A stretch of DNA of 64,000 nucleotides from Acidimicrobiaceae bacterium (lineage in GTDB: Bacteria > Actinomycetota > Acidimicrobiia > Acidimicrobiales > Poriferisodalaceae): positions 124,001-188,000 of the forward strand of contig CAJJCB010000027.1 in assembly GCA_905182565.1 (NCBI GenBank). The letters are read 5' to 3'. The position numbers and the translations under genes were made by a program. Positions within the stretch are counted from its first letter, which is position 1, and every line of letters begins with the position of its first letter. The notes below the pieces were generated by a model, which saw only the letters and a list, made by a program, of their open reading frames with translations, was not told the DNA's origin and searched no databases. Shown here piece by piece: positions 1 through 64,000 of this stretch.

Positions 1-227
1 CGTTCTCTTCGGTCTATCGATTCTAAATCAACATTATGCGCTACCTCTTTATAAGACTCGATCGCATTTTTCGGAATTGGTACGCCTAGTTCAACCTGTG
101 TTTCTAAAACAGCAATCCACAACTCCCGTTCAAATATGACTTTTGATTCAGAGGACCAAAGATCGGTCATTTCGGCAGATCCATACCGATCGGCAAGAAC
201 ATTTACTATTTGTTTTTTTTGACCCAT
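1..227 (-). CDS. purB: Adenylosuccinate lyase, N-terminal part (runs off window)
   Basis: Only the first 75 codons or so are present; the gene continues past the window edge. The enzyme removes fumarate from SAICAR and from adenylosuccinate in purine synthesis. The visible start of the protein has the family's typical N-terminus: a short basic lead, then [16 protein letters not shown] followed by an E-x-ELW segment. The ATG overlaps the purE stop codon by one base (TAATG), so translation is probably coupled to purE. It is the last visible member of the purA-purD-purE-purB run. The identification rests on N-terminal similarity and operon context. Confidence 0.85.
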
Positions 228-673
228 TACCGAGCTCCGTCTGACCGAAAGACTGAAAGTTTTTCTGCAAGGTCGACATCTGTAACTGCTAAAATTTCTA
301 CCGCTAAAATTCCTGCGTTGGCTGACCCATCGACGGCCACAGTGGCCACTGGAATTCCACGTGGCATTTGCACGGTAGAGAGTAACGAATCAATACCCCC
401 GCTTATTCCTCCAGATAACGGGACCCCGATTACGGGAAGAGTTGTATGAGCAGAAACAACACCAGCTAAATGAGCAGCCATTCCGGCTCCGCAGATTAGC
501 ACTCCATAACCATTTTCCCTAGCACCGATCGCTAAGGCTGTCACTAGCTCTGGATTTCGATGAGCTGACAAAACATGTACTTCGTGCTCTACTCCAAATC
601 TTTCAAGCATCTCAGCGGCGCCAGCCATTTTGTCAGCATCGCGTGGTGACCCCATCAAAATTGCAACCTTCAT
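227..673 (-). CDS. purE: N5-carboxyaminoimidazole ribonucleotide mutase PurE
   Basis: Moves the carboxyl group of N5-CAIR to give CAIR in de novo purine synthesis. The protein is 148 aa, slightly shorter than common class I PurE. Seen: GSPRD at residues 8-12 (phosphate-binding loop, usually GSxSD), SAHRNP at 36-41, and the glycine-rich [10 protein letters not shown] segment followed by VIGVP, which are the class I substrate-binding elements. The start is supported by AGGAG seven bases before the ATG. No purK is visible in this window. Cotranscription with purD is likely because both lie on the same strand about 30 bases apart. Confidence 0.93.
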
Positions 674-704
674 TTTCGCTCCTTAAAAAGGTTTGATTAA
701 AAAA

Positions 705-3217
<2,513 letters not shown>

Positions 3218-3335
3218 TCACTCCAAACGCCGATTTACAGGACGTTGATAGATCTTAACTGTGTCAAATTCAATTACTAGGGCACATTTATCGAATCTCT
3301 CAACTCTGCAATAAAAATTAAACCATAGACACTAT

Positions 3336-3734
3336 TTAAAACTGTTTCCGTTTTGGATCCAACCATGGAACTGGTGGCTGTTGCAGTGGCACTAAACCCC
3401 GTCGGTACTGTCTGTGCACCTCAGCTAGAGAGGCCTCAGTCGAAGTTTCCAAACTAGCTATCTCAGTTTCTAATCGGGAAATCCGCTGTTCAAGATCCAT
3501 TACTTTTTTTACGCCGACGAGATTTAAACCTTCGTTGGTTAATTCTTGTATACGCCTCAATAGTGATATATCAATATCGCTATATCTGCGACTTCCCCCC
3601 GGAGTTCGAGCTGGCTCGACAAGTCCTTTCCTCTCATAGATACGAAGCGTTTGAGCATGAACACCTGCCAACTCAGCAGCTACCGAAATTACGTAAACAG
3701 CACGTGCTCCATCAGGTGGCTGTGAAATTTGCAT
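3336..3734 (-). CDS. hspR: HspR-type MerR-family heat-shock repressor
   Basis: DNA-binding repressor of the dnaK operon; in actinobacteria HspR binds inverted HAIR elements and uses DnaK as co-repressor. The protein is 132 aa from the ATG at 3734, which has AGGGAGAGG just upstream. A longer frame to 3764 would run into dnaJ and was not used. A MerR-type winged helix fills the first half: a YVISVAAELAGVHAQTLR helix-turn-helix, then YERKGL and GGSRRYS. A coiled coil follows (LEQRISRLETEIASLE). It is the last gene of dnaK-grpE-dnaJ-hspR, the classic actinobacterial order, four bases after dnaJ. The operon is therefore likely autoregulated. Confidence 0.93.
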   Translation of the reverse strand: MQISQPPDGARAVYVISVAAELAGVHAQTLRIYERKGLVEPARTPGGSRRYSDIDISLLRRIQELTNEGLNLVGVKKVMDLEQRISRLETEIASLETSTEASLAEVHRQYRRGLVPLQQPPVPWLDPKRKQF

Positions 3735-3738
3735 ATCT

Positions 3739-4650
3739 CTACCTCTCCCTGTTTTCAAAGTCACGCGGCGCCCAATCAGTCACTTCCGCTAACGCTTCAA
3801 TTGCTTTGACTTCCAGCTCAGTGAGTTTTGTCGGCACAACAATCTCTACTGTCACTAATAGGTCACCTAAACCTTTTGGAGTTGCCACTCCTCGACCTTT
3901 TACACGAAACGTAATTCCGGATTTAGTACCAGCAGGGACTTTTAAAGTTACGGTAGCTCGGTCAAACGTCGGAACTTTAATTTCAGCACCCAAAGCGGCT
4001 TCCGGAAAAGTGATTGGGACATCTAAAGTCAGATTTTTCCCCTTGCGTCCAAACATTTGGTCTGGCGTCACTTCTGCTATTACAAACAGGTCTCCGTTAG
4101 GTCCCCCATTTCGGCCTGATCCACCTTTACCAGCTAGTCGAATCCTCTGGCCATCATCAACACCGGTAGGTATTCTCACCTTCGCTTTTAGCTGATTGCC
4201 ATCTACATCTAGCCCTAAATGAACCGTAGTTGTTATGCCTTCAATTGCATCACGAAAGTTTAGACTAAGTCGAGTTTCTTGATCGACGCCCCTCATTGGA
4301 ACCGGTCCGCGAGCCCCACGCCCTCGACCAAAAAGATTTCCAAATAACCCTAAGTCATCGAAGTCATTAAAATTGACATTGTAACCGTCATTCCTAGACC
4401 CATATCCACCCATACTGGATGGCCCCAAACGACGAGCCTCGTCATACTCAACGCGTTTTTTATCATCACCGATTACATCGTATGCGGCTGTAATATCTTT
4501 GAACTTTTCTTCATTACCACTAGATGAATCAGGGTGGTGTTCACGAGCAAGTCTTCTATATGCCTTAGTTATATCTTTCTGATCAGTAGCAGACGAAACG
4601 CCAAGAGTGGAATAATAATCTTTTTCAAACCACTCGCTCTGAATCGCCAT
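3739..4650 (-). CDS. dnaJ: DnaJ-family co-chaperone without zinc finger (CbpA/DnaJ2-like)
   Basis: Stimulates the DnaK ATPase and delivers unfolded clients. The J-domain occupies roughly residues 9-75 and has the essential HPD triplet in REHHPDSSS. A Gly/Phe-rich linker follows (YGSRNDGYN to LFGNLFGRGRG), then the two beta-rich client-binding domains. There are no CxxCxGxG zinc repeats, so this is a class B type J-protein, 303 aa. The start has a strong GGAGGAGGGG upstream. It sits between grpE and hspR. Many actinobacteria carry a zinc-finger DnaJ in this operon, so the type B form here is a notable but not unique variation. Confidence 0.93.
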   Translation of the reverse strand: MAIQSEWFEKDYYSTLGVSSATDQKDITKAYRRLAREHHPDSSSGNEEKFKDITAAYDVIGDDKKRVEYDEARRLGPSSMGGYGSRNDGYNVNFNDFDDLGLFGNLFGRGRGARGPVPMRGVDQETRLSLNFRDAIEGITTTVHLGLDVDGNQLKAKVRIPTGVDDGQRIRLAGKGGSGRNGGPNGDLFVIAEVTPDQMFGRKGKNLTLDVPITFPEAALGAEIKVPTFDRATVTLKVPAGTKSGITFRVKGRGVATPKGLGDLLVTVEIVVPTKLTELEVKAIEALAEVTDWAPRDFENRER

Positions 4651-4692
4651 AAGACCCCTCCTCCAACATCATTATTGCCCTATTCAACTATT

Positions 4693-5298
4693 TCAATCTC
4701 TAACTTTTACCATTGCAGCTCTTAGTACTTTCTCTCCCCACCAAAAGCCACTTCGGAGCTCTTCAACCACAATCTGTTCTCCACCATCTCCAGATTCATG
4801 CATCACAGCCTCATGTTTATTCGGGTCGAATACTTCACCCAAAGCTTCAATCCGACATAATCCTTCTTTTTGAAGAACACTTTCTAAAGAAGCTTGCACG
4901 GGCAACACGTCTGTAAGGCCCTGAGCTAATGCAGCATCACAAGCATCTAGTACCGGTAATAATGCGTCAGCAATACGAGACAAACCTGTAGAAATTCTCT
5001 GGTTCGATTCATTAATGCTTCGACGTCGAAAATTCTCATAATCAGCCTGAAGGCGCTGAAGGTTCTCACGAAGTTCATCACGCTCGAGGTTAACTTGTTC
5101 CAAACTTTCAACTAAATCCTCAACCGAGACAATACTTTCAGGAAAGACTTCTTGTATGTCTGTAAATTCCGATGGGTTTTCAGGCATCACTTCTGATTCA
5201 GCTACAGCACTAAAGTCATTATTTACTTCATCTTTTTTTTCTGAAACCGAATCTAAATCCTGTTTTTCTTTGTCATCGTCAAACTTATTCATTCTCAC
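4693..5298 (-). CDS. grpE: GrpE nucleotide exchange factor
   Basis: Releases ADP from DnaK. The 201 aa protein has an acidic, low-complexity N-terminal half, a long coiled-coil dimerisation helix ([19 protein letters not shown] and on) running into YENFRRRS, and a C-terminal beta domain ending in VLRAAMVKV. The ATG overlaps the dnaK stop (ATGA). A second ATG two codons later is equally possible as the start. The acidic tail-like N-terminus is common in actinobacterial GrpE. Confidence 0.94.
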
Positions 5299-7118
5299 TC
5301 ATCTTCTTCAACAATTTCAGCGTCTACTACATCATCATCACCATCAACCGGAGCTCCAGTATTCTCAGCACCGGCCTGAGCAGCAGCAGCTTCATATAAT
5401 TTTTGGCCAAAAGCCTGGCTGACCGTCGTGAGAGTTTCCGTCGCAGCACGAAGCGCTTCCAGGTCCTCTCCCTCTAACGCAACTTTCAAAGCGTCAAGAG
5501 CAGCATCAATGTCAACTCGGTCCGCTTCCTCAATATTTTCTGATTGCTCAACTAGCACTTTTTCAGTTTGGTAGACAAGAGTCTCAGCGTTATTTCGGAC
5601 TTCAGCTGCTTCACGGCGCTGCTTATCTTCTTCAGCATGAGTTTCAGCATCTTTAATCATTGTCTCTATATCGTTGTCATTTAAAGTTGATTGGCCAGTA
5701 ATAGTTATTGATTGTTCCTTATTAGTAGCTCGATCTTTCGCAGAAACATTCACGATGCCATTGGCGTCAATGTCGAAAGTAACTTCAATTTGAGGAACTC
5801 CCCTCGGAGCAGGGGGCAAATCAACTAATTGAAATTTACCCAAGGTCTTGTTTCCCGAAGCCATTTCACGTTCACCTTGTAAAACATGGATCTCAACAGA
5901 TGGCTGCATATCATCCGCTGTACTGAAGGTTTCGCTTCTTTTTGTCGGAATTGTCGTATTTCTTTCTATTAACCGTGTCATCACCCCACCTTTGGTTTCA
6001 ATTCCAAGGCTGAGTGGCGTTACATCAAGTAAGAGAATATCTTTTACGTCACCTTTTAAAATCCCCGCTTGGATAGCTGCTCCAACTGCCACTACTTCAT
6101 CGGGATTCACACCATTATGTGATTCTCGGCCAGTCATTTCAGTCACTAGATCTTGGACAGCCGGCATACGAGTAGAACCGCCAACCATAATGACATGGTC
6201 AATATCTGCGTTAGATAACTTCGCATCTTTAATTGCCTGCTCGAAGGGGTTTCTGCAACGACCTACTAAGTCTGCAGTAAGTTCCTGAAACTTTGAGCGC
6301 GTTAACTCGTAGTCAAGGTGCAAAGGCCCGCTATCTGTAGCAGTCACAAATGGCAAATTAATTTGTGTCGTTTGCTTTGATGACAAATCTTTTTTAGCTT
6401 GCTCGCTAGCTTCTTTTAATCGTTGCAGAGCCATAGCATCGGCACTCAAATCAACGCCATGATCGCCCATAAATGAAGTGACTAGCCAATCAATGACTCG
6501 CTGATCCCAGTCATCTCCACCTAGCTGAGTGTCACCAGCTGTTGACTTTACTTCAAAAACTCCATCACCAATCTCTAATACTGATACATCGAATGTCCCG
6601 CCACCAAGATCAAACACCAAAATAGTTTGGTCTTCAGTTTCTTTATCTAATCCATAAGCCAACGCAGCTGCAGTTGGCTCATTTATAACTCGTAGAACCT
6701 CAAGACCAGCGATTTGTCCCGCTTCTTTGGTAGCAGTTCGTTGAGCATCATCAAAATATGCAGGCACTGTGATAACAGCTTGTGTTACTTCGTCACCTAA
6801 ATATTGTTCAGCGTCTCGCTTTAATTTTTGAAGTACTCTCGCAGCTATTTCTTGCGGGGTATAAGCTTTTTCGTCAATTTCTACGGTCCAGTTAGTTCCG
6901 ACATGTCTTTTTACTGATGACAATGTTCGTTCTGGATTTGTTACAGCTTGCCGCTTGGCGACTTCTCCTGTTAAAATTTCGCCACTTTTAGAAAAAGCAA
7001 CAATAGAAGGCGTCGTTCTATCTCCTTCAGCATTCGCAATTACAGTAGGTTCCCCGCCTTCCATTGCTGCTACCACTGAATTTGTTGTTCCTAGATCAAT
7101 ACCAACTGCTTTAGCCAT
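5295..7118 (-). CDS. dnaK: Hsp70 chaperone DnaK
   Basis: ATP-driven folding chaperone and, in actinobacteria, co-repressor with HspR. The start at 7118 gives 607 aa beginning [14 protein letters not shown] and is backed by a perfect AGGAGG seven bases upstream; a longer frame to 7166 only adds residues unlike the family. Seen in order: phosphate loop IDLGTTNS (7-14), the [13 protein letters not shown] segment, [11 protein letters not shown] (phosphate 2), MVGGSTRMP (adenosine motif), the [11 protein letters not shown] linker start, and a helical lid with an acidic tail ending [11 protein letters not shown]. Typical of the family in length. First gene of dnaK-grpE-dnaJ-hspR. Confidence 0.97.
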
Positions 7119-7195
7119 AAAGCGCCTCCTGAGGGGGATTGCGGGGGGATACTTCGCCACCTTCATTCTTTGGTGACATTAGTGATGTACATACC

Positions 7196-7224
7196 ATTAT
7201 AAAACTTGAGTGTCCTATTAACAA
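7196..7224 (-). promoter_or_regulatory. dnaK promoter with embedded HspR (HAIR) half-site
   Basis: On the minus strand TTGTTA (7224-7219) and a perfect TATAAT (7201-7196) are separated by 17 bases, about 75 bases before the dnaK start. The spacer contains ACTCAAG (7211-7205), exactly one arm of the HAIR consensus CTTGAGT-N7-ACTCAAG bound by HspR. The other arm is degenerate: only TTG of the expected seven bases matches at the right distance. The spacing places a bound repressor directly on the promoter. Promoter call is fairly secure; HspR binding is inference. Confidence 0.6.
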
Positions 7225-7272
7225 CTTTTATGGTATTTACTAATTGAATATTACCGGAGTAAAGTCTTAATA

Positions 7273-7977
7273 ATGCCTCAACTTGTGTTACTTCGTCATG
7301 GTCAAAGCGAGTGGAACCTCGAGAATCGATTCACCGGCTGGTACGACGTTCCATTAACCACACAAGGGACAAAAGAGGCTACTAACGCTGGAAATATTCT
7401 TTCCACTGCGGGTTTTCTACCAACAATTGTTCACACTTCGTTGCAGACTCGAGCAATCCATACTGCCAATCTTGCTCTTCAAAGCCTCGACCGGCTATGG
7501 ATAACAATCAATAAGGATTGGCGTCTTAACGAACGACACTACGGAGCTCTAACTGGTTTAAACAAAGCTGAAACAGCAGCAATCTATGGCGAAGATCAGG
7601 TTCACATATGGCGGAGAAGCTACGACGTGCCGCCGCCGCCAATGGAAACAAATCATGCACACAATCCGAACTTAGATGCTCGATACCAATCAGTTCCAAT
7701 GCATCAATTGCCATTAACCGAATGTTTAGCTGACGTAGAGAAAAGACTTTTACCTTTTTGGAATGAAACGATCTCGTCGGATCTTCACAAAAATAAAGTA
7801 GTCCTAATCGCCGCCCATGGAAACAGCTTGAGATCTCTTGTTAAACACCTTCAAAATATTTCAAGCGATAAAATTGCTGAGCTCAATATTCCTACGGGAA
7901 TTCCAATACTTTATGATCTAGGAGAAGACTTGAAACCAACTGCTGATATCGCCGTAGAAGACAGATATCTATTCTAG
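7273..7977 (+). CDS. gpmA: 2,3-bisphosphoglycerate-dependent phosphoglycerate mutase
   Basis: Interconverts 3- and 2-phosphoglycerate in glycolysis and gluconeogenesis. The 234 aa protein opens with LRHGQSEWNLENRFTGW, containing the phospho-histidine RHG motif (His at residue 9), followed by DVPLT. It has the LNERHYGALTG segment and the second catalytic histidine in AAHGNSLRSL. It is slightly shorter than the usual 247-250 aa. The ATG is preceded by GGAGT. It is divergent from dnaK and ends one base before the convergent glnB stop. Confidence 0.93.
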   Translation: MPQLVLLRHGQSEWNLENRFTGWYDVPLTTQGTKEATNAGNILSTAGFLPTIVHTSLQTRAIHTANLALQSLDRLWITINKDWRLNERHYGALTGLNKAETAAIYGEDQVHIWRRSYDVPPPPMETNHAHNPNLDARYQSVPMHQLPLTECLADVEKRLLPFWNETISSDLHKNKVVLIAAHGNSLRSLVKHLQNISSDKIAELNIPTGIPILYDLGEDLKPTADIAVEDRYLF

Positions 7978-7978
7978 G

Positions 7979-8350
<372 letters not shown>

Positions 8351-8378
8351 TTATCTTAATCCAAAGCTGAGATTTCCG

Positions 8379-8384
8379 TATAAT
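8379..8384 (+). promoter_or_regulatory. Possible -10 element upstream of the Fe-S reductase
   Basis: A perfect TATAAT lies about 140 bases upstream of the reductase start in the divergent glnB/reductase spacer. The region where a -35 box should be has only weak matches, so this is a tentative promoter. Confidence 0.3.
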
Positions 8385-8526
8385 GATCGACCGATCGTTG
8401 CTACTACAACTATTACAAACACTATTCAAATATCAGCTACTCACGACCTTTTATTGCCACGTGAACAAGAAGACATAAGACAGCCTGGAGAAACTTAACT
8501 GGGAATTCCATCCTACTGTTAGAACG

Positions 8527-10776
8527 TTGGGCCTCGGTTCCGATAGCTTTGAGATAGTGAAGGCACGACTCAAGCCCCATCATCTCGCACTCGGTATCGG
8601 AATCGCTTTTGCGTCTGTTACGGCTCTATCGGGAGTCGCTGCATCCGTTTTTAGTTTCCACAATGAAAATGCCGTTCATCGAGAAGTTTTTGGCAATATT
8701 GACGGCAGCATCAAACTTGCGTTTTATGCTGTCACATCCTTTCTCATAGCTTTTGCTGGCTGGAACTTCGCTCAGCGAGTGCGTAACTGGGAGCGGGGCG
8801 CACCTGATCGTCGAAGTACTAACAGTAAAAACATTGGCCGCCGCCTGCATGACTATCGAGCCGGCGTTTTGATGCAAACTCTTCTGCGCGATCCTGCAGC
8901 TGGAGTAATGCATGCACTCTTGTATTACGGCTTTGTTGTACTTCTAGCAGTGACCACCACTCTGGAGATTGATCATCAACTTCCTGAAAGTCTTAAGTTT
9001 CTTCATGGAGGGGTATACCAAGGCTTTAGCTTTGCGGGAGACTTGGCAGGTGTCGCATTCACCGCGGGAATGGGCTGGGCAATTATCCGCCGGTATATTC
9101 AACGGCCATACAGAATCCGTATCAAAACAAGACCTGAACATGCACTAATTCTTGGTGTGTTGTTCGGATTAGGGGTTAGCGGCTTTCTAGCTGAAAGCTT
9201 TCGAATAGCCCTCGAAGGTAGACCAACTTACGAACAATGGTCATTTATCGGATACCCACTGTCAGCAGCTTTAACTGGGATTGAATCATTAGCAGGTTGG
9301 CACCAAATAATGTGGGTCAGCCATGTGGTTCTCTTCATGATGTTTCTGATCATGCTCCCGATTACCATGCTACGGCACATGTTTACGTCGCCATTAAACA
9401 TGTATCTAAAAGACAGGGACCGTCCTAAAGGTGCTATGAGAGCACTACCCGATCTCATGGAAGCCGAAGATATCGAAACCATTGGCGCGTCAGTAATCGA
9501 AGATTTTACATGGAAGCAACTACTCGATACCGATAGCTGCACCATGTGTGGACGATGCACTGATGTATGCCCAGCTCACTTCACAGGTAAGCCACTAGAC
9601 CCACGCGAAATCGTGTTAAAAACCGGTGAAGTAATGGCAGCAACCGGAGAACACGGAGTTGTGTCTCCACCAATTGGCACCGACCCAGAAATTACAATTA
9701 GCGCCAATAATATTTTCGAGCGTATTACTAACGAAGAGCTATGGTCTTGCACAACCTGTCGAGCCTGTGATGAAGCATGCCCAGTTAATATTGAAATTCT
9801 CGACAAAATATTAGATATGCGACGCTACTTAACTTTGATGGAAAGCGATTTTCCGAATGAGTTAGGCGGGGCTTTTCGCGGCATGGAAAACAATTCAAAT
9901 CCATGGAACATGAATAACGGAGAACGTGCAGATTGGGCGAGCAATCTCGATATAGAAATAGCAGACCCAGACAGTCCGTTCGGACATGAATACCTGTACT
10001 GGGTCGGATGTGCTGGGTCTTTCGACGATAAAAATCAAAAAGTTTCTGAAGCCACAGCAAATCTCTTGCGTCGCGCTGGAGTTGATTTTGCGATTCTTGG
10101 GTCATCCGAAATGTGCACTGGTGACAGTGCGCGCCGGTCTGGTAACGAGTACCTGTTCCAGATGTTGGCTGCTCAAAATATAAACACTCTTAATGAAATG
10201 GGTGTGCAAAAAATTGTTACCCAATGCCCTCACTGTTTCAATACTTTAAAAAATGAATACCCTCAGTACGGAGGAAAGTGGGAGGTCATTCACCACTCAC
10301 AATTCCTAGAAGACCTTGTTGAATCCGGCGCATTGGATCTTTCTGCTGCGAAATTGGAAGAACGCGTGGTTTACCATGATTCTTGTTACCTTGGCCGACA
10401 CAATGATGTCTACATGGCTCCTAGAAATGTCATTGGCAGTCTAGGTGGAGTGGAGATTGTAGAAGCCCCCCGCAACGGAACAAAAGGCATGTGCTGTGGC
10501 GCCGGAGGCGCCCGAATGTGGATGGAAGAAACAATAGGAACAAAAGTAAATGATGAAAGATCCCAAGAGTTACTCGACACGGGTGCAACTCGAATAGCTA
10601 CTGCTTGTCCTTTTTGCTACATAATGATTGATGATGGAGTGAAAGCGCATGGGGTTGAAGAAGACCAAGTAAAAGTCGCTGACGTTTCAATCCATCTACT
10701 CGATGCTCTAGAAGAAGCAGATCGGACAGCACAAAATGCTATTAATGACCGCATGGGTGTTACTGGTAAAGATTAG
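8527..10776 (+). CDS. Membrane Fe-S oxidoreductase, EtfD/HdrDE-like fusion
   Basis: Probable membrane-bound acceptor of electrons from an electron-transferring flavoprotein, feeding the quinone pool during fatty-acid oxidation. The 749 aa layout matches actinobacterial EtfD (Rv0338c type): an N-terminal membrane part with several helices and histidines (about residues 20-290), two 4Fe-4S motifs CTMCGRCTDVCP (from about 338) and CTTCRACDEACP (from about 408), then two cysteine-rich CCG domains with CPHCF near 566, HDSCYLGR, CCGAGGARM near 656 and ACPFC. The start is TTG at 8527 with no clear ribosome site; GTG 12 codons in is an alternative, so the mRNA may be leaderless. The EtfD assignment is from family architecture; no etfAB is nearby. 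Confidence 0.85.
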   Translation: MGLGSDSFEIVKARLKPHHLALGIGIAFASVTALSGVAASVFSFHNENAVHREVFGNIDGSIKLAFYAVTSFLIAFAGWNFAQRVRNWERGAPDRRSTNSKNIGRRLHDYRAGVLMQTLLRDPAAGVMHALLYYGFVVLLAVTTTLEIDHQLPESLKFLHGGVYQGFSFAGDLAGVAFTAGMGWAIIRRYIQRPYRIRIKTRPEHALILGVLFGLGVSGFLAESFRIALEGRPTYEQWSFIGYPLSAALTGIESLAGWHQIMWVSHVVLFMMFLIMLPITMLRHMFTSPLNMYLKDRDRPKGAMRALPDLMEAEDIETIGASVIEDFTWKQLLDTDSCTMCGRCTDVCPAHFTGKPLDPREIVLKTGEVMAATGEHGVVSPPIGTDPEITISANNIFERITNEELWSCTTCRACDEACPVNIEILDKILDMRRYLTLMESDFPNELGGAFRGMENNSNPWNMNNGERADWASNLDIEIADPDSPFGHEYLYWVGCAGSFDDKNQKVSEATANLLRRAGVDFAILGSSEMCTGDSARRSGNEYLFQMLAAQNINTLNEMGVQKIVTQCPHCFNTLKNEYPQYGGKWEVIHHSQFLEDLVESGALDLSAAKLEERVVYHDSCYLGRHNDVYMAPRNVIGSLGGVEIVEAPRNGTKGMCCGAGGARMWMEETIGTKVNDERSQELLDTGATRIATACPFCYIMIDDGVKAHGVEEDQVKVADVSIHLLDALEEADRTAQNAINDRMGVTGKD

Positions 10777-10805
10777 CTAGCTGTTATGTACCACTATCTA
10801 GATCT

Positions 10806-11366
10806 TTAAAAATTTTCATGATACCTACTGGCAGTAGGACCTCTCTGGCCTAAATATTTAGAACCAAGAGATGAAGATCCATAAGGACTATCCGCTGCAG
10901 TAGTCATTCTGATAAAGCTAATTTGTCCGATTTTCATGTTTGGGTAGAGCGTCATTGGTAAATTCGCCACATTCGAAAGCTCTAGCGTTAGGTAACCATC
11001 CCACCCAGCATCTACGAACCCAGCCGTTGTATGAATGAGAAGACCAAGTCTTCCCAGAGAAGACTTACCTTCTATACGTCCCACAAGATCGTTTGGAATA
11101 GAAACGCGCTCAAGGGTAGAACCTAAAACAAATTCACCTGGGTGAAGAATGAACACACCATCTTTTTTGACAACTACTTCTTCAGTAAGATCCTGTTGGT
11201 CCTCTTTAACATCGATTACTTGGCGAGTGTGATTTAAAAAGACGCGAAAAGTGTCATCAAGATGTAAATCAACCGATGACGGTTGAATATCTTTCTGATC
11301 GAGAGGATCTATAACTATACGACCATTAGCGATCTCTTCACGTATAGTTCGATCTGATAAAATCAT
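10806..11366 (-). CDS. dcd: dCTP deaminase (possibly bifunctional with dUTPase)
   Basis: Makes dUTP, or directly dUMP, from dCTP for thymidylate synthesis. The 186 aa protein starts MILSDRTIREEI and has the family signatures QPSSVDLHLD, GRIEGKSSLGRLGL, and HTTAGFVDAGWDGYLTLEL, which includes the catalytic glutamate region. Mycobacterial Dcd performs both deamination and dUTP hydrolysis; whether this one does cannot be judged by eye. Convergent with the Fe-S reductase. No strong ribosome site precedes the ATG. Confidence 0.94.
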   Translation of the reverse strand: MILSDRTIREEIANGRIVIDPLDQKDIQPSSVDLHLDDTFRVFLNHTRQVIDVKEDQQDLTEEVVVKKDGVFILHPGEFVLGSTLERVSIPNDLVGRIEGKSSLGRLGLLIHTTAGFVDAGWDGYLTLELSNVANLPMTLYPNMKIGQISFIRMTTAADSPYGSSSLGSKYLGQRGPTASRYHENF

Positions 11367-11466
11367 GTAAGCAGTAGCATATCTTTCCCTAAGCGGGCTT
11401 TTGCTGAGCCGGTGCGTACATTAACCGTATCGCTAGACTACCAATTAGTGTTTGTAGCTTAGACAC

Positions 11467-11537
11467 GCGGGTGTAGTCCAATGGTAGAACGTCAGCTTCC
11501 CAAGCTGAAGACGCGGGTTCGATTCCCGTCACCCGCT
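11467..11537 (+). tRNA. tRNA-Gly (anticodon CCC)
   Basis: A full cloverleaf can be drawn: acceptor GCGGGTG paired with CACCCGC, an anticodon stem TCAGC/GCTGA with loop TTCCCAA giving anticodon CCC, and a T-arm GCGGG-TTCGATT-CCCGT. The discriminator base is T and CCA is not encoded. About 71 nt. Confidence 0.95.
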
Positions 11538-11596
11538 CTAAACAAAGCTGCACATCAGAATTTGTTGATGAAGCACATGGGGCAACTAGCTAGGGA

Positions 11597-11803
11597 TCAA
11601 GTAGTAAGAGTCGCAATTGCCCAACTAGCACAAGCCAACCCACCAAGGCTCATAAATATGCTACGCCTAATCGGTGCCTTCTCTAGTTCACCGGACTCAG
11701 CGACTCTTTTACGCGGCTTAATCATTGCTAAAAAGTTACCGACGAACATTGCGCTCCCCATAGCTAAAATCAGCATTGGTAGAAGATCTGCACCTAAGAA
11801 CAC
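11597..11803 (-). CDS. Small two-helix membrane protein, hypothetical
   Basis: Not recognised as a known family. A GTG start at 11803 is chosen because GAGGAAG lies eight bases upstream, which yields 68 aa. A TTG at 11833 would overlap dnaB and has no ribosome site. Two hydrophobic stretches (LLPMLILAMGSAMFVGNFLAM and SIFMSLGGLACASWAIATL) flank a basic, polar loop with IKPRKR, so it is probably an integral membrane protein with the loop in the cytoplasm. It begins five bases beyond the dnaB stop and may be cotranscribed with dnaB. Small size makes this tentative, but the strong ribosome site supports it. Confidence 0.55.
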   Translation of the reverse strand: MFLGADLLPMLILAMGSAMFVGNFLAMIKPRKRVAESGELEKAPIRRSIFMSLGGLACASWAIATLTT

Positions 11804-11807
11804 AAAG

Positions 11808-13181
11808 TCAACTTCCTCGAGCCATATTGGCAAATCGCGTATAATTACTTAACCACGCCAGACGAACTGTCCCTGTCGGCCCATTTCGATGTTTAGCAAT
11901 AATAATTTCAGCTGTACCAATATCAGGTGACTCAGCATTGTAAACCTCATCACGATAAATGAAAGCAACTACGTCTGCATCTTGTTCAATAGACCCAGAC
12001 TCACGCAAATCAGACAACATAGGCCGTTTGTCTGTCCGACCTTCTAATCCTCGACTCAACTGGGATAACGCAATTATTGGAGTCTCAAGCTCACGAGCAA
12101 GAATTTTTAGACCTCGAGACATTTCTGAAACTTCAACCTGTCGACTCTCTGCATTTCCACGCCCACTCATTAACTGCATATAGTCCACAACTATTAGTCC
12201 CAAATCTCCTAAACGACTTTTTAGACGTCTTGCTTTAGCTCGAATTTCCATAACAGTTAGATTCGGGTTGTCATCTATCCATATTGGGGCTTCAGCAAGA
12301 CGACCAACACTGCGAGTGATTTTTGGCCAATCATCTTCAGAAAGATTACCGGTACGTAAACGAGTGGAATCAACTTTGGCATCAGCGCACAACATTCTTT
12401 GCGTTAACTCGAGATGACCCATTTCCAGTGAGAAAAACAGTACTGGGCGTTGCGACTGTAACGCTGCATTTGAAGCTATCCCTAAAGCAAATGCTGTTTT
12501 ACCCATGGCCGGGCGAGCTCCGATAACGTTCAGCGTACCTGGTTGCAAACCCGCTAAAAGCTCATCAAAGTCCATATAGCCAGTCGGCAAGCCTGTTATC
12601 GCTTCACCTCTCTCATAAAGCTCTTCTAGGCGATCTAAATTGGCGTCAAGCAGCTCGCGTATTGGTTTAGTTGAATCAATAACACGACGTTCAGCTACTT
12701 GAAACACCATGGCCTCAGCTTCATCAACAGCTTTTATCACGTCGTCCGGATAGCTGTAACCTAGTTCCACTATTTCGCCAGCTACACCAATCAAACGACG
12801 TAAAAGCGCGTGTTCTTCAACAATTTTAGCGTACCGAGCTGCATTCGATGTTGCAGGCGTGATGGTCTGCAATTCAATTAAGCGTTGGGCCCCACCAACT
12901 TGTTCGAGTAAACCAGAACGAGTTAATTCTTCTGCAACTGTAACCGGATCAGCAGGTTCTCCTGCTCCATAGAGAGATGCAATCGCATCAAAAATAAACC
13001 CGTGGGACGGAACATAAAAATGATCACCACTTAATATTTCTACCGCTGGCCCTATCGCATCTCGAGACAAAAGCATTGCACCGAGCACCGATGCCTCAGC
13101 ATCTAAATTGTGTGGAGGTACTCGAGCCGTTATAGATTGCGAACGACTTTTATGCGGCTCTTCATAGCTTGTTGAGTTCAT
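11808..13181 (-). CDS. dnaB: Replicative DNA helicase
   Basis: Hexameric 5'-3' helicase of the replication fork. The 457 aa protein has the N-terminal primase-interaction domain starting PPHNLDAEASVLGAMLLS, a linker helix, and the RecA-like domain with Walker A GARPAMGKTAFAL, a PVLFFSLEM segment, Walker B LIVVDYMQLM, and the ALSQLSRGLE arginine/sensor region. No intein is present, unlike dnaB of several mycobacteria. A DciA-type loader is encoded at the origin in this same window. An inverted pair of perfect DnaA boxes lies 70-100 bases upstream. The genes rplI-rpsR-ssb-rpsF lie upstream on the same strand beyond an amidohydrolase gene. Confidence 0.97.
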   Translation of the reverse strand: MNSTSYEEPHKSRSQSITARVPPHNLDAEASVLGAMLLSRDAIGPAVEILSGDHFYVPSHGFIFDAIASLYGAGEPADPVTVAEELTRSGLLEQVGGAQRLIELQTITPATSNAARYAKIVEEHALLRRLIGVAGEIVELGYSYPDDVIKAVDEAEAMVFQVAERRVIDSTKPIRELLDANLDRLEELYERGEAITGLPTGYMDFDELLAGLQPGTLNVIGARPAMGKTAFALGIASNAALQSQRPVLFFSLEMGHLELTQRMLCADAKVDSTRLRTGNLSEDDWPKITRSVGRLAEAPIWIDDNPNLTVMEIRAKARRLKSRLGDLGLIVVDYMQLMSGRGNAESRQVEVSEMSRGLKILARELETPIIALSQLSRGLEGRTDKRPMLSDLRESGSIEQDADVVAFIYRDEVYNAESPDIGTAEIIIAKHRNGPTGTVRLAWLSNYTRFANMARGS

Positions 13182-13248
13182 CGCTTACAGTCTCTCAGAT
13201 AACTCATGTGTAGAACTAGAGGTACACGTTGGGGATTTCTTTTAGTTT

Positions 13249-13280
13249 TTCTGTGGATAAACCAGTATTTATCCACAGAA
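13249..13280. promoter_or_regulatory. Inverted pair of perfect DnaA boxes upstream of dnaB
   Basis: A 13-base perfect inverted repeat (TTCTGTGGATAAA and its complement) with a 6-base spacer. Each arm contains a perfect DnaA-box consensus: TGTGGATAA at 13252-13260 and TTATCCACA at 13269-13277. It lies between the amidohydrolase stop and the dnaB start. Neither strand has a U-tract after the repeat, so a Rho-independent terminator is unlikely. Boxes are seen directly; DnaA binding and dnaB regulation are inference. Confidence 0.75.
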
Positions 13281-13339
13281 GATGTCATTTAGATTACAAA
13301 TTGATGATGAAACTGCTATTTACAACATCTTCACTGAAT

Positions 13340-14578
13340 TTATCTGGATCCGACAACCGCAACATCAGGTTGATTCATAAATCGTTCCGGAATAGAAATC
13401 CGAAACACTTCTGCAGCATTTAGTCCTAAAATTTTCGCCCTATTTGCATCAGTTAAATTCCCCATAGATCGTTCTATTGCCTCAGCAGAATGAGGCCATG
13501 AACCCTCATGGTGTGGATAGTCGTTAGCCCACATAAAGTTATTTGTGAGCCCATGTTCAGTTGCAAGATCAAGACCGGCCGCATCTTCTTGAAAAGTCGC
13601 AAACCCTTGTCGTTTAAAATATTCGCTTGGTAGCAACTCTAATTTTGGACGAACAAACATATGGTGTTTTAAATAGGCTTCATCCATCGCTTGGATTGCC
13701 CATGGTACCCACCCAATTCCAGCTTCAACACTGCCAAAACGCAGTGTTGGAAACTGTTCAGCTACCCCTGAGGCACAAATATTCGCTATTGGTTCCATGT
13801 TCTGAGCTAACGAATGAACCGCATAGTTAATTATTGCTCCACCGCGACTACGAGACGTACGAGGGTCTCGACCAGTCGAAATATGAAAGGTTACTGGTAA
13901 ATCAACCTCAGTTATACATTCCCAAAGTGGATCAAACTCACGTAAATTGTAGTTAAGCGCTTCGTGATCTGGTGCTCCCCAAATTGGCTTACTTGGTAAT
14001 TGGAAACCTTTGAAACCCAAACTCGCGCAGCGCTCAATCTCTGAGATTGCGTCAACTAGTGTTGCAGGAGCAATACAAGCCATCGGCATTAACCGATCAT
14101 TGTATTCGCCAAACGTCTCCCAAGCCCAATTATTGTATGCGACACACATAGCATGCGAAAATTCCGCATCTTGTGTAGCCCACATCGTTAAACCTTTGTT
14201 TGGAAAAATAATTTCTGCGTCAACACCATCTGCCGTTAAATCGTCAAGCCTTTCTTGCGGGGTATACCCAGCTTTGTTCCTTAACTTATCTTGACCACTA
14301 AATTGAATATCATTCAACTTCAAAGGTGTTCTAAAGCCTTCGGTCTTTTGAAATTTTTGCCCGCCAGACCCGATAATTACACCTGGTAAACGATCCTGAT
14401 ACTTTAGGTCCATTCTCGTAGACCACAAATCCTTAGGCTCTTGAGCATGCCCATCCGTCGAAACCATAAAGTACTTATTTTCCGCCGACGGGTGTGGTGA
14501 TCTATCCCACCCATTTGATCCTGGGCTATCAAGCCGCCATTCATTATTCGAATCTGGGACGGGTATGACAACAGACAT
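13340..14578 (-). CDS. Amidohydrolase family 2 (metal-dependent TIM-barrel hydrolase)
   Basis: Member of the amidohydrolase_2 superfamily, which includes decarboxylases and hydrolases of aromatic ring-cleavage products. The 412 aa protein has an early D-x-H (VSTDGHAQEP), a mid-barrel histidine in VTFHISTGRD, and a C-terminal metal aspartate in WANDYPHHEGSWP. The typical order of barrel ligands is thus visible. The substrate is unknown; relatives act on carboxylated aromatics or their products. No pathway partners are adjacent; it is inserted between rplI and dnaB, which are closer neighbours in mycobacteria. It is a single gene with no close upstream partner. Confidence 0.8.
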   Translation of the reverse strand: MSVVIPVPDSNNEWRLDSPGSNGWDRSPHPSAENKYFMVSTDGHAQEPKDLWSTRMDLKYQDRLPGVIIGSGGQKFQKTEGFRTPLKLNDIQFSGQDKLRNKAGYTPQERLDDLTADGVDAEIIFPNKGLTMWATQDAEFSHAMCVAYNNWAWETFGEYNDRLMPMACIAPATLVDAISEIERCASLGFKGFQLPSKPIWGAPDHEALNYNLREFDPLWECITEVDLPVTFHISTGRDPRTSRSRGGAIINYAVHSLAQNMEPIANICASGVAEQFPTLRFGSVEAGIGWVPWAIQAMDEAYLKHHMFVRPKLELLPSEYFKRQGFATFQEDAAGLDLATEHGLTNNFMWANDYPHHEGSWPHSAEAIERSMGNLTDANRAKILGLNAAEVFRISIPERFMNQPDVAVVGSR

Positions 14579-14722
14579 AATTATTCCTCAGCATCTGGTT
14601 TCAACAACGCAGCTATAGTTAATTATTCTATTCGAAAAACGTTTCTGAAGTTTAAATTACTGCACGCGTCGAGCCTAAACACAGCACTATTACAACAAAT
14701 TAAAACCGTATATGTAAAACTA

Positions 14723-14820
14723 AGCTGCTCAAAAACAAGTTAAAACAGATTGTTCCTGAAAATCATATCTAGTAAAAATTTTCAGGAACAACCGCGTAAC
14801 GGAACTAACTTTGAGCAGCT
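14723..14820 (-). terminator. Nested hairpin at the end of the rpsF-rplI operon
   Basis: A perfect 13-base inverted repeat (14751-14763 with 14778-14790, loop 14 bases) begins 15 bases after the rplI stop. It is followed on the minus strand by a T-rich stretch (CTGTTTTAACTTGTTTTT). A second, outer inverted repeat pairs the last codons of rplI (14810-14820) with 14723-14733 (AGCTGCTCAAA), enclosing the first. A terminator for the ribosomal-protein operon is the simplest reading; alternative pairings could also protect the 3' end. Confidence 0.6.
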
Positions 14821-15254
14821 ACTTCAACTACAAGAGAAAATTGAACATCTCGGTGGAGCCGAACATCAACCGCATGACTCCCAGTAGTTTTGATAGCCGA
14901 TGCAAGATTCATGCGACGTCGATCAAGCTCAACACCTGTTTGAGTTTTTACGGCCTCAGCAATTTCCATCGTGGTAACTGAACCATATAACTGTTCGCCA
15001 GAACCAACTCGTGCTTCAATCTTAATTACAGCTGAAACGAGTCTGCGGGCTACTTCTTCTGCCCCTTCACGATCACGTCCATCACGAACATCGCGAGACC
15101 GCTTCATCGCCGCAGCCTGGACTAAAGCTCCATTAGTTGCACGAAGAGCTAAACCTTTTGGAACCAGATAATTCTGTGCATAACCATTTTGAACTTCAAT
15201 AACGTCGCCAGCATTACCTAAACCAGAAACATCACTACGAAGAATTACTTTCAT
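14805..15254 (-). CDS. rplI: 50S ribosomal protein L9
   Basis: Binds 23S rRNA at the base of the L1 stalk. The 149 aa protein matches the family length: [21 protein letters not shown] and the signature [13 protein letters not shown] in the N-terminal domain, a central helix, and a C-terminal domain with [19 protein letters not shown]. The ATG overlaps the rpsR stop (ATGA). Last gene of rpsF-ssb-rpsR-rplI, followed by a hairpin. Confidence 0.97.
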
Positions 15255-15712
15255 TCTGTCGCTTCCTCCTGAGTTGTTTCTTCGGTCACAACTTCAACAG
15301 CGTCAGAAGTCGCACCGTCGGTTTTTTGCGCATTTTTATCATCATCAAAAACACTGTCATTAGCTTCTGGCTCAAACCCACGATCTCGATCCTCACGGTC
15401 TCGACCACGTCCTCCGCCCCCACCGCGCTTATCGCCTTTTCGTTGGGTGACTACCCTCATATGATACGGCAACAAAGCCATTTCACGAGCAATTTTTATT
15501 GCTCCTGCGGCTTGGCGTTGCTGCTGTCGGTTATTACCGGAAACCCTTGAACCCCGTATCTTTGCGCGATCTGAAAGAAAGGCTTTGAGTAAATTAACGT
15601 CTTTATAATCTACGTACTCAATGCTGTCTTTAACAATAGGGCTTACTTTTTTCTTACGAGGCTTACGCGTATCTTTAGCCTTAGCTCGCGGTTGTTGCTT
15701 CTTACCTGCCAC
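15251..15712 (-). CDS. rpsR: 30S ribosomal protein S18 with long C-terminal extension
   Basis: Partner of S6 in the small subunit platform. The S18 core is in residues 1-92: a basic leader, [17 protein letters not shown], and the signature RGSRVSGNN then [13 protein letters not shown]. Residues from about 93 to 153 form an extension not usual for S18 (family members are mostly 75-90 aa): a poly-Gly and Arg-Asp stretch ([12 protein letters not shown]) followed by an acidic tail ending [10 protein letters not shown]. The start is GTG overlapping the ssb stop by one base, with GAGGAG upstream. No frameshift is evident; the extension runs to the ATGA overlap with rplI, so it is probably translated. 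Confidence 0.93.
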
Positions 15713-16179
15713 TAGAAGGGCTCCTCATCAGGGATGTCGTATCCGGCTCCAAAATCAGATCCGGTATTAGGTGCATTATTAGGTCGTCCACCTGAAGATG
15801 GTCCGTTACCTTGATTTCCACCGCCATCTCGGCGGTCAACTTTATTTACTTGTGCTGTAGCAAATTTTAAACTCGGTGCCACATCTTCAGCTAAAACTTG
15901 GATCTTAGTGCGGCGTTCCCCATTTTGACCTTCCCAGGTCTGGTAATCAAGCCGCCCTTGAACAAGTACACGGCTGCCCTTACCCAGGGTCTCAGCTACA
16001 TTTTCCGCTAATTCACGCCAGCATGTGACATCAAAGAAATGAGCTTTATCTTCACCATTTTGTGATCGTTGGTTCCAGGCAACCCCAAAGTCGCAAACTG
16101 CTAAACCAGTTTGAGTAAAACGGAGTTCAGGATCACGAGTCATATTTCCAACAATTGAAACTGTGTTATCAAATGCCAT
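15712..16179 (-). CDS. ssb: Single-stranded DNA-binding protein
   Basis: Coats single-stranded DNA during replication and repair. 155 aa: an OB-fold in the first 110 residues ([22 protein letters not shown], then [27 protein letters not shown]), a flexible Gly/Asn/Pro-rich linker, and the conserved acidic tip DIPDEEPF, which recruits partner proteins. Located between rpsF and rpsR as in many bacteria, 14 bases after rpsF. Confidence 0.96.
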
Positions 16180-16193
16180 AAGAACCTCTCAGA

Positions 16194-16535
16194 TCAGACA
16201 GCGGCAACAGTTGTGTCAACGTCACCGATTAGGCCGCGACGCTCTGCTTCATGATCAGGAAGACGAATGAGCTTATGACGGACCACATTATCAGATATCT
16301 GTAAGGCTTTTTCTACTGGGTCCATGGCCCCGCCTTCAGCTAGTAGCTCTACAACAGAGTAGTAACCTTCAGTTTTGTGATCGATCTCATAAGCGAATCG
16401 ACGTCGACCCCAGAAGTTCACACTAGCGATAGTTGCTACTTCTTCGATACGGGTTCGAACTTCTTTAAGCTCTTCTTGAACCGCTACATCATCGAGGCCA
16501 CCATCATGGATGACCATTAATTCGTATACACGCAT
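16194..16535 (-). CDS. rpsF: 30S ribosomal protein S6
   Basis: Small-subunit protein that pairs with S18. 113 aa: MRVYELMVI, the FWGRRRFAYEI segment and EGYYSVVEL are typical of S6; a short C-terminal tail is present. The start has AAGGAGGAAG upstream. First gene of rpsF-ssb-rpsR-rplI, preceded by a GC-rich structured leader that could be an S6:S18 control element. Confidence 0.95.
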   Translation of the reverse strand: MRVYELMVIHDGGLDDVAVQEELKEVRTRIEEVATIASVNFWGRRRFAYEIDHKTEGYYSVVELLAEGGAMDPVEKALQISDNVVRHKLIRLPDHEAERRGLIGDVDTTVAAV

Positions 16536-16540
16536 ACGGT

Positions 16541-16584
16541 GCTTCCTCCTTCGGACCCGCTATTGACGGGGCCCCTTATGGGGC
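16541..16584 (-). promoter_or_regulatory. Structured rpsF leader, candidate S6:S18 autoregulatory element
   Basis: Just upstream of the rpsF ribosome site two hairpins can be drawn on the minus strand: GCCCC-ATAA-GGGGC (16584-16571) and CCCG-loop-CGGG (16570-16556), then TCCG and AAGGAGG. The GC-rich block stands out in an AT-rich region. Leaders of rpsF in many bacteria bind the S6:S18 complex through a CCG-containing structure; the resemblance here is by position and general form only. Confidence 0.35.
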
Positions 16585-16709
16585 AGGGGTAGTGATTGAA
16601 TTGTAATCAGAGTTCTTAAAAACTCTTATTTAAGTGACTTAACAGTAGAGGAAGAAAAGGTAAAACACACTTTCATCCTCCTTCAGAGCCTAAAAAGTTA
16701 ATAAAGAAT

Positions 16710-18275
16710 TTATTGGTCTCTATTAAATTCGCCAAAAATTTGGTTAAAAATTAAAGCTGCACAACAGCTTTCTTGATTTTTATCTTTTTCAGAGTTACGT
16801 GGAACTGTTATCACCCCCATTGAATATCTTTCATTGAACCCAATCGCCCATTCTTTTCGCACATTCGAGTCACTCCCCAATATCCCAAAAATTTGGGGCA
16901 TTTGTGAATCAGAACCAGTCCCCACCGCCACCGAAGAACTCAGCTCTAAAAATTTGAGGGCGTCTTCCACTAGAACTGAAGTTGACACAGTCGACCAATC
17001 ACTTCTCGGTGCAAAAGTTATTTTTTCACCATCATCCCATTCCATAAGGATTTTTTTACGTCTAAATTGCCCATCGTTGGCAAAAATAGAAACCACCTCA
17101 GTTCCTTGAACTAGCGATAAATACTCGTCATACAAATAAAATTCCCTAGGCATCCCCGTAACCAATTTGTCTAAAGCCCCGATTATCTCTATACGAGGTA
17201 GTTCTTTCTCCATAAGCCCCGAAAGAATATCAGAGGTTGTAAACATGGATCGCACGTGACCCTGATCATCTAATACAACTACACCAACATCAAAGTCCTG
17301 AGTTTGTTCTTCTCTCAACCTCTTCACAGTCGAAGCAACAATTTTTTGTATCTCAAGATCAATAGTCGTTTTTATAAACAGAGTTGAAGTCAAACTCTTT
17401 CGTTCGCCTAGCTCCTCTATGATCGATGATTTAGCAAAATTAACTGCATTAGCTAGACCAAAAGACGAATCAATGAGAATCAATGGACTAACAATTTTTT
17501 CAAAAATTGTCATCTCTGATAATGACGAAGCTTGAACCTTTAAAAATTCAGCTTCAGTAATGTACCCTTGCTCAAGCATGCCGAAAAGTATTTCGCCAGC
17601 ATGAATTTCAGCTAATTCAACAGTTTCATGGTCACGTGCGACAAGAAACAGCGCTGCTAAATACACAGCCTGGTCAACATCTAAGTTTGAGGCACTAACT
17701 CCAAACCACGCTTGCGCTCCCGCCTCAACCCCAAATGACTCCCTACCAAATGGGATCACATTTATATAACGCTCTAAAATTTCTTCCTTAGAAAGAGTTC
17801 GTTGGATCCTCAAGATAGATGCCGCCTCACGTACCTTCCTCCAACCCGATAGATCATCGTTTCCGTTTACTAAACGAAGATACTGCTGCGATAACGTCAA
17901 ATGATTGAGCCCATTAGAACCTTGTAAATCCTTCCAAGATGCTCTAACTAATTCACCAAACTCATAATTACCAGTCAAAAAATTAGGGTCGACCGCCACC
18001 ATAAGTGCATCTACAGCGACAGGAGAAATTTGTTCAAGAGTGATAGGGATATAGTTTTTTTCTGGAGTCAGTGTAGCAATTGGTATATCACGTCGATCCA
18101 GTATCAGACCTTGTGCATCAACGTTCATCGGTTGCGGAATTGGCAGCGACCCGATAACTCGAATGCCTACACCAGCCCCAAAAATGGCTATAAGTATGCT
18201 TAAACAAAGAAAAATCCGCCATTTGTCCAGCACCGACTTTTCACCTGTTGGGTTAGCCAAAGAATTTTCAGTCAT
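16710..18275 (-). CDS. Degenerate class A penicillin-binding protein (PonA-like pseudoenzyme)
   Basis: Membrane protein with one N-terminal helix (about residues 19-42) and a GT51 glycosyltransferase-like domain. Intact parts: RKVREA (R146, E150) and KEEILERYINVIPFGRESFG with the following AWFG. Lost parts: the catalytic Glu of the EDxxF motif is Val95 (AVDPNF), the GGSTITQQ motif reads NHLTLSQQ, and no SxxK, SxN or KTG transpeptidase motif is recognisable. The C-terminal EWAIGFNERYSMGVITV still resembles the segment after KTG in PBPs. The 521 aa frame is open throughout. The start is ATG; GTG at 18308 would add 11 residues. Position beside DUF5318 and the rpsF operon matches mycobacterial ponA1. 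It is probably a non-catalytic envelope protein. Confidence 0.75.
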   Translation of the reverse strand: MTENSLANPTGEKSVLDKWRIFLCLSILIAIFGAGVGIRVIGSLPIPQPMNVDAQGLILDRRDIPIATLTPEKNYIPITLEQISPVAVDALMVAVDPNFLTGNYEFGELVRASWKDLQGSNGLNHLTLSQQYLRLVNGNDDLSGWRKVREAASILRIQRTLSKEEILERYINVIPFGRESFGVEAGAQAWFGVSASNLDVDQAVYLAALFLVARDHETVELAEIHAGEILFGMLEQGYITEAEFLKVQASSLSEMTIFEKIVSPLILIDSSFGLANAVNFAKSSIIEELGERKSLTSTLFIKTTIDLEIQKIVASTVKRLREEQTQDFDVGVVVLDDQGHVRSMFTTSDILSGLMEKELPRIEIIGALDKLVTGMPREFYLYDEYLSLVQGTEVVSIFANDGQFRRKKILMEWDDGEKITFAPRSDWSTVSTSVLVEDALKFLELSSSVAVGTGSDSQMPQIFGILGSDSNVRKEWAIGFNERYSMGVITVPRNSEKDKNQESCCAALIFNQIFGEFNRDQ

Positions 18276-18332
18276 AGCTGTTGTTCCCGGCAGAGTACCT
18301 CTCTCCACTCAACATATTGAACTATTTATAAT

Positions 18333-18722
18333 TCAATCCAATGGATAGCGTCTTATTAAATGATTCCAGCAACAGGCGGGGCACACCTCTATTTCATAGG
18401 AAACAAAATCTCCGCTTCTTTTAGCCAATCTTTGCAGTTCTTCATCAGAGACAACACATTTCCCACCACCACCAAGCCGTGGACCAAAAACATAAGCAAC
18501 TATACGGAGCTGCCCATCATCACACAATGGACAATTACGACCTAAAAGTGGCGCCACACTTCGCGCTACTCTTAAAAGCTCTGGGTGAATTTCACAGGCT
18601 TCAGAGCGGTCAATTTCACCAGTTTCAATAGATTTTAAAAAATGAAGTCGTTGCAATTTATAATCAACCACACCAGAACCTGGCGACACATTTTTATCTA
18701 TGCTTCCAGGGTCAAATGGCAC
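18333..18722 (-). CDS. DUF5318 protein, putative zinc-binding
   Basis: Small actinobacterial protein of unknown function, 129 aa. Two Cys pairs, CPLC after GRN and CPAC before CWNHL, could bind zinc. YVFGPRLGGGGK and the VCPACCWNHLIRRY ending are typical of the family. In mycobacteria the homologue (Rv0049) lies beside ponA1, and here it lies just upstream of the PonA-like pseudoenzyme on the same strand, about 57 bases apart. A role in wall synthesis is suggested by context only. Confidence 0.75.
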   Translation of the reverse strand: MPFDPGSIDKNVSPGSGVVDYKLQRLHFLKSIETGEIDRSEACEIHPELLRVARSVAPLLGRNCPLCDDGQLRIVAYVFGPRLGGGGKCVVSDEELQRLAKRSGDFVSYEIEVCPACCWNHLIRRYPLD

Positions 18723-18735
18723 ATAAGCAGATTAG

Positions 18736-19977
18736 TCAATTCTTCGAGGAAGAAGACCAATCCTCAACGGCTTTAATTGCCTCTTCACGTGACATTAGAC
18801 CAACTTCTAAAATAAGTGCATTTAAAAAATTGATTGCTCTACCCACTATTGGCCCATCACCAACAATCCCCATTATTTCGTTTCCATCTAATGGTGATTG
18901 AGCACCTCTATTCCCCTCCGATTCAATAATCTGAGTGAAAACACCGAGTAAGTTTTGTGACGGGTTCTTTTTAAACACTTTTAAAACGGCAAGCGCTTCG
19001 GGAAATTCATCTCCCCAAAAAAACAAAATTCGTCGCACGTTAGGCTCACTGGCTTCGTCTATCGAAGAGATCTGGTGAGTGGCTTCTATAACCCTGCCCA
19101 CTTTTTTAGCCAAATTATTTGAGGCCCTCATATCAACTAAAAGAACTCTTGCCTGCTCTCCAGAAGTCACAATCGGGTATAGGAGGGTCGCCCAACTCAG
19201 CGACAACTCATCGCTAATATCATTAACAGCCAATTCTGGAACAGAAACAACACCATCATAGCCTTCAATGACTAGGCCCAGTAACCCTGTTTGTTCCAAA
19301 AATAGTAGTCCTTTCGTTGGATTTTCAACCTTAAGTAATTTTTTTAACTCTTCGATTACGCGCTCTTTTGAAACAATCGATATTCGATCTCTAAGCCGTT
19401 CTACTGCGTCCATCAGATCTACCCCGGGGACAAGCTGGTAACCCGCCATAAATCGAGCAGCTCTCAACATTCTTAAAGGATCATCACTGAAAGATACTTC
19501 AGGATCTAAGGGTGTTCGTAAGACTTTTCTCTCTAAGTCTAATTGTCCCCCAAACGGATCTATTAACTCCCACTCAGGAATCTTTATCGCAATTGAATTA
19601 ACCGTAAAATCACGTCTCGACAAGTCATCTTCAATAACCTGCGAAAACTGAACGCTAGGTTTACGTGAATTGCTTACATAATTTTCAGATCGATGGGTTG
19701 TTATTTCAATAATCTGAGAATTTTTACGGATACCAATCGTTCCAAATTTTGCTCCTTGATCCCAAATTGCATCTGCCCAACCAGTCACTAACTTCACTAT
19801 TACGTCAGGTTCAGCATCAGTTGTAACATCAATATCATTATTTAATTTTCCCAATAACAGATCTCTAACAACACCCCCAACTAAATAAAATTTATATCCA
19901 GCACCATCAAATTTATGAGCCAAAGCACCAACTTGAAGATCGAGTTCTAGTTTTTGAGCTTCTAAAACCTTCTTCAT
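18736..19977 (-). CDS. cca: CCA tRNA nucleotidyltransferase
   Basis: Adds or repairs the 3' CCA of tRNA. The start is placed at the ATG at 19977 (413 aa); a TTG ten codons upstream is less likely. Seen: the nucleotidyltransferase signature YLVGGVVRDLLLG and NNDIDVTTDAEP, with catalytic aspartates, then RRDFTVNSIAI, PLRMLRAARF, and the ERVIEELKKLL helix. The HD phosphohydrolase segment of many homologues seems eroded: where LLHDIGK is usual the sequence reads SWATLLYPI. It lies on the opposite strand to carD. In mycobacteria the homologue pcnA also borders the DUF6049-murJ run. Confidence 0.9.
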   Translation of the reverse strand: MKKVLEAQKLELDLQVGALAHKFDGAGYKFYLVGGVVRDLLLGKLNNDIDVTTDAEPDVIVKLVTGWADAIWDQGAKFGTIGIRKNSQIIEITTHRSENYVSNSRKPSVQFSQVIEDDLSRRDFTVNSIAIKIPEWELIDPFGGQLDLERKVLRTPLDPEVSFSDDPLRMLRAARFMAGYQLVPGVDLMDAVERLRDRISIVSKERVIEELKKLLKVENPTKGLLFLEQTGLLGLVIEGYDGVVSVPELAVNDISDELSLSWATLLYPIVTSGEQARVLLVDMRASNNLAKKVGRVIEATHQISSIDEASEPNVRRILFFWGDEFPEALAVLKVFKKNPSQNLLGVFTQIIESEGNRGAQSPLDGNEIMGIVGDGPIVGRAINFLNALILEVGLMSREEAIKAVEDWSSSSKN

Positions 19978-20109
19978 AAAGCTGATATTACAGGGGTCTT
20001 GTAACAAGGCTGGTAAAAAACTTTAGGTGATTCACTAGTTTTCTTTGGTAATTACACAAATCATCTGGCACTCTAGGACTTCCCGGATCGTCGTCGTGGA
20101 GATAAATTA

Positions 20110-20598
20110 ATGGGCTTAAAGTTTGATCTTGGTGACCGAGTCATCTATCCCCATCATGGAGCAGCGCTTATCACTTCACGTGAAACTCGAAAAGCTTTTG
20201 GAGAAACACGGGAATACCTTATTTTAGAAACAGCTCACGGAGACTTAACTTTGTCTGTCCCAACAGACATGATCGATGCTGTAGGCATGCGTCCACCAAT
20301 CGACGAGGATGATGTAGCCGACCTATTTGAGCTCTTAGCAAAAAAAGACATCCGTGAACCCGCTAACTGGAGCAGACGATTTAAAAATCACCAAGAGAAA
20401 TTAAAATCTGGCGATATTTATCAAGTTGCTGAAGTAGTTCGTAACCTCGCCCTTCGAGAATCTTCCAAAGGTCTTTCAGCGGGAGAAAAATCAATGCTCG
20501 ACAAATCTCGTCAAATACTTGTTTCCGAACTTTCAATAAGTATGGACGTGACAGAAGAAGAAGCTCTTGTACAGGTTGAACTACGCCTAGCTGGATAA
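20110..20598 (+). CDS. carD: CarD-family transcription regulator
   Basis: Binds the RNA polymerase beta subunit and stabilises open promoter complexes, mainly at rRNA and other essential genes in actinobacteria. 162 aa: a Tudor-like N-terminal RNAP-interaction domain starting KFDLGDRVIYPHHGAALI, and a helical C-terminal domain with PANWSRRFK (Trp that wedges into the promoter DNA in CarD) and AEVVRNLALRE. The start has GGAGAT upstream. It is the first plus-strand gene of the run and divergent from cca. A parS-like palindrome lies within the 5' coding region (20172-20187). Confidence 0.93.
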   Translation: MGLKFDLGDRVIYPHHGAALITSRETRKAFGETREYLILETAHGDLTLSVPTDMIDAVGMRPPIDEDDVADLFELLAKKDIREPANWSRRFKNHQEKLKSGDIYQVAEVVRNLALRESSKGLSAGEKSMLDKSRQILVSELSISMDVTEEEALVQVELRLAG

Positions 20599-20881
20599 AC
20601 CATTTATTTCAGTGGAAACTCTTGTTTGAACCGCGACTGCCAAAAAGTCATTGTGCGCACTATCTTTTCAGTCGGGAGAGTTAAGTGCGAAAAGACACAA
20701 CATCCAACTCAGTTTTTTCAGGTCTGCACTGGCAGGTCTGTCCCTCGACCCAGATTCAAAATTTCTACAACAAAAGCTCAAATCTACGTCATGTCGCCTT
20801 GACTAACTACAATTTAGTTTTTCTCATATTAAACAGGTCTCAATATCTAAAAAACCATCGTTGTAAATTAAGCGTTTCTAT

Positions 20882-22768
20882 ATGAGAACGAAACGCAAAT
20901 TTCTCAAGTCAACAATTCTCATCCTGTTTTTTTTAACGTTCGCTACGGCTAACAATGCTGCTGCTCAGTCTTCGAATCAAATGAGCATAGTTACCCAAAG
21001 TTTTTCAGCTCGACTAGGCGAGTCAATCAATCTCAAAATCCAGCTCCCAAGTCTTCTCCCAAGTGACAACCAACTTATTATTACTGTGCATGAGCCGGTT
21101 CTTGATGAACAGGCCTTCTTATTTTCAACTATCGGAGAAAAACTCGGTGGAGTTCTATCATCTGCGACAAGTAATATTTCTGAGCTAGAAATATCTGAAA
21201 ACGGTATAGCAAATATCACTCTTCAAATCACCGAAGAGGAAGAAGCATTTGATCAATATTTGATTCGGGCCGTCCGCCTCGGTGTCTATCCTATTTCATT
21301 AGAGCTTCGGACAAACAGCCAAGAATTAGTTGATGGCCTCATTACTCACCTAATACGCGTGCCAAGCAACGCAGATGAAATCGAACCTCTTCAAACTATT
21401 TTGATTGATTCTGTGAATCTCAACTCAACTAAGTCATTTGACAAATCAGTAAGTTCTTGGTTTGCAACCTTGCATAAGCATCAAAGCGTGCCAATGTCTC
21501 TTGTAGCACCTCCTAAATTATTTAAGGACTTTCAGAACACTCCGACTTTTAAGCTGTGGCAGCAAAATAATCAGTCCCACGAGCTCATTAGGGCTTCATT
21601 TGTACCTATAGATGAAGCACTTCTTACCAATGCTGGCCTCGATACTGAAGCTTCTCTTCTAATCGAAAAAGGATTGGAAGCTCTTAACTCAATAGGATCA
21701 GTAGCGCCTTCAACTCTATGGATAGAAACTAACCCCACAGATGTCAGTCAGTTTGACGCTCGCTGGGCAAGAGGCATTCGGCATGCTGTCTTATCATCAA
21801 AATCACTTGTCGCAACTGATAATTTAAACCCAAGACAACCTGTTGAGATTCAGTCTCAAAATTCATTAATGACAGCACTCATATTTGATGATCTGGCCCC
21901 ACGACAACTTAGAGATAGCCCCCACAGCGCAGCTCATCGAGCACTATCGCACCTAGCCACCATAGCCTTCACACAACAATCACCTAAATTTATAACTTTA
22001 GATATTAGTCCAGACGAAGCTGATTCAAAATTTACTGACTACTTACTGGAAGGAATTTCTTCGCTGTTTTTTATAGAACCTCTAATAGCGAGCGAGGCTG
22101 TCGGGAAGCCACTGGCAGTAACTGAAGCTGGAGTACCTCTTCAATATGAAATAAAAAATACAACTTCCGCAATGAGACCAGATTTTTCTGTCTACAGAAA
22201 AGCTAAGACTCATCTCAGTGCTTACCGATCAATGATCCGAGATGAAGATGCCACTGATCATGATAATTTTTCTCAACAACTTCTCTATTCACTTTCTGAT
22301 GATTTAAAAGAACTCGAACAACAAACTACATGGCGAACAATTATTGATTATGTGAGACAACGAAGCAGTCTTTTGGATGCGCCACCTGAAGAAACAGTTC
22401 AAATGACATCTCGAAGCGCTGCAGTACCCTTTAGTTTCCAAAATCGATCTAAAACTGCTTTGCGAGTTGAACTTCGGATAATTAGTGAAAAAATAACCGT
22501 AGAAGATTTTGATGACGGAGAAACAACGACATTAGTACTTGAACCAGGAATTACGACCCATCGTTTTAACCTTCGATCTCTTTCATCAGGATCTTTTCCG
22601 ATTAAAATTGAACTTCTTTCTCCAAACGGTTCACTTGTTTTAAGCGAAACACAATCTGTAATAAGAGCTACCGCTCCAACTGGTGTTGGCCTTGCCTTAA
22701 CGCTGGGAGCCGCAATATTTTTGGCCATCTGGTGGATTGCAGATAGCCGTAGGAGAAGATCACAGTGA
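20882..22768 (+). CDS. DUF6049 secreted/membrane-anchored protein
   Basis: Homologue by position and architecture of mycobacterial Rv3909, upstream of MurJ. 628 aa with an N-terminal signal peptide (basic start, hydrophobic STILILFFLTFATA core, ending NNAAAQS) and a single C-terminal helix (VGLALTLGAAIFLAIWWIA) followed by RRRRSQ, so most of the protein is outside the membrane. The outside part includes an all-beta segment before the helix. No catalytic motif is recognised. It overlaps murJ by four bases (GTGA) and so is likely made together with the lipid II flippase; a role in envelope assembly is inferred. No ribosome site precedes the ATG. Confidence 0.75.
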   Translation: MRTKRKFLKSTILILFFLTFATANNAAAQSSNQMSIVTQSFSARLGESINLKIQLPSLLPSDNQLIITVHEPVLDEQAFLFSTIGEKLGGVLSSATSNISELEISENGIANITLQITEEEEAFDQYLIRAVRLGVYPISLELRTNSQELVDGLITHLIRVPSNADEIEPLQTILIDSVNLNSTKSFDKSVSSWFATLHKHQSVPMSLVAPPKLFKDFQNTPTFKLWQQNNQSHELIRASFVPIDEALLTNAGLDTEASLLIEKGLEALNSIGSVAPSTLWIETNPTDVSQFDARWARGIRHAVLSSKSLVATDNLNPRQPVEIQSQNSLMTALIFDDLAPRQLRDSPHSAAHRALSHLATIAFTQQSPKFITLDISPDEADSKFTDYLLEGISSLFFIEPLIASEAVGKPLAVTEAGVPLQYEIKNTTSAMRPDFSVYRKAKTHLSAYRSMIRDEDATDHDNFSQQLLYSLSDDLKELEQQTTWRTIIDYVRQRSSLLDAPPEETVQMTSRSAAVPFSFQNRSKTALRVELRIISEKITVEDFDDGETTTLVLEPGITTHRFNLRSLSSGSFPIKIELLSPNGSLVLSETQSVIRATAPTGVGLALTLGAAIFLAIWWIADSRRRRSQ

Positions 22769-24447
22769 CTTCTGCCAAAGCAAGCGTTGCTGCAACTGCG
22801 ATTTTCTTATCACGTATTTCCGGTTTAGTACGAGCTGCTCTGGTCACTAATGTCTTAGGAATTGGACTTGTTGGTGATGCTTTTGCTGCAGCCACAAAAA
22901 TTCCTAATGTCCTACAGAATCTTCTCGGTGAGGGTGCTTTGTCAGCTGCTTTCATACCAGAATATTCAAAAAGTGTCGAAGATGATCCAGTTGAAGCCGG
23001 ACAAATAGCTGGTGCAATAGCATCATTTCTTTTAGTGATTACTTCACTATTAGTTGCCATAGGAGTTTTTGCAGCACGGCCGATAACGCGTTGTATCGCC
23101 TGGGGTTTTGATGAAGACCGGCTTGATCTAACTGTTCAACTAATGCGAGTAATCACAATTGGCTCTGGAATTTTAGTGATGAGCTCATGGTGCCTAGGGA
23201 TTTTAAATAGCCATCGAAAATTATTTTTGTCATACATTGCACCAGTTATTTGGAACGTGACACAGATAGTTGTTCTGATAACAGTCTCACTTTCACATTG
23301 GACACAGTTATCCCAAGTACAAGCTCTTTCATGGGCCCTAGTGGCGGGTGCTCTTGCTCAACTACTTATACAAATGCCATCTACTCTTCGCTCAAACCCA
23401 CACATCCGCTTTAATTTTCAATGGAAAACGGTTGGATCAAGAAAAGTCATTAAACGATTAGGCCCAGCAATATTGGGACGAGGAGCCCTCCAAATTTCAG
23501 CGTTTATTGATTTAGCACTGGCTTCATTGTTAGGCATTGGAGCGGCGGCAGCAATGGTCGCAGCACAGGCCTTATTTTTGTTACCTCTTTCCTTGCTAGG
23601 GACAAGTGTCACTGCTGCTGAATTACCCGAGTTAAGTCGTTCCAAAAATATTCAAGATTCAACAAATAGAATCTCTAAGCGTTTACCAGAGATGCTTTGG
23701 ATAGCCGGAGCAATTATTGCGTTGTATCTGGTAGCCGGTAAACCGTTGGTTGACACCATTTTTAATCTTGGCGGGTTTCGTAACAAGATTCCTTCGGACG
23801 ATTTAACACTGATTGCCATAACCCTTGGGGCCTACTCACTAGCAATCCCAGCTCTACTAGGATCTCGACTACTACAAAACTTGCTATTCAGCATCGGCGA
23901 TACAAGTACATCAGCGAAAATTGGGGTTAAAAGGTTACTCATATCTGCTCTAACCGGAATTTTTCTAATGTTTCAATTTGATCAGATAATGATCGTCGGA
24001 GATTCCATTATTGGCTTTGGCGACTTGTCTTTGCGTCTTTCTCCTATCCCTGACTCGGTTCGCTTAAACAACGAACTCCCAGCACGGCTCGGTGCAGTGG
24101 GCTTGGCTATCGGAGCATCGTGTGGAGCCTGGTTTGAATTTTTTCAACTACGGAAAATAGCTCTAATAAAGTCAAAGCGTAAACGCCTTACTTCCTCTAA
24201 TCTTCACCGCTATATCACCCCTTCACTAATAGCTAGCTTTGCAGGTATTGGAATTCACCAAATTTCATTCAAAACTGCCTTGTTGCAAATAACAGTGACC
24301 GGTTTAATCATGCTTCTAGTTCACTTTGGTACATCATTAGTGATCCGAACCCCTATTGCATTAGATATAGGTTCTAAAGTTAAAATGCGTTTAGGCTTTC
24401 AGCCAAAACTACCCCCTCTACCACCAAGGGAAGAAGAAAAATTATGA
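22765..24447 (+). CDS. murJ: Lipid II flippase MurJ (MviN family)
   Basis: Exports lipid-linked peptidoglycan precursor across the membrane. 560 aa with about 14 predicted hydrophobic segments. Family features: FLSRISGLVRAALVTNVLGIG, the amphipathic FAAATKIPNVLQNLLGEGALSAAFIPEYS, and GRGALQISAFIDLALASLLGIGAAAAM. The start is GTG overlapping DUF6049, with AGGAGAAG upstream. The protein ends soon after the last helix with a proline-rich tail (PKLPPLPP). In mycobacteria the same protein continues into a pseudokinase; here that part is a separate gene two genes downstream. Confidence 0.95.
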   Translation: MTSAKASVAATAIFLSRISGLVRAALVTNVLGIGLVGDAFAAATKIPNVLQNLLGEGALSAAFIPEYSKSVEDDPVEAGQIAGAIASFLLVITSLLVAIGVFAARPITRCIAWGFDEDRLDLTVQLMRVITIGSGILVMSSWCLGILNSHRKLFLSYIAPVIWNVTQIVVLITVSLSHWTQLSQVQALSWALVAGALAQLLIQMPSTLRSNPHIRFNFQWKTVGSRKVIKRLGPAILGRGALQISAFIDLALASLLGIGAAAAMVAAQALFLLPLSLLGTSVTAAELPELSRSKNIQDSTNRISKRLPEMLWIAGAIIALYLVAGKPLVDTIFNLGGFRNKIPSDDLTLIAITLGAYSLAIPALLGSRLLQNLLFSIGDTSTSAKIGVKRLLISALTGIFLMFQFDQIMIVGDSIIGFGDLSLRLSPIPDSVRLNNELPARLGAVGLAIGASCGAWFEFFQLRKIALIKSKRKRLTSSNLHRYITPSLIASFAGIGIHQISFKTALLQITVTGLIMLLVHFGTSLVIRTPIALDIGSKVKMRLGFQPKLPPLPPREEEKL

Positions 24448-25286
24448 CGTCAGTGAAAATTATCACCGACAGTTCTTGCGATCTTCCGCAAAACATCATC
24501 GATGATTTAGGCATTGGTATAGTGCCCCTAAAAATTCGATTCGGTTCTGAAGAATTTGTTGATCGTTTCGAATTATCAACTGATTCTTTTTGGGAACGTT
24601 GTAAAACATCTAACGAGTTGCCCTCTACTGCAGCGCCTTCACCAGGAGCTTTCGAAGAAATGTATCGCCAAGCTGCAAGCGATGGCCGATCAGGAGTAGT
24701 GACGGTTGTTTTGAGCGGTTCATTATCGGCTACCATCGAAGCAGCCGAAGCAGCAGCGCGCGCAGTAGTTGATCTTATTGATGTCACGGTAATAGACAGT
24801 CGAACAGTAACTCTCGGCTTAGGTTCACTAGTGGTTCAAGCGGCAGAAGCTTCTCTGCAAGGCCAAACGGTTCTCGAAATAAGCACCATGGTTTCTGAAG
24901 CAGCTAAAAAAACCCAAGTACATGCAGCGCTTGACACACTGGAGAATTTACGTAAAAACGGTCGGATAGGAGCAGCTCAATCATTCCTTGGTTCAGTTCT
25001 GTCAATAAAGCCCCTAATTGAAGTTCGTAATGGTGTCGTTGAGCCAGCTGGAAAGCAACGAACAAGATCTAAAGCACTGGCACATTTAATAAATTTAATT
25101 GCTGAGAATGCGTCCCATATAGAACGAATTAGCATCATGCACGCAGCATGTGAAGATATCGACGCCTTTGCTTCTCAAGTCCAGTCGTTGGTAACTCCAA
25201 AGGTAATGATTGGCCAAATTGGGCCAGTGGTCGGAGCCCATGCCGGACTTGGCACAATCGGCGTTGTTTTTCAAACAAATAATTAA
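24444..25286 (+). CDS. DegV-family fatty-acid-binding protein
   Basis: DegV/FakB proteins bind fatty acids and, in other bacteria, present them to a FakA kinase. 280 aa: N-terminal VKIITDSSCDLP, TAAPSPGAFEEMY, VVLSGSLSATIEAA and a C-terminal MHAACEDIDAF and GPVVGAHAGLGTIGVVF, all characteristic. The ATG overlaps the murJ stop (ATGA), so it is inserted in the murJ transcription unit. No fakA is visible. Possible link to the olefin cluster (acyl supply) is speculative. Confidence 0.92.
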   Translation: MTSVKIITDSSCDLPQNIIDDLGIGIVPLKIRFGSEEFVDRFELSTDSFWERCKTSNELPSTAAPSPGAFEEMYRQAASDGRSGVVTVVLSGSLSATIEAAEAAARAVVDLIDVTVIDSRTVTLGLGSLVVQAAEASLQGQTVLEISTMVSEAAKKTQVHAALDTLENLRKNGRIGAAQSFLGSVLSIKPLIEVRNGVVEPAGKQRTRSKALAHLINLIAENASHIERISIMHAACEDIDAFASQVQSLVTPKVMIGQIGPVVGAHAGLGTIGVVFQTNN

Positions 25287-25288
25287 GT

Positions 25289-26704
25289 ATGGTTTTTTTA
25301 TCCAAACGATATCGAATGGATAAAAAAATTGAGGATGGAGCGGTTGAGTCCTGGAATGGACTTGATTTAACTCTTGACCGCCCAGTAACTATTCGTATAA
25401 CTGATATCGGAACTGAGATTGGTCAGCGAGTAAGGATGCAAGCACAGGCTCTTTCACGCCTTGAACATCCCTCTCTTCTGCATATTTATGACTCGATTTT
25501 AACCTCTACTCAGTTTGCAATAATTACTGAGAGTTTACCTTCACGTAATCTTGCTCAAGATCTGCAAGAACGAGGGCGTTTCTCCGCGTATGAGGCAGTA
25601 CAGATTGTCATCCAAGTTGGTGAAGGCTTAGCTTCCCTCCATCAAGCAGGCTTTGCTCATGGAGGCGTCGAAGCTCATCACATATCACTAAGAGAAGACA
25701 GAACTCCCTTAATAACAGTTGGCCCGCCTACGGGGGATGCAGTTAAAATTCCTGCGCGCCCATCAAACGACATATCTTCTCTAGGCAGATTATGTCATCT
25801 TCTTATCGTCGGGACTACTCCAACAATTGATGTCCACGGTCGAATAGCCATACATCCGACAATACCTTCATCTCTTCGACCAATATTAGAAAAAGCGCTC
25901 TCAGATCGAGCACCCTGGAACAACAGTTTTGCAATGATTTTAGCTTTTCAATCTGTTGTTCACGAACTAAAAACATTAGAATTTCAGGCAGGTATTGCTA
26001 AAACATCTTATTTAGAAAGTGAAAAAACTTGGTTCGCCCCAATTTTGGCCATTTTATCCGCAGCTGTTCTTATTATCGGTATTGGGCTCCTCCTGGCTAA
26101 AACTAACTTAGCCCCGTCACTAGTTGAAAATGTTAAACAAGTAGTCAGTCGTGACAAATCCTCCGATCAACAAATAAATACCACTGTCCTTCCATCATTA
26201 GAAGACTTATCTCGTAACGAACCTCCACCCAAAAGTGCGCTGTTAACAATTATTGACATCATCGATTTTGATCCCGAAGGAGATGACCGACTTGAACATC
26301 CTGACAAAATAAAGCGAATTAATGATGGCGATGCAAGTCGGGGATGGAATACAGCGCGATACAACTCACGCAACTTTGGGGGGCTCAAAAGCGGAGTTGG
26401 ATTGATAATTAAGCTCAGTAAAAACCATGAAATAGATTTAATTGAAGTCGGAGCCGCGGCAATTAACTGGGGCTTTGAATTATACGCCGTTAATGAATCT
26501 CCCGGTTCGCTACTCGAATGGAGTTGGGGTTCTCCAATTACTTCGTTAGTGGAATTAAAAGGTATAACTAAAGTTAATTTCACTGATCTAACCGGTTCTA
26601 CACTTTTGCTTTGGATAACCGACTTGGGAAATTCACTTCCTGTTGGGGGCCATCGCGTATCTATACATGACATATCTATTTATGGAAGACCGGTAAGCAA
26701 TTAG
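25289..26704 (+). CDS. Membrane pseudokinase, stand-alone equivalent of the mycobacterial MurJ C-terminus
   Basis: 471 aa with three parts: a kinase-fold domain (about residues 1-235), one membrane helix (WFAPILAILSAAVLIIGIGLL, about 246-270) and an external beta-rich domain of about 155 residues resembling a discoidin-like carbohydrate-binding fold. Kinase catalytic residues are absent: the VAIK lysine site reads TIRI, the HRD loop reads HGGVEAHHISL, and the DFG site reads VGPP. This is the arrangement found fused to MurJ in Mycobacterium, where phosphorylation of the pseudokinase recruits FhaA. The gene follows degV by two bases. It is probably a regulator of MurJ; the external domain assignment is by family analogy. 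Confidence 0.75.
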   Translation: MVFLSKRYRMDKKIEDGAVESWNGLDLTLDRPVTIRITDIGTEIGQRVRMQAQALSRLEHPSLLHIYDSILTSTQFAIITESLPSRNLAQDLQERGRFSAYEAVQIVIQVGEGLASLHQAGFAHGGVEAHHISLREDRTPLITVGPPTGDAVKIPARPSNDISSLGRLCHLLIVGTTPTIDVHGRIAIHPTIPSSLRPILEKALSDRAPWNNSFAMILAFQSVVHELKTLEFQAGIAKTSYLESEKTWFAPILAILSAAVLIIGIGLLLAKTNLAPSLVENVKQVVSRDKSSDQQINTTVLPSLEDLSRNEPPPKSALLTIIDIIDFDPEGDDRLEHPDKIKRINDGDASRGWNTARYNSRNFGGLKSGVGLIIKLSKNHEIDLIEVGAAAINWGFELYAVNESPGSLLEWSWGSPITSLVELKGITKVNFTDLTGSTLLLWITDLGNSLPVGGHRVSIHDISIYGRPVSN

Positions 26705-26725
26705 CGGGACTCTGCTAAACCATCT

Positions 26726-27085
26726 GTGTCTTTACACATACATCATATCTATGTCGATAGAATCGGCGACGTGGCCAATTCTGAAACTTCTAATAACGAA
26801 AGAAAGCAAGACTTGGGCTTTAATATCAAAGTAACTAATATTTTCGTTAATTTTGTTGAAAGCGTTCGAAATAAAACCACTGGCCCAATTTTAGGATTAG
26901 TTAGAGCTTGTGTCTATGGAGTTATGCTCACTGTTTCAGCAAGCATAACTATAATATTTTTACTCATAGGCTTGATACGACTCGTAAATATTGCGCTGCC
27001 AGGTTCAGTTTGGAGCGCTTACCTCGCATTAGGGCTCGTATTTTACATTGCTGGTGTCTTGTTATGGTCACGCCGAACTATATGA
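26726..27085 (+). CDS. Small membrane protein, conserved hypothetical
   Basis: 119 aa from a GTG start; a GTG 15 codons later (26771) is about as likely and neither has a good ribosome site. A polar N-terminal half is followed by two membrane helices (GVMLTVSASITIIFLLIGLI and SAYLALGLVFYIAGVLLW) and a short basic end. Same strand, 21 bases after the pseudokinase and about 40 bases before trxB, at the place where mycobacteria have sigM-rsmA. It is not sigma-factor like. Function unknown. Confidence 0.65.
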   Translation: MSLHIHHIYVDRIGDVANSETSNNERKQDLGFNIKVTNIFVNFVESVRNKTTGPILGLVRACVYGVMLTVSASITIIFLLIGLIRLVNIALPGSVWSAYLALGLVFYIAGVLLWSRRTI

Positions 27086-27124
27086 ACTTTATTTTTGCCA
27101 TTAAAAACCCTCGGAGTACTAATC

Positions 27125-28072
27125 GTGTCTGAAATTCGCGACGTCGTCATTATTGGGAGCGGACCAGCAGGCTTAACAGCAGCTATTTATGCAGGTCGAG
27201 CAAACCTTTCCCCACTCGTCATTGAAGGTGAACCATCTTCAACAAGTGACCAACCAGGCGGCCAACTCATGTTAACTACGGACGTAGAAAATTTTCCAGG
27301 TTTTCCTGAAGGCGTCATGGGTCCTGAATTAATGAGTAATTTTCGGTCGCAAGCACAAAAGTTTGGTGCGGAATTCATCACCGAAAAAGTAACTACCGTA
27401 AATTTTGCTAATCGCCCATTCGAAATAAACGTAGGCAACAATAAACACTTAGCCAGATCAGTAATCATTTCTACTGGGGCTCAAAGCCTCATGTTAAATA
27501 TCCCAAATGAAAGTCGCCTTATCGGTCATGGATTATCTACTTGTGCCACCTGCGATGGCTTTTTTTTCAGGGATCAGGAAATAGCAGTAGTCGGCGGTGG
27601 AGATAGCGCTCTTGAAGAAGCTATCTTTCTGACGCGCTTCGCTTCTAAAGTTTATTTAATTCATCGCCGTGATGAATTACGGGCTTCAAAGATTATGCAA
27701 GAGCGTGCTTTTCAAAACCCGAAGCTCGAATTTCTTTGGAATAACGAAGTTACACAGATAAACGGTGATCAAAAGCTTGATGGGATTATTCTCAATAACA
27801 CTGTTACCTCTGAAAAATTAGATCTTAAGATTCAGGGGCTTTTCATTGCTATTGGTCACAGACCAAACACCGACTTATTCAAAGGCCATCTAGAACTAAA
27901 AGACAACGGTTACCTTGTGACACTTCCCGATAGCAGTCGAACCGCTATTGATGGTGTATTTGCCTGTGGTGATGTACAAGATGACTATTACCGTCAAGCT
28001 ATTACAGCGGCTGGCTCAGGATGCATGGCAGCTATAGATGCGGAACGCTGGTTAGAGGAACACGGCCACTAG
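27125..28072 (+). CDS. trxB: Thioredoxin reductase
   Basis: NADPH-dependent flavoenzyme that reduces thioredoxin. The start at GTG 27125 gives 315 aa and has CGGAGT nine bases upstream; a longer frame to 27095 adds ten residues not typical of the family. Seen: FAD-binding IIGSGPAGLTAAIYAGRA, the redox CATC (Cys140, Cys143) in STCATCDGFFF, NADPH-binding VVGGGDSALEEA, HRRDELRAS, and the second FAD motif DGVFACGDVQDDYYRQA. Paired with trxA, as in Mycobacterium trxB2-trxC. Confidence 0.96.
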   Translation: MSEIRDVVIIGSGPAGLTAAIYAGRANLSPLVIEGEPSSTSDQPGGQLMLTTDVENFPGFPEGVMGPELMSNFRSQAQKFGAEFITEKVTTVNFANRPFEINVGNNKHLARSVIISTGAQSLMLNIPNESRLIGHGLSTCATCDGFFFRDQEIAVVGGGDSALEEAIFLTRFASKVYLIHRRDELRASKIMQERAFQNPKLEFLWNNEVTQINGDQKLDGIILNNTVTSEKLDLKIQGLFIAIGHRPNTDLFKGHLELKDNGYLVTLPDSSRTAIDGVFACGDVQDDYYRQAITAAGSGCMAAIDAERWLEEHGH

Positions 28073-28176
28073 TTCTACACCGTTACAAAATCTTATCTAT
28101 CACTCAGCCCAGACTAAACCACACAGCAAACTCTGTTGCGGGTATGCTCCAGATCATACGATTTTAGGAGCCTTGT

Positions 28177-28500
28177 ATGGCAGCAGATATTAAAAATCTC
28201 GACGAGAGCACATTTGACGAGACCATAGGATCTTCTGAGACACCTGTGCTCGTAGATTTTTGGGCCGAGTGGTGTGGGCCGTGCAAAATGATTGCACCGA
28301 TCCTAGAAGAAATCGCCCTAGAACAAAAGGGTTTGACTATCGCCAAAGTAAATGTCGATGACAGTCCAGATCTAGCCCGCAGATACGGAATAATGAGCAT
28401 TCCAGCACTAATTCTATTTCAAAACGGCGAACCAGCAAAAACTATGGTTGGGGCAAAACCGAAAAGCGCTCTTCTCGAAGAATTAGGTGAATTCCTATAG
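28177..28500 (+). CDS. trxA: Thioredoxin
   Basis: Cytosolic disulfide reductase, the substrate of TrxB. 107 aa with the active site WCGPC (Cys33, Cys36) in VDFWAEWCGPCKMIAPI, the cis-proline in GIMSIPAL, and the ending LLEELGEFL. TAGGAG lies nine bases before the ATG. Separated from trxB by about 100 bases. Confidence 0.96.
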   Translation: MAADIKNLDESTFDETIGSSETPVLVDFWAEWCGPCKMIAPILEEIALEQKGLTIAKVNVDDSPDLARRYGIMSIPALILFQNGEPAKTMVGAKPKSALLEELGEFL

Positions 28501-28514
28501 ATTCTCTCCCATCA

Positions 28515-29474
28515 GTGAGTCCTTTTGGTGTCGGTGCAGCCGGAAACCACGTACGAGACTTACAAGGCCGTCTCCAGAAACTCAATTATGATCCTGGGGC
28601 AATCGATGGAAGTTTTGGCAGTAACACTGAAGCTTCTCTCCGCTCGTTCCAGAAGCGCCGAGCAATAGACACAGATGGTATCTGTGGCCCAGAATCATGG
28701 TCCGCAATCGTTGAGGCTGGTTACTCCTTAGGTAGTCGTCTTCTCTATCTACATGAACCTCCGCTACGAGGTGATGATGTTGCGCAAGTACAACAGTTAC
28801 TAAGCACTCTCGGGTTTAAAAGCGGACATGTTGATGGTATCCATACAGTGAAAACTGCTGACGCAATTACTGATTTTCAACTTAATGCTGGATTAACTGC
28901 AGATGGCATCTGCGGGAGTGTTACTTTGGAAAGCCTAAAACGCTACGGTAGTAACTTAAAACTTGGTGAACTGGCATCTCTTCAAGAACGTGATCGGTTT
29001 AACTCACTCGGCACTCAATTAAATGGCAAGAAAATTGTTTTAGGTGAAACTGGTGGTCTTGACGCCATTATTGCCTCATTAAGAAGATCTCTTGGAGAGT
29101 TAGGAGCCAACGTTCTAACTATTCATCATCCAGATGCCTCAGCTCAAGCAACTCAAGCAAATACGTACGGAGCAGACCTATTCATAGCCTTAGAAATAAG
29201 GCCCGAGCGGCCATCAGTTTGCCATTTTCAGGGTGAACAGTATTTGAGTCCTGTCGGCTCACTCTTAGCTGAAAAGCTCGTTGTCGAACTTAGCCAATAT
29301 TTTCCTGATATCGAAAACAAAGGAATGGCGCTCCGAATTTTGCGAGAAACTCAAATGCCTACAGTTTTATGTCGATTTGACTCAGCTAACACCCTCGTTC
29401 GCAGCAATCAGTTAGTTGCTTCGTCAATTTGTACTGCAATCATCAATGCTCTTGGGAAAGGTTTTACGAGTTAA
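28515..29474 (+). CDS. CwlM-like protein: two peptidoglycan-binding domains plus degenerate amidase_3
   Basis: 319 aa, no signal peptide. Two peptidoglycan-binding_1 repeats lie at about residues 8-65 and 75-135 (VRDLQGRLQKLNYDPGAIDGSFG and VQQLLSTLGFKSGHVDGIHT). The remainder has the fold pattern of N-acetylmuramoyl-L-alanine amidase_3, but the zinc ligands look lost: the DPGHGG site reads LGETGG, the ADLFVSIHAN site reads ADLFIALEIR, and the late catalytic Glu region reads MPTVLCRFDS. In mycobacteria CwlM occupies the same position after trxC and acts in the cytoplasm as a MurA activator rather than an amidase. The start is GTG without a clear ribosome site. Enzyme loss is from motif reading; regulatory role is by analogy. 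Confidence 0.75.
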   Translation: MSPFGVGAAGNHVRDLQGRLQKLNYDPGAIDGSFGSNTEASLRSFQKRRAIDTDGICGPESWSAIVEAGYSLGSRLLYLHEPPLRGDDVAQVQQLLSTLGFKSGHVDGIHTVKTADAITDFQLNAGLTADGICGSVTLESLKRYGSNLKLGELASLQERDRFNSLGTQLNGKKIVLGETGGLDAIIASLRRSLGELGANVLTIHHPDASAQATQANTYGADLFIALEIRPERPSVCHFQGEQYLSPVGSLLAEKLVVELSQYFPDIENKGMALRILRETQMPTVLCRFDSANTLVRSNQLVASSICTAIINALGKGFTS

Positions 29475-29505
29475 TCCGGAGCTATGATATTTATTGTTAA
29501 TAACT

Positions 29506-29514
29506 TGTGGATAA
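29506..29514 (-). promoter_or_regulatory. Perfect DnaA box between cwlM-like gene and parB
   Basis: TGTGGATAA (minus-strand TTATCCACA) in the convergent spacer between the cwlM-like gene and parB. A second perfect box, TTATCCACA at 29732-29740, lies inside parB in the opposite orientation. Both match the bacterial consensus at all nine positions and are about 5.9 kb from dnaA. Confidence 0.55.
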
Positions 29515-29547
29515 TCAAAAATTAGTATCTATCTTTTTATTAATTTA

Positions 29548-29576
29548 ATGATATTACTTTGGTAAAATAATATCAT
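29548..29576. terminator. AT-rich inverted repeat at the parB 3' end
   Basis: A 9-base inverted repeat ATGATATTA / TAATATCAT with an 11-base loop spans the parB stop codon, in the convergent spacer with the cwlM-like gene. Downstream on the minus strand the sequence is AT-rich without a clean U-tract, so terminator function is weakly supported. Confidence 0.3.
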
Positions 29577-30513
29577 ACATACGTTCTAAGTCACTTAGAG
29601 TGGCAAATGTTATCTCTAATTTTCCCTTTTTACCTGCATAATGAACGTTCACAGTGGTAGAAAAGTGTTCACTAAGCTTTTCTTCAACTTCAAGGAAAGA
29701 AGCATTTTTTACGGTCATTTGCCTCTTAGAGTTATCCACAGTTTTATCTGCAGGCTTCGTTAACTTCTTTACTTCATTCTCAAGTTGCCGAACGGACCAC
29801 GCTTTCTTAATAGCCTGGCGGGTCAAACTTTTCCTAACTAGTGGATCATCAGTGCCTAACAAGGCTCTACCGTGACCAGCAGATAATTCTCCACTAACAA
29901 TTAATTTCTGTGATTCTAAAGGAAGCTGCAACAGCCTTAGGGAATTAGTAATCGTCGCTCGCCCTTTGCTGAGCATTTCACCTAAGTCGTTATGAGTAAC
30001 ACCAAAATCTTCAAGGAGTTGCTTAAAAGCTGAAGCTTCTTCGATAGCGTTGAGATCTTGCCGATGAATATTTTCAACTAACGCTTGAACGAGTGTTGTC
30101 TCATCATCTGCAACTTTCACAATTGCAGGAATAGTCGACAATCCTGCAAGCTGAGCAGCTCTCCAACGGCGTTCTCCAGCAACTAACTCAAAATAACCGG
30201 CGGGCTCAATAGCTCTAACAACTATGGGTTGTAGAATCCCAAATTCGAGAATTGACGCCCTAAGAACTTCTAATGCTGCGGTATCGAAATGTTTACGTGG
30301 TTGTTGGCTATTTGCCCGAATTTTTAATAATTCAATTTCTCTATAAATATCTGAATTAAATGCAGTAGTACTATCTCTCAACGAAAATTCTTTGTTGTCT
30401 GTTTCATTCTCGCCACGGATATCTACTAATGGAACAGAATTATCAGTAAGATCTTCTGTTTTTGGAATTAAGGCTTCCAAACCACGTCCTAAACCGCCAA
30501 GAGGTCGACTCAT
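29554..30513 (-). CDS. parB: Chromosome partitioning protein ParB
   Basis: CTP-dependent clamp that loads at parS sites and organises the origin for segregation. 319 aa: N-terminal RPLGGLGRGLEALIP, the CTP-binding GERRWRAAQLAG, ALVENIHRQDLNAIEEA, a helix-turn-helix (GVTHNDLGEMLSKGRATITNSL), and a C-terminal dimerisation domain. The ATG overlaps the parA stop by four bases. Two parS-like sites lie upstream of parA. A perfect DnaA box sits inside the coding sequence. Confidence 0.96.
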   Translation of the reverse strand: MSRPLGGLGRGLEALIPKTEDLTDNSVPLVDIRGENETDNKEFSLRDSTTAFNSDIYREIELLKIRANSQQPRKHFDTAALEVLRASILEFGILQPIVVRAIEPAGYFELVAGERRWRAAQLAGLSTIPAIVKVADDETTLVQALVENIHRQDLNAIEEASAFKQLLEDFGVTHNDLGEMLSKGRATITNSLRLLQLPLESQKLIVSGELSAGHGRALLGTDDPLVRKSLTRQAIKKAWSVRQLENEVKKLTKPADKTVDNSKRQMTVKNASFLEVEEKLSEHFSTTVNVHYAGKKGKLEITFATLSDLERMYDIILPK

Positions 30514-31307
30514 CCGTATATTCCTTTTTCATTATTTTTGAAATCTATAGTTTGCTCGGCTATTTCATTTGCTAACGCTTTATAAGCAATAGCCCCTTTG
30601 CTTAAGGGGTCATATTGGTTCACCGGTTGACCGTAGCTTGGGGCCTCTGACAACCTAACTGATCGTGGAATAACTGTTTCACGAACTTGATCAGGAAAAT
30701 GAGTTCGTACTTCATTCAGAACTTGTTCAGCCAATCGCGTTCGCGCGTCAAACATGACTAGAACGATTGACGACACAAAAAGATCCTTGTTTAAATTTTG
30801 TTGAATCAATTTCACATTATTTAAAAGTTGACCCAACCCTTCAAGGGCGTAATATTCACATTGAACAGGAATAACAACTTCTTCAGCCGCAGCAAGACCA
30901 TTTATTGTCAAAATACCCAGACTAGGTGGGCAATCAATAATTACGTAGTCATACTTATCCTGAACCACAGCAATCGCGTTGCGCAATCTCAACTCGCGAC
31001 TAAATACTGACACCAATTCAATTTCTGCCCCAGCTAAATCTAAATTAGATGGCACAACGAACAGCCGTTGCATAGAGGTCTCAATAATTGTCTCTTCGAT
31101 TGTTTTTTGTCCTAGCAGCACCTGATACATCGATGAATGAAGTGTTCTCGGATCAATACCAACGCCAGTAGTGGCGTTTCCTTGGGGATCTAAGTCGACT
31201 AATAGAGTTTTGAAACCAGCTTCAGCAAGACATGACGCGACGTTGACTGCCGTAGTTGTCTTACCAACTCCGCCTTTTTGATTGGCGACAGCTATAACTC
31301 GAGCCAT
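30510..31307 (-). CDS. parA: Chromosome partitioning ATPase ParA (Soj)
   Basis: Walker-type ATPase that moves ParB-parS complexes. 265 aa: deviant Walker A KGGVGKTTT at residues 11-19, TLLVDLDPQGNATTGVG, YDYVIIDCPPSLG (Walker B) and the C-terminal RSVRLSEAPSYGQPV typical of chromosomal ParA. The upstream region carries a perfect palindromic parS. Confidence 0.97.
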   Translation of the reverse strand: MARVIAVANQKGGVGKTTTAVNVASCLAEAGFKTLLVDLDPQGNATTGVGIDPRTLHSSMYQVLLGQKTIEETIIETSMQRLFVVPSNLDLAGAEIELVSVFSRELRLRNAIAVVQDKYDYVIIDCPPSLGILTINGLAAAEEVVIPVQCEYYALEGLGQLLNNVKLIQQNLNKDLFVSSIVLVMFDARTRLAEQVLNEVRTHFPDQVRETVIPRSVRLSEAPSYGQPVNQYDPLSKGAIAYKALANEIAEQTIDFKNNEKGIYG

Positions 31308-31390
31308 CTAATCCCCATCCATACAACGTTTAATACAAATTACTACCAACTCAAATAAACAAGTTGAAGCAAACATTAATAGTAATTATA

Positions 31391-31414
31391 GCTATGTTTC
31401 ACGTGAAACATAGC
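31391..31414. promoter_or_regulatory. parS site 1 (perfect palindrome)
   Basis: TGTTTCACGTGAAACA at 31395-31410 matches the universal parS consensus at all 16 positions and is embedded in a 24-base perfect palindrome. It lies upstream of parA and downstream of rsmG, where ParB is expected to bind and load onto DNA. Confidence 0.93.
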
Positions 31415-31436
31415 ACCGCCCTACATTGAGACTAAA

Positions 31437-31452
31437 GGTTCCACGTGAAACC
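31437..31452. promoter_or_regulatory. parS site 2 (13 of 16 match)
   Basis: GGTTCCACGTGAAACC, 42 bases from parS site 1, keeps the CACGTG core and 13 of 16 consensus positions. A weaker relative lies within carD (20172-20187, 12 of 16 with a TTCACGTGAA core). Confidence 0.7.
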
Positions 31453-31473
31453 TATTACTGCTCTAGGCGAAAT

Positions 31474-32082
31474 TTAATAAAGTGGATTTTTTGACACTTT
31501 TTTCCATGTTCGCGGTATAGAAACTGGACATTCATCCCCAAGTAAAAGAGAAACAAATCTCGGTGGTCCTTCAAAGTATTTTATTTCAGTAAAACCTAAC
31601 CCTTGTAAAGGTCCTAAAGGCCAACGTTTACTCGCTGCTACCGGCGGTTCACTCACAACGAGTTTCCCATTTCTCTTCAAGAGACCTGCTGAACACTCTG
31701 CAACAATGGCCGGAGTACCAAACGATCTACTAAAAATACCGTCGAATTTCTCTCTGAATTTTTCCGAATGCGCTAATTCTGTTGCATCACCCAAAACGGC
31801 TTTCACTCGGTTTTGGTATCCAAGGATTTCTATTGCCGATTCAAGAAAGCGAACTCTTTTCTCACCACGATCAATTAACGCCAGCTCAAGCTCAGGGACA
31901 ATACTCGCTACGACCAAACCAGGTATTCCGCCGCCAGACCCTAAATCACACCATATTTCAGTAGGGCTTAAACAGGCTGCATCCAAATGTGCCTTCGAAT
32001 GGTCTATGTACTGGTCTATCGGCTCAACACCAATAAATCCGAGCTCTTGCGCACGCGTCAGAACCTCAACAAGTTTTGACAC
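31474..32082 (-). CDS. rsmG: 16S rRNA (guanine-N7) methyltransferase RsmG (GidB)
   Basis: Methylates G527 of 16S rRNA; loss causes low-level streptomycin resistance in other bacteria. 202 aa from a GTG start. Seen: IDQYIDHSKAHLDAACL, the SAM-binding DLGSGGGIPGLVVA (about residues 46-59), ELALIDRGEKRVRFLESA and a FSRSFGTPAIV segment. The N-terminal region is a little shorter than in E. coli. It lies between the parAB genes and the jag-yidC run, as in mycobacteria (gid). Confidence 0.93.
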   Translation of the reverse strand: MSKLVEVLTRAQELGFIGVEPIDQYIDHSKAHLDAACLSPTEIWCDLGSGGGIPGLVVASIVPELELALIDRGEKRVRFLESAIEILGYQNRVKAVLGDATELAHSEKFREKFDGIFSRSFGTPAIVAECSAGLLKRNGKLVVSEPPVAASKRWPLGPLQGLGFTEIKYFEGPPRFVSLLLGDECPVSIPRTWKKVSKNPLY

Positions 32083-32096
32083 TAGTTACTTCGTTT

Positions 32097-32585
32097 TCAA
32101 GCTTTTGATGGAATGAGAACCACTCGGCGACGTGGTTCGTCACCAACAGAAATAGTTGATATACCTTCTATTTCATTTGCTGTATCATGAACAACTTTTC
32201 TATCAGCAGCGTTCATGGTCTCAAGACCTTTTTCAACGCCATCTCCAAGTACGGATTTAGCTAGTTCTTGAACATACGCCTGTAATATTTCTCGTCGACG
32301 TTGTCTGAAACCAGCAACATCTACTCGAATACGAGCACGGTTAGCACCAGGTAAACGCCGTTGAAGCATAGTTTTCGTCACTTCATGTAATGCCACTAAA
32401 TGGCTACCACGAGGGCCAATCAAAGCTCCTAAAGCCGTTTTATCACCGACTAAGTTAACTTCGAAACTATCGTCATCAGCTGATACATTCTCTGCAGATG
32501 CCTCTAGACCAAAAGATTTGGCGAGACCTTCTAAGAAGTCACCAACCATTTTCTGTTGTTCTTCTACTGTTATTTCACTACTCAT
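32097..32585 (-). CDS. KH and R3H domain RNA-binding protein (Jag/KhpB), lacking Jag_N
   Basis: RNA-binding protein of the Jag/KhpB/EloR family. 162 aa: a KH domain with the GxxG loop in GALIGPRGSHLVALHEV, then RVDVAGFRQRRREIL, and an R3H domain with the R-x3-H motif in AADRKVVHDTA and a final RRRVVLIP strand. In Firmicutes the same protein begins with a Jag_N domain; here that domain is encoded by the next gene upstream (about 37 bases away). It partners YidC and RNA in other bacteria, and it sits in the rpmH-rnpA-yidD-yidC run. Confidence 0.9.
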   Translation of the reverse strand: MSSEITVEEQQKMVGDFLEGLAKSFGLEASAENVSADDDSFEVNLVGDKTALGALIGPRGSHLVALHEVTKTMLQRRLPGANRARIRVDVAGFRQRRREILQAYVQELAKSVLGDGVEKGLETMNAADRKVVHDTANEIEGISTISVGDEPRRRVVLIPSKA

Positions 32586-32622
32586 CGCAGTCTCCTGCTT
32601 GTTAAACGGGGCAATTTGTCCC

Positions 32623-33231
32623 CTACTGGGCGATTTTACGTGTTCTACGCTTGGTTGTTACCGAATCACTATTGGAAACTTCAGGTTTCTCAATGGCCGG
32701 CGTCTTCATCTTTTTTGGGCTTTCCTTCGAATAAGTGGACTTAGGAACATCATTATCTTTTACTGAATTACCACTTAACGTTCTTTTTCGCCTAACTAAT
32801 CCATCATCAGTCTTAGTTTCATTTAAATCTCTTGGTTTTATAGATCCCGTATTGATAGTTCTAGACCGAGACACTGTCTTCGGTTCCACTTTTTCTGGTT
32901 TATTTACATTTTTGACCGAAGACTGATTTTTATCTTTCCTAACATCTGGGCTTTTCTTTGCATTAGAGGTTTTGTTAGAACCGCTAGATTTAGGTTTTTT
33001 AGCTTCATAACGGCTTTTTTTACCTTTGTATACACGTTCTAACTTTTTCGGTGGGGTTAAAGGTTTTAATCTTGCCCTAATTTGAGCTGGATTTCGTTTA
33101 AACCCAAAGAAAGATTTTTTAGCCTCAGAAATTATCTGAAATTCAACGTCTTCCATTGTTACAGACAGTTTTTCTAGTGCTATCTCCTTCGCATCTTCAA
33201 CCGTGTCACCTGATGTTAAAATCCAGTCCAT
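32623..33231 (-). CDS. Stand-alone Jag_N domain protein with long basic tail
   Basis: 202 aa. Residues 1-60 match the Jag_N domain: GDTVEDAKEIALEKLSVTMEDVEFQII followed by KKSFFGFKRNPAQIRARL, the FFGF and terminal strand being characteristic. The rest (about 140 residues) is low-complexity, rich in Lys, Ser, Thr and Pro. It is located between yidC and the KH/R3H gene, so a Jag protein seems to have been split into two genes with a new tail on the first part. A frame shift is unlikely because a 37-base untranslated gap separates the genes. Confidence 0.75.
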   Translation of the reverse strand: MDWILTSGDTVEDAKEIALEKLSVTMEDVEFQIISEAKKSFFGFKRNPAQIRARLKPLTPPKKLERVYKGKKSRYEAKKPKSSGSNKTSNAKKSPDVRKDKNQSSVKNVNKPEKVEPKTVSRSRTINTGSIKPRDLNETKTDDGLVRRKRTLSGNSVKDNDVPKSTYSKESPKKMKTPAIEKPEVSNSDSVTTKRRTRKIAQ

Positions 33232-33236
33232 TTCTA

Positions 33237-34271
33237 TTACTTTCGCTTTTTTCGGGTACGCCCATCACCTGATGTACGTTTGCTTTGAATTGACGGAGGG
33301 TTCTTCGCCTGACCTTTTTTCGGTGTCTCTGTTCTAGCCCTAGATCTCTGTTTTTTAGACGAACTCTCAGTACCATTTTGTCTCTTTTTACTACGCACGG
33401 CACGCTCTTCTCTGCGTGACTCTTCCGCAACCACAGCTTTATTTGACTTACGGTTTTTGAGCTCTTTAGGCGTCGTTTTAGGCTGGTCAACTTCCTCGAT
33501 ATCAATCGGGTCATCTTTCCCGTCAGAAGGTGTTACTACCACTACTGGCTTCATCGTCGCATGAATAAAAGCTTGTTGCCCAATCCGATAAAGACTTGAA
33601 GCTATGAAATAGATGCCTAAAGCTGCCGGAACCATGAAGGCAAATACCGGTAGCATATATGGCATAATTTTCATCAACATTTCCATCTGCTGATTTGTAG
33701 ATGGTGCATTTCCTCGTCGCGACTTCATTTGCTTTTGTTGGAACCACGACAAAATAAATGTAACGCCCACTAAAAGTAGATAAGGAAGAGATTCGACAAA
33801 ATCTATTTTAAGTACATCAACTGCTCGCCGTGATAAATCAACGCCAAATGAAACCATCTGGCCAGCTTCTTCAACTAAATCAACATATAAATCCGAGTCC
33901 TTGTCTAGATATTTCGGGTCTGGCTCTCCGTTCGATCCAACATGAGCAAGGCCATTAATAACTCTGTAAAGAACAAAAAATACAGGTAACTGAACTAATG
34001 ATGGTAAGCATCCGCCTAAGGGACTAACGCCATTTTTAGAATAAAGCGCCATCATTTCTTCGTTTAATTTCGGACGATCATTTTTGTTGCGTGCTTGGAT
34101 GCGTTTCAACTCTGGCTGTAATTCCTGCATCCTCATCATTGAACGCGTACCTTTAAGCGTTAATGGCGTAAAAACAAGCATTATGATCAATGTTAGAAGA
34201 ATTATTGATAATGAATAGTCGCTAGTTATTGAGTAAAACCAGGCTAAAACACCGGCTATTACATCAAACAT
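33237..34271 (-). CDS. yidC: Membrane protein insertase YidC (Oxa1 family)
   Basis: Inserts and folds membrane proteins. 344 aa of the short (no large periplasmic domain) type: a first helix in FDVIAGVLAWFYSI, SLSIILLTLIIMLVFTPLTLKGTRSM, a cytoplasmic hairpin (ELKRIQARNKNDRPKLNEEMMALYSKNGVSPLGGCLPSLVQLP in several pieces), two or three more helices and QQAFIHA. A long basic tail of about 105 residues follows (from MKPVVVV to RTRKKRK), like the ribosome-binding tails of Oxa1 and some bacterial YidC. Overlaps the end of yidD by 13 bases. Confidence 0.95.
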   Translation of the reverse strand: MFDVIAGVLAWFYSITSDYSLSIILLTLIIMLVFTPLTLKGTRSMMRMQELQPELKRIQARNKNDRPKLNEEMMALYSKNGVSPLGGCLPSLVQLPVFFVLYRVINGLAHVGSNGEPDPKYLDKDSDLYVDLVEEAGQMVSFGVDLSRRAVDVLKIDFVESLPYLLLVGVTFILSWFQQKQMKSRRGNAPSTNQQMEMLMKIMPYMLPVFAFMVPAALGIYFIASSLYRIGQQAFIHATMKPVVVVTPSDGKDDPIDIEEVDQPKTTPKELKNRKSNKAVVAEESRREERAVRSKKRQNGTESSSKKQRSRARTETPKKGQAKNPPSIQSKRTSGDGRTRKKRK

Positions 34272-34537
34272 GAGTTCTCAGTTCTAGTTATTTGGGAAGG
34301 CACAGGATCAAATCCCTTTCCTCCCCATGGGTGGCAACGTCCAACTCGACGTAAAGAAAGGAAAGAACCCTTCAATGATCCGTGTATATTTATAGAATCA
34401 TATGCATATTCTGAACAAGTGGGTATGAATCGGCACACAGGAGTGCGGTTTCGTGGAAAAGCACGATAAAAATTTATAAACCCTATAAGTATTCTCTTTA
34501 TAAGAGAACTATCGCCACTTATTTTAGGCTGACTCAT
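34259..34537 (-). CDS. yidD: Membrane protein insertion efficiency factor YidD
   Basis: Small helper of YidC. 92 aa from the ATG at 34537 (one more codon if the GTG at 34540 is used). Signature RTPVCRFIPTCSEYAYDSI with Cys residues, HGSLKGSFLSLRRVGRCHPW and GKGFDPVP. The start overlaps the rnpA stop and the end overlaps yidC, as in many actinobacteria. Confidence 0.95.
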   Translation of the reverse strand: MSQPKISGDSSLIKRILIGFINFYRAFPRNRTPVCRFIPTCSEYAYDSINIHGSLKGSFLSLRRVGRCHPWGGKGFDPVPSQITRTENSCLM

Positions 34538-34860
34538 CACACGCTCTCAGCTCTAGCTAAAAGTAGCGATATATCGTCACAAATTTGCGAATAAGTTATT
34601 GATCGAGCGTTACGACGACTTCCAATTAAATATCTGCCAGTCCTAATATTCATATCTTTATCATTTAAACAGCTCTTTATACGCCGCCTAAGAAGGTTCC
34701 TATGGACGGCGTTTCCTATTTTACGGTTAAAAGCAAACGCAAAGCGAGGGTTGCTAATATTTGGGTCTGGGGCAAACATCATCCAAAGAATTCGCCCATT
34801 GAGCCTTTTTCCGCTGCGTATAGCCGCGAAATCAGACTTTAGGCTGCATCTATCGATCAA
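34537..34860 (-). CDS. rnpA: Ribonuclease P protein component
   Basis: Protein subunit of RNase P. 107 aa from a TTG start that overlaps the rpmH stop by four bases (TTGA). Seen: the basic RNR-type motif in [22 protein letters not shown], a core RNA-binding signature. The N-terminus is short relative to E. coli, as expected for this rpmH-coupled layout. Confidence 0.93.
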
Positions 34861-34991
34861 GCGCTAAGTCTCTGACGACCTTTAAGGCGTCGTCCTTTTA
34901 AAATAGATCGCCCAGCTTTAGTTGACATTCTGTGACGAAATCCGTGTTTGCGGGATCTTCGACGGGTATTAGGTTGAAAAGTACGTTTCAT
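34857..34991 (-). CDS. rpmH: 50S ribosomal protein L34
   Basis: 44 aa, too short for usual ORF cut-offs but unmistakable: [20 protein letters not shown], then [21 protein letters not shown] and LSA. It is translated from the ATG at 34991, with GGAGG close upstream. The stop codon overlaps the TTG of rnpA. The rpmH-rnpA-yidD-yidC order is conserved next to dnaA in nearly all bacteria. Confidence 0.97.
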
Positions 34992-35425
34992 AATGCGGCC
35001 TCCAAATCGGCCGTAAAGACGAAAGTGAATTCAATAAACTTAATAAGTAACTAAGCCTGAGTGGTCAACGATCTCTGTCGCTACCAGGCTGAATTAATTC
35101 TTATTAAAGCTCAAGAAAACAATTCCGAGATTTTTAGGACATTTAAGTGGTAGATCCAAAGACCAAACCACACACACTTCTAATCTTAGAGGGATTTATC
35201 TAACAAATGAAATTTAAACAAGGAATGCTATATTCCTCGCGCGGAGCGTGCTTAATATAAGTATTAAAGTGTAATAAAACTACTCAAAGTGATAATTTGG
35301 CATCTACTAGTCACTCAGTGCTAGGTTCCACAACACTAGATCCTGATTAGTTAAGGGTTTTACACAGCAGCCACAGGTTTTCCACATGGGCTTATTTGTG
35401 TTCTATTTTGATTGGTGTTCCATTG
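34992..35425. other. rpmH-dnaA intergenic region
   Basis: About 430 bases without a gene. It should hold the divergent promoters of rpmH and dnaA. A hairpin CGGCC-loop-GGCCG (34996-35013) includes the rpmH GGAGG ribosome site. A single near-consensus DnaA box TTTTCCACA lies at 35378-35386, 40 bases before dnaA, fitting DnaA autoregulation. No other gene-like frame was seen; the main box cluster is on the other side of dnaA. Confidence 0.6.
34996..35013 (-). promoter_or_regulatory. Small hairpin over the rpmH ribosome-binding site
   Basis: On the minus strand CGGCC and GGCCG (5 bp) enclose an 8-base loop; the ribosome site GGAGG overlaps the loop and the 3' arm. Could limit L34 translation. 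Short and unproven. Confidence 0.3.
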
Positions 35426-36853
35426 ATGAGCGAAAATACTAACTCTGATGCAGACATACAGAGTATCTGGGCTACTTGTCGAGGGCTTCTACGTAGTCAA
35501 GTTTCTGAAGCTGTGTGGCTAACATCTTTTCGAGATCTTCTAGTATCCGAAATAACTAGCGAAAAGACAGTACTTATTGCACCCAGTGCTGTAATTCGTG
35601 ATCGTGTTATGAACAGATATCTTCCTATGGTCCAGGCTGCTCTATATGAAGCCGGAGCCCAAAACACAAATATCCAAATTGATGTGAAGATAGAAACTAA
35701 CGTCATAGACGATGAAAATTATGTCAATGAAGTGATTGGTATCACTCCAGATGGGTCAGACCTCCAAGATCGCTTAGAACCTGTTGTACCTGCTTCATCA
35801 TTACTTACTAATCGTTCTTATACAGACACTATAAATTCGCGTTACACCTTTGATTCATTTGTGACTGGAACTAGCAACAGGTTTGCTCACGCAGCAGCTT
35901 TAGCAGTTGCTGAAACGCCAGGACGTAGCTATAACCCATTATTTATCCACGGAAGTGCAGGCCTCGGTAAAACTCATCTTCTACAAGGAATAGTTCACTA
36001 CATCCACAACACATACCCAAATTACAAAGCTCGGTATGTCTCAACTGAAACTTTTTTAAATGAGTTTGTCGAAGCTATTAAAACATCTACGACAAGTACT
36101 TTTAAACGCCGTTACCGAGACATTGACGTTCTCCTTATTGATGACATTCAATTTATGGAAGGTAAAGAAGGTTTACAAGAAGAATTCTTTCATACTTTTA
36201 ACTCATTACATGGAGCTGGACGCCAAGTAGTTCTTTCATCAGATCGCCCACCTAGAAACATTGCTACCTTAGAGGACCGTCTTCGTAGTCGTTTTGAATG
36301 GGGACTTATAACCGACATTCAGCCGCCAGATATTGAGACCAGACTAGCTATTTTAAGAAAAAAAACAGAATCACAACAAACTAATGTTCCTGATGATGTT
36401 CTTGAATTTATAGCAAGTCTCATAACCAACAACATCCGAGAGTTGGAAGGTGCTTTGATTAGAGTGAGCGCCTATGCATCACTAACACAAGAACCACTTA
36501 CTAGTGAACTGGCAAAACGAGTTCTGGGAGACATAGGGTCAGGAAGAGACTCTCGTCCAATTACACCTGGTGCGATTATGGATGCAACTTCTGAAATGTT
36601 TGGATATGAACTCGAGGAATTAAAAGGTAAAAGACGACATAGAAGCCTCGTTCAAGCTCGCCAAATAAGTATGTACGTTGTCAGGGAATTAACTGATTTA
36701 AGCTACCCAGCTATTGCTAGAGAATTTGGCGGAAGAGATCACACCACAGTTATGCACGCAGTGGAAAAAGTCGGTAAGCAGATGGCTGAACGGCGACAGG
36801 TTTATGATCAAGTAAGTGCATTAATATCAGACATTAAATCTAATCGACCGTAA
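35426..36853 (+). CDS. dnaA: Chromosomal replication initiator DnaA
   Basis: ATP-dependent initiator that unwinds oriC. The start at ATG 35426 (475 aa, [15 protein letters not shown]) is preferred over the upstream GTG at 35396. Domain I is at the start ([19 protein letters not shown]), then a linker, the AAA+ core with Walker [14 protein letters not shown] and Walker [10 protein letters not shown], and domain IV with [15 protein letters not shown], the signature DnaA-box-binding motif. The domain II linker is short. A DnaA-box cluster lies immediately downstream. Confidence 0.97.
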
Positions 36854-37089
36854 AATTAGAAGCCAAGGAGAAGTGGTGGATAATAATGTGTGTTTACTTG
36901 TGGACAATATGCACTCTTCCACAACCAATATCACCTATATGCTTTACCCGGGATTTCTTGTGGACACCTGTGCAGAGTAGTGTTGACAAGTAAATGATGC
37001 TTGACCTGCACTTATAGCTACTTTTCCACAATCCACAGCCCTTATTGCTACTACTAAATATTTACATCTACTGAAAGAAAGGTAATGAC
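36854..37089 (+). other. oriC: DnaA-box cluster between dnaA and dnaN
   Basis: Six DnaA-box-like nonamers in about 165 bases: GGTGGATAA (36875-36883), TGTGGACAA (36899-36907; complement TTGTCCACA, an actinobacterial form), TCTTCCACA (36915-36923), TGTGGACAC (36959-36967), TTTTCCACA (37022-37030) and CAATCCACA (37029-37037), each 7-8 of 9 matches to TTATCCACA. AT-rich sequence follows next to dnaN. Placement between dnaA and dnaN is where Mycobacterium and Streptomyces have oriC, and gene orientation reverses around this point. This is the chromosome origin. Confidence 0.88.
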
Positions 37090-38196
37090 ATGAAGTTTCG
37101 ATGCGAACGCGATGCTCTTGTCGATCAACTAACAGCAAGCAGTAGAGCTGTTAGTAATCGTGGTGGTGCCCTTCCTGTACTGACCGGTGTATTTTTATCG
37201 GTAGATGATGATGTCTTAACAATCATTGGCAGTGATCTGGATCTAACCGTCCGGTCAAGTCTTCGTGTGACTGTTATTGACCCTGGTAAAGCTGTAGTAC
37301 CTGCCCGACTAATCGTAGATATTGTTCGTTCGCTCGATTCAGGTGCTGTTGAAATTTCTATTCAAGGAGATGAGGCAAAAATTTCCGGAGGTAGATCAAA
37401 CTTTGCTCTACGGACTTTACCTGTTGATGACTTTCCAATATTGCCTCAACCATCAGGTAATAAAGTCACGGTTACCTCAGAGGCATTATCGTATGGCCTC
37501 CGTCAAGTAGTAATGGCTGCTAGCAGTGATGATGCTCGCCCGATACTTACAGGAGTGCTTCTATCTGCTGAAGAAGGGGGTTTACGATTAGTTGCAACTG
37601 ATTCCTATCGGTTGGCAGTTCGTGATTTACCAGATGCAACAGTTCTAAATGAAGGACAAAAAGTTTTAGTCCCATCTCGAGCATTAAATGAATTAATTCG
37701 TGTTTTAGGTGATGCTGATGAAGTTGTAGTTCGTCTCGGGGATAGAGACGTAACATTTGATGTAGTAACTGATATTGGTTCTGTTCAAGTTACTACAAGG
37801 TTAATTGAGGGGGAATTCCCTAATTACCGACAACTAATTCCAAGTTCATATCCAAACCAAGTTGTGGTAGCTAGAGAACCACTGCTTGAAGCTGTTAGAA
37901 GAGTAAAATTGATGGCAAGAGAAGCAACACCTCTTCGTATCACGCAAAAACTTAACACCCTAGAACTTATGGCGATTACTCAAGATGTTGGCCAAGCTCA
38001 TGAAGAAGTAGACGCGATATACGATGGGGAAGAACTGACTGTTGCATTTAATGCTGAATACCTTATTCAAGGACTTGAAGCAGCTACGGGTGATGAAGTT
38101 GTTCTTGAAACCTTAGACGCATTGAAACCTGCCGTACTAAGGTCTAATAGCGGCGGAGACTTCTTATATCTTCTTATGCCAGTAAGAGTTTCTTAA
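37090..38196 (+). CDS. dnaN: DNA polymerase III beta sliding clamp
   Basis: Ring-shaped processivity clamp. 368 aa, typical length, with three repeated clamp domains: MKFRCERDALVDQL, GGALPVLTGVFLSV and RPILTGVLLSAEEGGLRLVATDSYRLAVRDL, and the C-terminal YLIQGLEAATGDEVVLE and FLYLLMPVRVS. GAAAGG lies upstream of the ATG. Immediately right of oriC. Confidence 0.97.
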   Translation: MKFRCERDALVDQLTASSRAVSNRGGALPVLTGVFLSVDDDVLTIIGSDLDLTVRSSLRVTVIDPGKAVVPARLIVDIVRSLDSGAVEISIQGDEAKISGGRSNFALRTLPVDDFPILPQPSGNKVTVTSEALSYGLRQVVMAASSDDARPILTGVLLSAEEGGLRLVATDSYRLAVRDLPDATVLNEGQKVLVPSRALNELIRVLGDADEVVVRLGDRDVTFDVVTDIGSVQVTTRLIEGEFPNYRQLIPSSYPNQVVVAREPLLEAVRRVKLMAREATPLRITQKLNTLELMAITQDVGQAHEEVDAIYDGEELTVAFNAEYLIQGLEAATGDEVVLETLDALKPAVLRSNSGGDFLYLLMPVRVS

Positions 38197-38215
38197 TAGA
38201 AATAGTTGGACGACT

Positions 38216-39307
38216 ATGATTGTCACTCAACTATGGCTTATAGATTTTCGTAACCACACCTCTACCGAGCTACAACTTGACTCAGGTGTGACTCTTATCA
38301 CCGGACAAAATGGTCATGGGAAAACAAATCTTTTAGAAGGGTTATCTCTGTTAAATGGACATAAGTCGTTCAGAGGAGCAACTTCAGAATCATTAGTTAG
38401 AAGCGGTTGTGAGTTTGCAGTAATTCGTGCGCAAGTAATTCGTCATAGACGTGAACATTTGATAGAAATGAAAATTGTTGCTTCTGGAAGGTCACGTGTT
38501 CAATTAAATCGCCAAATAGTTAAAAGGTTCAAAGATCTATCAGACACCGTAAGTATCGTTGTATTTAGTCCTGATGATTTAGAACTTATTAAAGGATCTC
38601 CGGGGATACGGAGAAATTTTATAGACGAAGTTTTATTAAGTTGTGACAAAAAATTTAGGCTAGTAAAAGCAAATTTTGATCGAGTCATAAAGCAAAGAAA
38701 TAACTTGTTAAAACAATGTCGTGGACGACTGTCAAAAGAACTAGAAGAATCCTTGTCTATTTGGAATTCACAATTTATTGAACTTAGTGAAGTAATTGGT
38801 AGCAATAGGATTCAATTAGTTCGTGATATCGAACCTTTGGTAAATACTTTTTATTCTCAGGTTGCAGGTAAAGAAGAACAAGTTAATTTTAGGTATGAAA
38901 CAACATGGATGGATAAGGGACTAGATCAAGCGCTTCATGAAATACAGCATGAAGAAGTACGACGAGGTACTACGTTGGTAGGGCCGCATCGTGATGATGT
39001 TATAATTGATCTCAATAATTTGGTTTCTCGTACACATTCATCTCAAGGTGAACAAAGAAGCCTCGCGTTGGCGCTTCGGTTATCTGAACACGCGTATATG
39101 GCACAAAAGATTGATGATTCACCTCTTATCCTTCTCGACGATGTTTTTTCTGAGCTCGATGAAGGACGTAGCAAACGATTAGTTGAGTGCTTGCCAAGTG
39201 CACAGATCGTTTTGACATCAGCAACTGGAACTATTCCGGTAGGTATTCATCCTGGAAAAAAACTTAAAGTTTTAAATGGACATATAAGTTTAGGTGAAAA
39301 TGAATAA
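38216..39307 (+). CDS. recF: DNA replication and repair protein RecF
   Basis: SMC-like ATPase for single-strand gap repair. 363 aa: Walker A GQNGHGKTNLLEGLSLL (from about residue 31), the RFKDLSDTVSIVVFSPDDLELIKGSPGIRR segment, the ABC signature THSSQGEQRSLALALRLSE, and Walker B PLILLDDVFSELD. dnaA-dnaN-recF-dciA-gyrB is conserved order. Confidence 0.96.
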   Translation: MIVTQLWLIDFRNHTSTELQLDSGVTLITGQNGHGKTNLLEGLSLLNGHKSFRGATSESLVRSGCEFAVIRAQVIRHRREHLIEMKIVASGRSRVQLNRQIVKRFKDLSDTVSIVVFSPDDLELIKGSPGIRRNFIDEVLLSCDKKFRLVKANFDRVIKQRNNLLKQCRGRLSKELEESLSIWNSQFIELSEVIGSNRIQLVRDIEPLVNTFYSQVAGKEEQVNFRYETTWMDKGLDQALHEIQHEEVRRGTTLVGPHRDDVIIDLNNLVSRTHSSQGEQRSLALALRLSEHAYMAQKIDDSPLILLDDVFSELDEGRSKRLVECLPSAQIVLTSATGTIPVGIHPGKKLKVLNGHISLGENE

Positions 39308-39596
39308 CGAGCATGTCAGAAATATTTCAGATTCAATCAAAAGAGTTATTGACGGGTTAGGGCCAAAGTCAGAAATATTGGAAGTTCATAGTCATTGGGA
39401 AGAAATAGTCGGTTTAACAATAGCAGAACATTGTTCTCCTAAAAAACTTGAGAAAAATAGCTTGTTAGTTGAAGTTGACCATCCTGGTTGGTCGACGGAA
39501 ATTAAATATTTAGAATCTGATTTACTAAATCGGTTAAGACAAAAAATTCCAGAACTTGAAGTATCTGAAATAAAAGTTCGTGTGAAGAGTAAATAA
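39300..39596 (+). CDS. dciA: DUF721 protein, DciA-type DnaB loader
   Basis: 98 aa DUF721/DciA protein. In most bacteria without DnaC/DnaI, DciA loads the DnaB helicase; mycobacterial DciA lies in the same place. The ATG at 39300 has AGGTG five to six bases upstream and overlaps the recF end. Typical residues: HWEEIVGLTIAEHCSPKKLEKNSLLVEV and WSTEIKYLESDLLNRL. Partner of the dnaB gene encoded at 11.8 kb. Confidence 0.9.
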   Translation: MNNEHVRNISDSIKRVIDGLGPKSEILEVHSHWEEIVGLTIAEHCSPKKLEKNSLLVEVDHPGWSTEIKYLESDLLNRLRQKIPELEVSEIKVRVKSK

Positions 39597-39657
39597 TATA
39601 GATATTTCCTCATATACCCCAGTGAGAAGCTCATAGAACCGACCCAACATAGGTCTC

Positions 39658-41623
<1,966 letters not shown>

Positions 41624-41632
41624 AGGTTTTTA

Positions 41633-44140
41633 ATGACTGATGTTCCTTCAAACGAAGACTCTACAACTCTAAGGATTGGGGTTGAGCCGATTGAGATACA
41701 ACAAGAAATGGAGCAGTCCTTTCTTGAATACGCTATGTCGGTTATCACTGCTCGAGCATTGCCTGATGCCAGAGATGGTTTAAAACCAGTTCATCGTAGA
41801 ATTCTGTGGTCAATGTTCTCAACTGGAATGAGACCGGAACGCCCACATAAGAAATGTGCAAGTGTCGTCGGAGACTGTATTGCCAACTATCACCCACATG
41901 GAGACAGCGCTATATACGAGGCAATGGTTCGAATGGGTCAAAAATTTAGTTTGGCTAACACACTTGTCGATCCTCATGGAAATTTTGGATCTCCAAGTGA
42001 CCCACCGGCTGCTTACAGATACACCGAATGCCGGTTGACTCCTCTCGCCATGAAAATGGTGGAAAGTATCGATGAAGATACTGTGGACTTGGCACCTAAT
42101 TTTGATGGTTCGACAGAAGAGCCATTAGTAATGCCCTCTAGATTTCCGAATTTGTTGGTGAATGGAAGCCAAGGAATAGCCGTAGGAATGGCCACCAATA
42201 TTCCAACTCATAACATCACTGAAGTTATTGACGCAACTCTTCATTTAATAGATAATCCTGAGGCTTCTGTAGCTGATCTCATGGAATTTGTTCTTGGTCC
42301 AGATTTTCCAACAGGTGGATTAATTATGGGGAAAGCTGGACTTACCCAGGCTTTTAATACCGGCCGAGGATCAATTCGTATTCGCGCTAAAGCGGAGATC
42401 GTCGAAGAGGGTAAAAACAATCGAATAATTGTTACTGAAATTCCTTATCAAACTTCAGTGGAAGGAATTGAAGAAAAAATTGCAGACGCAGTAGATCGTA
42501 AGGTAATCGAAGGAATTCGTGAATTACGGAACGAGTCTGCTAAGGGAAAAACTAGATTTGTTATTGAGTTAAAAAGAGACGCACCGGCAAATGTAGTTCT
42601 AAATAACTTATATAAACACTCACCTCTTCAAAGTAGCTTCGCAGTAAATATGGTGGCTCTTGTCGACGGAATTCCCAGAACTCTAAACCTTCGAGATGCC
42701 TTAGTTGCCTATGTGGACCATCAACGAGACGTAGTTACACGTAGATCTGAATATCGTCTTCGCCAAGCTAAGGATCGCGCCCATATTGTTGAAGGTTTGA
42801 TACGAGCGCTTGATCTAATAGATGAGATTATTGCATTAGTTCGGAATAGTGATGATCGAGCTTCTGCTTTAGTTGGTTTACAGGCAGAACCTCTTTCATT
42901 TAGTGATCGTCAATCCAATCATATTCTTGATATGCAACTCGGCAGATTAACGCGGCTCGGAAGAACTCGTTTAGAAGAAGAGTTACTGGAATTAAGAAAC
43001 CGAATTACCGATTTGGAATCCATTCTGGGAGATGAAACTAATCTTCGTTTAGTTATAAAAGAAGAGCTATTAGTGGTTCGAAGTGAACACGATACTCCAA
43101 GAAGAAGCCAGATTACTTTCGATATGGGTGATATGGAGATTGAAGATCTTATCGATGACGTACCCGTGGTAATTACATTAAGTAAAGGTGGCTACATAAA
43201 AGCTGTTGTTTCAGAAACATTTAAAACACAGGGACGCGGTGGCCGTGGTGTGCAGGGCGCTCGTTTAAAAGAAGATGATTTACTCGTTAAAGTTTTGACA
43301 ACGAGCGTGCATTCGTATCTTTTATTTTTTAGTAATAAAGGAAAAGTTTATCGCTTAAAAGCATACCAAGTTCCTGTAATGGAACGAACTGCTCGCGGCA
43401 CGGCGGTAGTCAACTTGCTTCAGTTAGATTCTGACGAATTTATTGAAGCTGTTATCGATGCGCGTGAGTTTGATGATGAGCATTATTTGATGTTCGTTAC
43501 GCGGAATGGAACGGTTAAAAAAACTGCCCTTAGTGAGTATGATAAAAGCCGAACTAACGGTTTGATAGCAATAAATCTGAGTGAAGATGATGAGTTAGTT
43601 CGAGTTGTTGAAACAACAGGTGAGGATGATATTTTCATTATCTCTAAAAATGGGCAAACGATTAGGTTTGCAGAATCTGCTGTTCGTCCGATGGGACGAA
43701 CAGCTGGTGGAGTTCGAGGTATGAAGTTAAGAGGCGAAGACGTAGTCGTTGCTGCTGTTGCCGCAGAAACTGGCGATAGTCGACAGTTATTGATTGTTAC
43801 TGAAGGTGGCTTCGGTAAGAGAACTGACCTAATTCATTACCCGCGTAAAGGCAGAGGGACTATGGGAGTTCGCGGCATAAAACTAACTGAAGCTCGGGGG
43901 GCAGCAGTAGTTGGGGCGCGTTTGGTGGATGTTGCTGATCAAATAATTTTAGTGTCATCTGGGGGTGTTCTGATTCGAACTGCGGTCGAGCAAGTTGCTC
44001 AACAAGGAAGAGATGCATCAGGAGTCCGAGTTATGAGCTTGGGAGCAGAAGAATCAGTTGCTGCCCTAGCTCCTGTCACAATTGAAGATGATGCTGAAGA
44101 TATAGAACTTGTTGAAGATAATAATATTGCAACTAGTTGA
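41633..44140 (+). CDS. gyrA: DNA gyrase subunit A
   Basis: DNA breakage-reunion subunit. 835 aa. Catalytic Tyr130 in AAYRYTECRL; the quinolone region HPHGDSAIYEAM has Ser92 and Glu96 at the usual positions 83 and 87 (both wild-type-like residues). The GyrA box QGRGGRGVQG is present, followed by six blade repeats of the C-terminal domain, ending in an acidic tail (IEDDAEDIELVEDNN). Follows gyrB as in mycobacteria. Confidence 0.97.
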   Translation: MTDVPSNEDSTTLRIGVEPIEIQQEMEQSFLEYAMSVITARALPDARDGLKPVHRRILWSMFSTGMRPERPHKKCASVVGDCIANYHPHGDSAIYEAMVRMGQKFSLANTLVDPHGNFGSPSDPPAAYRYTECRLTPLAMKMVESIDEDTVDLAPNFDGSTEEPLVMPSRFPNLLVNGSQGIAVGMATNIPTHNITEVIDATLHLIDNPEASVADLMEFVLGPDFPTGGLIMGKAGLTQAFNTGRGSIRIRAKAEIVEEGKNNRIIVTEIPYQTSVEGIEEKIADAVDRKVIEGIRELRNESAKGKTRFVIELKRDAPANVVLNNLYKHSPLQSSFAVNMVALVDGIPRTLNLRDALVAYVDHQRDVVTRRSEYRLRQAKDRAHIVEGLIRALDLIDEIIALVRNSDDRASALVGLQAEPLSFSDRQSNHILDMQLGRLTRLGRTRLEEELLELRNRITDLESILGDETNLRLVIKEELLVVRSEHDTPRRSQITFDMGDMEIEDLIDDVPVVITLSKGGYIKAVVSETFKTQGRGGRGVQGARLKEDDLLVKVLTTSVHSYLLFFSNKGKVYRLKAYQVPVMERTARGTAVVNLLQLDSDEFIEAVIDAREFDDEHYLMFVTRNGTVKKTALSEYDKSRTNGLIAINLSEDDELVRVVETTGEDDIFIISKNGQTIRFAESAVRPMGRTAGGVRGMKLRGEDVVVAAVAAETGDSRQLLIVTEGGFGKRTDLIHYPRKGRGTMGVRGIKLTEARGAAVVGARLVDVADQIILVSSGGVLIRTAVEQVAQQGRDASGVRVMSLGAEESVAALAPVTIEDDAEDIELVEDNNIATS

Positions 44141-44265
44141 GAAGGTAACTAGGAGCGTTATTACTAGGTGTTAAGAAGATCACATACACTGACAGGTGTG
44201 AGTGAAAATAATTTTTCTGAAAATAAAAATATTAAATCCATTATCGATAATAAAGTAGATAACCC

Positions 44266-44964
44266 ATGGATGAGAAAATAGAAAACGTGAGTGGTAGTGG
44301 TAAAAAGTTTTCATCACGTTTTAAGGTAAAAATAAATGTAAATCCAAAAGAAAAAGCTGTGAGAAGGCCAGCTGTTTCTAGAAATAAAAATGATTTCATA
44401 TCTGATTTTGAAAGTAGTGAGGCAGAATTAGTTCAGGAAGTAGAAACGGCTGAATCGGCAGAGTTAGACATCAACGAGATGGCGAGTATAAAAAGTTCAA
44501 ATGATAAGCCTAATGTTTTAAAAGTTCCCACAAATTTAGAGAAGTCTTGGAAAGATGAGAACAATAAATCGCAAAGTTGGTTGAGTCGCCGACGAGCAAA
44601 GGTAAGAAGAACTCGAAGGACTATTCGACATATAGATCCATGGTCCGTATTTAAAGTTTCTTTAATTTTGTATGCGTGTCTATACGGAGCATTGGTTGTT
44701 GCAGGAACCGTGTTGTGGTCAATTATTGTTAGATCAGGTGTGGTAACTGACATTGAGGATTTTATCGCAGAAGTTGGTTCTTATGAAGTTTGGGAAATAA
44801 ATGGTGATGAGATATTTAGTCGTGCAACAGTAGTTGGGGCGATACTTTTTGCCGCTGCGGTGGTGTTTAATGTCGTCTTGACTATTATTTTTAATCTTAT
44901 TAGTGACCTTGTTGGAGGGGTAAGGCTTACGATACTTGAAGAAGATGAACCAGTAGAAAGATAA
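44266..44964 (+). CDS. DUF3566 membrane protein downstream of gyrA
   Basis: 232 aa; conserved in actinobacteria just after gyrA (mycobacterial Rv0007). N-terminal 115 residues are polar and low-complexity, basic RRRAKVRRTRRTIRHIDPWSVFKVS precedes the first helix (SLILYACLYGALVVAGTVLW), and a second helix (ATVVGAILFAAAVVFNVVLTII) leads to a short C-terminus with GGVRLTI. The domain is probably a membrane anchor of unknown function. tRNA-Ile follows, as in mycobacteria. Confidence 0.85.
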   Translation: MDEKIENVSGSGKKFSSRFKVKINVNPKEKAVRRPAVSRNKNDFISDFESSEAELVQEVETAESAELDINEMASIKSSNDKPNVLKVPTNLEKSWKDENNKSQSWLSRRRAKVRRTRRTIRHIDPWSVFKVSLILYACLYGALVVAGTVLWSIIVRSGVVTDIEDFIAEVGSYEVWEINGDEIFSRATVVGAILFAAAVVFNVVLTIIFNLISDLVGGVRLTILEEDEPVER

Positions 44965-45034
44965 ATAGTTCAGAATGAATCCGATCTTTGGGTTGGTCTT
45001 GACCTTTAATCGCCGGTACGATCGTCTTTTCACC

Positions 45035-45108
<74 letters not shown>

Positions 45109-45166
45109 CATTCCGGATACTGATTAATCGGTGGATCGACTTGTCTTTTTTTAAACGAGTGTCGTA

Positions 45167-45304
45167 GTGAGTGCTATACGTAGGGCAATTTTAGCGTTAA
45201 CGGTAGGAGCTATGGTGGCGACGGTTTTGCGTGTAAAAGGCACTGGTGGCGTGCCTCCAAGGCACGGCAGTTGGCGCCAATTAAGTGGTCCGGACCTGCG
45301 CTGA
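45167..45304 (+). CDS. Small single-helix membrane protein, hypothetical (45 aa)
   Basis: Too short for standard cut-offs. GTG start, MSAIRRAILALTVGAMVATV, then RVKGTGG, VPPRHGSW and ending SGPDLR. A basic lead, one hydrophobic segment and a Pro/Gly-rich tail suggest a membrane-anchored peptide. Its TGA stop lies one base before the dehydrogenase ATG (TGAGATG), a coupled arrangement typical of real genes. No strong ribosome site. Function unknown. Confidence 0.5.
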   Translation: MSAIRRAILALTVGAMVATVLRVKGTGGVPPRHGSWRQLSGPDLR

Positions 45305-45305
45305 G

Positions 45306-46295
45306 ATGTCTACTATTGCCGTAATTGGTGCAGGTACCGTAGGCGTTCGCGTTGCACGCCAACTGGCCGCTGTGGATGAAGTAGATAAGTTAATTTTAGG
45401 TACTAGGCACCCGTTAAGAATTAAATCATTGAGTCGCCAACTATTGGACGTTGATGTTGAGGTGATAGCGCCAGGTCGGCTGCCGGATGTGGACACAGTG
45501 GTTTTAGCTCTACCAGCAGGAGGGCATGCAAAAATTGCTGAAGAAGCCCTTTCACAAGGAGCCCATGTGGTTTCTATCTCAGATTCTATTTCTGATGTCC
45601 AAGAATTATTAGAACTTAATAGTGCGGCTGAAAAAGCGGGTAAGTCTGTTGTTGTGGGTGCCGGTTTTTCTCCGGGACTGAGTTGTCTAATTGCCCGGCA
45701 TGCTACTTCATTTCTTGATCAAGTAGATGAAGTCCATATCGCAAGAATGGGAACCGGAGGTCCGGCGTGCCAGCGGCAGCTGCACAGAGCTCGGACGAAA
45801 GAAGCAATTGATTGGAATGATGGGCATTGGAGAAAAAGACCTGGTGGCTCTGGAAGAGAATTAGTATGGTTTCCTGATCCGTTGGGGGCAAGAGATTGTT
45901 ATAGAGCAGCTCTTGCGGATGCGCTTCTATTAGTTCCAGCTATGCCGGAGGTACAACGAATTACTTCTCGGATTGCAGCGACTCGACGAGATCGCTTGAC
46001 AGCGTGGCTTCCGATGTTGCGTCGCCCCCACGTTGATGGCGGTCCTGGTGCGCTAAGAATAGAAGTACGCGGAAAAGTTGGTCAAACATATCAAACTGAA
46101 GTACTGGGTGTGATTGATCAACCCAGCGCTGCCGCAGCTTGTGTGTCGGCGTTAGCAGCTGAATGGGTTTCGCATGATAATTTACCGCGTGGAGTCTGGG
46201 GCCTTGGGATGCTTGATGATCCGTTGCCTTGGCTAAAAGAACTTGCGATTCGGGGAGTTCAAGCAGCTATTTACGAAGGTGTATCTAATCGATGA
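45306..46295 (+). CDS. NAD(P)-binding dehydrogenase, saccharopine-dehydrogenase-like
   Basis: 329 aa from the ATG at 45306; a longer frame starts at GTG 45285. N-terminal Rossmann fold with GAGTVGVRVARQLA (residues 8-21 or so), then DTVVLALPAGGHAKIAEEAL, and a catalytic-domain-like part ending GVWGLGMLDDPLPWLKEL. Resembles the saccharopine dehydrogenase NADP-binding family, whose members act on diverse amino acids or carbohydrate substrates; the actual substrate is unknown. The gene is somewhat richer in GC than its neighbours. A 14-base perfect inverted repeat follows the stop. Confidence 0.65.
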   Translation: MSTIAVIGAGTVGVRVARQLAAVDEVDKLILGTRHPLRIKSLSRQLLDVDVEVIAPGRLPDVDTVVLALPAGGHAKIAEEALSQGAHVVSISDSISDVQELLELNSAAEKAGKSVVVGAGFSPGLSCLIARHATSFLDQVDEVHIARMGTGGPACQRQLHRARTKEAIDWNDGHWRKRPGGSGRELVWFPDPLGARDCYRAALADALLLVPAMPEVQRITSRIAATRRDRLTAWLPMLRRPHVDGGPGALRIEVRGKVGQTYQTEVLGVIDQPSAAAACVSALAAEWVSHDNLPRGVWGLGMLDDPLPWLKELAIRGVQAAIYEGVSNR

Positions 46296-46309
46296 TTAAT
46301 CAAAATTTT

Positions 46310-46343
46310 TCTATAAATTAAACCCTTGTTTAATTTATAGAAT
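46310..46343 (+). terminator. Perfect 14-bp hairpin after the dehydrogenase-like gene
   Basis: TTCTATAAATTAAA (46310-46323) is exactly complementary to 46330-46343, loop CCCTTG. It begins 14 bases after the stop codon and lies before lgt. The stem is AT-rich and no U-tract follows, so it may be a weak terminator or a processing site for the lgt leader. Confidence 0.45.
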
Positions 46344-46390
46344 ACTTCTTATAGTGCTAATGCGACTGTGGCAAATCAGGAGATGAGTTC

Positions 46391-47224
46391 ATGAGCATGA
46401 TTGCCGCAATACCAAGCCCGTCATTTAATTCAATTTCTCTAGGACCTATTAACTTGCGCCTGTACGGCCTCGCAATAGCAGCGGGTGTCTTAGTTGCAGT
46501 ATGGATCGCAGAGCGACGATATCAAGCGCTAGGAGGAGAGGCAGGCGTGGTACAGCGCATGGCTGGTTGGGTTATACCAAGCGGAATAGTAGGAGCACGG
46601 TTATATCACGTCCTTACAGACTTTGATCGTTTTGACGGGAACCTAGCAGCGATTCCACAAGTTTGGAAAGGAGGTCTTGGGATTTGGGGTGGGGTGATAG
46701 GTGGAACCATAGGAGCTCTGATATTGCTAAAAAAAGAGGGTGAAGACATTCCGGGAATGTTTCACGCTACAGCTGCAGCGATTCCTATCGGACAAGCAAT
46801 TGGGCGTCTGGGAAACTGGTTTAATCAGGAGCTATTTGGGCGTCCGAGCGAATTACCATGGGCATTAGAAATAGAACTAAGCCATAGGCCGGAACGCTAT
46901 TTAAATTCTGCGACATTCCACCCGACGTTTTTATATGAAGCAATTTGGAATTTGTGTCTTGCTGCATTCATAGTTTTCATTGCACCAAAAATGTTCACAA
47001 CTCTTCGCACAGGTTATATGTGGGTCATTTATGTACTTGGTTACACCATAGGAAGGTTATGGATCGAATTATTAAGATCAGATGATGCTACCGAAATTTT
47101 TGGGTTTCGAATAAATATCTGGACGTGCCTAATTGTTATTTCTATTTCCTGCGGAACTATTATCTATCAGGTTAGGAAAGATCCAAAAGGTCATCGAAAT
47201 TCTTCGGATGTTGTTCCACACTGA
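46391..47224 (+). CDS. lgt: Prolipoprotein diacylglyceryl transferase
   Basis: Attaches diacylglycerol to the lipobox cysteine of lipoproteins, in the membrane. 277 aa, about seven helices. The family signature is GGLGIWGGVIGGTIGAL and IGQAIGRLGNWFNQELFG. CAGGAG lies upstream of the ATG. A YHYH lipoprotein in this window (51.9 kb) with a clear lipobox is a plausible substrate. Confidence 0.95.
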   Translation: MSMIAAIPSPSFNSISLGPINLRLYGLAIAAGVLVAVWIAERRYQALGGEAGVVQRMAGWVIPSGIVGARLYHVLTDFDRFDGNLAAIPQVWKGGLGIWGGVIGGTIGALILLKKEGEDIPGMFHATAAAIPIGQAIGRLGNWFNQELFGRPSELPWALEIELSHRPERYLNSATFHPTFLYEAIWNLCLAAFIVFIAPKMFTTLRTGYMWVIYVLGYTIGRLWIELLRSDDATEIFGFRINIWTCLIVISISCGTIIYQVRKDPKGHRNSSDVVPH

Positions 47225-47277
47225 GAGTAAAGATCAGTTCTGATCTCAAGCTCTTATATTGTGGAAGTGAACTCATA

Positions 47278-48291
47278 ATGCGAATTTTGGTTTCTGGCAA
47301 TGGCGCTAACGTTTTAGGAAATTATTTACAAAATGAAGTGGTTGAACCTCTTAGATTTTTAGGTCACGAGGTTTTAGTTACTGAACTAACAGAAACTAAG
47401 TTAAGGAAAACGTTACACAAATTCTCTCCGGATATTTTAGTTGTTATTCCATCAAATAAAGGAATTACCGGGGCTCGCATCAGAGCTCTGACGGTGGAAT
47501 CAGAAACGGTTGCAATCTGTCTGCACACTGGTTGTCGCTATAGCGGGACAAGTACTTCGTTAAATGATTTAGAAGAAGATCTGCGTGAATATGATTTGGT
47601 ATTTGTTCCTGAAGAACATGTTTATGAGGAATATAAAAACATAGGTGGTTATCGTTTAAGTTTATTAAAGCCTTCAGTTCACCCACCTTCTTTGGTATCT
47701 GCCGTTGTGTCTGAAAGGCGTGGAATTGTTTGTGTTGGTGATGCTGATCCAATCAACGTTGAGATGATGTTGGCGTTGCAAGGGATAGAAGAAGTAACTG
47801 TTCTTGGTGAAGGATGGGAAGATCTGCCATTAGATATAAATTACGAGGTGTCGTTGCCAATAGCTGAGCGTGGAACGTTATTTGCTGGCGCGAAAATCGT
47901 AGTTGAGCTAGCTCCGTCTCTTACCCAACAAAGCGTAACTCGAAGATCACATTCTGAAATGGGTATATCTTCGTTTGTCTTAGAAGCAGCAGCTGTTTGT
48001 ACTGCTTCAGTAGTCTTTGAACGACCTGGAATAGCGGAGCATTTTGATATTGAAAATGATGTTTTTGTGTATCGTGGAAATGATGACTTAGGTCAATTAT
48101 TACCTATGTTACTTGCCTCATCTAATGATGTTGAAATGGTTGCTCATAACGCGTGGCACCGAGTTCACAGTGACCACACTTGGTCTCAGCGATGGCAAAG
48201 TATTCTTGAACCTTGGTTACCGCGATATGAAAGTGACCCAGAAGAAGACGTACTAAAACTGAAAGCTAGACAGTCAGTTGCGGTTAATTAG
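47278..48291 (+). CDS. CgeB-like glycosyltransferase
   Basis: 337 aa with a GT-B type fold pattern: MRILVSGNGANVL start, DLVFVPEEHVYEEY, the middle VCVGDADPINVEMM, and a C-terminal part with SEMGISSFVLEAAAVCTASV, IENDVFVYRGNDDLGQLLPMLL and HSDHTWSQRWQSIL. The last segment (HTWxxRW) is typical of spore-maturation-CgeB type transferases. Donor and acceptor unknown. 50 bases after lgt on the same strand. Confidence 0.65.
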   Translation: MRILVSGNGANVLGNYLQNEVVEPLRFLGHEVLVTELTETKLRKTLHKFSPDILVVIPSNKGITGARIRALTVESETVAICLHTGCRYSGTSTSLNDLEEDLREYDLVFVPEEHVYEEYKNIGGYRLSLLKPSVHPPSLVSAVVSERRGIVCVGDADPINVEMMLALQGIEEVTVLGEGWEDLPLDINYEVSLPIAERGTLFAGAKIVVELAPSLTQQSVTRRSHSEMGISSFVLEAAAVCTASVVFERPGIAEHFDIENDVFVYRGNDDLGQLLPMLLASSNDVEMVAHNAWHRVHSDHTWSQRWQSILEPWLPRYESDPEEDVLKLKARQSVAVN

Positions 48292-48302
48292 ATCTTAGTT
48301 AG

Positions 48303-49199
48303 TTAATTCAGCAGGCTAATTAATACTTCACGTGTAGCTAATTTTTCATCACTGGTTCCAAATTCAGATCCAGTAAATGAGTCGATACCAGTTTTTTCGA
48401 TGGCCTTTATACGTTCAGCTACTTCTGAGGCTGAACCAATAATTGCTAGATCTTCAGGTCCACCTAATCCTTCGCGATCAAGCATTGCTCGATATGAAGG
48501 AAGTTGTCCATAAATAGAGAATTCTCGGGCCGCTCTTTCTCGGGCCGCATCTTTATTGTTTGTAACACAGACAGGAAAGCCTGCAATTATTTGTGGTTTC
48601 TTCCGGCCGGCCTCTTCAGCTGCATCACAAATTGTTGGCACCGTTAATTCGGCTAAGGTTGTCTGCCCTGTCATCCATGTGATGGTGCCGTCAGCCATTT
48701 GTCCTGTCAAGCGTAACATTTGGGGCCCTAAAGCTGCAACAAAGACAGGTGGCGCCTCAGTTTTTGGCGTTGTAATTTCACCGCGCCCTGTAACATTTTC
48801 TCCACTATAAGAAACTTTTTGACTATGTAAAAGTGGCATAAGAATATTCAGATAATCGCGCAGGTGACCAATTGGTTTCTCAAACTTGAGTCCCCACATA
48901 CCTTCGACAACTGGCTTATGAGCGAGGCCAATGCCAAGATTTAACCTACCGCTAATTGCTGACTGTGTAGTCAAAGCCTGTTGCGCCAGCATCATTGGAT
49001 GGCGCGGAAACGTTGGTACCACAGCAGTTCCCATACGGATGTCGGGAACTCGATCCCCGATTGCTGCCATTGCTGTTAGTGCATCCATTCCAAAAATTTG
49101 TGGTGTCCAGTAACTCTTGAACCCTTGCTCCGAGGCTGTTCGGAGGTTTGTCTCGAATTCTGGGATGCTTGATTCAAATCCAAATATTGCTATTTCCAT
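48303..49199 (-). CDS. LLM-class flavin/F420-dependent oxidoreductase
   Basis: 298 aa luciferase-like monooxygenase family protein: MEIAIFGFESSIPEF start, TAMAAIGDRVPDIRMGTAVVPTFPRHPMMLAQQALT, GRLNLGIGLAHKPVVEG, PPVFVAALGPQMLRL, DLAIIGSASEVAERIKAI. In actinobacteria such proteins mostly use coenzyme F420. The substrate is unknown. The gene is convergent with the glycosyltransferase gene. A second family member lies at 50.7 kb. Confidence 0.85.
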   Translation of the reverse strand: MEIAIFGFESSIPEFETNLRTASEQGFKSYWTPQIFGMDALTAMAAIGDRVPDIRMGTAVVPTFPRHPMMLAQQALTTQSAISGRLNLGIGLAHKPVVEGMWGLKFEKPIGHLRDYLNILMPLLHSQKVSYSGENVTGRGEITTPKTEAPPVFVAALGPQMLRLTGQMADGTITWMTGQTTLAELTVPTICDAAEEAGRKKPQIIAGFPVCVTNNKDAARERAAREFSIYGQLPSYRAMLDREGLGGPEDLAIIGSASEVAERIKAIEKTGIDSFTGSEFGTSDEKLATREVLISLLN

Positions 49200-49209
49200 A
49201 TTTAGAACA

Positions 49210-49626
49210 CTAGTCGTCTAATGAGGGTCGTTGCCGTTGTTGTTTCAGTCGACCACGCTGAGTTTTAGAATCAGTTCGTTTTCGTTTAGCAGATCTACTC
49301 GGAGAGCTGCTCTTTCGCGGAATAGCTACTACTAATTCGTTACGAATTTTGATGCTTAATCGGCGTAAAGCATCATCTTTGTTGCGTTTTTGTGAGCGAT
49401 GCTCATCGGCTCGAATAATTATTAGTGTGCCGAAATGTTGAATTAAATTAGCCCGCTGTTCTTCGCTTCCGGCGGCTGAATTAGCTATGTTCCAACGAAC
49501 CTCTGCACGAGTTTGCGAGCGGTTAGCGTGTTGGCCACCAGGGCCACTTGATGTTGAAAAAAACCATTCAAGTTCCCGCTTATCAATTATGAAGCCATCT
49601 GTGATGTGGAGTTTTAAGACTGCCAT
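49210..49626 (-). CDS. arfB: Peptidyl-tRNA hydrolase ArfB (YaeJ), stalled-ribosome rescue
   Basis: Releases peptides from stalled ribosomes without a stop codon. 138 aa with the GGQ motif in TSSGPGGQHANRSQT, a short release-factor domain, and a basic C-terminal tail (KRKRTDSKTQRGRLKQQRQRP) that anchors in the empty mRNA channel. 10 bases upstream of the LLM gene on the same strand. Confidence 0.9.
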   Translation of the reverse strand: MAVLKLHITDGFIIDKRELEWFFSTSSGPGGQHANRSQTRAEVRWNIANSAAGSEEQRANLIQHFGTLIIIRADEHRSQKRNKDDALRRLSIKIRNELVVAIPRKSSSPSRSAKRKRTDSKTQRGRLKQQRQRPSLDD

Positions 49627-49686
49627 AGAAACATCCTGATGTAACTGAAGGGTAAATCTGTCTAATAGAAGGCCTGATGAGTATGG

Positions 49687-50658
49687 TTATAATCTAATTA
49701 AATTGTGTGTTGACATAAGGTGAGAAAAACGTGCTGGATCTATGTTGCCTCCCGAAAGAGTGACCCCGATTTTTTTCCCAGTGCAATCAATTTTGTTAGA
49801 GAGTAAAGCAGCCATGGCACTTGCTCCACTCGGCTCGATTACTAGCTTTTGAAATCTAAATAAATAATCCATCGCTGTTACGATTTCATTGTCTGTCACG
49901 GTCACGATTGAATGAACTAACTCATTCATAATCTCAAAAGTTTTTTCACCAGGTGCAGTCGTTTGCTGACCATCGGCAATTGTGTCTGGCACCTCGATAG
50001 TCACAATTTTTCCTTGTTCAAGTGAAAGCTGAACATCATTACCTGTGGCAGGTTCGACACCGATTATTTGACAGTTAGGAGATAGTTTTCTTTTAGCTAG
50101 AGCTGATCCTGAAATTAATCCTCCCCCTCCAACACAGACCAGAAGAATGTCTAATGGTCCAGCATCTTCGAAAATTTCTTGAGCGCACGTAGATTGTCCG
50201 GCGATCACATTTTCATCATTGAAGGGTGGGATGATAGTCATATTTTTGTCTACTGCTATTTTGGTTGCGATATCTTCTCGTTGAACAAATCGTCGCTCGT
50301 ACGTTATAACTTCAGCACCGTAACTTTCCGTAGCGGATTTTTTAGATGGTGGAGCATCATTAGGCATAACGACAATCGATGGAATGTTAAAAATTTGGGC
50401 AGCTCTTGCAACCGCTTGAGCATGGTTACCTGATGAGTAAGTAACAACTCCTCGAGATCGTTCTGTTGGGTCTAAGCAACTAATGGCGTTATATGCACCA
50501 CGAAATTTGAAAGAGCCAGTTCGCTGAAAATTTTCTGCCTTTAAATAAATTTCTGCTTTCTTTTGTTGATCGAGCAGACGAGAACGCAGTAGCGGTGTTC
50601 GGTAGATAGCACCTCTTAGCCTTTTTGATGCTTCTTCTAGCTTTTGATGTTTAATCAC
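49687..50658 (-). CDS. Threonine/serine ammonia-lyase-like PLP enzyme
   Basis: 323 aa from a GTG start, without the regulatory ACT domain. PLP lysine in GSFKFRGAYNAI, SSGNHAQAVARAA, the glycine-rich phosphate loop CVGGGGLISGSA, and a C-terminal VTLSGGNIDP. Matches threonine dehydratase, threo-3-hydroxyaspartate ammonia-lyase or serine racemase; the length favours the catabolic, non-allosteric types. Exact substrate unproven. Confidence 0.85.
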   Translation of the reverse strand: MIKHQKLEEASKRLRGAIYRTPLLRSRLLDQQKKAEIYLKAENFQRTGSFKFRGAYNAISCLDPTERSRGVVTYSSGNHAQAVARAAQIFNIPSIVVMPNDAPPSKKSATESYGAEVITYERRFVQREDIATKIAVDKNMTIIPPFNDENVIAGQSTCAQEIFEDAGPLDILLVCVGGGGLISGSALAKRKLSPNCQIIGVEPATGNDVQLSLEQGKIVTIEVPDTIADGQQTTAPGEKTFEIMNELVHSIVTVTDNEIVTAMDYLFRFQKLVIEPSGASAMAALLSNKIDCTGKKIGVTLSGGNIDPARFSHLMSTHNLIRL

Positions 50659-50676
50659 GCTTACTTTCTATTTTGT

Positions 50677-51579
50677 CTAAGAAAACGCATCAAAAATTTC
50701 TTGAATCGCATGCATCTGCCCACCGCTGGTACTCGATGGAACCAAAATTGGCGTTTTGCATCCTTGTTCAAACCACTCCTCGACTCCTTCGCGCACTTGG
50801 TTGACTGAGCCATACAGCGTTGCATTGGAGAGCCAGTTATCGGTCATGCAAGTGAACATTCGGTCTTTGTCGCCAGCAGCGATAGCAGCTTCAATACCTT
50901 CCATCTCTTCGACGTATCCCGCTTGTTTCCAGTAGTTGCGATAATTTGGTAAAGATACATAGCCCTGCAAAGTCTTTCTATTTCGTGCTGCGCCAGCTTC
51001 CCGGTCTGGGTCGATAACAGTTGGAATCATGTTTCCGATAAAGAAATCGCTTGACTGAACGTCTGCGGGGATATCTGTCATAGAGTTGTTGAAGTCATTA
51101 CGGCTGGCATTAGCCCAGACTGCACCTGCTCCAATTTCGACGGATAGCTCAACCATTTTTCTTCTCAAGGTTGCTAAGACAATTGGGGGTAGTTCTCCAT
51201 GATTTTTAGCGGCATTGTGCATCGCCTCGACATAGTCGCGAATATCGGCAAGCGGCTTACCTGGTGTGATCCCTAATCGTTGGTGGACTGGTCCGTGAGT
51301 CACACCTATCCCAAGCCTGAAACGGCCGTTGCTTACTTCATGAATAAAAGCAGCTGTCGCAGCTAAATCTTCAGGATTACGGAAATAAATCGGCTGAACT
51401 GAGGTGCCAAAAGTGATTTCATTGGTGACAGAAGCGATTCCTTGGCAAAGAGCAATGCAGTCACCCATTGATGGGCAGTAAATTCCACTAAAACCGCGAC
51501 GTTCTATTTCTGCTGCGATTTCGAGTGTTTGTTGACGGCGGCCAGATACGGCAGCTAATGAGATTGCGGGCATATTCAT
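50677..51579 (-). CDS. LLM-class F420-dependent oxidoreductase
   Basis: 300 aa; MNMPAISLAAVSGRRQQTLEIAAEIERRGFSGIYCP at the start, EITFGTSVQPIYFRNPEDLAATAAFI, GRFRLGIGVTHGPVHQRLG and VYGSVNQVREGVEEW-like end (LYGSVNQVREGVEEWFEQGC). CAGGAG upstream of the ATG. A relative of the gene at 48.3 kb but clearly diverged. Substrate unknown. Confidence 0.85.
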   Translation of the reverse strand: MNMPAISLAAVSGRRQQTLEIAAEIERRGFSGIYCPSMGDCIALCQGIASVTNEITFGTSVQPIYFRNPEDLAATAAFIHEVSNGRFRLGIGVTHGPVHQRLGITPGKPLADIRDYVEAMHNAAKNHGELPPIVLATLRRKMVELSVEIGAGAVWANASRNDFNNSMTDIPADVQSSDFFIGNMIPTVIDPDREAGAARNRKTLQGYVSLPNYRNYWKQAGYVEEMEGIEAAIAAGDKDRMFTCMTDNWLSNATLYGSVNQVREGVEEWFEQGCKTPILVPSSTSGGQMHAIQEIFDAFS

Positions 51580-51693
51580 TGGTATGGGACTCCTGTTAGT
51601 TCCATTTTGGTCTTAATACTAATGATGCCTCTTTTTTTGTCATCGTGCTTAAGTCGTTTTAGTTGTTTTAAGTCGCTACCCTCAGAAGTCGAT

Positions 51694-51767
51694 GGGGCTG
51701 TAGCTCAGTTGGCTAGAGCACCTGCTTTGCAAGCAGGGGGTCGTCGGTTCGATTCCGATCAGCTCCA
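51694..51767 (+). tRNA. tRNA-Ala (anticodon TGC)
   Basis: Cloverleaf with acceptor GGGGCTG paired with CAGCTCC (one G-T), an anticodon arm CCTGC-TTTGCAA-GCAGG giving TGC, and a T-arm TCGG-TTCGATT-CCGA. About 74 nt. A strong terminator follows. Confidence 0.97.
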
Positions 51768-51783
51768 CAAAAATTGAGAATTT

Positions 51784-51822
51784 AAGCTCTGCACTGTAAA
51801 AGTGCAGAGCTTCTCATTTTTT
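51784..51822 (+). terminator. Rho-independent terminator after tRNA-Ala
   Basis: AAGCTCTGCACT (51784-51795) and its exact complement (51801-51812) form a 12-bp stem with a five-base loop, followed by CTCA and a run of six T residues. It sits 17 bases after the tRNA. Confidence 0.92.
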
Positions 51823-51918
51823 GGTCTTAATCGGTCGGCGTAGAAATACAAATAGAAACATTTATTGAGACCTTTTTATTTAAAGATGATCTATTTCAGT
51901 TTTGAAAAATGCGAGAAA

Positions 51919-52953
51919 TTACTTTTTAGGAGGTGGCGGTCTGTTATTAGTTCCGCCTTGAGGTCTTCTAGGCGATTCTGCTGATATTTCTCCATTTAGA
52001 CAACGGCTGATAAACGGGAACGAGTCGGTAATTAAATAAAGGTATTGCCCATTGATTGTCGTTCCATTGCAGCTATCAAGATCGCCTGATAACTGGTTGT
52101 GGACCCAGTCTGAGGTATACGTTCCATCTGGTGTGGTGCCGTCAATGATTATGTCACGACCCCCTCCGGGCCCAAAAAGCAGTGTGCAGTCACTACCGGT
52201 TCGAAAGTCGGAGGATAAAGAATAACCAGACTTGTGAGCACCAGATTTTGAATAGTAAATAAGAAACCCATCAGCAGCGAATCCGATATGCACCAAGTCG
52301 TCAGAGGAAGCATAGGAGTTCACCATTAACTCGGAGATACCGTGATAATGGTATTCGCCGGTTGGTTGAACATGGGCGTTGTTGAAATCCATCCCAAGCT
52401 TATAAGTGTCTTGGAGGCCTTCAAGTCGAAGGACCTCACCTGAATTACATGTTGTTGTTTCGGCGGTACCAGGCGCAAATCTTACACCGTTCACAGCTAC
52501 CCCAGTTGTTCTAACTTCTGTGGGCAAACCGACATATTTGGGGTTGAGACTGTAGGAGTAAGTGACATTTTGTGGAGAGATTGTATTTGGGTTCCCGCTA
52601 TTTGGGAAAGTACCTGTTTTGTGATCAGGAAGAGCATTGCTAATGAGTGTTCGAGTTACGTCATTAACAGTGACTTCTACTGATGTACCAAACTCCTCAT
52701 CCTTGAGACTGTAGGAATTTAAGTAAATGCTGGGTTGTGGTGGTGATGTAGTCGTAGGGGTGTTGGGTGTAGTTGTTTCTGTTGTTTCTGTTGTTTCTGT
52801 TGTTTCTGTTGTTTCTGTTGTGCTGGGTGGTGATGTAGTCGCAGGGGTGTTGGGTGTAGTTGTTTCTGTTGTGCTGGGTGGTGATGTAGTCGCAGAGCCA
52901 CTAGTACAGGCAGTAAGAGCAAAAAAACTAAGTAGAAGTAAAATTCTTTTCAT
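51919..52953 (-). CDS. YHYH-domain lipoprotein with Thr/Glu/Pro repeat linker
   Basis: 344 aa from ATG 52953 (an upstream ATG adds seven residues). The signal peptide MKRILLLLSFFALTAC ends in a lipobox (LTAC), so the mature protein is probably lipid-anchored outside the cell. A Thr/Glu/Pro-rich linker follows, made of repeated TTE and TTTPNTP units, then a folded part containing the YHYH motif in GEYHYHGISELM and a GFAADGFLIYY segment. The C-terminus is Pro-rich. YHYH proteins are of unknown function. Matches the lgt substrate class in this window. Confidence 0.75.
   Translation of the reverse strand: MKRILLLLSFFALTACTSGSATTSPPSTTETTTPNTPATTSPPSTTETTETTETTETTETTTPNTPTTTSPPQPSIYLNSYSLKDEEFGTSVEVTVNDVTRTLISNALPDHKTGTFPNSGNPNTISPQNVTYSYSLNPKYVGLPTEVRTTGVAVNGVRFAPGTAETTTCNSGEVLRLEGLQDTYKLGMDFNNAHVQPTGEYHYHGISELMVNSYASSDDLVHIGFAADGFLIYYSKSGAHKSGYSLSSDFRTGSDCTLLFGPGGGRDIIIDGTTPDGTYTSDWVHNQLSGDLDSCNGTTINGQYLYLITDSFPFISRCLNGEISAESPRRPQGGTNNRPPPPKK
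52731..52893. repeat. Tandem repeats encoding the lipoprotein linker
   Basis: Five exact copies of the 9-base unit GTTGTTTCT (52772-52816) plus a partial sixth. These sit inside a larger repeat of about 60-90 bases (units beginning GGTGGTGATGTAGTCG at about 52739, 52827 and 52878). Such in-frame repeats can change copy number without shifting the reading frame. Confidence 0.85.
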
Positions 52954-52974
52954 GGTGACGTTCGTTTCGGTCAT

Positions 52975-53486
52975 AGGGACTGAATGCTTTGGCGAATTTT
53001 AGTGCGAGTAAATAAGAAGCTTCTAAGAGAAGAGCAAGATCCTGATAGTAGATACACACAAATGTTTGGGTGTTATCAAGTGTCATTAAAATACAAAGCA
53101 GTAGCTAAAGTATTCTCGACATAATCAAGTCCCACCCACATAATATTCTGTTGGAAATGGCACTTTTAAAGAATTCGTATGACATTGAAAGCCGGAGGCG
53201 TTCGGTAGCAACGCAAGGGACTGGTCAGCTAACACATATAGAATTTCTTTTATCCAGGGAAGAGGCTCTTGTTGTTCTTGCAATTGCGAAAGAGGTTGCA
53301 GGAAGGCGAGAAGCCGCATAATTTTTGTGGATACAAAAAATCTAAGATTTTGGACCTTCTCATTCTTGATCATTAGGGATTTAATTGAATTTAAAGACGG
53401 GTCATTATATAGATTTTGACCGTTATAAGAAGTTTTTAAGTTTTATTGGGCTAACTCTAGACTTTTAACTGAACGTTCGTTAAGTT
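52975..53486. other. Region without convincing genes
   Basis: About 510 bases upstream of the YHYH lipoprotein gene. An 82-codon minus-strand frame (53125-53373) exists, but it has no ribosome site and no recognisable pattern, so I do not call it. No tRNA, repeats or hairpins stand out. The lipoprotein promoter probably lies here. Confidence 0.5.
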
Positions 53487-53720
53487 ATGTATATGGTAAC
53501 TGACCTAACATCTGCGGACGCACTCAAAAGCACGGATGGAGTTGCACCGCCGGTCAGTCGCGCTCCCAAGGTAAATTCTTGGTTGAGCCGACTGGCCAAT
53601 ATTTTTGTAGTGAGGATTAGGACCACCCGTGATGATCGAGACGCATCGGTTTTTGTGATGGCTGTCGATCCATTTGGAATGTCGTACGTTAGTGCCGAAT
53701 ACTATGAAGTTGAAAACTAG
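53487..53720 (+). CDS. Hypothetical small protein (77 aa)
   Basis: ATG start without a clear ribosome site. The second half (SRLANIFVVRIRTTRDDRDASVFVMAVDPFGMSYVSAEYYEVEN) has the balanced composition of a folded protein, and no overlap with another gene. No family recognised. It is on the opposite strand to the TauD gene, with a 230-base gap. Confidence 0.35.
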   Translation: MYMVTDLTSADALKSTDGVAPPVSRAPKVNSWLSRLANIFVVRIRTTRDDRDASVFVMAVDPFGMSYVSAEYYEVEN

Positions 53721-53953
53721 CTTCTAGTAATGGAAGGTTCTTGTTGCTAAGGACTTTGAGGCTGTGGCGCATTGTTAATGCTTTTTATATAACTTGTTCG
53801 TAAAGCTAGCTTAGAAAGTTGAAGCTAGATTTATCAATCAGGTTTGGTAGCATAACCAGCACGCTAAAAGTTGTCGACTTTCCTTAGGAGATTCTATCTC
53901 TGCGTAACAAACTGGCATAGAACTATTAGCTGTAAATTCTGGCGACGCAATAT

Positions 53954-54850
53954 TTATTCGGTAAGTGCTAATTCACTTTGTGAACTTCCAGCAATTCTGC
54001 TGTGCCACATGATTCGCCGCTCGTTCATTGGCCAAGGGGTTGCCTGGTGCATTAAGCGACGGTTATCCCAAACCACGGTTTCGCCGGGTTTCCAATTGTG
54101 GTGATAGATACGGGGGTGTTGGCAACTGAAATCAACGAGCTGTTGAAGCAGTTGCTCTGATTCAGCAGGGCTCATTCCAACCACGTCGTAAGCATGGCGA
54201 CCGAGTAAAAGATTCTTTTCACCAGTTTCCGGATGTGTTTTTACCAGCGGCCGAACCGAAACTGGTCCATCGTGAAAACCATAGCCGGCGTAAGTATCTT
54301 CTTCTTGGGCATCGAAGCCGCCCTGATGGGAACCCTTGGTGCCCTCGTGTCCTACTTTTTTTTGAGAGTGGTAGAGAGAATGATGGGCTCGAAGGCTTTC
54401 AATTTTTTGTTGGAGCTGGTTATCGAGCGCGTCATAAGCAGCTCTCATATCGGCAAAGCCGGTTGCTCCACCAGAACTAGGAACTTCTTCGGCGCTAAAA
54501 ACGGCGCCCTTTGCTTGCACCGGCATGTAAGTACTGTCGTGGTGCCAACCCATGTTTCCCTTGAGAACTTGGATTACTTCGTCTGTATCGTTATCTGGCC
54601 TAAGGGTCCCATCCTCCAAAACATTACTAAGTGCCGCTATCTCAAATTCCAGAGCACCGAAACGTTTGGCAAAATTTATTTGATCATTTCGGTTAAGCCA
54701 CTGGTCTGTAAAAATTAATAAACCGTATTGAAGCCATATTTGGTAGAGATCAGCAAAACAGGAATCGCTTATTTCTGAAAGTTTGACGCCGTGTACACGA
54801 GCACCAAAGCTTAAGTCGAGTGGCTCAACAACCAAATTAGATTTTTCCAT
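53954..54850 (-). CDS. TauD/TfdA-family Fe(II)/2-oxoglutarate dioxygenase
   Basis: 298 aa. Facial triad: His103 and Asp105 in MGWHHDSTYMP, and His268 in RLMHQATPW; 2-oxoglutarate-binding Arg near 279 in ERRIMWHSRI. The family oxidises sulfonates, phenoxy acids, carnitine-like compounds and others; the substrate is unknown. Divergent from a CoA transferase gene, about 165 bases apart, which could form a small catabolic unit. Confidence 0.88.
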   Translation of the reverse strand: MEKSNLVVEPLDLSFGARVHGVKLSEISDSCFADLYQIWLQYGLLIFTDQWLNRNDQINFAKRFGALEFEIAALSNVLEDGTLRPDNDTDEVIQVLKGNMGWHHDSTYMPVQAKGAVFSAEEVPSSGGATGFADMRAAYDALDNQLQQKIESLRAHHSLYHSQKKVGHEGTKGSHQGGFDAQEEDTYAGYGFHDGPVSVRPLVKTHPETGEKNLLLGRHAYDVVGMSPAESEQLLQQLVDFSCQHPRIYHHNWKPGETVVWDNRRLMHQATPWPMNERRIMWHSRIAGSSQSELALTE

Positions 54851-55016
54851 CAGTGCCCCTAAGTACTTAACTGAGTCTACGATACTAATATTTTTGAGCT
54901 GTTGGATCGCGTATTCATTCTATGAATGCCTAACGAAAGCTGATGTGAGATAAATACGAGCAATTTATTTGTGGAGAATAAATGACAGAGCCCAAAAAAA
55001 GAGTCATGTTGTAAAT

Positions 55017-56222
55017 ATGAATGACGTTGAAAAAGAACAGCCACCTCTAAAGGGCATCAAGGTTGTTGAGCTCTCCATGTATGTTCAAGGGCCGGTTGCG
55101 GGCCTAGCGTTGGCAAGTCTCGGAGCCAGTGTGATTAAAATTGAACAAGTTGGTCAAGCAGATTACATGAGAAGTTTCCATAGTGCATTTGGAGTTACGT
55201 TTGACGAGAGAGGAAAACAATGGGTCTATTCCTCATTGAATCGAAATAAACGTTCTTTGGTTTTGGACATAGGAACCGAGGAAGGAAAACCTATCTTTCA
55301 AAAGTTGATCCAAGAAGCAGACGTGTTTGTTACAAATTTGCGTCAGGAAGGTTTGATTAGGTACGGGGCCGATTCGAAAACACTTCTAGCGATTAACCCC
55401 CGGCTTGTTTACTGCAGAGGCGGTGGCTTTGCTCTAAAGGGAGAACTGGCAAATGACCCATGCCAGGACACTGTTGGGATGGCATTTGCTGGATTTATGG
55501 ACACAGCTTCTCCAACTGAAACCCCTAACTATCCTCCTGGTTCAATGAGCGATATTTTGACTGGTACCAATATGGCTTCTGCAATATTAGCTGGGTTAGT
55601 GAAACGATCGCTTACTGGCGTTGGCTGTGTCGTTGGCACTTCGCAAACGCAGTCGCTGCTGTGGATGCAGTTACAGGCTGTTGGAGTAGCAGTGAACCTA
55701 GATCAAAAACTTGAACGTTTTGACGCGGATAGCGGGAGCAACCCGCTTTTTGGTGTTTATAAGACTTCCGACGGGTGGATAGCGATAGCAGCGCTTCAAG
55801 CCCATCAATGGCCGCTGATAGCAAAAGCAGTTGGATTAACTGAACTTTTGAACGATGACAGGTTCCAAACCTTTATTGACGTTTTAAATAATCGAGATAG
55901 TTTCAGGCAGATTTTTACACCTCACATGCAAAAAAACACGACTCAGAACTGGTGGCAGGTAATGAGGGAAGTAGGAATTTGGGTCTCACCAGTAAATCAG
56001 TTAGAAGATTTGGCTATGAACCAAAGCATTATAGAGAACGAATATTTAGTTACGTTTGATGATGGATTTATGGGGCCTCCGACTCCATTTGATGTTGATG
56101 GATATGAAGGATCACGAGGCTCTGCTGCTAACTATGGAGAGCATACTGACGAGATATTAGAGGAGCTCGGGTTGACAGAAGACGAGCGTCTAACTCTTAG
56201 AATTTCTGGGGCTATTTGGTAG
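55017..56222 (+). CDS. Class III CoA transferase (CaiB/BaiF family)
   Basis: Moves CoA between carboxylic acids (for example formyl-CoA, carnitine-CoA or succinyl-CoA transferases). The start is placed at the ATG at 55017 (401 aa); a TTG 16 codons upstream extends it. Seen: PLKGIKVVELSMYVQGPVAGLALASLGASVIKIEQ, NRNKRSLVLDIGTEEGK, and CQDTVGMAFAGFMD region where the catalytic Asp is expected, then FGVYKTSDGWIAIAAL and PVNQLEDL. Substrate unknown. Divergent from the TauD-type gene. Confidence 0.9.
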   Translation: MNDVEKEQPPLKGIKVVELSMYVQGPVAGLALASLGASVIKIEQVGQADYMRSFHSAFGVTFDERGKQWVYSSLNRNKRSLVLDIGTEEGKPIFQKLIQEADVFVTNLRQEGLIRYGADSKTLLAINPRLVYCRGGGFALKGELANDPCQDTVGMAFAGFMDTASPTETPNYPPGSMSDILTGTNMASAILAGLVKRSLTGVGCVVGTSQTQSLLWMQLQAVGVAVNLDQKLERFDADSGSNPLFGVYKTSDGWIAIAALQAHQWPLIAKAVGLTELLNDDRFQTFIDVLNNRDSFRQIFTPHMQKNTTQNWWQVMREVGIWVSPVNQLEDLAMNQSIIENEYLVTFDDGFMGPPTPFDVDGYEGSRGSAANYGEHTDEILEELGLTEDERLTLRISGAIW

Positions 56223-56236
56223 CTAGCAGCTATTGA

Positions 56237-56647
56237 TTAAGTAGGTAACAGAGTTATTCCTGCTGCTATAGGATCAAAATTTGACGGCCAAACTGTTTCA
56301 TTATTAGCGATGGCATTAGAAAAATTGTTGTTAATAAACACAGCGCCTGAGAATAGTGCCCCGCGAAGGTTTGCACCGATGAAACTCGAATTAGAAATAT
56401 GTGCCCATCGAAGATCTGAGTTGTTGAGGTTTACACCGTTAAAGTTTGAAGAACTAAGTACTGCACCTGCTAAGACTGTCGATGAAATATCAGCTAATGA
56501 AAAATTAGCGCATGTTAAATCAGCTTCGGACAAGTATGAACCCGATAAATCGGCACCTACAAAATCCCAATGTGAAAGGTCTGAGCCTGCGAAGTTTCTA
56601 CCAGCGAAGTTAAATCCAATTTGCTGTTGCGAGCTGCTGTCTTCCAC
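56237..56647 (-). CDS. Pentapeptide repeat protein
   Basis: 136 aa from a GTG start, mostly pentapeptide repeats of the A(D/N)Lxx type (FAGSDLSHWDFVGADLSGSYLSEADLTCANF and onward, about ten quadruplets), a right-handed beta-helix. Some such proteins mimic DNA and protect gyrase from quinolones; most have no known role. No companion gene is apparent, and the CoA transferase ends 15 bases away on the opposite strand. Confidence 0.85.
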   Translation of the reverse strand: MEDSSSQQQIGFNFAGRNFAGSDLSHWDFVGADLSGSYLSEADLTCANFSLADISSTVLAGAVLSSSNFNGVNLNNSDLRWAHISNSSFIGANLRGALFSGAVFINNNFSNAIANNETVWPSNFDPIAAGITLLPT

Positions 56648-56787
56648 AAATCCTAAGTTACTTATAGAAACTCGTTACTAATAAATCCATTGCATCTATT
56701 TGGGACTCCTGCTCTGTCGTATTAGAGAAATTAGTTCACTACTATCCAGAATTTAAAACAAGGCAGACTAATTTTTTTAAACGTCAG

Positions 56788-57921
56788 CTAGTGTCTGCGA
56801 ACTACCGGGGGATGGATTAACCAGCTAGCGATAAGTAGTCCAAGCATTATGAGAGCTGAAGAAAACCAGGCAAGACCTGCCCCCAGATGTACATAAATTG
56901 GGGCCGCGCTAAGGGCACCGACTAATGAAAAAACTGAGCCGACAGCTTCACCTAAACCTTGGGCTGCAGCTGCATCATCTGTTCCTGCTGCGTCAGAGAC
57001 AGCTGCTTGTGATCCAGGCGATTGTGCTGCTTCAAAAATACCGTGAGGCATAGCAGCGATCATGAGTAGAGGAATACTGCCGATATAGCCATACGAAGCC
57101 ATTAAAGGTACGGTTGCGAAAGCAGATAGTAGCGATGTTATTCTCGGACCAAAACGATCAGATAAGGCACCAGCCCATTTTGAGATAATGAGCATTGGTA
57201 GAGCGAAGCCGGTTAAAGACAAGGTTATTAGCATTGTCCCGGCACCCAAGTTGCTGAGATGAGGTGCCCATAAAGGCTCAAAAACTCCAATTGAGTACCG
57301 AAATGATGCGACAACAAGAAGAGCAGCGATCATTTCTCTCTTGTATATCAGTTTAATTAATACACGCTTTTTCTTAGTATCAGAATTATCTGAAGAAGGA
57401 ATGACTAGTCCTTTGATGGCAAGAGCACTTAAGGCGGTTGCAATGCCCAGCACAAAAAAAGGTGCTCGTACATCGAATAAAACTGTCAAAGCTCCAGAGA
57501 TTGGAGGGCCAAAAACAAACCCGCAAAGATAGAAACCATAAAATGCTCCTAAGCGAGCTCCTTGCTGCTCACCCGAAGCGATAATAATAAATCTTCGTGA
57601 AGGAGGAATAATCATTCCGACTCCAGCTCCTAAAAGTGTTCTTGCAGCAATAAATTGCCATAGCTCGTCTGCGAACCCAAACCAAAGCAGTCCAAATGCA
57701 GAGGCCAAGACACCTATTCGTAATAGAAGTGTCGCGTATCCTCGATCTGCGTAGCGCGCAAGCCAAAGTTGAGTTATAAGAGCACCAACAAAGGCAGATC
57801 CTGCTATCCAACCCAGATTACCTTGAGCAATTCCATAAGTAGTTTCGATCTCAGCTAGCAGAGCAAATATCGAAGACACACCGGCCATAGTCACGGCTGC
57901 GATTATGTAGAGACCCTTCAT
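56788..57921 (-). CDS. Major facilitator superfamily transporter
   Basis: 377 aa with about 12 hydrophobic segments: SIFALLAEIETTYGIAQGNLGWIAGSAFVGALITQL at the start, WLARYADRGYATLL (motif A-like loop), GAGVGMIIPPSRRFIII, and GRISGALTVL-type middle (FGPPISGALTVLFDVR). Substrate unknown; the layout suggests a drug or small-molecule efflux or uptake carrier. Confidence 0.85.
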   Translation of the reverse strand: MKGLYIIAAVTMAGVSSIFALLAEIETTYGIAQGNLGWIAGSAFVGALITQLWLARYADRGYATLLLRIGVLASAFGLLWFGFADELWQFIAARTLLGAGVGMIIPPSRRFIIIASGEQQGARLGAFYGFYLCGFVFGPPISGALTVLFDVRAPFFVLGIATALSALAIKGLVIPSSDNSDTKKKRVLIKLIYKREMIAALLVVASFRYSIGVFEPLWAPHLSNLGAGTMLITLSLTGFALPMLIISKWAGALSDRFGPRITSLLSAFATVPLMASYGYIGSIPLLMIAAMPHGIFEAAQSPGSQAAVSDAAGTDDAAAAQGLGEAVGSVFSLVGALSAAPIYVHLGAGLAWFSSALIMLGLLIASWLIHPPVVRRH

Positions 57922-58025
57922 TTGTAATGAATATTACAGCGAAGGCGGATCTTTATGTTTGAGAAAACTCAGACAATTAGCTGATCTGAAATAATAAAAC
58001 GTTATAGGTGAGCTAAGCATTGAGG

Positions 58026-58610
58026 ATGGAGCAGTTGCAACTTTTAAAAATGACTCAAAGTAGTGCACAAGCGATCATTGATCAAGTTAAGTATCAACAA
58101 CTTTCTTGGGCATGTCCCTGTCGCGGATGGGATGTTGAAATGCTTTTGAACAAAATGATTACGTCCGCTCTTTTATTCAGCAGTCTGTGTCGAGGTGAGA
58201 CACCCGAACCTGATGTAAATTTGCTGTTTCCTGAAAATGTTGGTGGTGCCGATGCTTCGATAACTTTTGAAGCAGCATCTATTGATTGCTTTGCTGCGTT
58301 TGAGGACTCCGGGTTAGAAGGAGAGATGATGGGACCGCTTGGGGCAATGATGCCTAAATCAGCTGGGCTAATGGTTCGATCACTCGACGCGACAATTAAT
58401 ACTTGGGACTTGGCTCAAGCTATTGACGTTGATACAGAAGTAGCTGCGGAACAAGCTTTAGAATTAATCAGTTTTGCAGAAGGATTTTTACCTAAGGTAC
58501 GTACACAAATTGATCATGTGCGTTTCGCCCCAGCGCGAAATCCGACAAATACAACGGACCCGTTAGAAAAACTAGTTTTACTTTCTGGGCGTAATTTGAA
58601 TTGGTTTTAG
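58026..58610 (+). CDS. TIGR03086-type metal-binding / mycothiol-dependent isomerase N-domain protein
   Basis: 194 aa from the ATG at 58026 (TTG two codons upstream also possible). DinB-like four-helix bundle pattern: SWACPCRGWDVEMLLNKMITS (His replaced in the usual metal site, which reads RGWDV-x5-NK), a middle GPLGAMMPKSAGLMVRSL and TWDLAQAIDVDTEV. Members are mycothiol-dependent maleylpyruvate isomerase-like or metal-binding proteins of unknown role. Actinobacterial family. Confidence 0.65.
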   Translation: MEQLQLLKMTQSSAQAIIDQVKYQQLSWACPCRGWDVEMLLNKMITSALLFSSLCRGETPEPDVNLLFPENVGGADASITFEAASIDCFAAFEDSGLEGEMMGPLGAMMPKSAGLMVRSLDATINTWDLAQAIDVDTEVAAEQALELISFAEGFLPKVRTQIDHVRFAPARNPTNTTDPLEKLVLLSGRNLNWF

Positions 58611-58649
58611 CTAGCCATAACGAAGATATTCAATCTTTTGAATGTTTAA

Positions 58650-59618
58650 TTAATTTTGAGCAAACCACTTATGAAGAAGTTCAAATCCTTCATCCAAAGA
58701 AATTTTTGGTTGCCAGTGAAGAGCAGAAGTAGTATCTGATTGGTCGAACCAGTGCGCGGTAGAGAGTTGTTTCGCCATAAAAGATGTAATTGGGGGTTCA
58801 CTTTTTTTGTGGGAAAGAAGCCAAACTTTTTCGATAAGGTGACCTGCTAAAGTAGCGATCTTTGGTGAAATAGACCGCTGATTCCACTGAATATTTGCCG
58901 CTGCAGTTATTTGTGAAAAAAGTTCGAAGATAGTTCTTGGTTCTCCATTAGAAACGACGAGTGCTTTACCAGCAAGAAATTCGCAGCGATCTAATGCAGC
59001 GATTGTCGCTGACGCCGCATTGTCGACCCACGTCGTGTCTACAAGTGCTAGCCCTGACCCAACTGTAAATAAGCGATTGTGTAAAGCACGGTCTACGACG
59101 CGACCGATTAATTGTGGATCTCCGGGACCGATCACTAGATGAGGGCGCAGTGCGACAACTGGGAGACTCATACTAGATTGCTGTAATAGCCAAGACTCAG
59201 CTATAGCTTTGCTTCTAGGGTAGTGGCCAATAACTTTGTCAGGCATAGCGGGTAATGCAGATTCACCGCTGATTGAATTGCCAAAATGGGCGACTGATGG
59301 AGTTGAAATATAGATAAATCTGGAAGCTCCTGCAGTAGCTGCTGCCGCATGAAGAGCTTTTGTTCCTTCGACGTTCACGGAATAAAAATCTTTCCATGAT
59401 CCTAAAGGAGCAACTTTTGCTGCCAAGTGAATAACTGCTTGCTGATCAGCCATAGCCTTACTAATCGCATCCGGATCATTAATCGATCCTCTTGTTGAGA
59501 TTCCTGGGCCATCGAAAGAAGAACGTTGAAAAGTTGTGACGATATCGCCGCGTTCGGCAAGTTGGCCAACTATGTGTTGACCTAAAAAACTTGTTGCTCC
59601 TGTGACGAGAACCTTCAT
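58650..59618 (-). CDS. oleD: OleD-like NAD(P)-dependent 2-alkyl-3-oxoalkanoate reductase
   Basis: Reduces the beta-keto acid made by OleA to a beta-hydroxy acid in olefin synthesis. 322 aa short-chain dehydrogenase/epimerase: VTGATSFLGQHIVGQLAE (residues 5-22), AVIHLAAKV, and the catalytic HYPRSKAIAE (Tyr-x3-Lys). The ATG overlaps the oleBC stop (ATGA). Third gene of oleA-oleBC-oleD. Other epimerase families share this fold; operon context sets the call. Confidence 0.85.
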   Translation of the reverse strand: MKVLVTGATSFLGQHIVGQLAERGDIVTTFQRSSFDGPGISTRGSINDPDAISKAMADQQAVIHLAAKVAPLGSWKDFYSVNVEGTKALHAAAATAGASRFIYISTPSVAHFGNSISGESALPAMPDKVIGHYPRSKAIAESWLLQQSSMSLPVVALRPHLVIGPGDPQLIGRVVDRALHNRLFTVGSGLALVDTTWVDNAASATIAALDRCEFLAGKALVVSNGEPRTIFELFSQITAAANIQWNQRSISPKIATLAGHLIEKVWLLSHKKSEPPITSFMAKQLSTAHWFDQSDTTSALHWQPKISLDEGFELLHKWFAQN

Positions 59619-62170
59619 TTTGTTCTTACTTTTTCACCAGACAGCGCTTTATCAGCCCATAGTTTTACTAATACTCGATCAATTTTAGAGTTGTGCCGAC
59701 GGTCAACAGGAAGCCGCTTTACAGTGAGCACAGCTGCAATATTAGAACTTGTTATTGAGCGAATTTTGGTAACAAGGGACATAGGAGCAGCTTGAATTAT
59801 TGTTGAGCTATTTAGTACTTCGATAACAGCCACAATCTGCTGAAGTCCAGCGGGCCCTACTCCTACTGCCGCTGCTCGCTGAATTTCAGGTATTTCTTCG
59901 ATTTCAAATTCGACTGAGACTGGCATCATTAGACCTTTAGGAGTGCTAATAACATGAATGAGTCTGCCGCCAATCCACAGATCTCCATTTTGATCTAATG
60001 ATCCAACGTCTCCGGAAGCGTGCCAGTTATCAGATGAACGACTCAACGCGTCTGTATGCCATAACTGGTTATAACCATCGAATGTGTGACTGCTACGAAT
60101 TTTCACTTCGCCGACAATGTTGATTTCAGAGGTTGGTTTTTCGACTGAAATTCCCTTTTGGTCAAGTGGTGATATAGCTATCTCTACTCCGGGCGCCGGC
60201 TTGCCTACATTCACCCCTTTTGTAGACGCTTGCATTTCAGATACGCCGATGTTGGTGGCAGGTAAGACTTCGGTCATGCCGTATGGGCTATACCCCTTCG
60301 CATTTGGAGTTAATGAAAGGAAATCTTTCATTAACTGGGGGCGCACCGGCGCACCGGCACATAGCACCAAACGAACTTTGCTCAAAGTTTCTAATTCATT
60401 CTCGCAAAGTTCATTTGACGTAGATATCACATTCGCTATAGCTGCTGGAGATGCAAAGACTAGAGAAGCATTAATTGCTTGAGCAGCTTTGATTAAGTTT
60501 GCAGCAGTTAAGGTTCCGGGAGCGGACACATCCATATCTGGCACAATTGAGGGGATCCCCATTGCAGGGCCATAGAGAGCAAATGGAGCGAAAGCCGCTA
60601 CTAAACAGTCTGCGGGAGTTATTTCGTAGAGTTCCATTAGAGCATCACGTTGTGACTCAAGCTGGCGATGTGTGTATCGCACTCCTTTAGAAGGACCCGT
60701 CGCACCCGAAGTGAAAACAATTGCTGCTTGGTCATCGCGCTTTGGTAATCCAGGTAATTCGATTGGTGTTAGCGCGAGAAATGAGGGCAAACTTGATTTA
60801 CATACTAAAAGTATTTGTTCAATTTTTGAAAGCTTTTTAACACTTATTCTCGTGCCGGGCCATCTCAGTAACCTTGCTGCGAAGATAGCGCGTCTCTCAC
60901 CAACTAAATAGTCTGGCTTAGCGCTTCGGATAGCTTTACTCATTCCGCTTCTACCCAGTCCTGCATCGATTAGAACGGGGATAGCGCCTATCTTCCAACA
61001 CGCGTATAGTAAAGCTGAAAGATTAATTCCAGGGTAAATCATCAATGCAACTTTTGATCCTGGAATAACTTTTAGAGATAGAAGTCCAGAACAAGTTTGT
61101 TCTATGAGCTTATTGAGCTCACCAAAAGTGATCGACGCTTGTGTTTTTGTTGCTTCAACTATCGCCAGCTCTATTGACAAGCTAGGGTCAATTATTTTGG
61201 TGGTTAAAGAAGATACTTCATCAGTGCTGAGTTTTGTCTGCTCTGGTATTCCTAATTGTTTGAGCCATGTGAAAACTATTTTAGAAAAATCTATTTCTTC
61301 TGAAACAAAATGGCCTGCGTCTGCGAAACGATGGACATTTGCATGAGGAATACGCTTCTCTAGATCATTTAGGTATCGGTCAGAAAAAACCTTGTCTCGC
61401 GCACCCCAAATGAGTAATGCGGGCGTGTCTTTAAAAGTTCCTAATCTGTCACAAATTAATTCAAGGGTTTCAAAACTTTTGTGTTTATCATGAAGTGGAA
61501 TATCTTGGACGAACCGTTTAATGCCTTTGCGACGTTTACTAGATTTGTAAGGAGCAAAAAAAGCTTGTTTGATTGACGAGCTCGATTTTTGTTGTGTTAT
61601 GTGCAAAGCCCCACGTATAAATATTTTGGTTATTTGAGTACAAAATTGTAGTACCCCGGGAAGACGAACAAACTTTATTAGAATTGGGGCCAAAACTCTT
61701 TCTGGTTGATGCACCGCAGTATTTAATAAAATTATTCCCTCAATAGAACGGTGATTAAGTTGAGCCCATCCTAAAGAGATAGGGCCTCCCCAGTCATGTG
61801 CGATTGTTATTATGGGCCCGCTGATATCGAGTTGTTGGGTAAAATTATGTAGATCCTGAATTCTCATTTCAAGTGTTCGCTTAGATTTTGTGCGATCAGA
61901 AAATCCCATATCTAGCTGATCGACAGCAATGATTCTTACGTCCGTTGGACAATGAGTAAATAAGTCTCGCCAAAGGTAAGACCAGGATGGATTTCCATGC
62001 ACACAAAGAATCGTGAGTTTTGATTCATTGGGATTATTATCAAGAAAATGCCAAGTACGTAAAACTCCATCAGCATCAGGCGATTCGAGTAGTCGTGACC
62101 ATTCAGATTTAAGACCTGGCAGACCTGCAGGGGGTCGATTCGCGGTATTGCTTTTAGAGTTATCTACCAC
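59615..62170 (-). CDS. oleBC: OleBC fusion: beta-lactone decarboxylase plus beta-lactone synthetase
   Basis: 851 aa fusion of two olefin enzymes. The first 300 residues or so are an alpha/beta hydrolase like OleB: HGNPSWSYLWRDLF (oxyanion), catalytic Asp126 in AHDWGGPISL, an acid in WGARDKVF, and His in ADAGHFVSEE. The rest is an AMP-forming ligase like OleC: P-loop FTSGATGPSKG (about residues 485-495), GYSPYGMTEVLP, DNWHASGDVGSLDQNGDLWIGGR. OleC makes a beta-lactone from the beta-hydroxy acid and OleB removes CO2 to yield the olefin. Fusion is known in actinobacteria such as Micrococcus. The start is GTG overlapping oleA by seven bases. Confidence 0.92.
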   Translation of the reverse strand: MVDNSKSNTANRPPAGLPGLKSEWSRLLESPDADGVLRTWHFLDNNPNESKLTILCVHGNPSWSYLWRDLFTHCPTDVRIIAVDQLDMGFSDRTKSKRTLEMRIQDLHNFTQQLDISGPIITIAHDWGGPISLGWAQLNHRSIEGIILLNTAVHQPERVLAPILIKFVRLPGVLQFCTQITKIFIRGALHITQQKSSSSIKQAFFAPYKSSKRRKGIKRFVQDIPLHDKHKSFETLELICDRLGTFKDTPALLIWGARDKVFSDRYLNDLEKRIPHANVHRFADAGHFVSEEIDFSKIVFTWLKQLGIPEQTKLSTDEVSSLTTKIIDPSLSIELAIVEATKTQASITFGELNKLIEQTCSGLLSLKVIPGSKVALMIYPGINLSALLYACWKIGAIPVLIDAGLGRSGMSKAIRSAKPDYLVGERRAIFAARLLRWPGTRISVKKLSKIEQILLVCKSSLPSFLALTPIELPGLPKRDDQAAIVFTSGATGPSKGVRYTHRQLESQRDALMELYEITPADCLVAAFAPFALYGPAMGIPSIVPDMDVSAPGTLTAANLIKAAQAINASLVFASPAAIANVISTSNELCENELETLSKVRLVLCAGAPVRPQLMKDFLSLTPNAKGYSPYGMTEVLPATNIGVSEMQASTKGVNVGKPAPGVEIAISPLDQKGISVEKPTSEINIVGEVKIRSSHTFDGYNQLWHTDALSRSSDNWHASGDVGSLDQNGDLWIGGRLIHVISTPKGLMMPVSVEFEIEEIPEIQRAAAVGVGPAGLQQIVAVIEVLNSSTIIQAAPMSLVTKIRSITSSNIAAVLTVKRLPVDRRHNSKIDRVLVKLWADKALSGEKVRTK

Positions 62171-63186
62171 TGCAGTTCAAGTAGGGCCGTGTTTAATCCA
62201 GATCCAATTCCCAGACAAAGCAAAGTATCTCCAGTATTCAGATTCGCTTGCTCATTTGCCAAAGTAATTGGTATTGCAGCCGGTCCTATATTTCCATAAT
62301 AGGGAAAGGTCATAGGAACTTTATCGGATGGAAGACCTAGGACATCAATCATAGATTTAGTATGCACAAGTGATACTTGATGGAGAATGTACAAGTCTTT
62401 CTCTAACCATTCTCTCTTGGGGCCGCCGGCTTCCCATGCTTGTTTCGCAACTTCTGTACCTGCTTTTAGCAATGCACTTGTATCGGTTCGCATAGATTGA
62501 AGAGACCCAACACACAAGTCGTGATGTTCAGTTGCTGCGTGGAAAAATCCACCCAGAATAGGGTGACTACCAGGATTCTCGGATTGTCGACCTATCACCA
62601 TCGCTGCTGATCCTGAACCCAGGGTTAACGAAGCAAAATTTAAGAAAAGGTCATCGAACGTTGCCCCTTTTTTTAATAAACCTTGAATCGTATTTTCGCT
62701 GATTTCTCGTGTTCCCTCACCATCAACAATTAGGGCATAGTCTATTTGTTTTGATTCGAGCATTGCCCCAGCCATATGCATGCCATTAACAAAGCCCAGG
62801 CAAGCGTTACTAAGATCAAAATTTATGCAAGTACTTGGCATACCTAATTTGTGGTGCACTGTTACGGCGCTCGATGGTTCTAAACGTTCTCTGCAGACAC
62901 TTGTATCGATAATTAAACCAATTTTTTCACGGTTTATTCCTGAGCTGATAATAGCTTTTTCCCCTGCCAACACCGCTGCATCCATAAATGAAATATCTGC
63001 CGGCCATTGACGTCGTTCTTCAATACCTACGAGCGAAGAAAGCAATCCCGGAGGAGTACCAATTCGTTCATAGAAAGGAGCGAGACGTTCATCAATTTGA
63101 GCAGAAGTGACCACAATCGGCGGCTCACATGCTTCTACGGCAATAATGGCGACATCGTTAAAGTGGAATTTGGCGTTCCCTGGCAT
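62164..63186 (-). CDS. oleA: OleA-like acyl-CoA condensing enzyme (thiolase/KAS III family)
   Basis: Joins two fatty acyl-CoAs head-to-head to a beta-keto acid, the first olefin step. 340 aa: catalytic Cys129 in DLSNACLGFVNGMHMAGAM, the conserved HQVSLVHTKSMI His region and FPYYGNIGPAAIPITLANEQ with an Asn, then LCLGIGSGLNTALLEL. The start has a full N-terminal GNAKFHFNDVAIIAVEACEPP. First gene of the three-gene operon; the fusion partner and reductase follow with overlaps. Confidence 0.92.
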   Translation of the reverse strand: MPGNAKFHFNDVAIIAVEACEPPIVVTSAQIDERLAPFYERIGTPPGLLSSLVGIEERRQWPADISFMDAAVLAGEKAIISSGINREKIGLIIDTSVCRERLEPSSAVTVHHKLGMPSTCINFDLSNACLGFVNGMHMAGAMLESKQIDYALIVDGEGTREISENTIQGLLKKGATFDDLFLNFASLTLGSGSAAMVIGRQSENPGSHPILGGFFHAATEHHDLCVGSLQSMRTDTSALLKAGTEVAKQAWEAGGPKREWLEKDLYILHQVSLVHTKSMIDVLGLPSDKVPMTFPYYGNIGPAAIPITLANEQANLNTGDTLLCLGIGSGLNTALLELQW

Positions 63187-63440
63187 TCAGGTTTCCTCAA
63201 TCTCCACAGTGATCATTAGTCTGACCTATTTTATGAGCTTCGACGGCTAATACCTCAAAGTGCCTCGATATGAATAATTATCTGATTGTCTAATTGGTTT
63301 TGTGTGACCTATAGAACAATATCATTGGGAACAAGGGTGAATAACTGAGTTTTTAATCTGGGAATCTCGGTTTAGGTACTTCTAGGCTTGTAACTATTGG
63401 TTTATCAAAGCCAGTATTTGAAGTTTGGATAGAAAATATA

Positions 63441-63947
63441 ATGCCGTTTCAATCAAGGTTGCCGACGCCGGAAGTACCTCAAGATGGGCAAGAGTCCGTA
63501 TGGGAGTATCCCCGTCCGCCAATAGTTCGAGCGTCAAACGTTTCCGTCAAAGTTCAGCTAGCGGGGTTTGTTATTGCTGAGTCAAATAAGTCCGTTCGAG
63601 TTCTGGAGACATCTCACCCGCCGACCTACTATTTGCCACCTGCTGACGTGAATCAGAGCTATTTCACAAAGATGGACAGGTCCAGTTTTTGTGAATGGAA
63701 GGGGAATGCGACGTACTGGGATATAAGTGTAAAAGAAAGTGAAGTTCGGGCAGGTTCTTGGTCATATGACCAACCATCAAGTGCTTTTAAACAGTTAGCA
63801 GGCTATTTTTCTTTTTATCCAGCAAGCTTCGAATGTTTTGTTGATAACAAATTAGTAATTCCTCAACCTGGTCAATTCTATGGAGGTTGGGTAACCGAGG
63901 ATGTTGTTGGACCTTTCAAAGGAGTTACTGGCTCTCAATGGTGGTAG
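63441..63947 (+). CDS. DUF427 protein
   Basis: 168 aa single DUF427 domain, a small protein family of unknown function: VWEYPRPPIVRASNVSVKVQLAGFVIAESNKSVRVLETSHPPTYYLPPADV in pieces, and SFCEWKGNATYWDI, WSYDQPSSAF and FYGGWVTEDVVGPFKG. Complete within the window; followed by no visible gene in the last 50 bases. 250 bases divergent from oleA. Confidence 0.85.
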   Translation: MPFQSRLPTPEVPQDGQESVWEYPRPPIVRASNVSVKVQLAGFVIAESNKSVRVLETSHPPTYYLPPADVNQSYFTKMDRSSFCEWKGNATYWDISVKESEVRAGSWSYDQPSSAFKQLAGYFSFYPASFECFVDNKLVIPQPGQFYGGWVTEDVVGPFKGVTGSQWW

Positions 63948-64000
63948 ATGGCTTGGCCTGAGTCCAATGATTTAGGTTAACAACGTGATTAAAATCTTAA

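Follow-up and report, generated by a model that had tools for sequence, protein, structure and literature searches.

Can a gene that sits in the place of a bifunctional penicillin-binding protein (PBP), but has lost both of its active sites, be kept for something other than catalysis? This question is raised by the gene at positions 16710–18275 (−) of the 64 000-nucleotide stretch analysed here (the window), which a first-pass annotation had described as encoding a catalytically dead PonA-like protein. Having compared it with its counterparts in 39 genomes of aquatic actinobacteria from the same GTDB family (order Acidimicrobiales), we estimate the probability that it is a conserved pseudoenzyme derived from the class A PBP of the rpsF locus at about 0.9.

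The gene, its product and its locus

The reading frame at 16710–18308 (−) is uninterrupted and has 532 codons counting from a GTG at 18308; because the orthologs start with MTENS or M[ST]DP, the ATG at 18275 is the likely start, which gives a 521-aa product and agrees with the open frame of 521 codons reported earlier. Residue numbers below are those of the 532-residue version, and residue and motif positions are on the same (−) strand. Judging from its sequence, the 521-aa product is a membrane-anchored class A PBP homologue, with a single predicted N-terminal transmembrane helix (residues 26–52 of the AlphaFold2 model, 18153–18233) and a GT51 domain (Transgly, PF00912; residues 77–221, 17646–18080), which is supported by a Pfam score of 94 bits and by PDB alignments and is indeed recognizable, as had been claimed. 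The window protein gave no Pfam match to the transpeptidase domain (PF00905), and the NCBIfam class A PBP models, including TIGR02074, match it far below their cut-offs. A search of Rfam across the locus gave no match, and promoter and terminator scans gave nothing above chance.

The AlphaFold2 model obtained with a 44-row alignment has a pLDDT of 81 and a pTM of 0.76 but leans towards the fold of live PBPs, since these were included in the alignment. In it, a single N-terminal helix is followed by a helical domain resembling GT51 and by a transpeptidase-like alpha/beta domain of reduced size. In line with the superposition proposed in the first-pass annotation, the structures most similar to it are those of class A PBPs (3dwk with a Z-score of 24, others with 20–23), and the modelled GT domain aligns to that of Aquifex (2oqo) with a TM-score of 0.80 by target length, although the likeness of a predicted fold does not in itself show function. 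A first model, built from 17 dead homologs alone (pLDDT 59), was poor and was discarded.

The gene order pcnA-DUF5318-PBP-rpsF-ssb-rpsR-rplI is the same in genera with dead and with live copies. In the window, the DUF5318 gene (PF17249; 18333–18722, −) adjoins the PBP gene upstream and marks the locus wherever it has been assembled, the gene for a pcnA-type nucleotidyltransferase (18736–20007, −) provides a syntenic anchor, and rpsF (16194–16535, −), followed by ssb, rpsR and rplI, provides another one downstream. The dead gene occupies this position in at least 28 genomes from six genera (g1, g2, g4, g5, g6 and g7); it was not found in five other genomes of these genera, in which the DUF5318 gene is likewise missing or located close to a contig end. 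The live orthologs, found in the genera g3, g8, g9 and g10, are 640–776 aa long and have every GT51 and transpeptidase motif intact (EDR[DG]F, GGSTITQQ, SxxK, SSN or SAN, and KTGTT), whereas the dead copies have ∼ 506–540 aa, with longer open frames in g5. A second, independent genome of the window's genus carries the same gene at 77% identity, which, along with the same losses in 27 homologs, excludes chance or an assembly error. Searching 248 genomes of the order, we found no dead homologs of comparable score outside the family: the window protein scored 591 bits, and matches outside the family reached at most 197 bits, in frames of live-PBP length.

Lost and retained residues

The catalytic Glu of the EDxxF motif, which we take to be E83 of Aquifex PBP1A and E233 of Escherichia coli PBP1b, is replaced in the window protein by Val106 (codon GTC at 17991–17993; PDB alignments), the Val95 of the first-pass annotation, which counted from the ATG. 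This column holds Leu, Val or Ala in 27 of the 27 dead homologs aligned, which also have no transpeptidase core; all 27 retain the adjacent Asp. None of the dead homologs has a Glu at the catalytic position, so that an intact catalytic residue did not emerge in another alignment register. In E. coli PBP1b, mutation of the first GT51 Glu (E233) blocks GT activity and polymerization (PMC4632607). Motif II, earlier reported as broken, has indeed changed from GGSTITQQ to LNHLTLSQQ (17880–17909; LNHLTLSQQY versus QGGSTITQQY), with its GGST part lost. Glu161 (17826–17828), the equivalent of the second GT51 Glu (presumably E140 in Aquifex and E290 in E. coli), is kept in the window protein and in 17 of 17 members of the main dead clade and is lost in genus g5. 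The RKVREA motif, listed earlier as intact, is present in the window protein together with the PFGR..FGVEA block.

Between the RA[ML]VGG strand and LGTQEVS of the transpeptidase half, the live orthologs have 121 aa, compared with 32 aa in the window protein, 27–32 aa in the main dead clade and 40–45 aa in genus g5, which indicates that the SxxK/SxN core has been deleted and not simply mutated. In the window, the remnant of this deletion, from which the SxxK...SxN segment of ∼ 90 aa is missing, lies at 17124–17234. At the position expected for KTG there is ILG (16875–16883), in a strand that is otherwise still recognizable, and the following W487-x-x-G490 (16839–16850) is invariant across dead and live copies. 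The window protein therefore contains no SxxK, SxN or KTG, and the segment after KTG remains similar, both as stated in the first-pass annotation; its description of the protein as full-length does not hold, given that ∼ 90 residues with SxxK and SxN are gone and the live orthologs have at least 640 aa.

All 17 sequences of the main dead clade have D107, Q141 and E161 and also keep the R189/G193 block, and all dead copies have in common D107, E179, G188, R189, G193, A196, G203, G301, D317, Q321, D347, W487 and G490. These invariant residues belong mostly to the fold and the linker, whereas most of the substrate-binding ones have disappeared: the GGS segment, the motif III RK and the FxxH His are gone from the dead clade, the Lys after QQ has mostly become Arg, and the substrate-binding residues of the GT groove are degenerate and differ between the dead subclades. 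Compared with the live class A PBPs of the rpsF locus, the dead proteins thus share the locus, the membrane anchor, the GT51 fold, the linker and the outer transpeptidase strands, but differ in the replaced Glu, the broken motif II, the deleted SxxK/SxN core, the lost KTG and the shorter length. The pseudo-PBP of genus g5 has additionally lost Q141 and E161 and represents a separately eroded version.

A single loss followed by purifying selection

In the maximum-likelihood tree, all dead copies form one clade (support 100/99), sister to the live rpsF-locus orthologs, and AU tests reject the grouping of either dead subclade with live copies (p < 0.001), with the caveat that the tree has long branches, which the program flagged with a warning. 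Given these branches, the changes shared by the dead copies, namely the LDPx[FY]L-type replacement of EDxxF and the deletion of the same transpeptidase core, are useful as independent support, and the part of the tree containing the intact paralog shows the identical order of genera (g5, then g1, then the rest). Monophyly of the dead copies means that there was one loss of catalysis, after which the gene persisted. Class A PBP homology and descent from this locus are attested by the PF00912 match, the tree, the synteny and the fold similarity; synteny around rpsF and the tree likewise uphold the earlier proposal that the gene descends from the actinobacterial bifunctional PBP. A phage origin was considered and rejected, as phage records contained only weak partial GT51 matches.

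The dN/dS ratio (ω, Nei–Gojobori) is well below 1, at 0.13–0.32 in the dead genera, with bootstrap 95% limits from 0.12 to 0.42 in eight pairs and with both the GT and the transpeptidase halves constrained; the live orthologs have ω of 0.11–0.14. No internal stops or frame lesions were seen in any match across the 28 genomes, so the frame decay in relatives that would have spoken against selection did not turn up. The window gene and that of its congener differ by 247 changes, among which ∼ 9 stops would be expected if they were random and none is seen. In the same genome pairs, ω is 0.16–0.32 for the dead copies and 0.03–0.08 for the intact class A paralog, a 3–6 fold difference. Constraint on the dead copies is thus relaxed yet clearly purifying, and the earlier claim of selection as a pseudoenzyme stands, borne out by the lesion-free genomes, the low ω, the single dead clade and the second class A PBP described below, once it is qualified by this relaxation. 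Stops, frameshifts and ω near 1, which would characterize a pseudogene, are all absent, and what is found instead is the clade-wide loss of catalytic residues (27/27) followed by purifying selection. These pseudo-PBPs are a pseudoenzyme branch of the class A PBPs.

The relaxed ω, the long branches and the divergent catalytic residues might also be expected of a decaying relic, whose frame stays open by chance or through its coupling to the downstream ribosomal genes. We consider this very unlikely, and the ω values already largely refute it: the upper limits do not exceed 0.42 in any of the eight pairs and both halves are constrained. Further, the loss predates the split of the six genera and yet no copy has acquired an internal stop, and in the genomes where the gene was not found, the DUF5318 gene is missing too or located near a contig end.

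Other peptidoglycan synthases and possible roles

Every genome of the dead genera that has the locus encodes a second GT51 protein (∼ 190–205 bits). The genome search suggested in the first-pass annotation has thus revealed another class A PBP, which is intact (EDxxF, GGSTITQQ, SxxK, SSN and KTG) in all 11 genomes examined, the window's own (2.65 Mb, 95.6% complete) included. The latter genome additionally encodes MreB, three SEDS polymerases and three class B PBPs. In live genera the usual number of class A PBPs is three, compared with two in dead genera (counting the dead one), so that activity has been lost where the set is smaller. The only enzymatically intact class A PBP of the window's genome is encoded at G000:C24:60193–60696 (L001), and the third class A PBP type of the live genera (e.g. 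L118 and L120) seems to be absent from the dead ones. Positions 6072–7112 of the window (G000:C27:130072–131112) give a weak third match to the MreB family (65 bits, in a 627-codon frame), which is probably a protein of the Hsp70/DnaK type.

The following scenario would account for these data. Both activities of the bifunctional class A PBP encoded at the pcnA-DUF5318-PBP-rpsF locus would have been lost once, in the ancestor of the six genera, the second class A PBP having taken over the enzymatic role before or during this loss, and the gene would then have been retained as a pseudoenzyme. Its product, which is presumably expressed and should be inactive in vitro, would cross the membrane once and comprise a GT51-shaped domain, an interdomain linker and a trimmed transpeptidase shell. 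By binding active synthases, either the intact class A PBP or pairs of SEDS and class B proteins, it could act as a scaffold or allosteric regulator and so preserve the non-catalytic part of the ancestral job. The retention of fold and linker residues and the loss of substrate-binding ones suggest that the shape has been retained more than the pocket, and we favour, as somewhat probable, a pseudo-PBP that is tethered to the membrane and scaffolds or regulates active synthases. The degenerate GT groove and the 3–6 fold faster evolution imply, however, that the interaction surface may be small or that another function has arisen, and the further losses in g5 (E161 and Q141) weaken the case for any single mechanism shared by all dead copies. 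A more specific version, in which the dead protein is a dedicated allosteric subunit of the remaining active class A PBP or of a SEDS polymerase, is a tentative idea that we regard as doubtful; if true, it would make for a clade-wide obligate pseudoenzyme–enzyme pair in peptidoglycan synthesis, built from two class A PBPs.

The same pattern of retained residues bears on the other possible roles. The invariance of D107, Q141 and E161 throughout the main dead clade (17/17), together with the preserved R189/G193 block, could mean that binding of lipid II or of a similar lipid-linked glycan has persisted in the GT51 groove without polymerization, making the protein a sensor or decoy. A groove selected for binding, however, should have kept the GGS segment, the motif III RK, the FxxH His and the Lys after QQ, and genus g5 has lost Q141 and E161 as well, which makes such a role unlikely. 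Residual glycosyltransferase activity, with some other residue as the base, would fit the presence of E161 and much of the GT fold in the main clade; it is extremely improbable, as the missing Glu is the essential catalytic residue of GT51 (PMC4632607), the dead copies share no alternative Glu in its place and their substrate-binding residues have been lost. Fast evolution, long branches and the separately diverged g5 version are also what a neofunctionalized structural protein of the membrane or envelope, unrelated to the regulation of peptidoglycan synthases, might display. Such a change of function appears quite unlikely to us, since D317 and Q321 in the linker and the WxxG after the KTG position are still invariant, suggesting that the old domain arrangement matters.

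A scaffolding or regulatory role would have parallels in known systems. The contribution of Mycobacterium smegmatis PonA2 to rod shape requires neither of its catalytic sites (PMC10547480). PonA2 is likewise an actinobacterial class A PBP with a catalysis-independent contribution; however, it is a normal enzyme, whereas here a whole clade is devoid of catalytic sites. Activators of the Lpo/FtsN type are non-enzymatic envelope proteins that modulate peptidoglycan synthases (PMC4632607), which is the role proposed here, but they are not derived from PBPs, whereas the pseudo-PBP is a PBP descendant with a putative modulating role. In Corynebacterium glutamicum, class A PBPs and RodA can partly substitute for each other during polar growth (PMC8262863), which by analogy makes it plausible that one class A PBP could be freed from catalysis. 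Our literature search, which covered few subscription journals, found no account of a pseudoenzyme family of class A PBPs. Class A PBPs have been suspected of catalysis-free jobs that, in normal enzymes, are hard to separate from catalysis. Evolution appears to have separated the two in this case, removing the active sites and keeping the protein, with live orthologs available in sister genera, and this offers a natural system for testing what class A PBPs do beyond making peptidoglycan. For annotation, a GT51 match in these genomes does not necessarily denote a working polymerase.

The surroundings of the locus vary to some extent. In genus g5 (L124, L125 and L126), pcnA and the DUF5318 gene are inverted relative to the PBP-rpsF block, and the PBP gene still precedes rpsF. 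One bin contains the DUF5318-pseudo-PBP locus twice (G017:C21 and G017:C28; L006 and L043) and is probably mixed. Between rplI and dnaB, the window carries an amidohydrolase-like gene (13340–14578), which is found in the same place in g1, g4, g6 and g7, mostly preceded by an extra ORF of ∼ 305 aa, and was not seen there in the g5 and g9 loci that were read.
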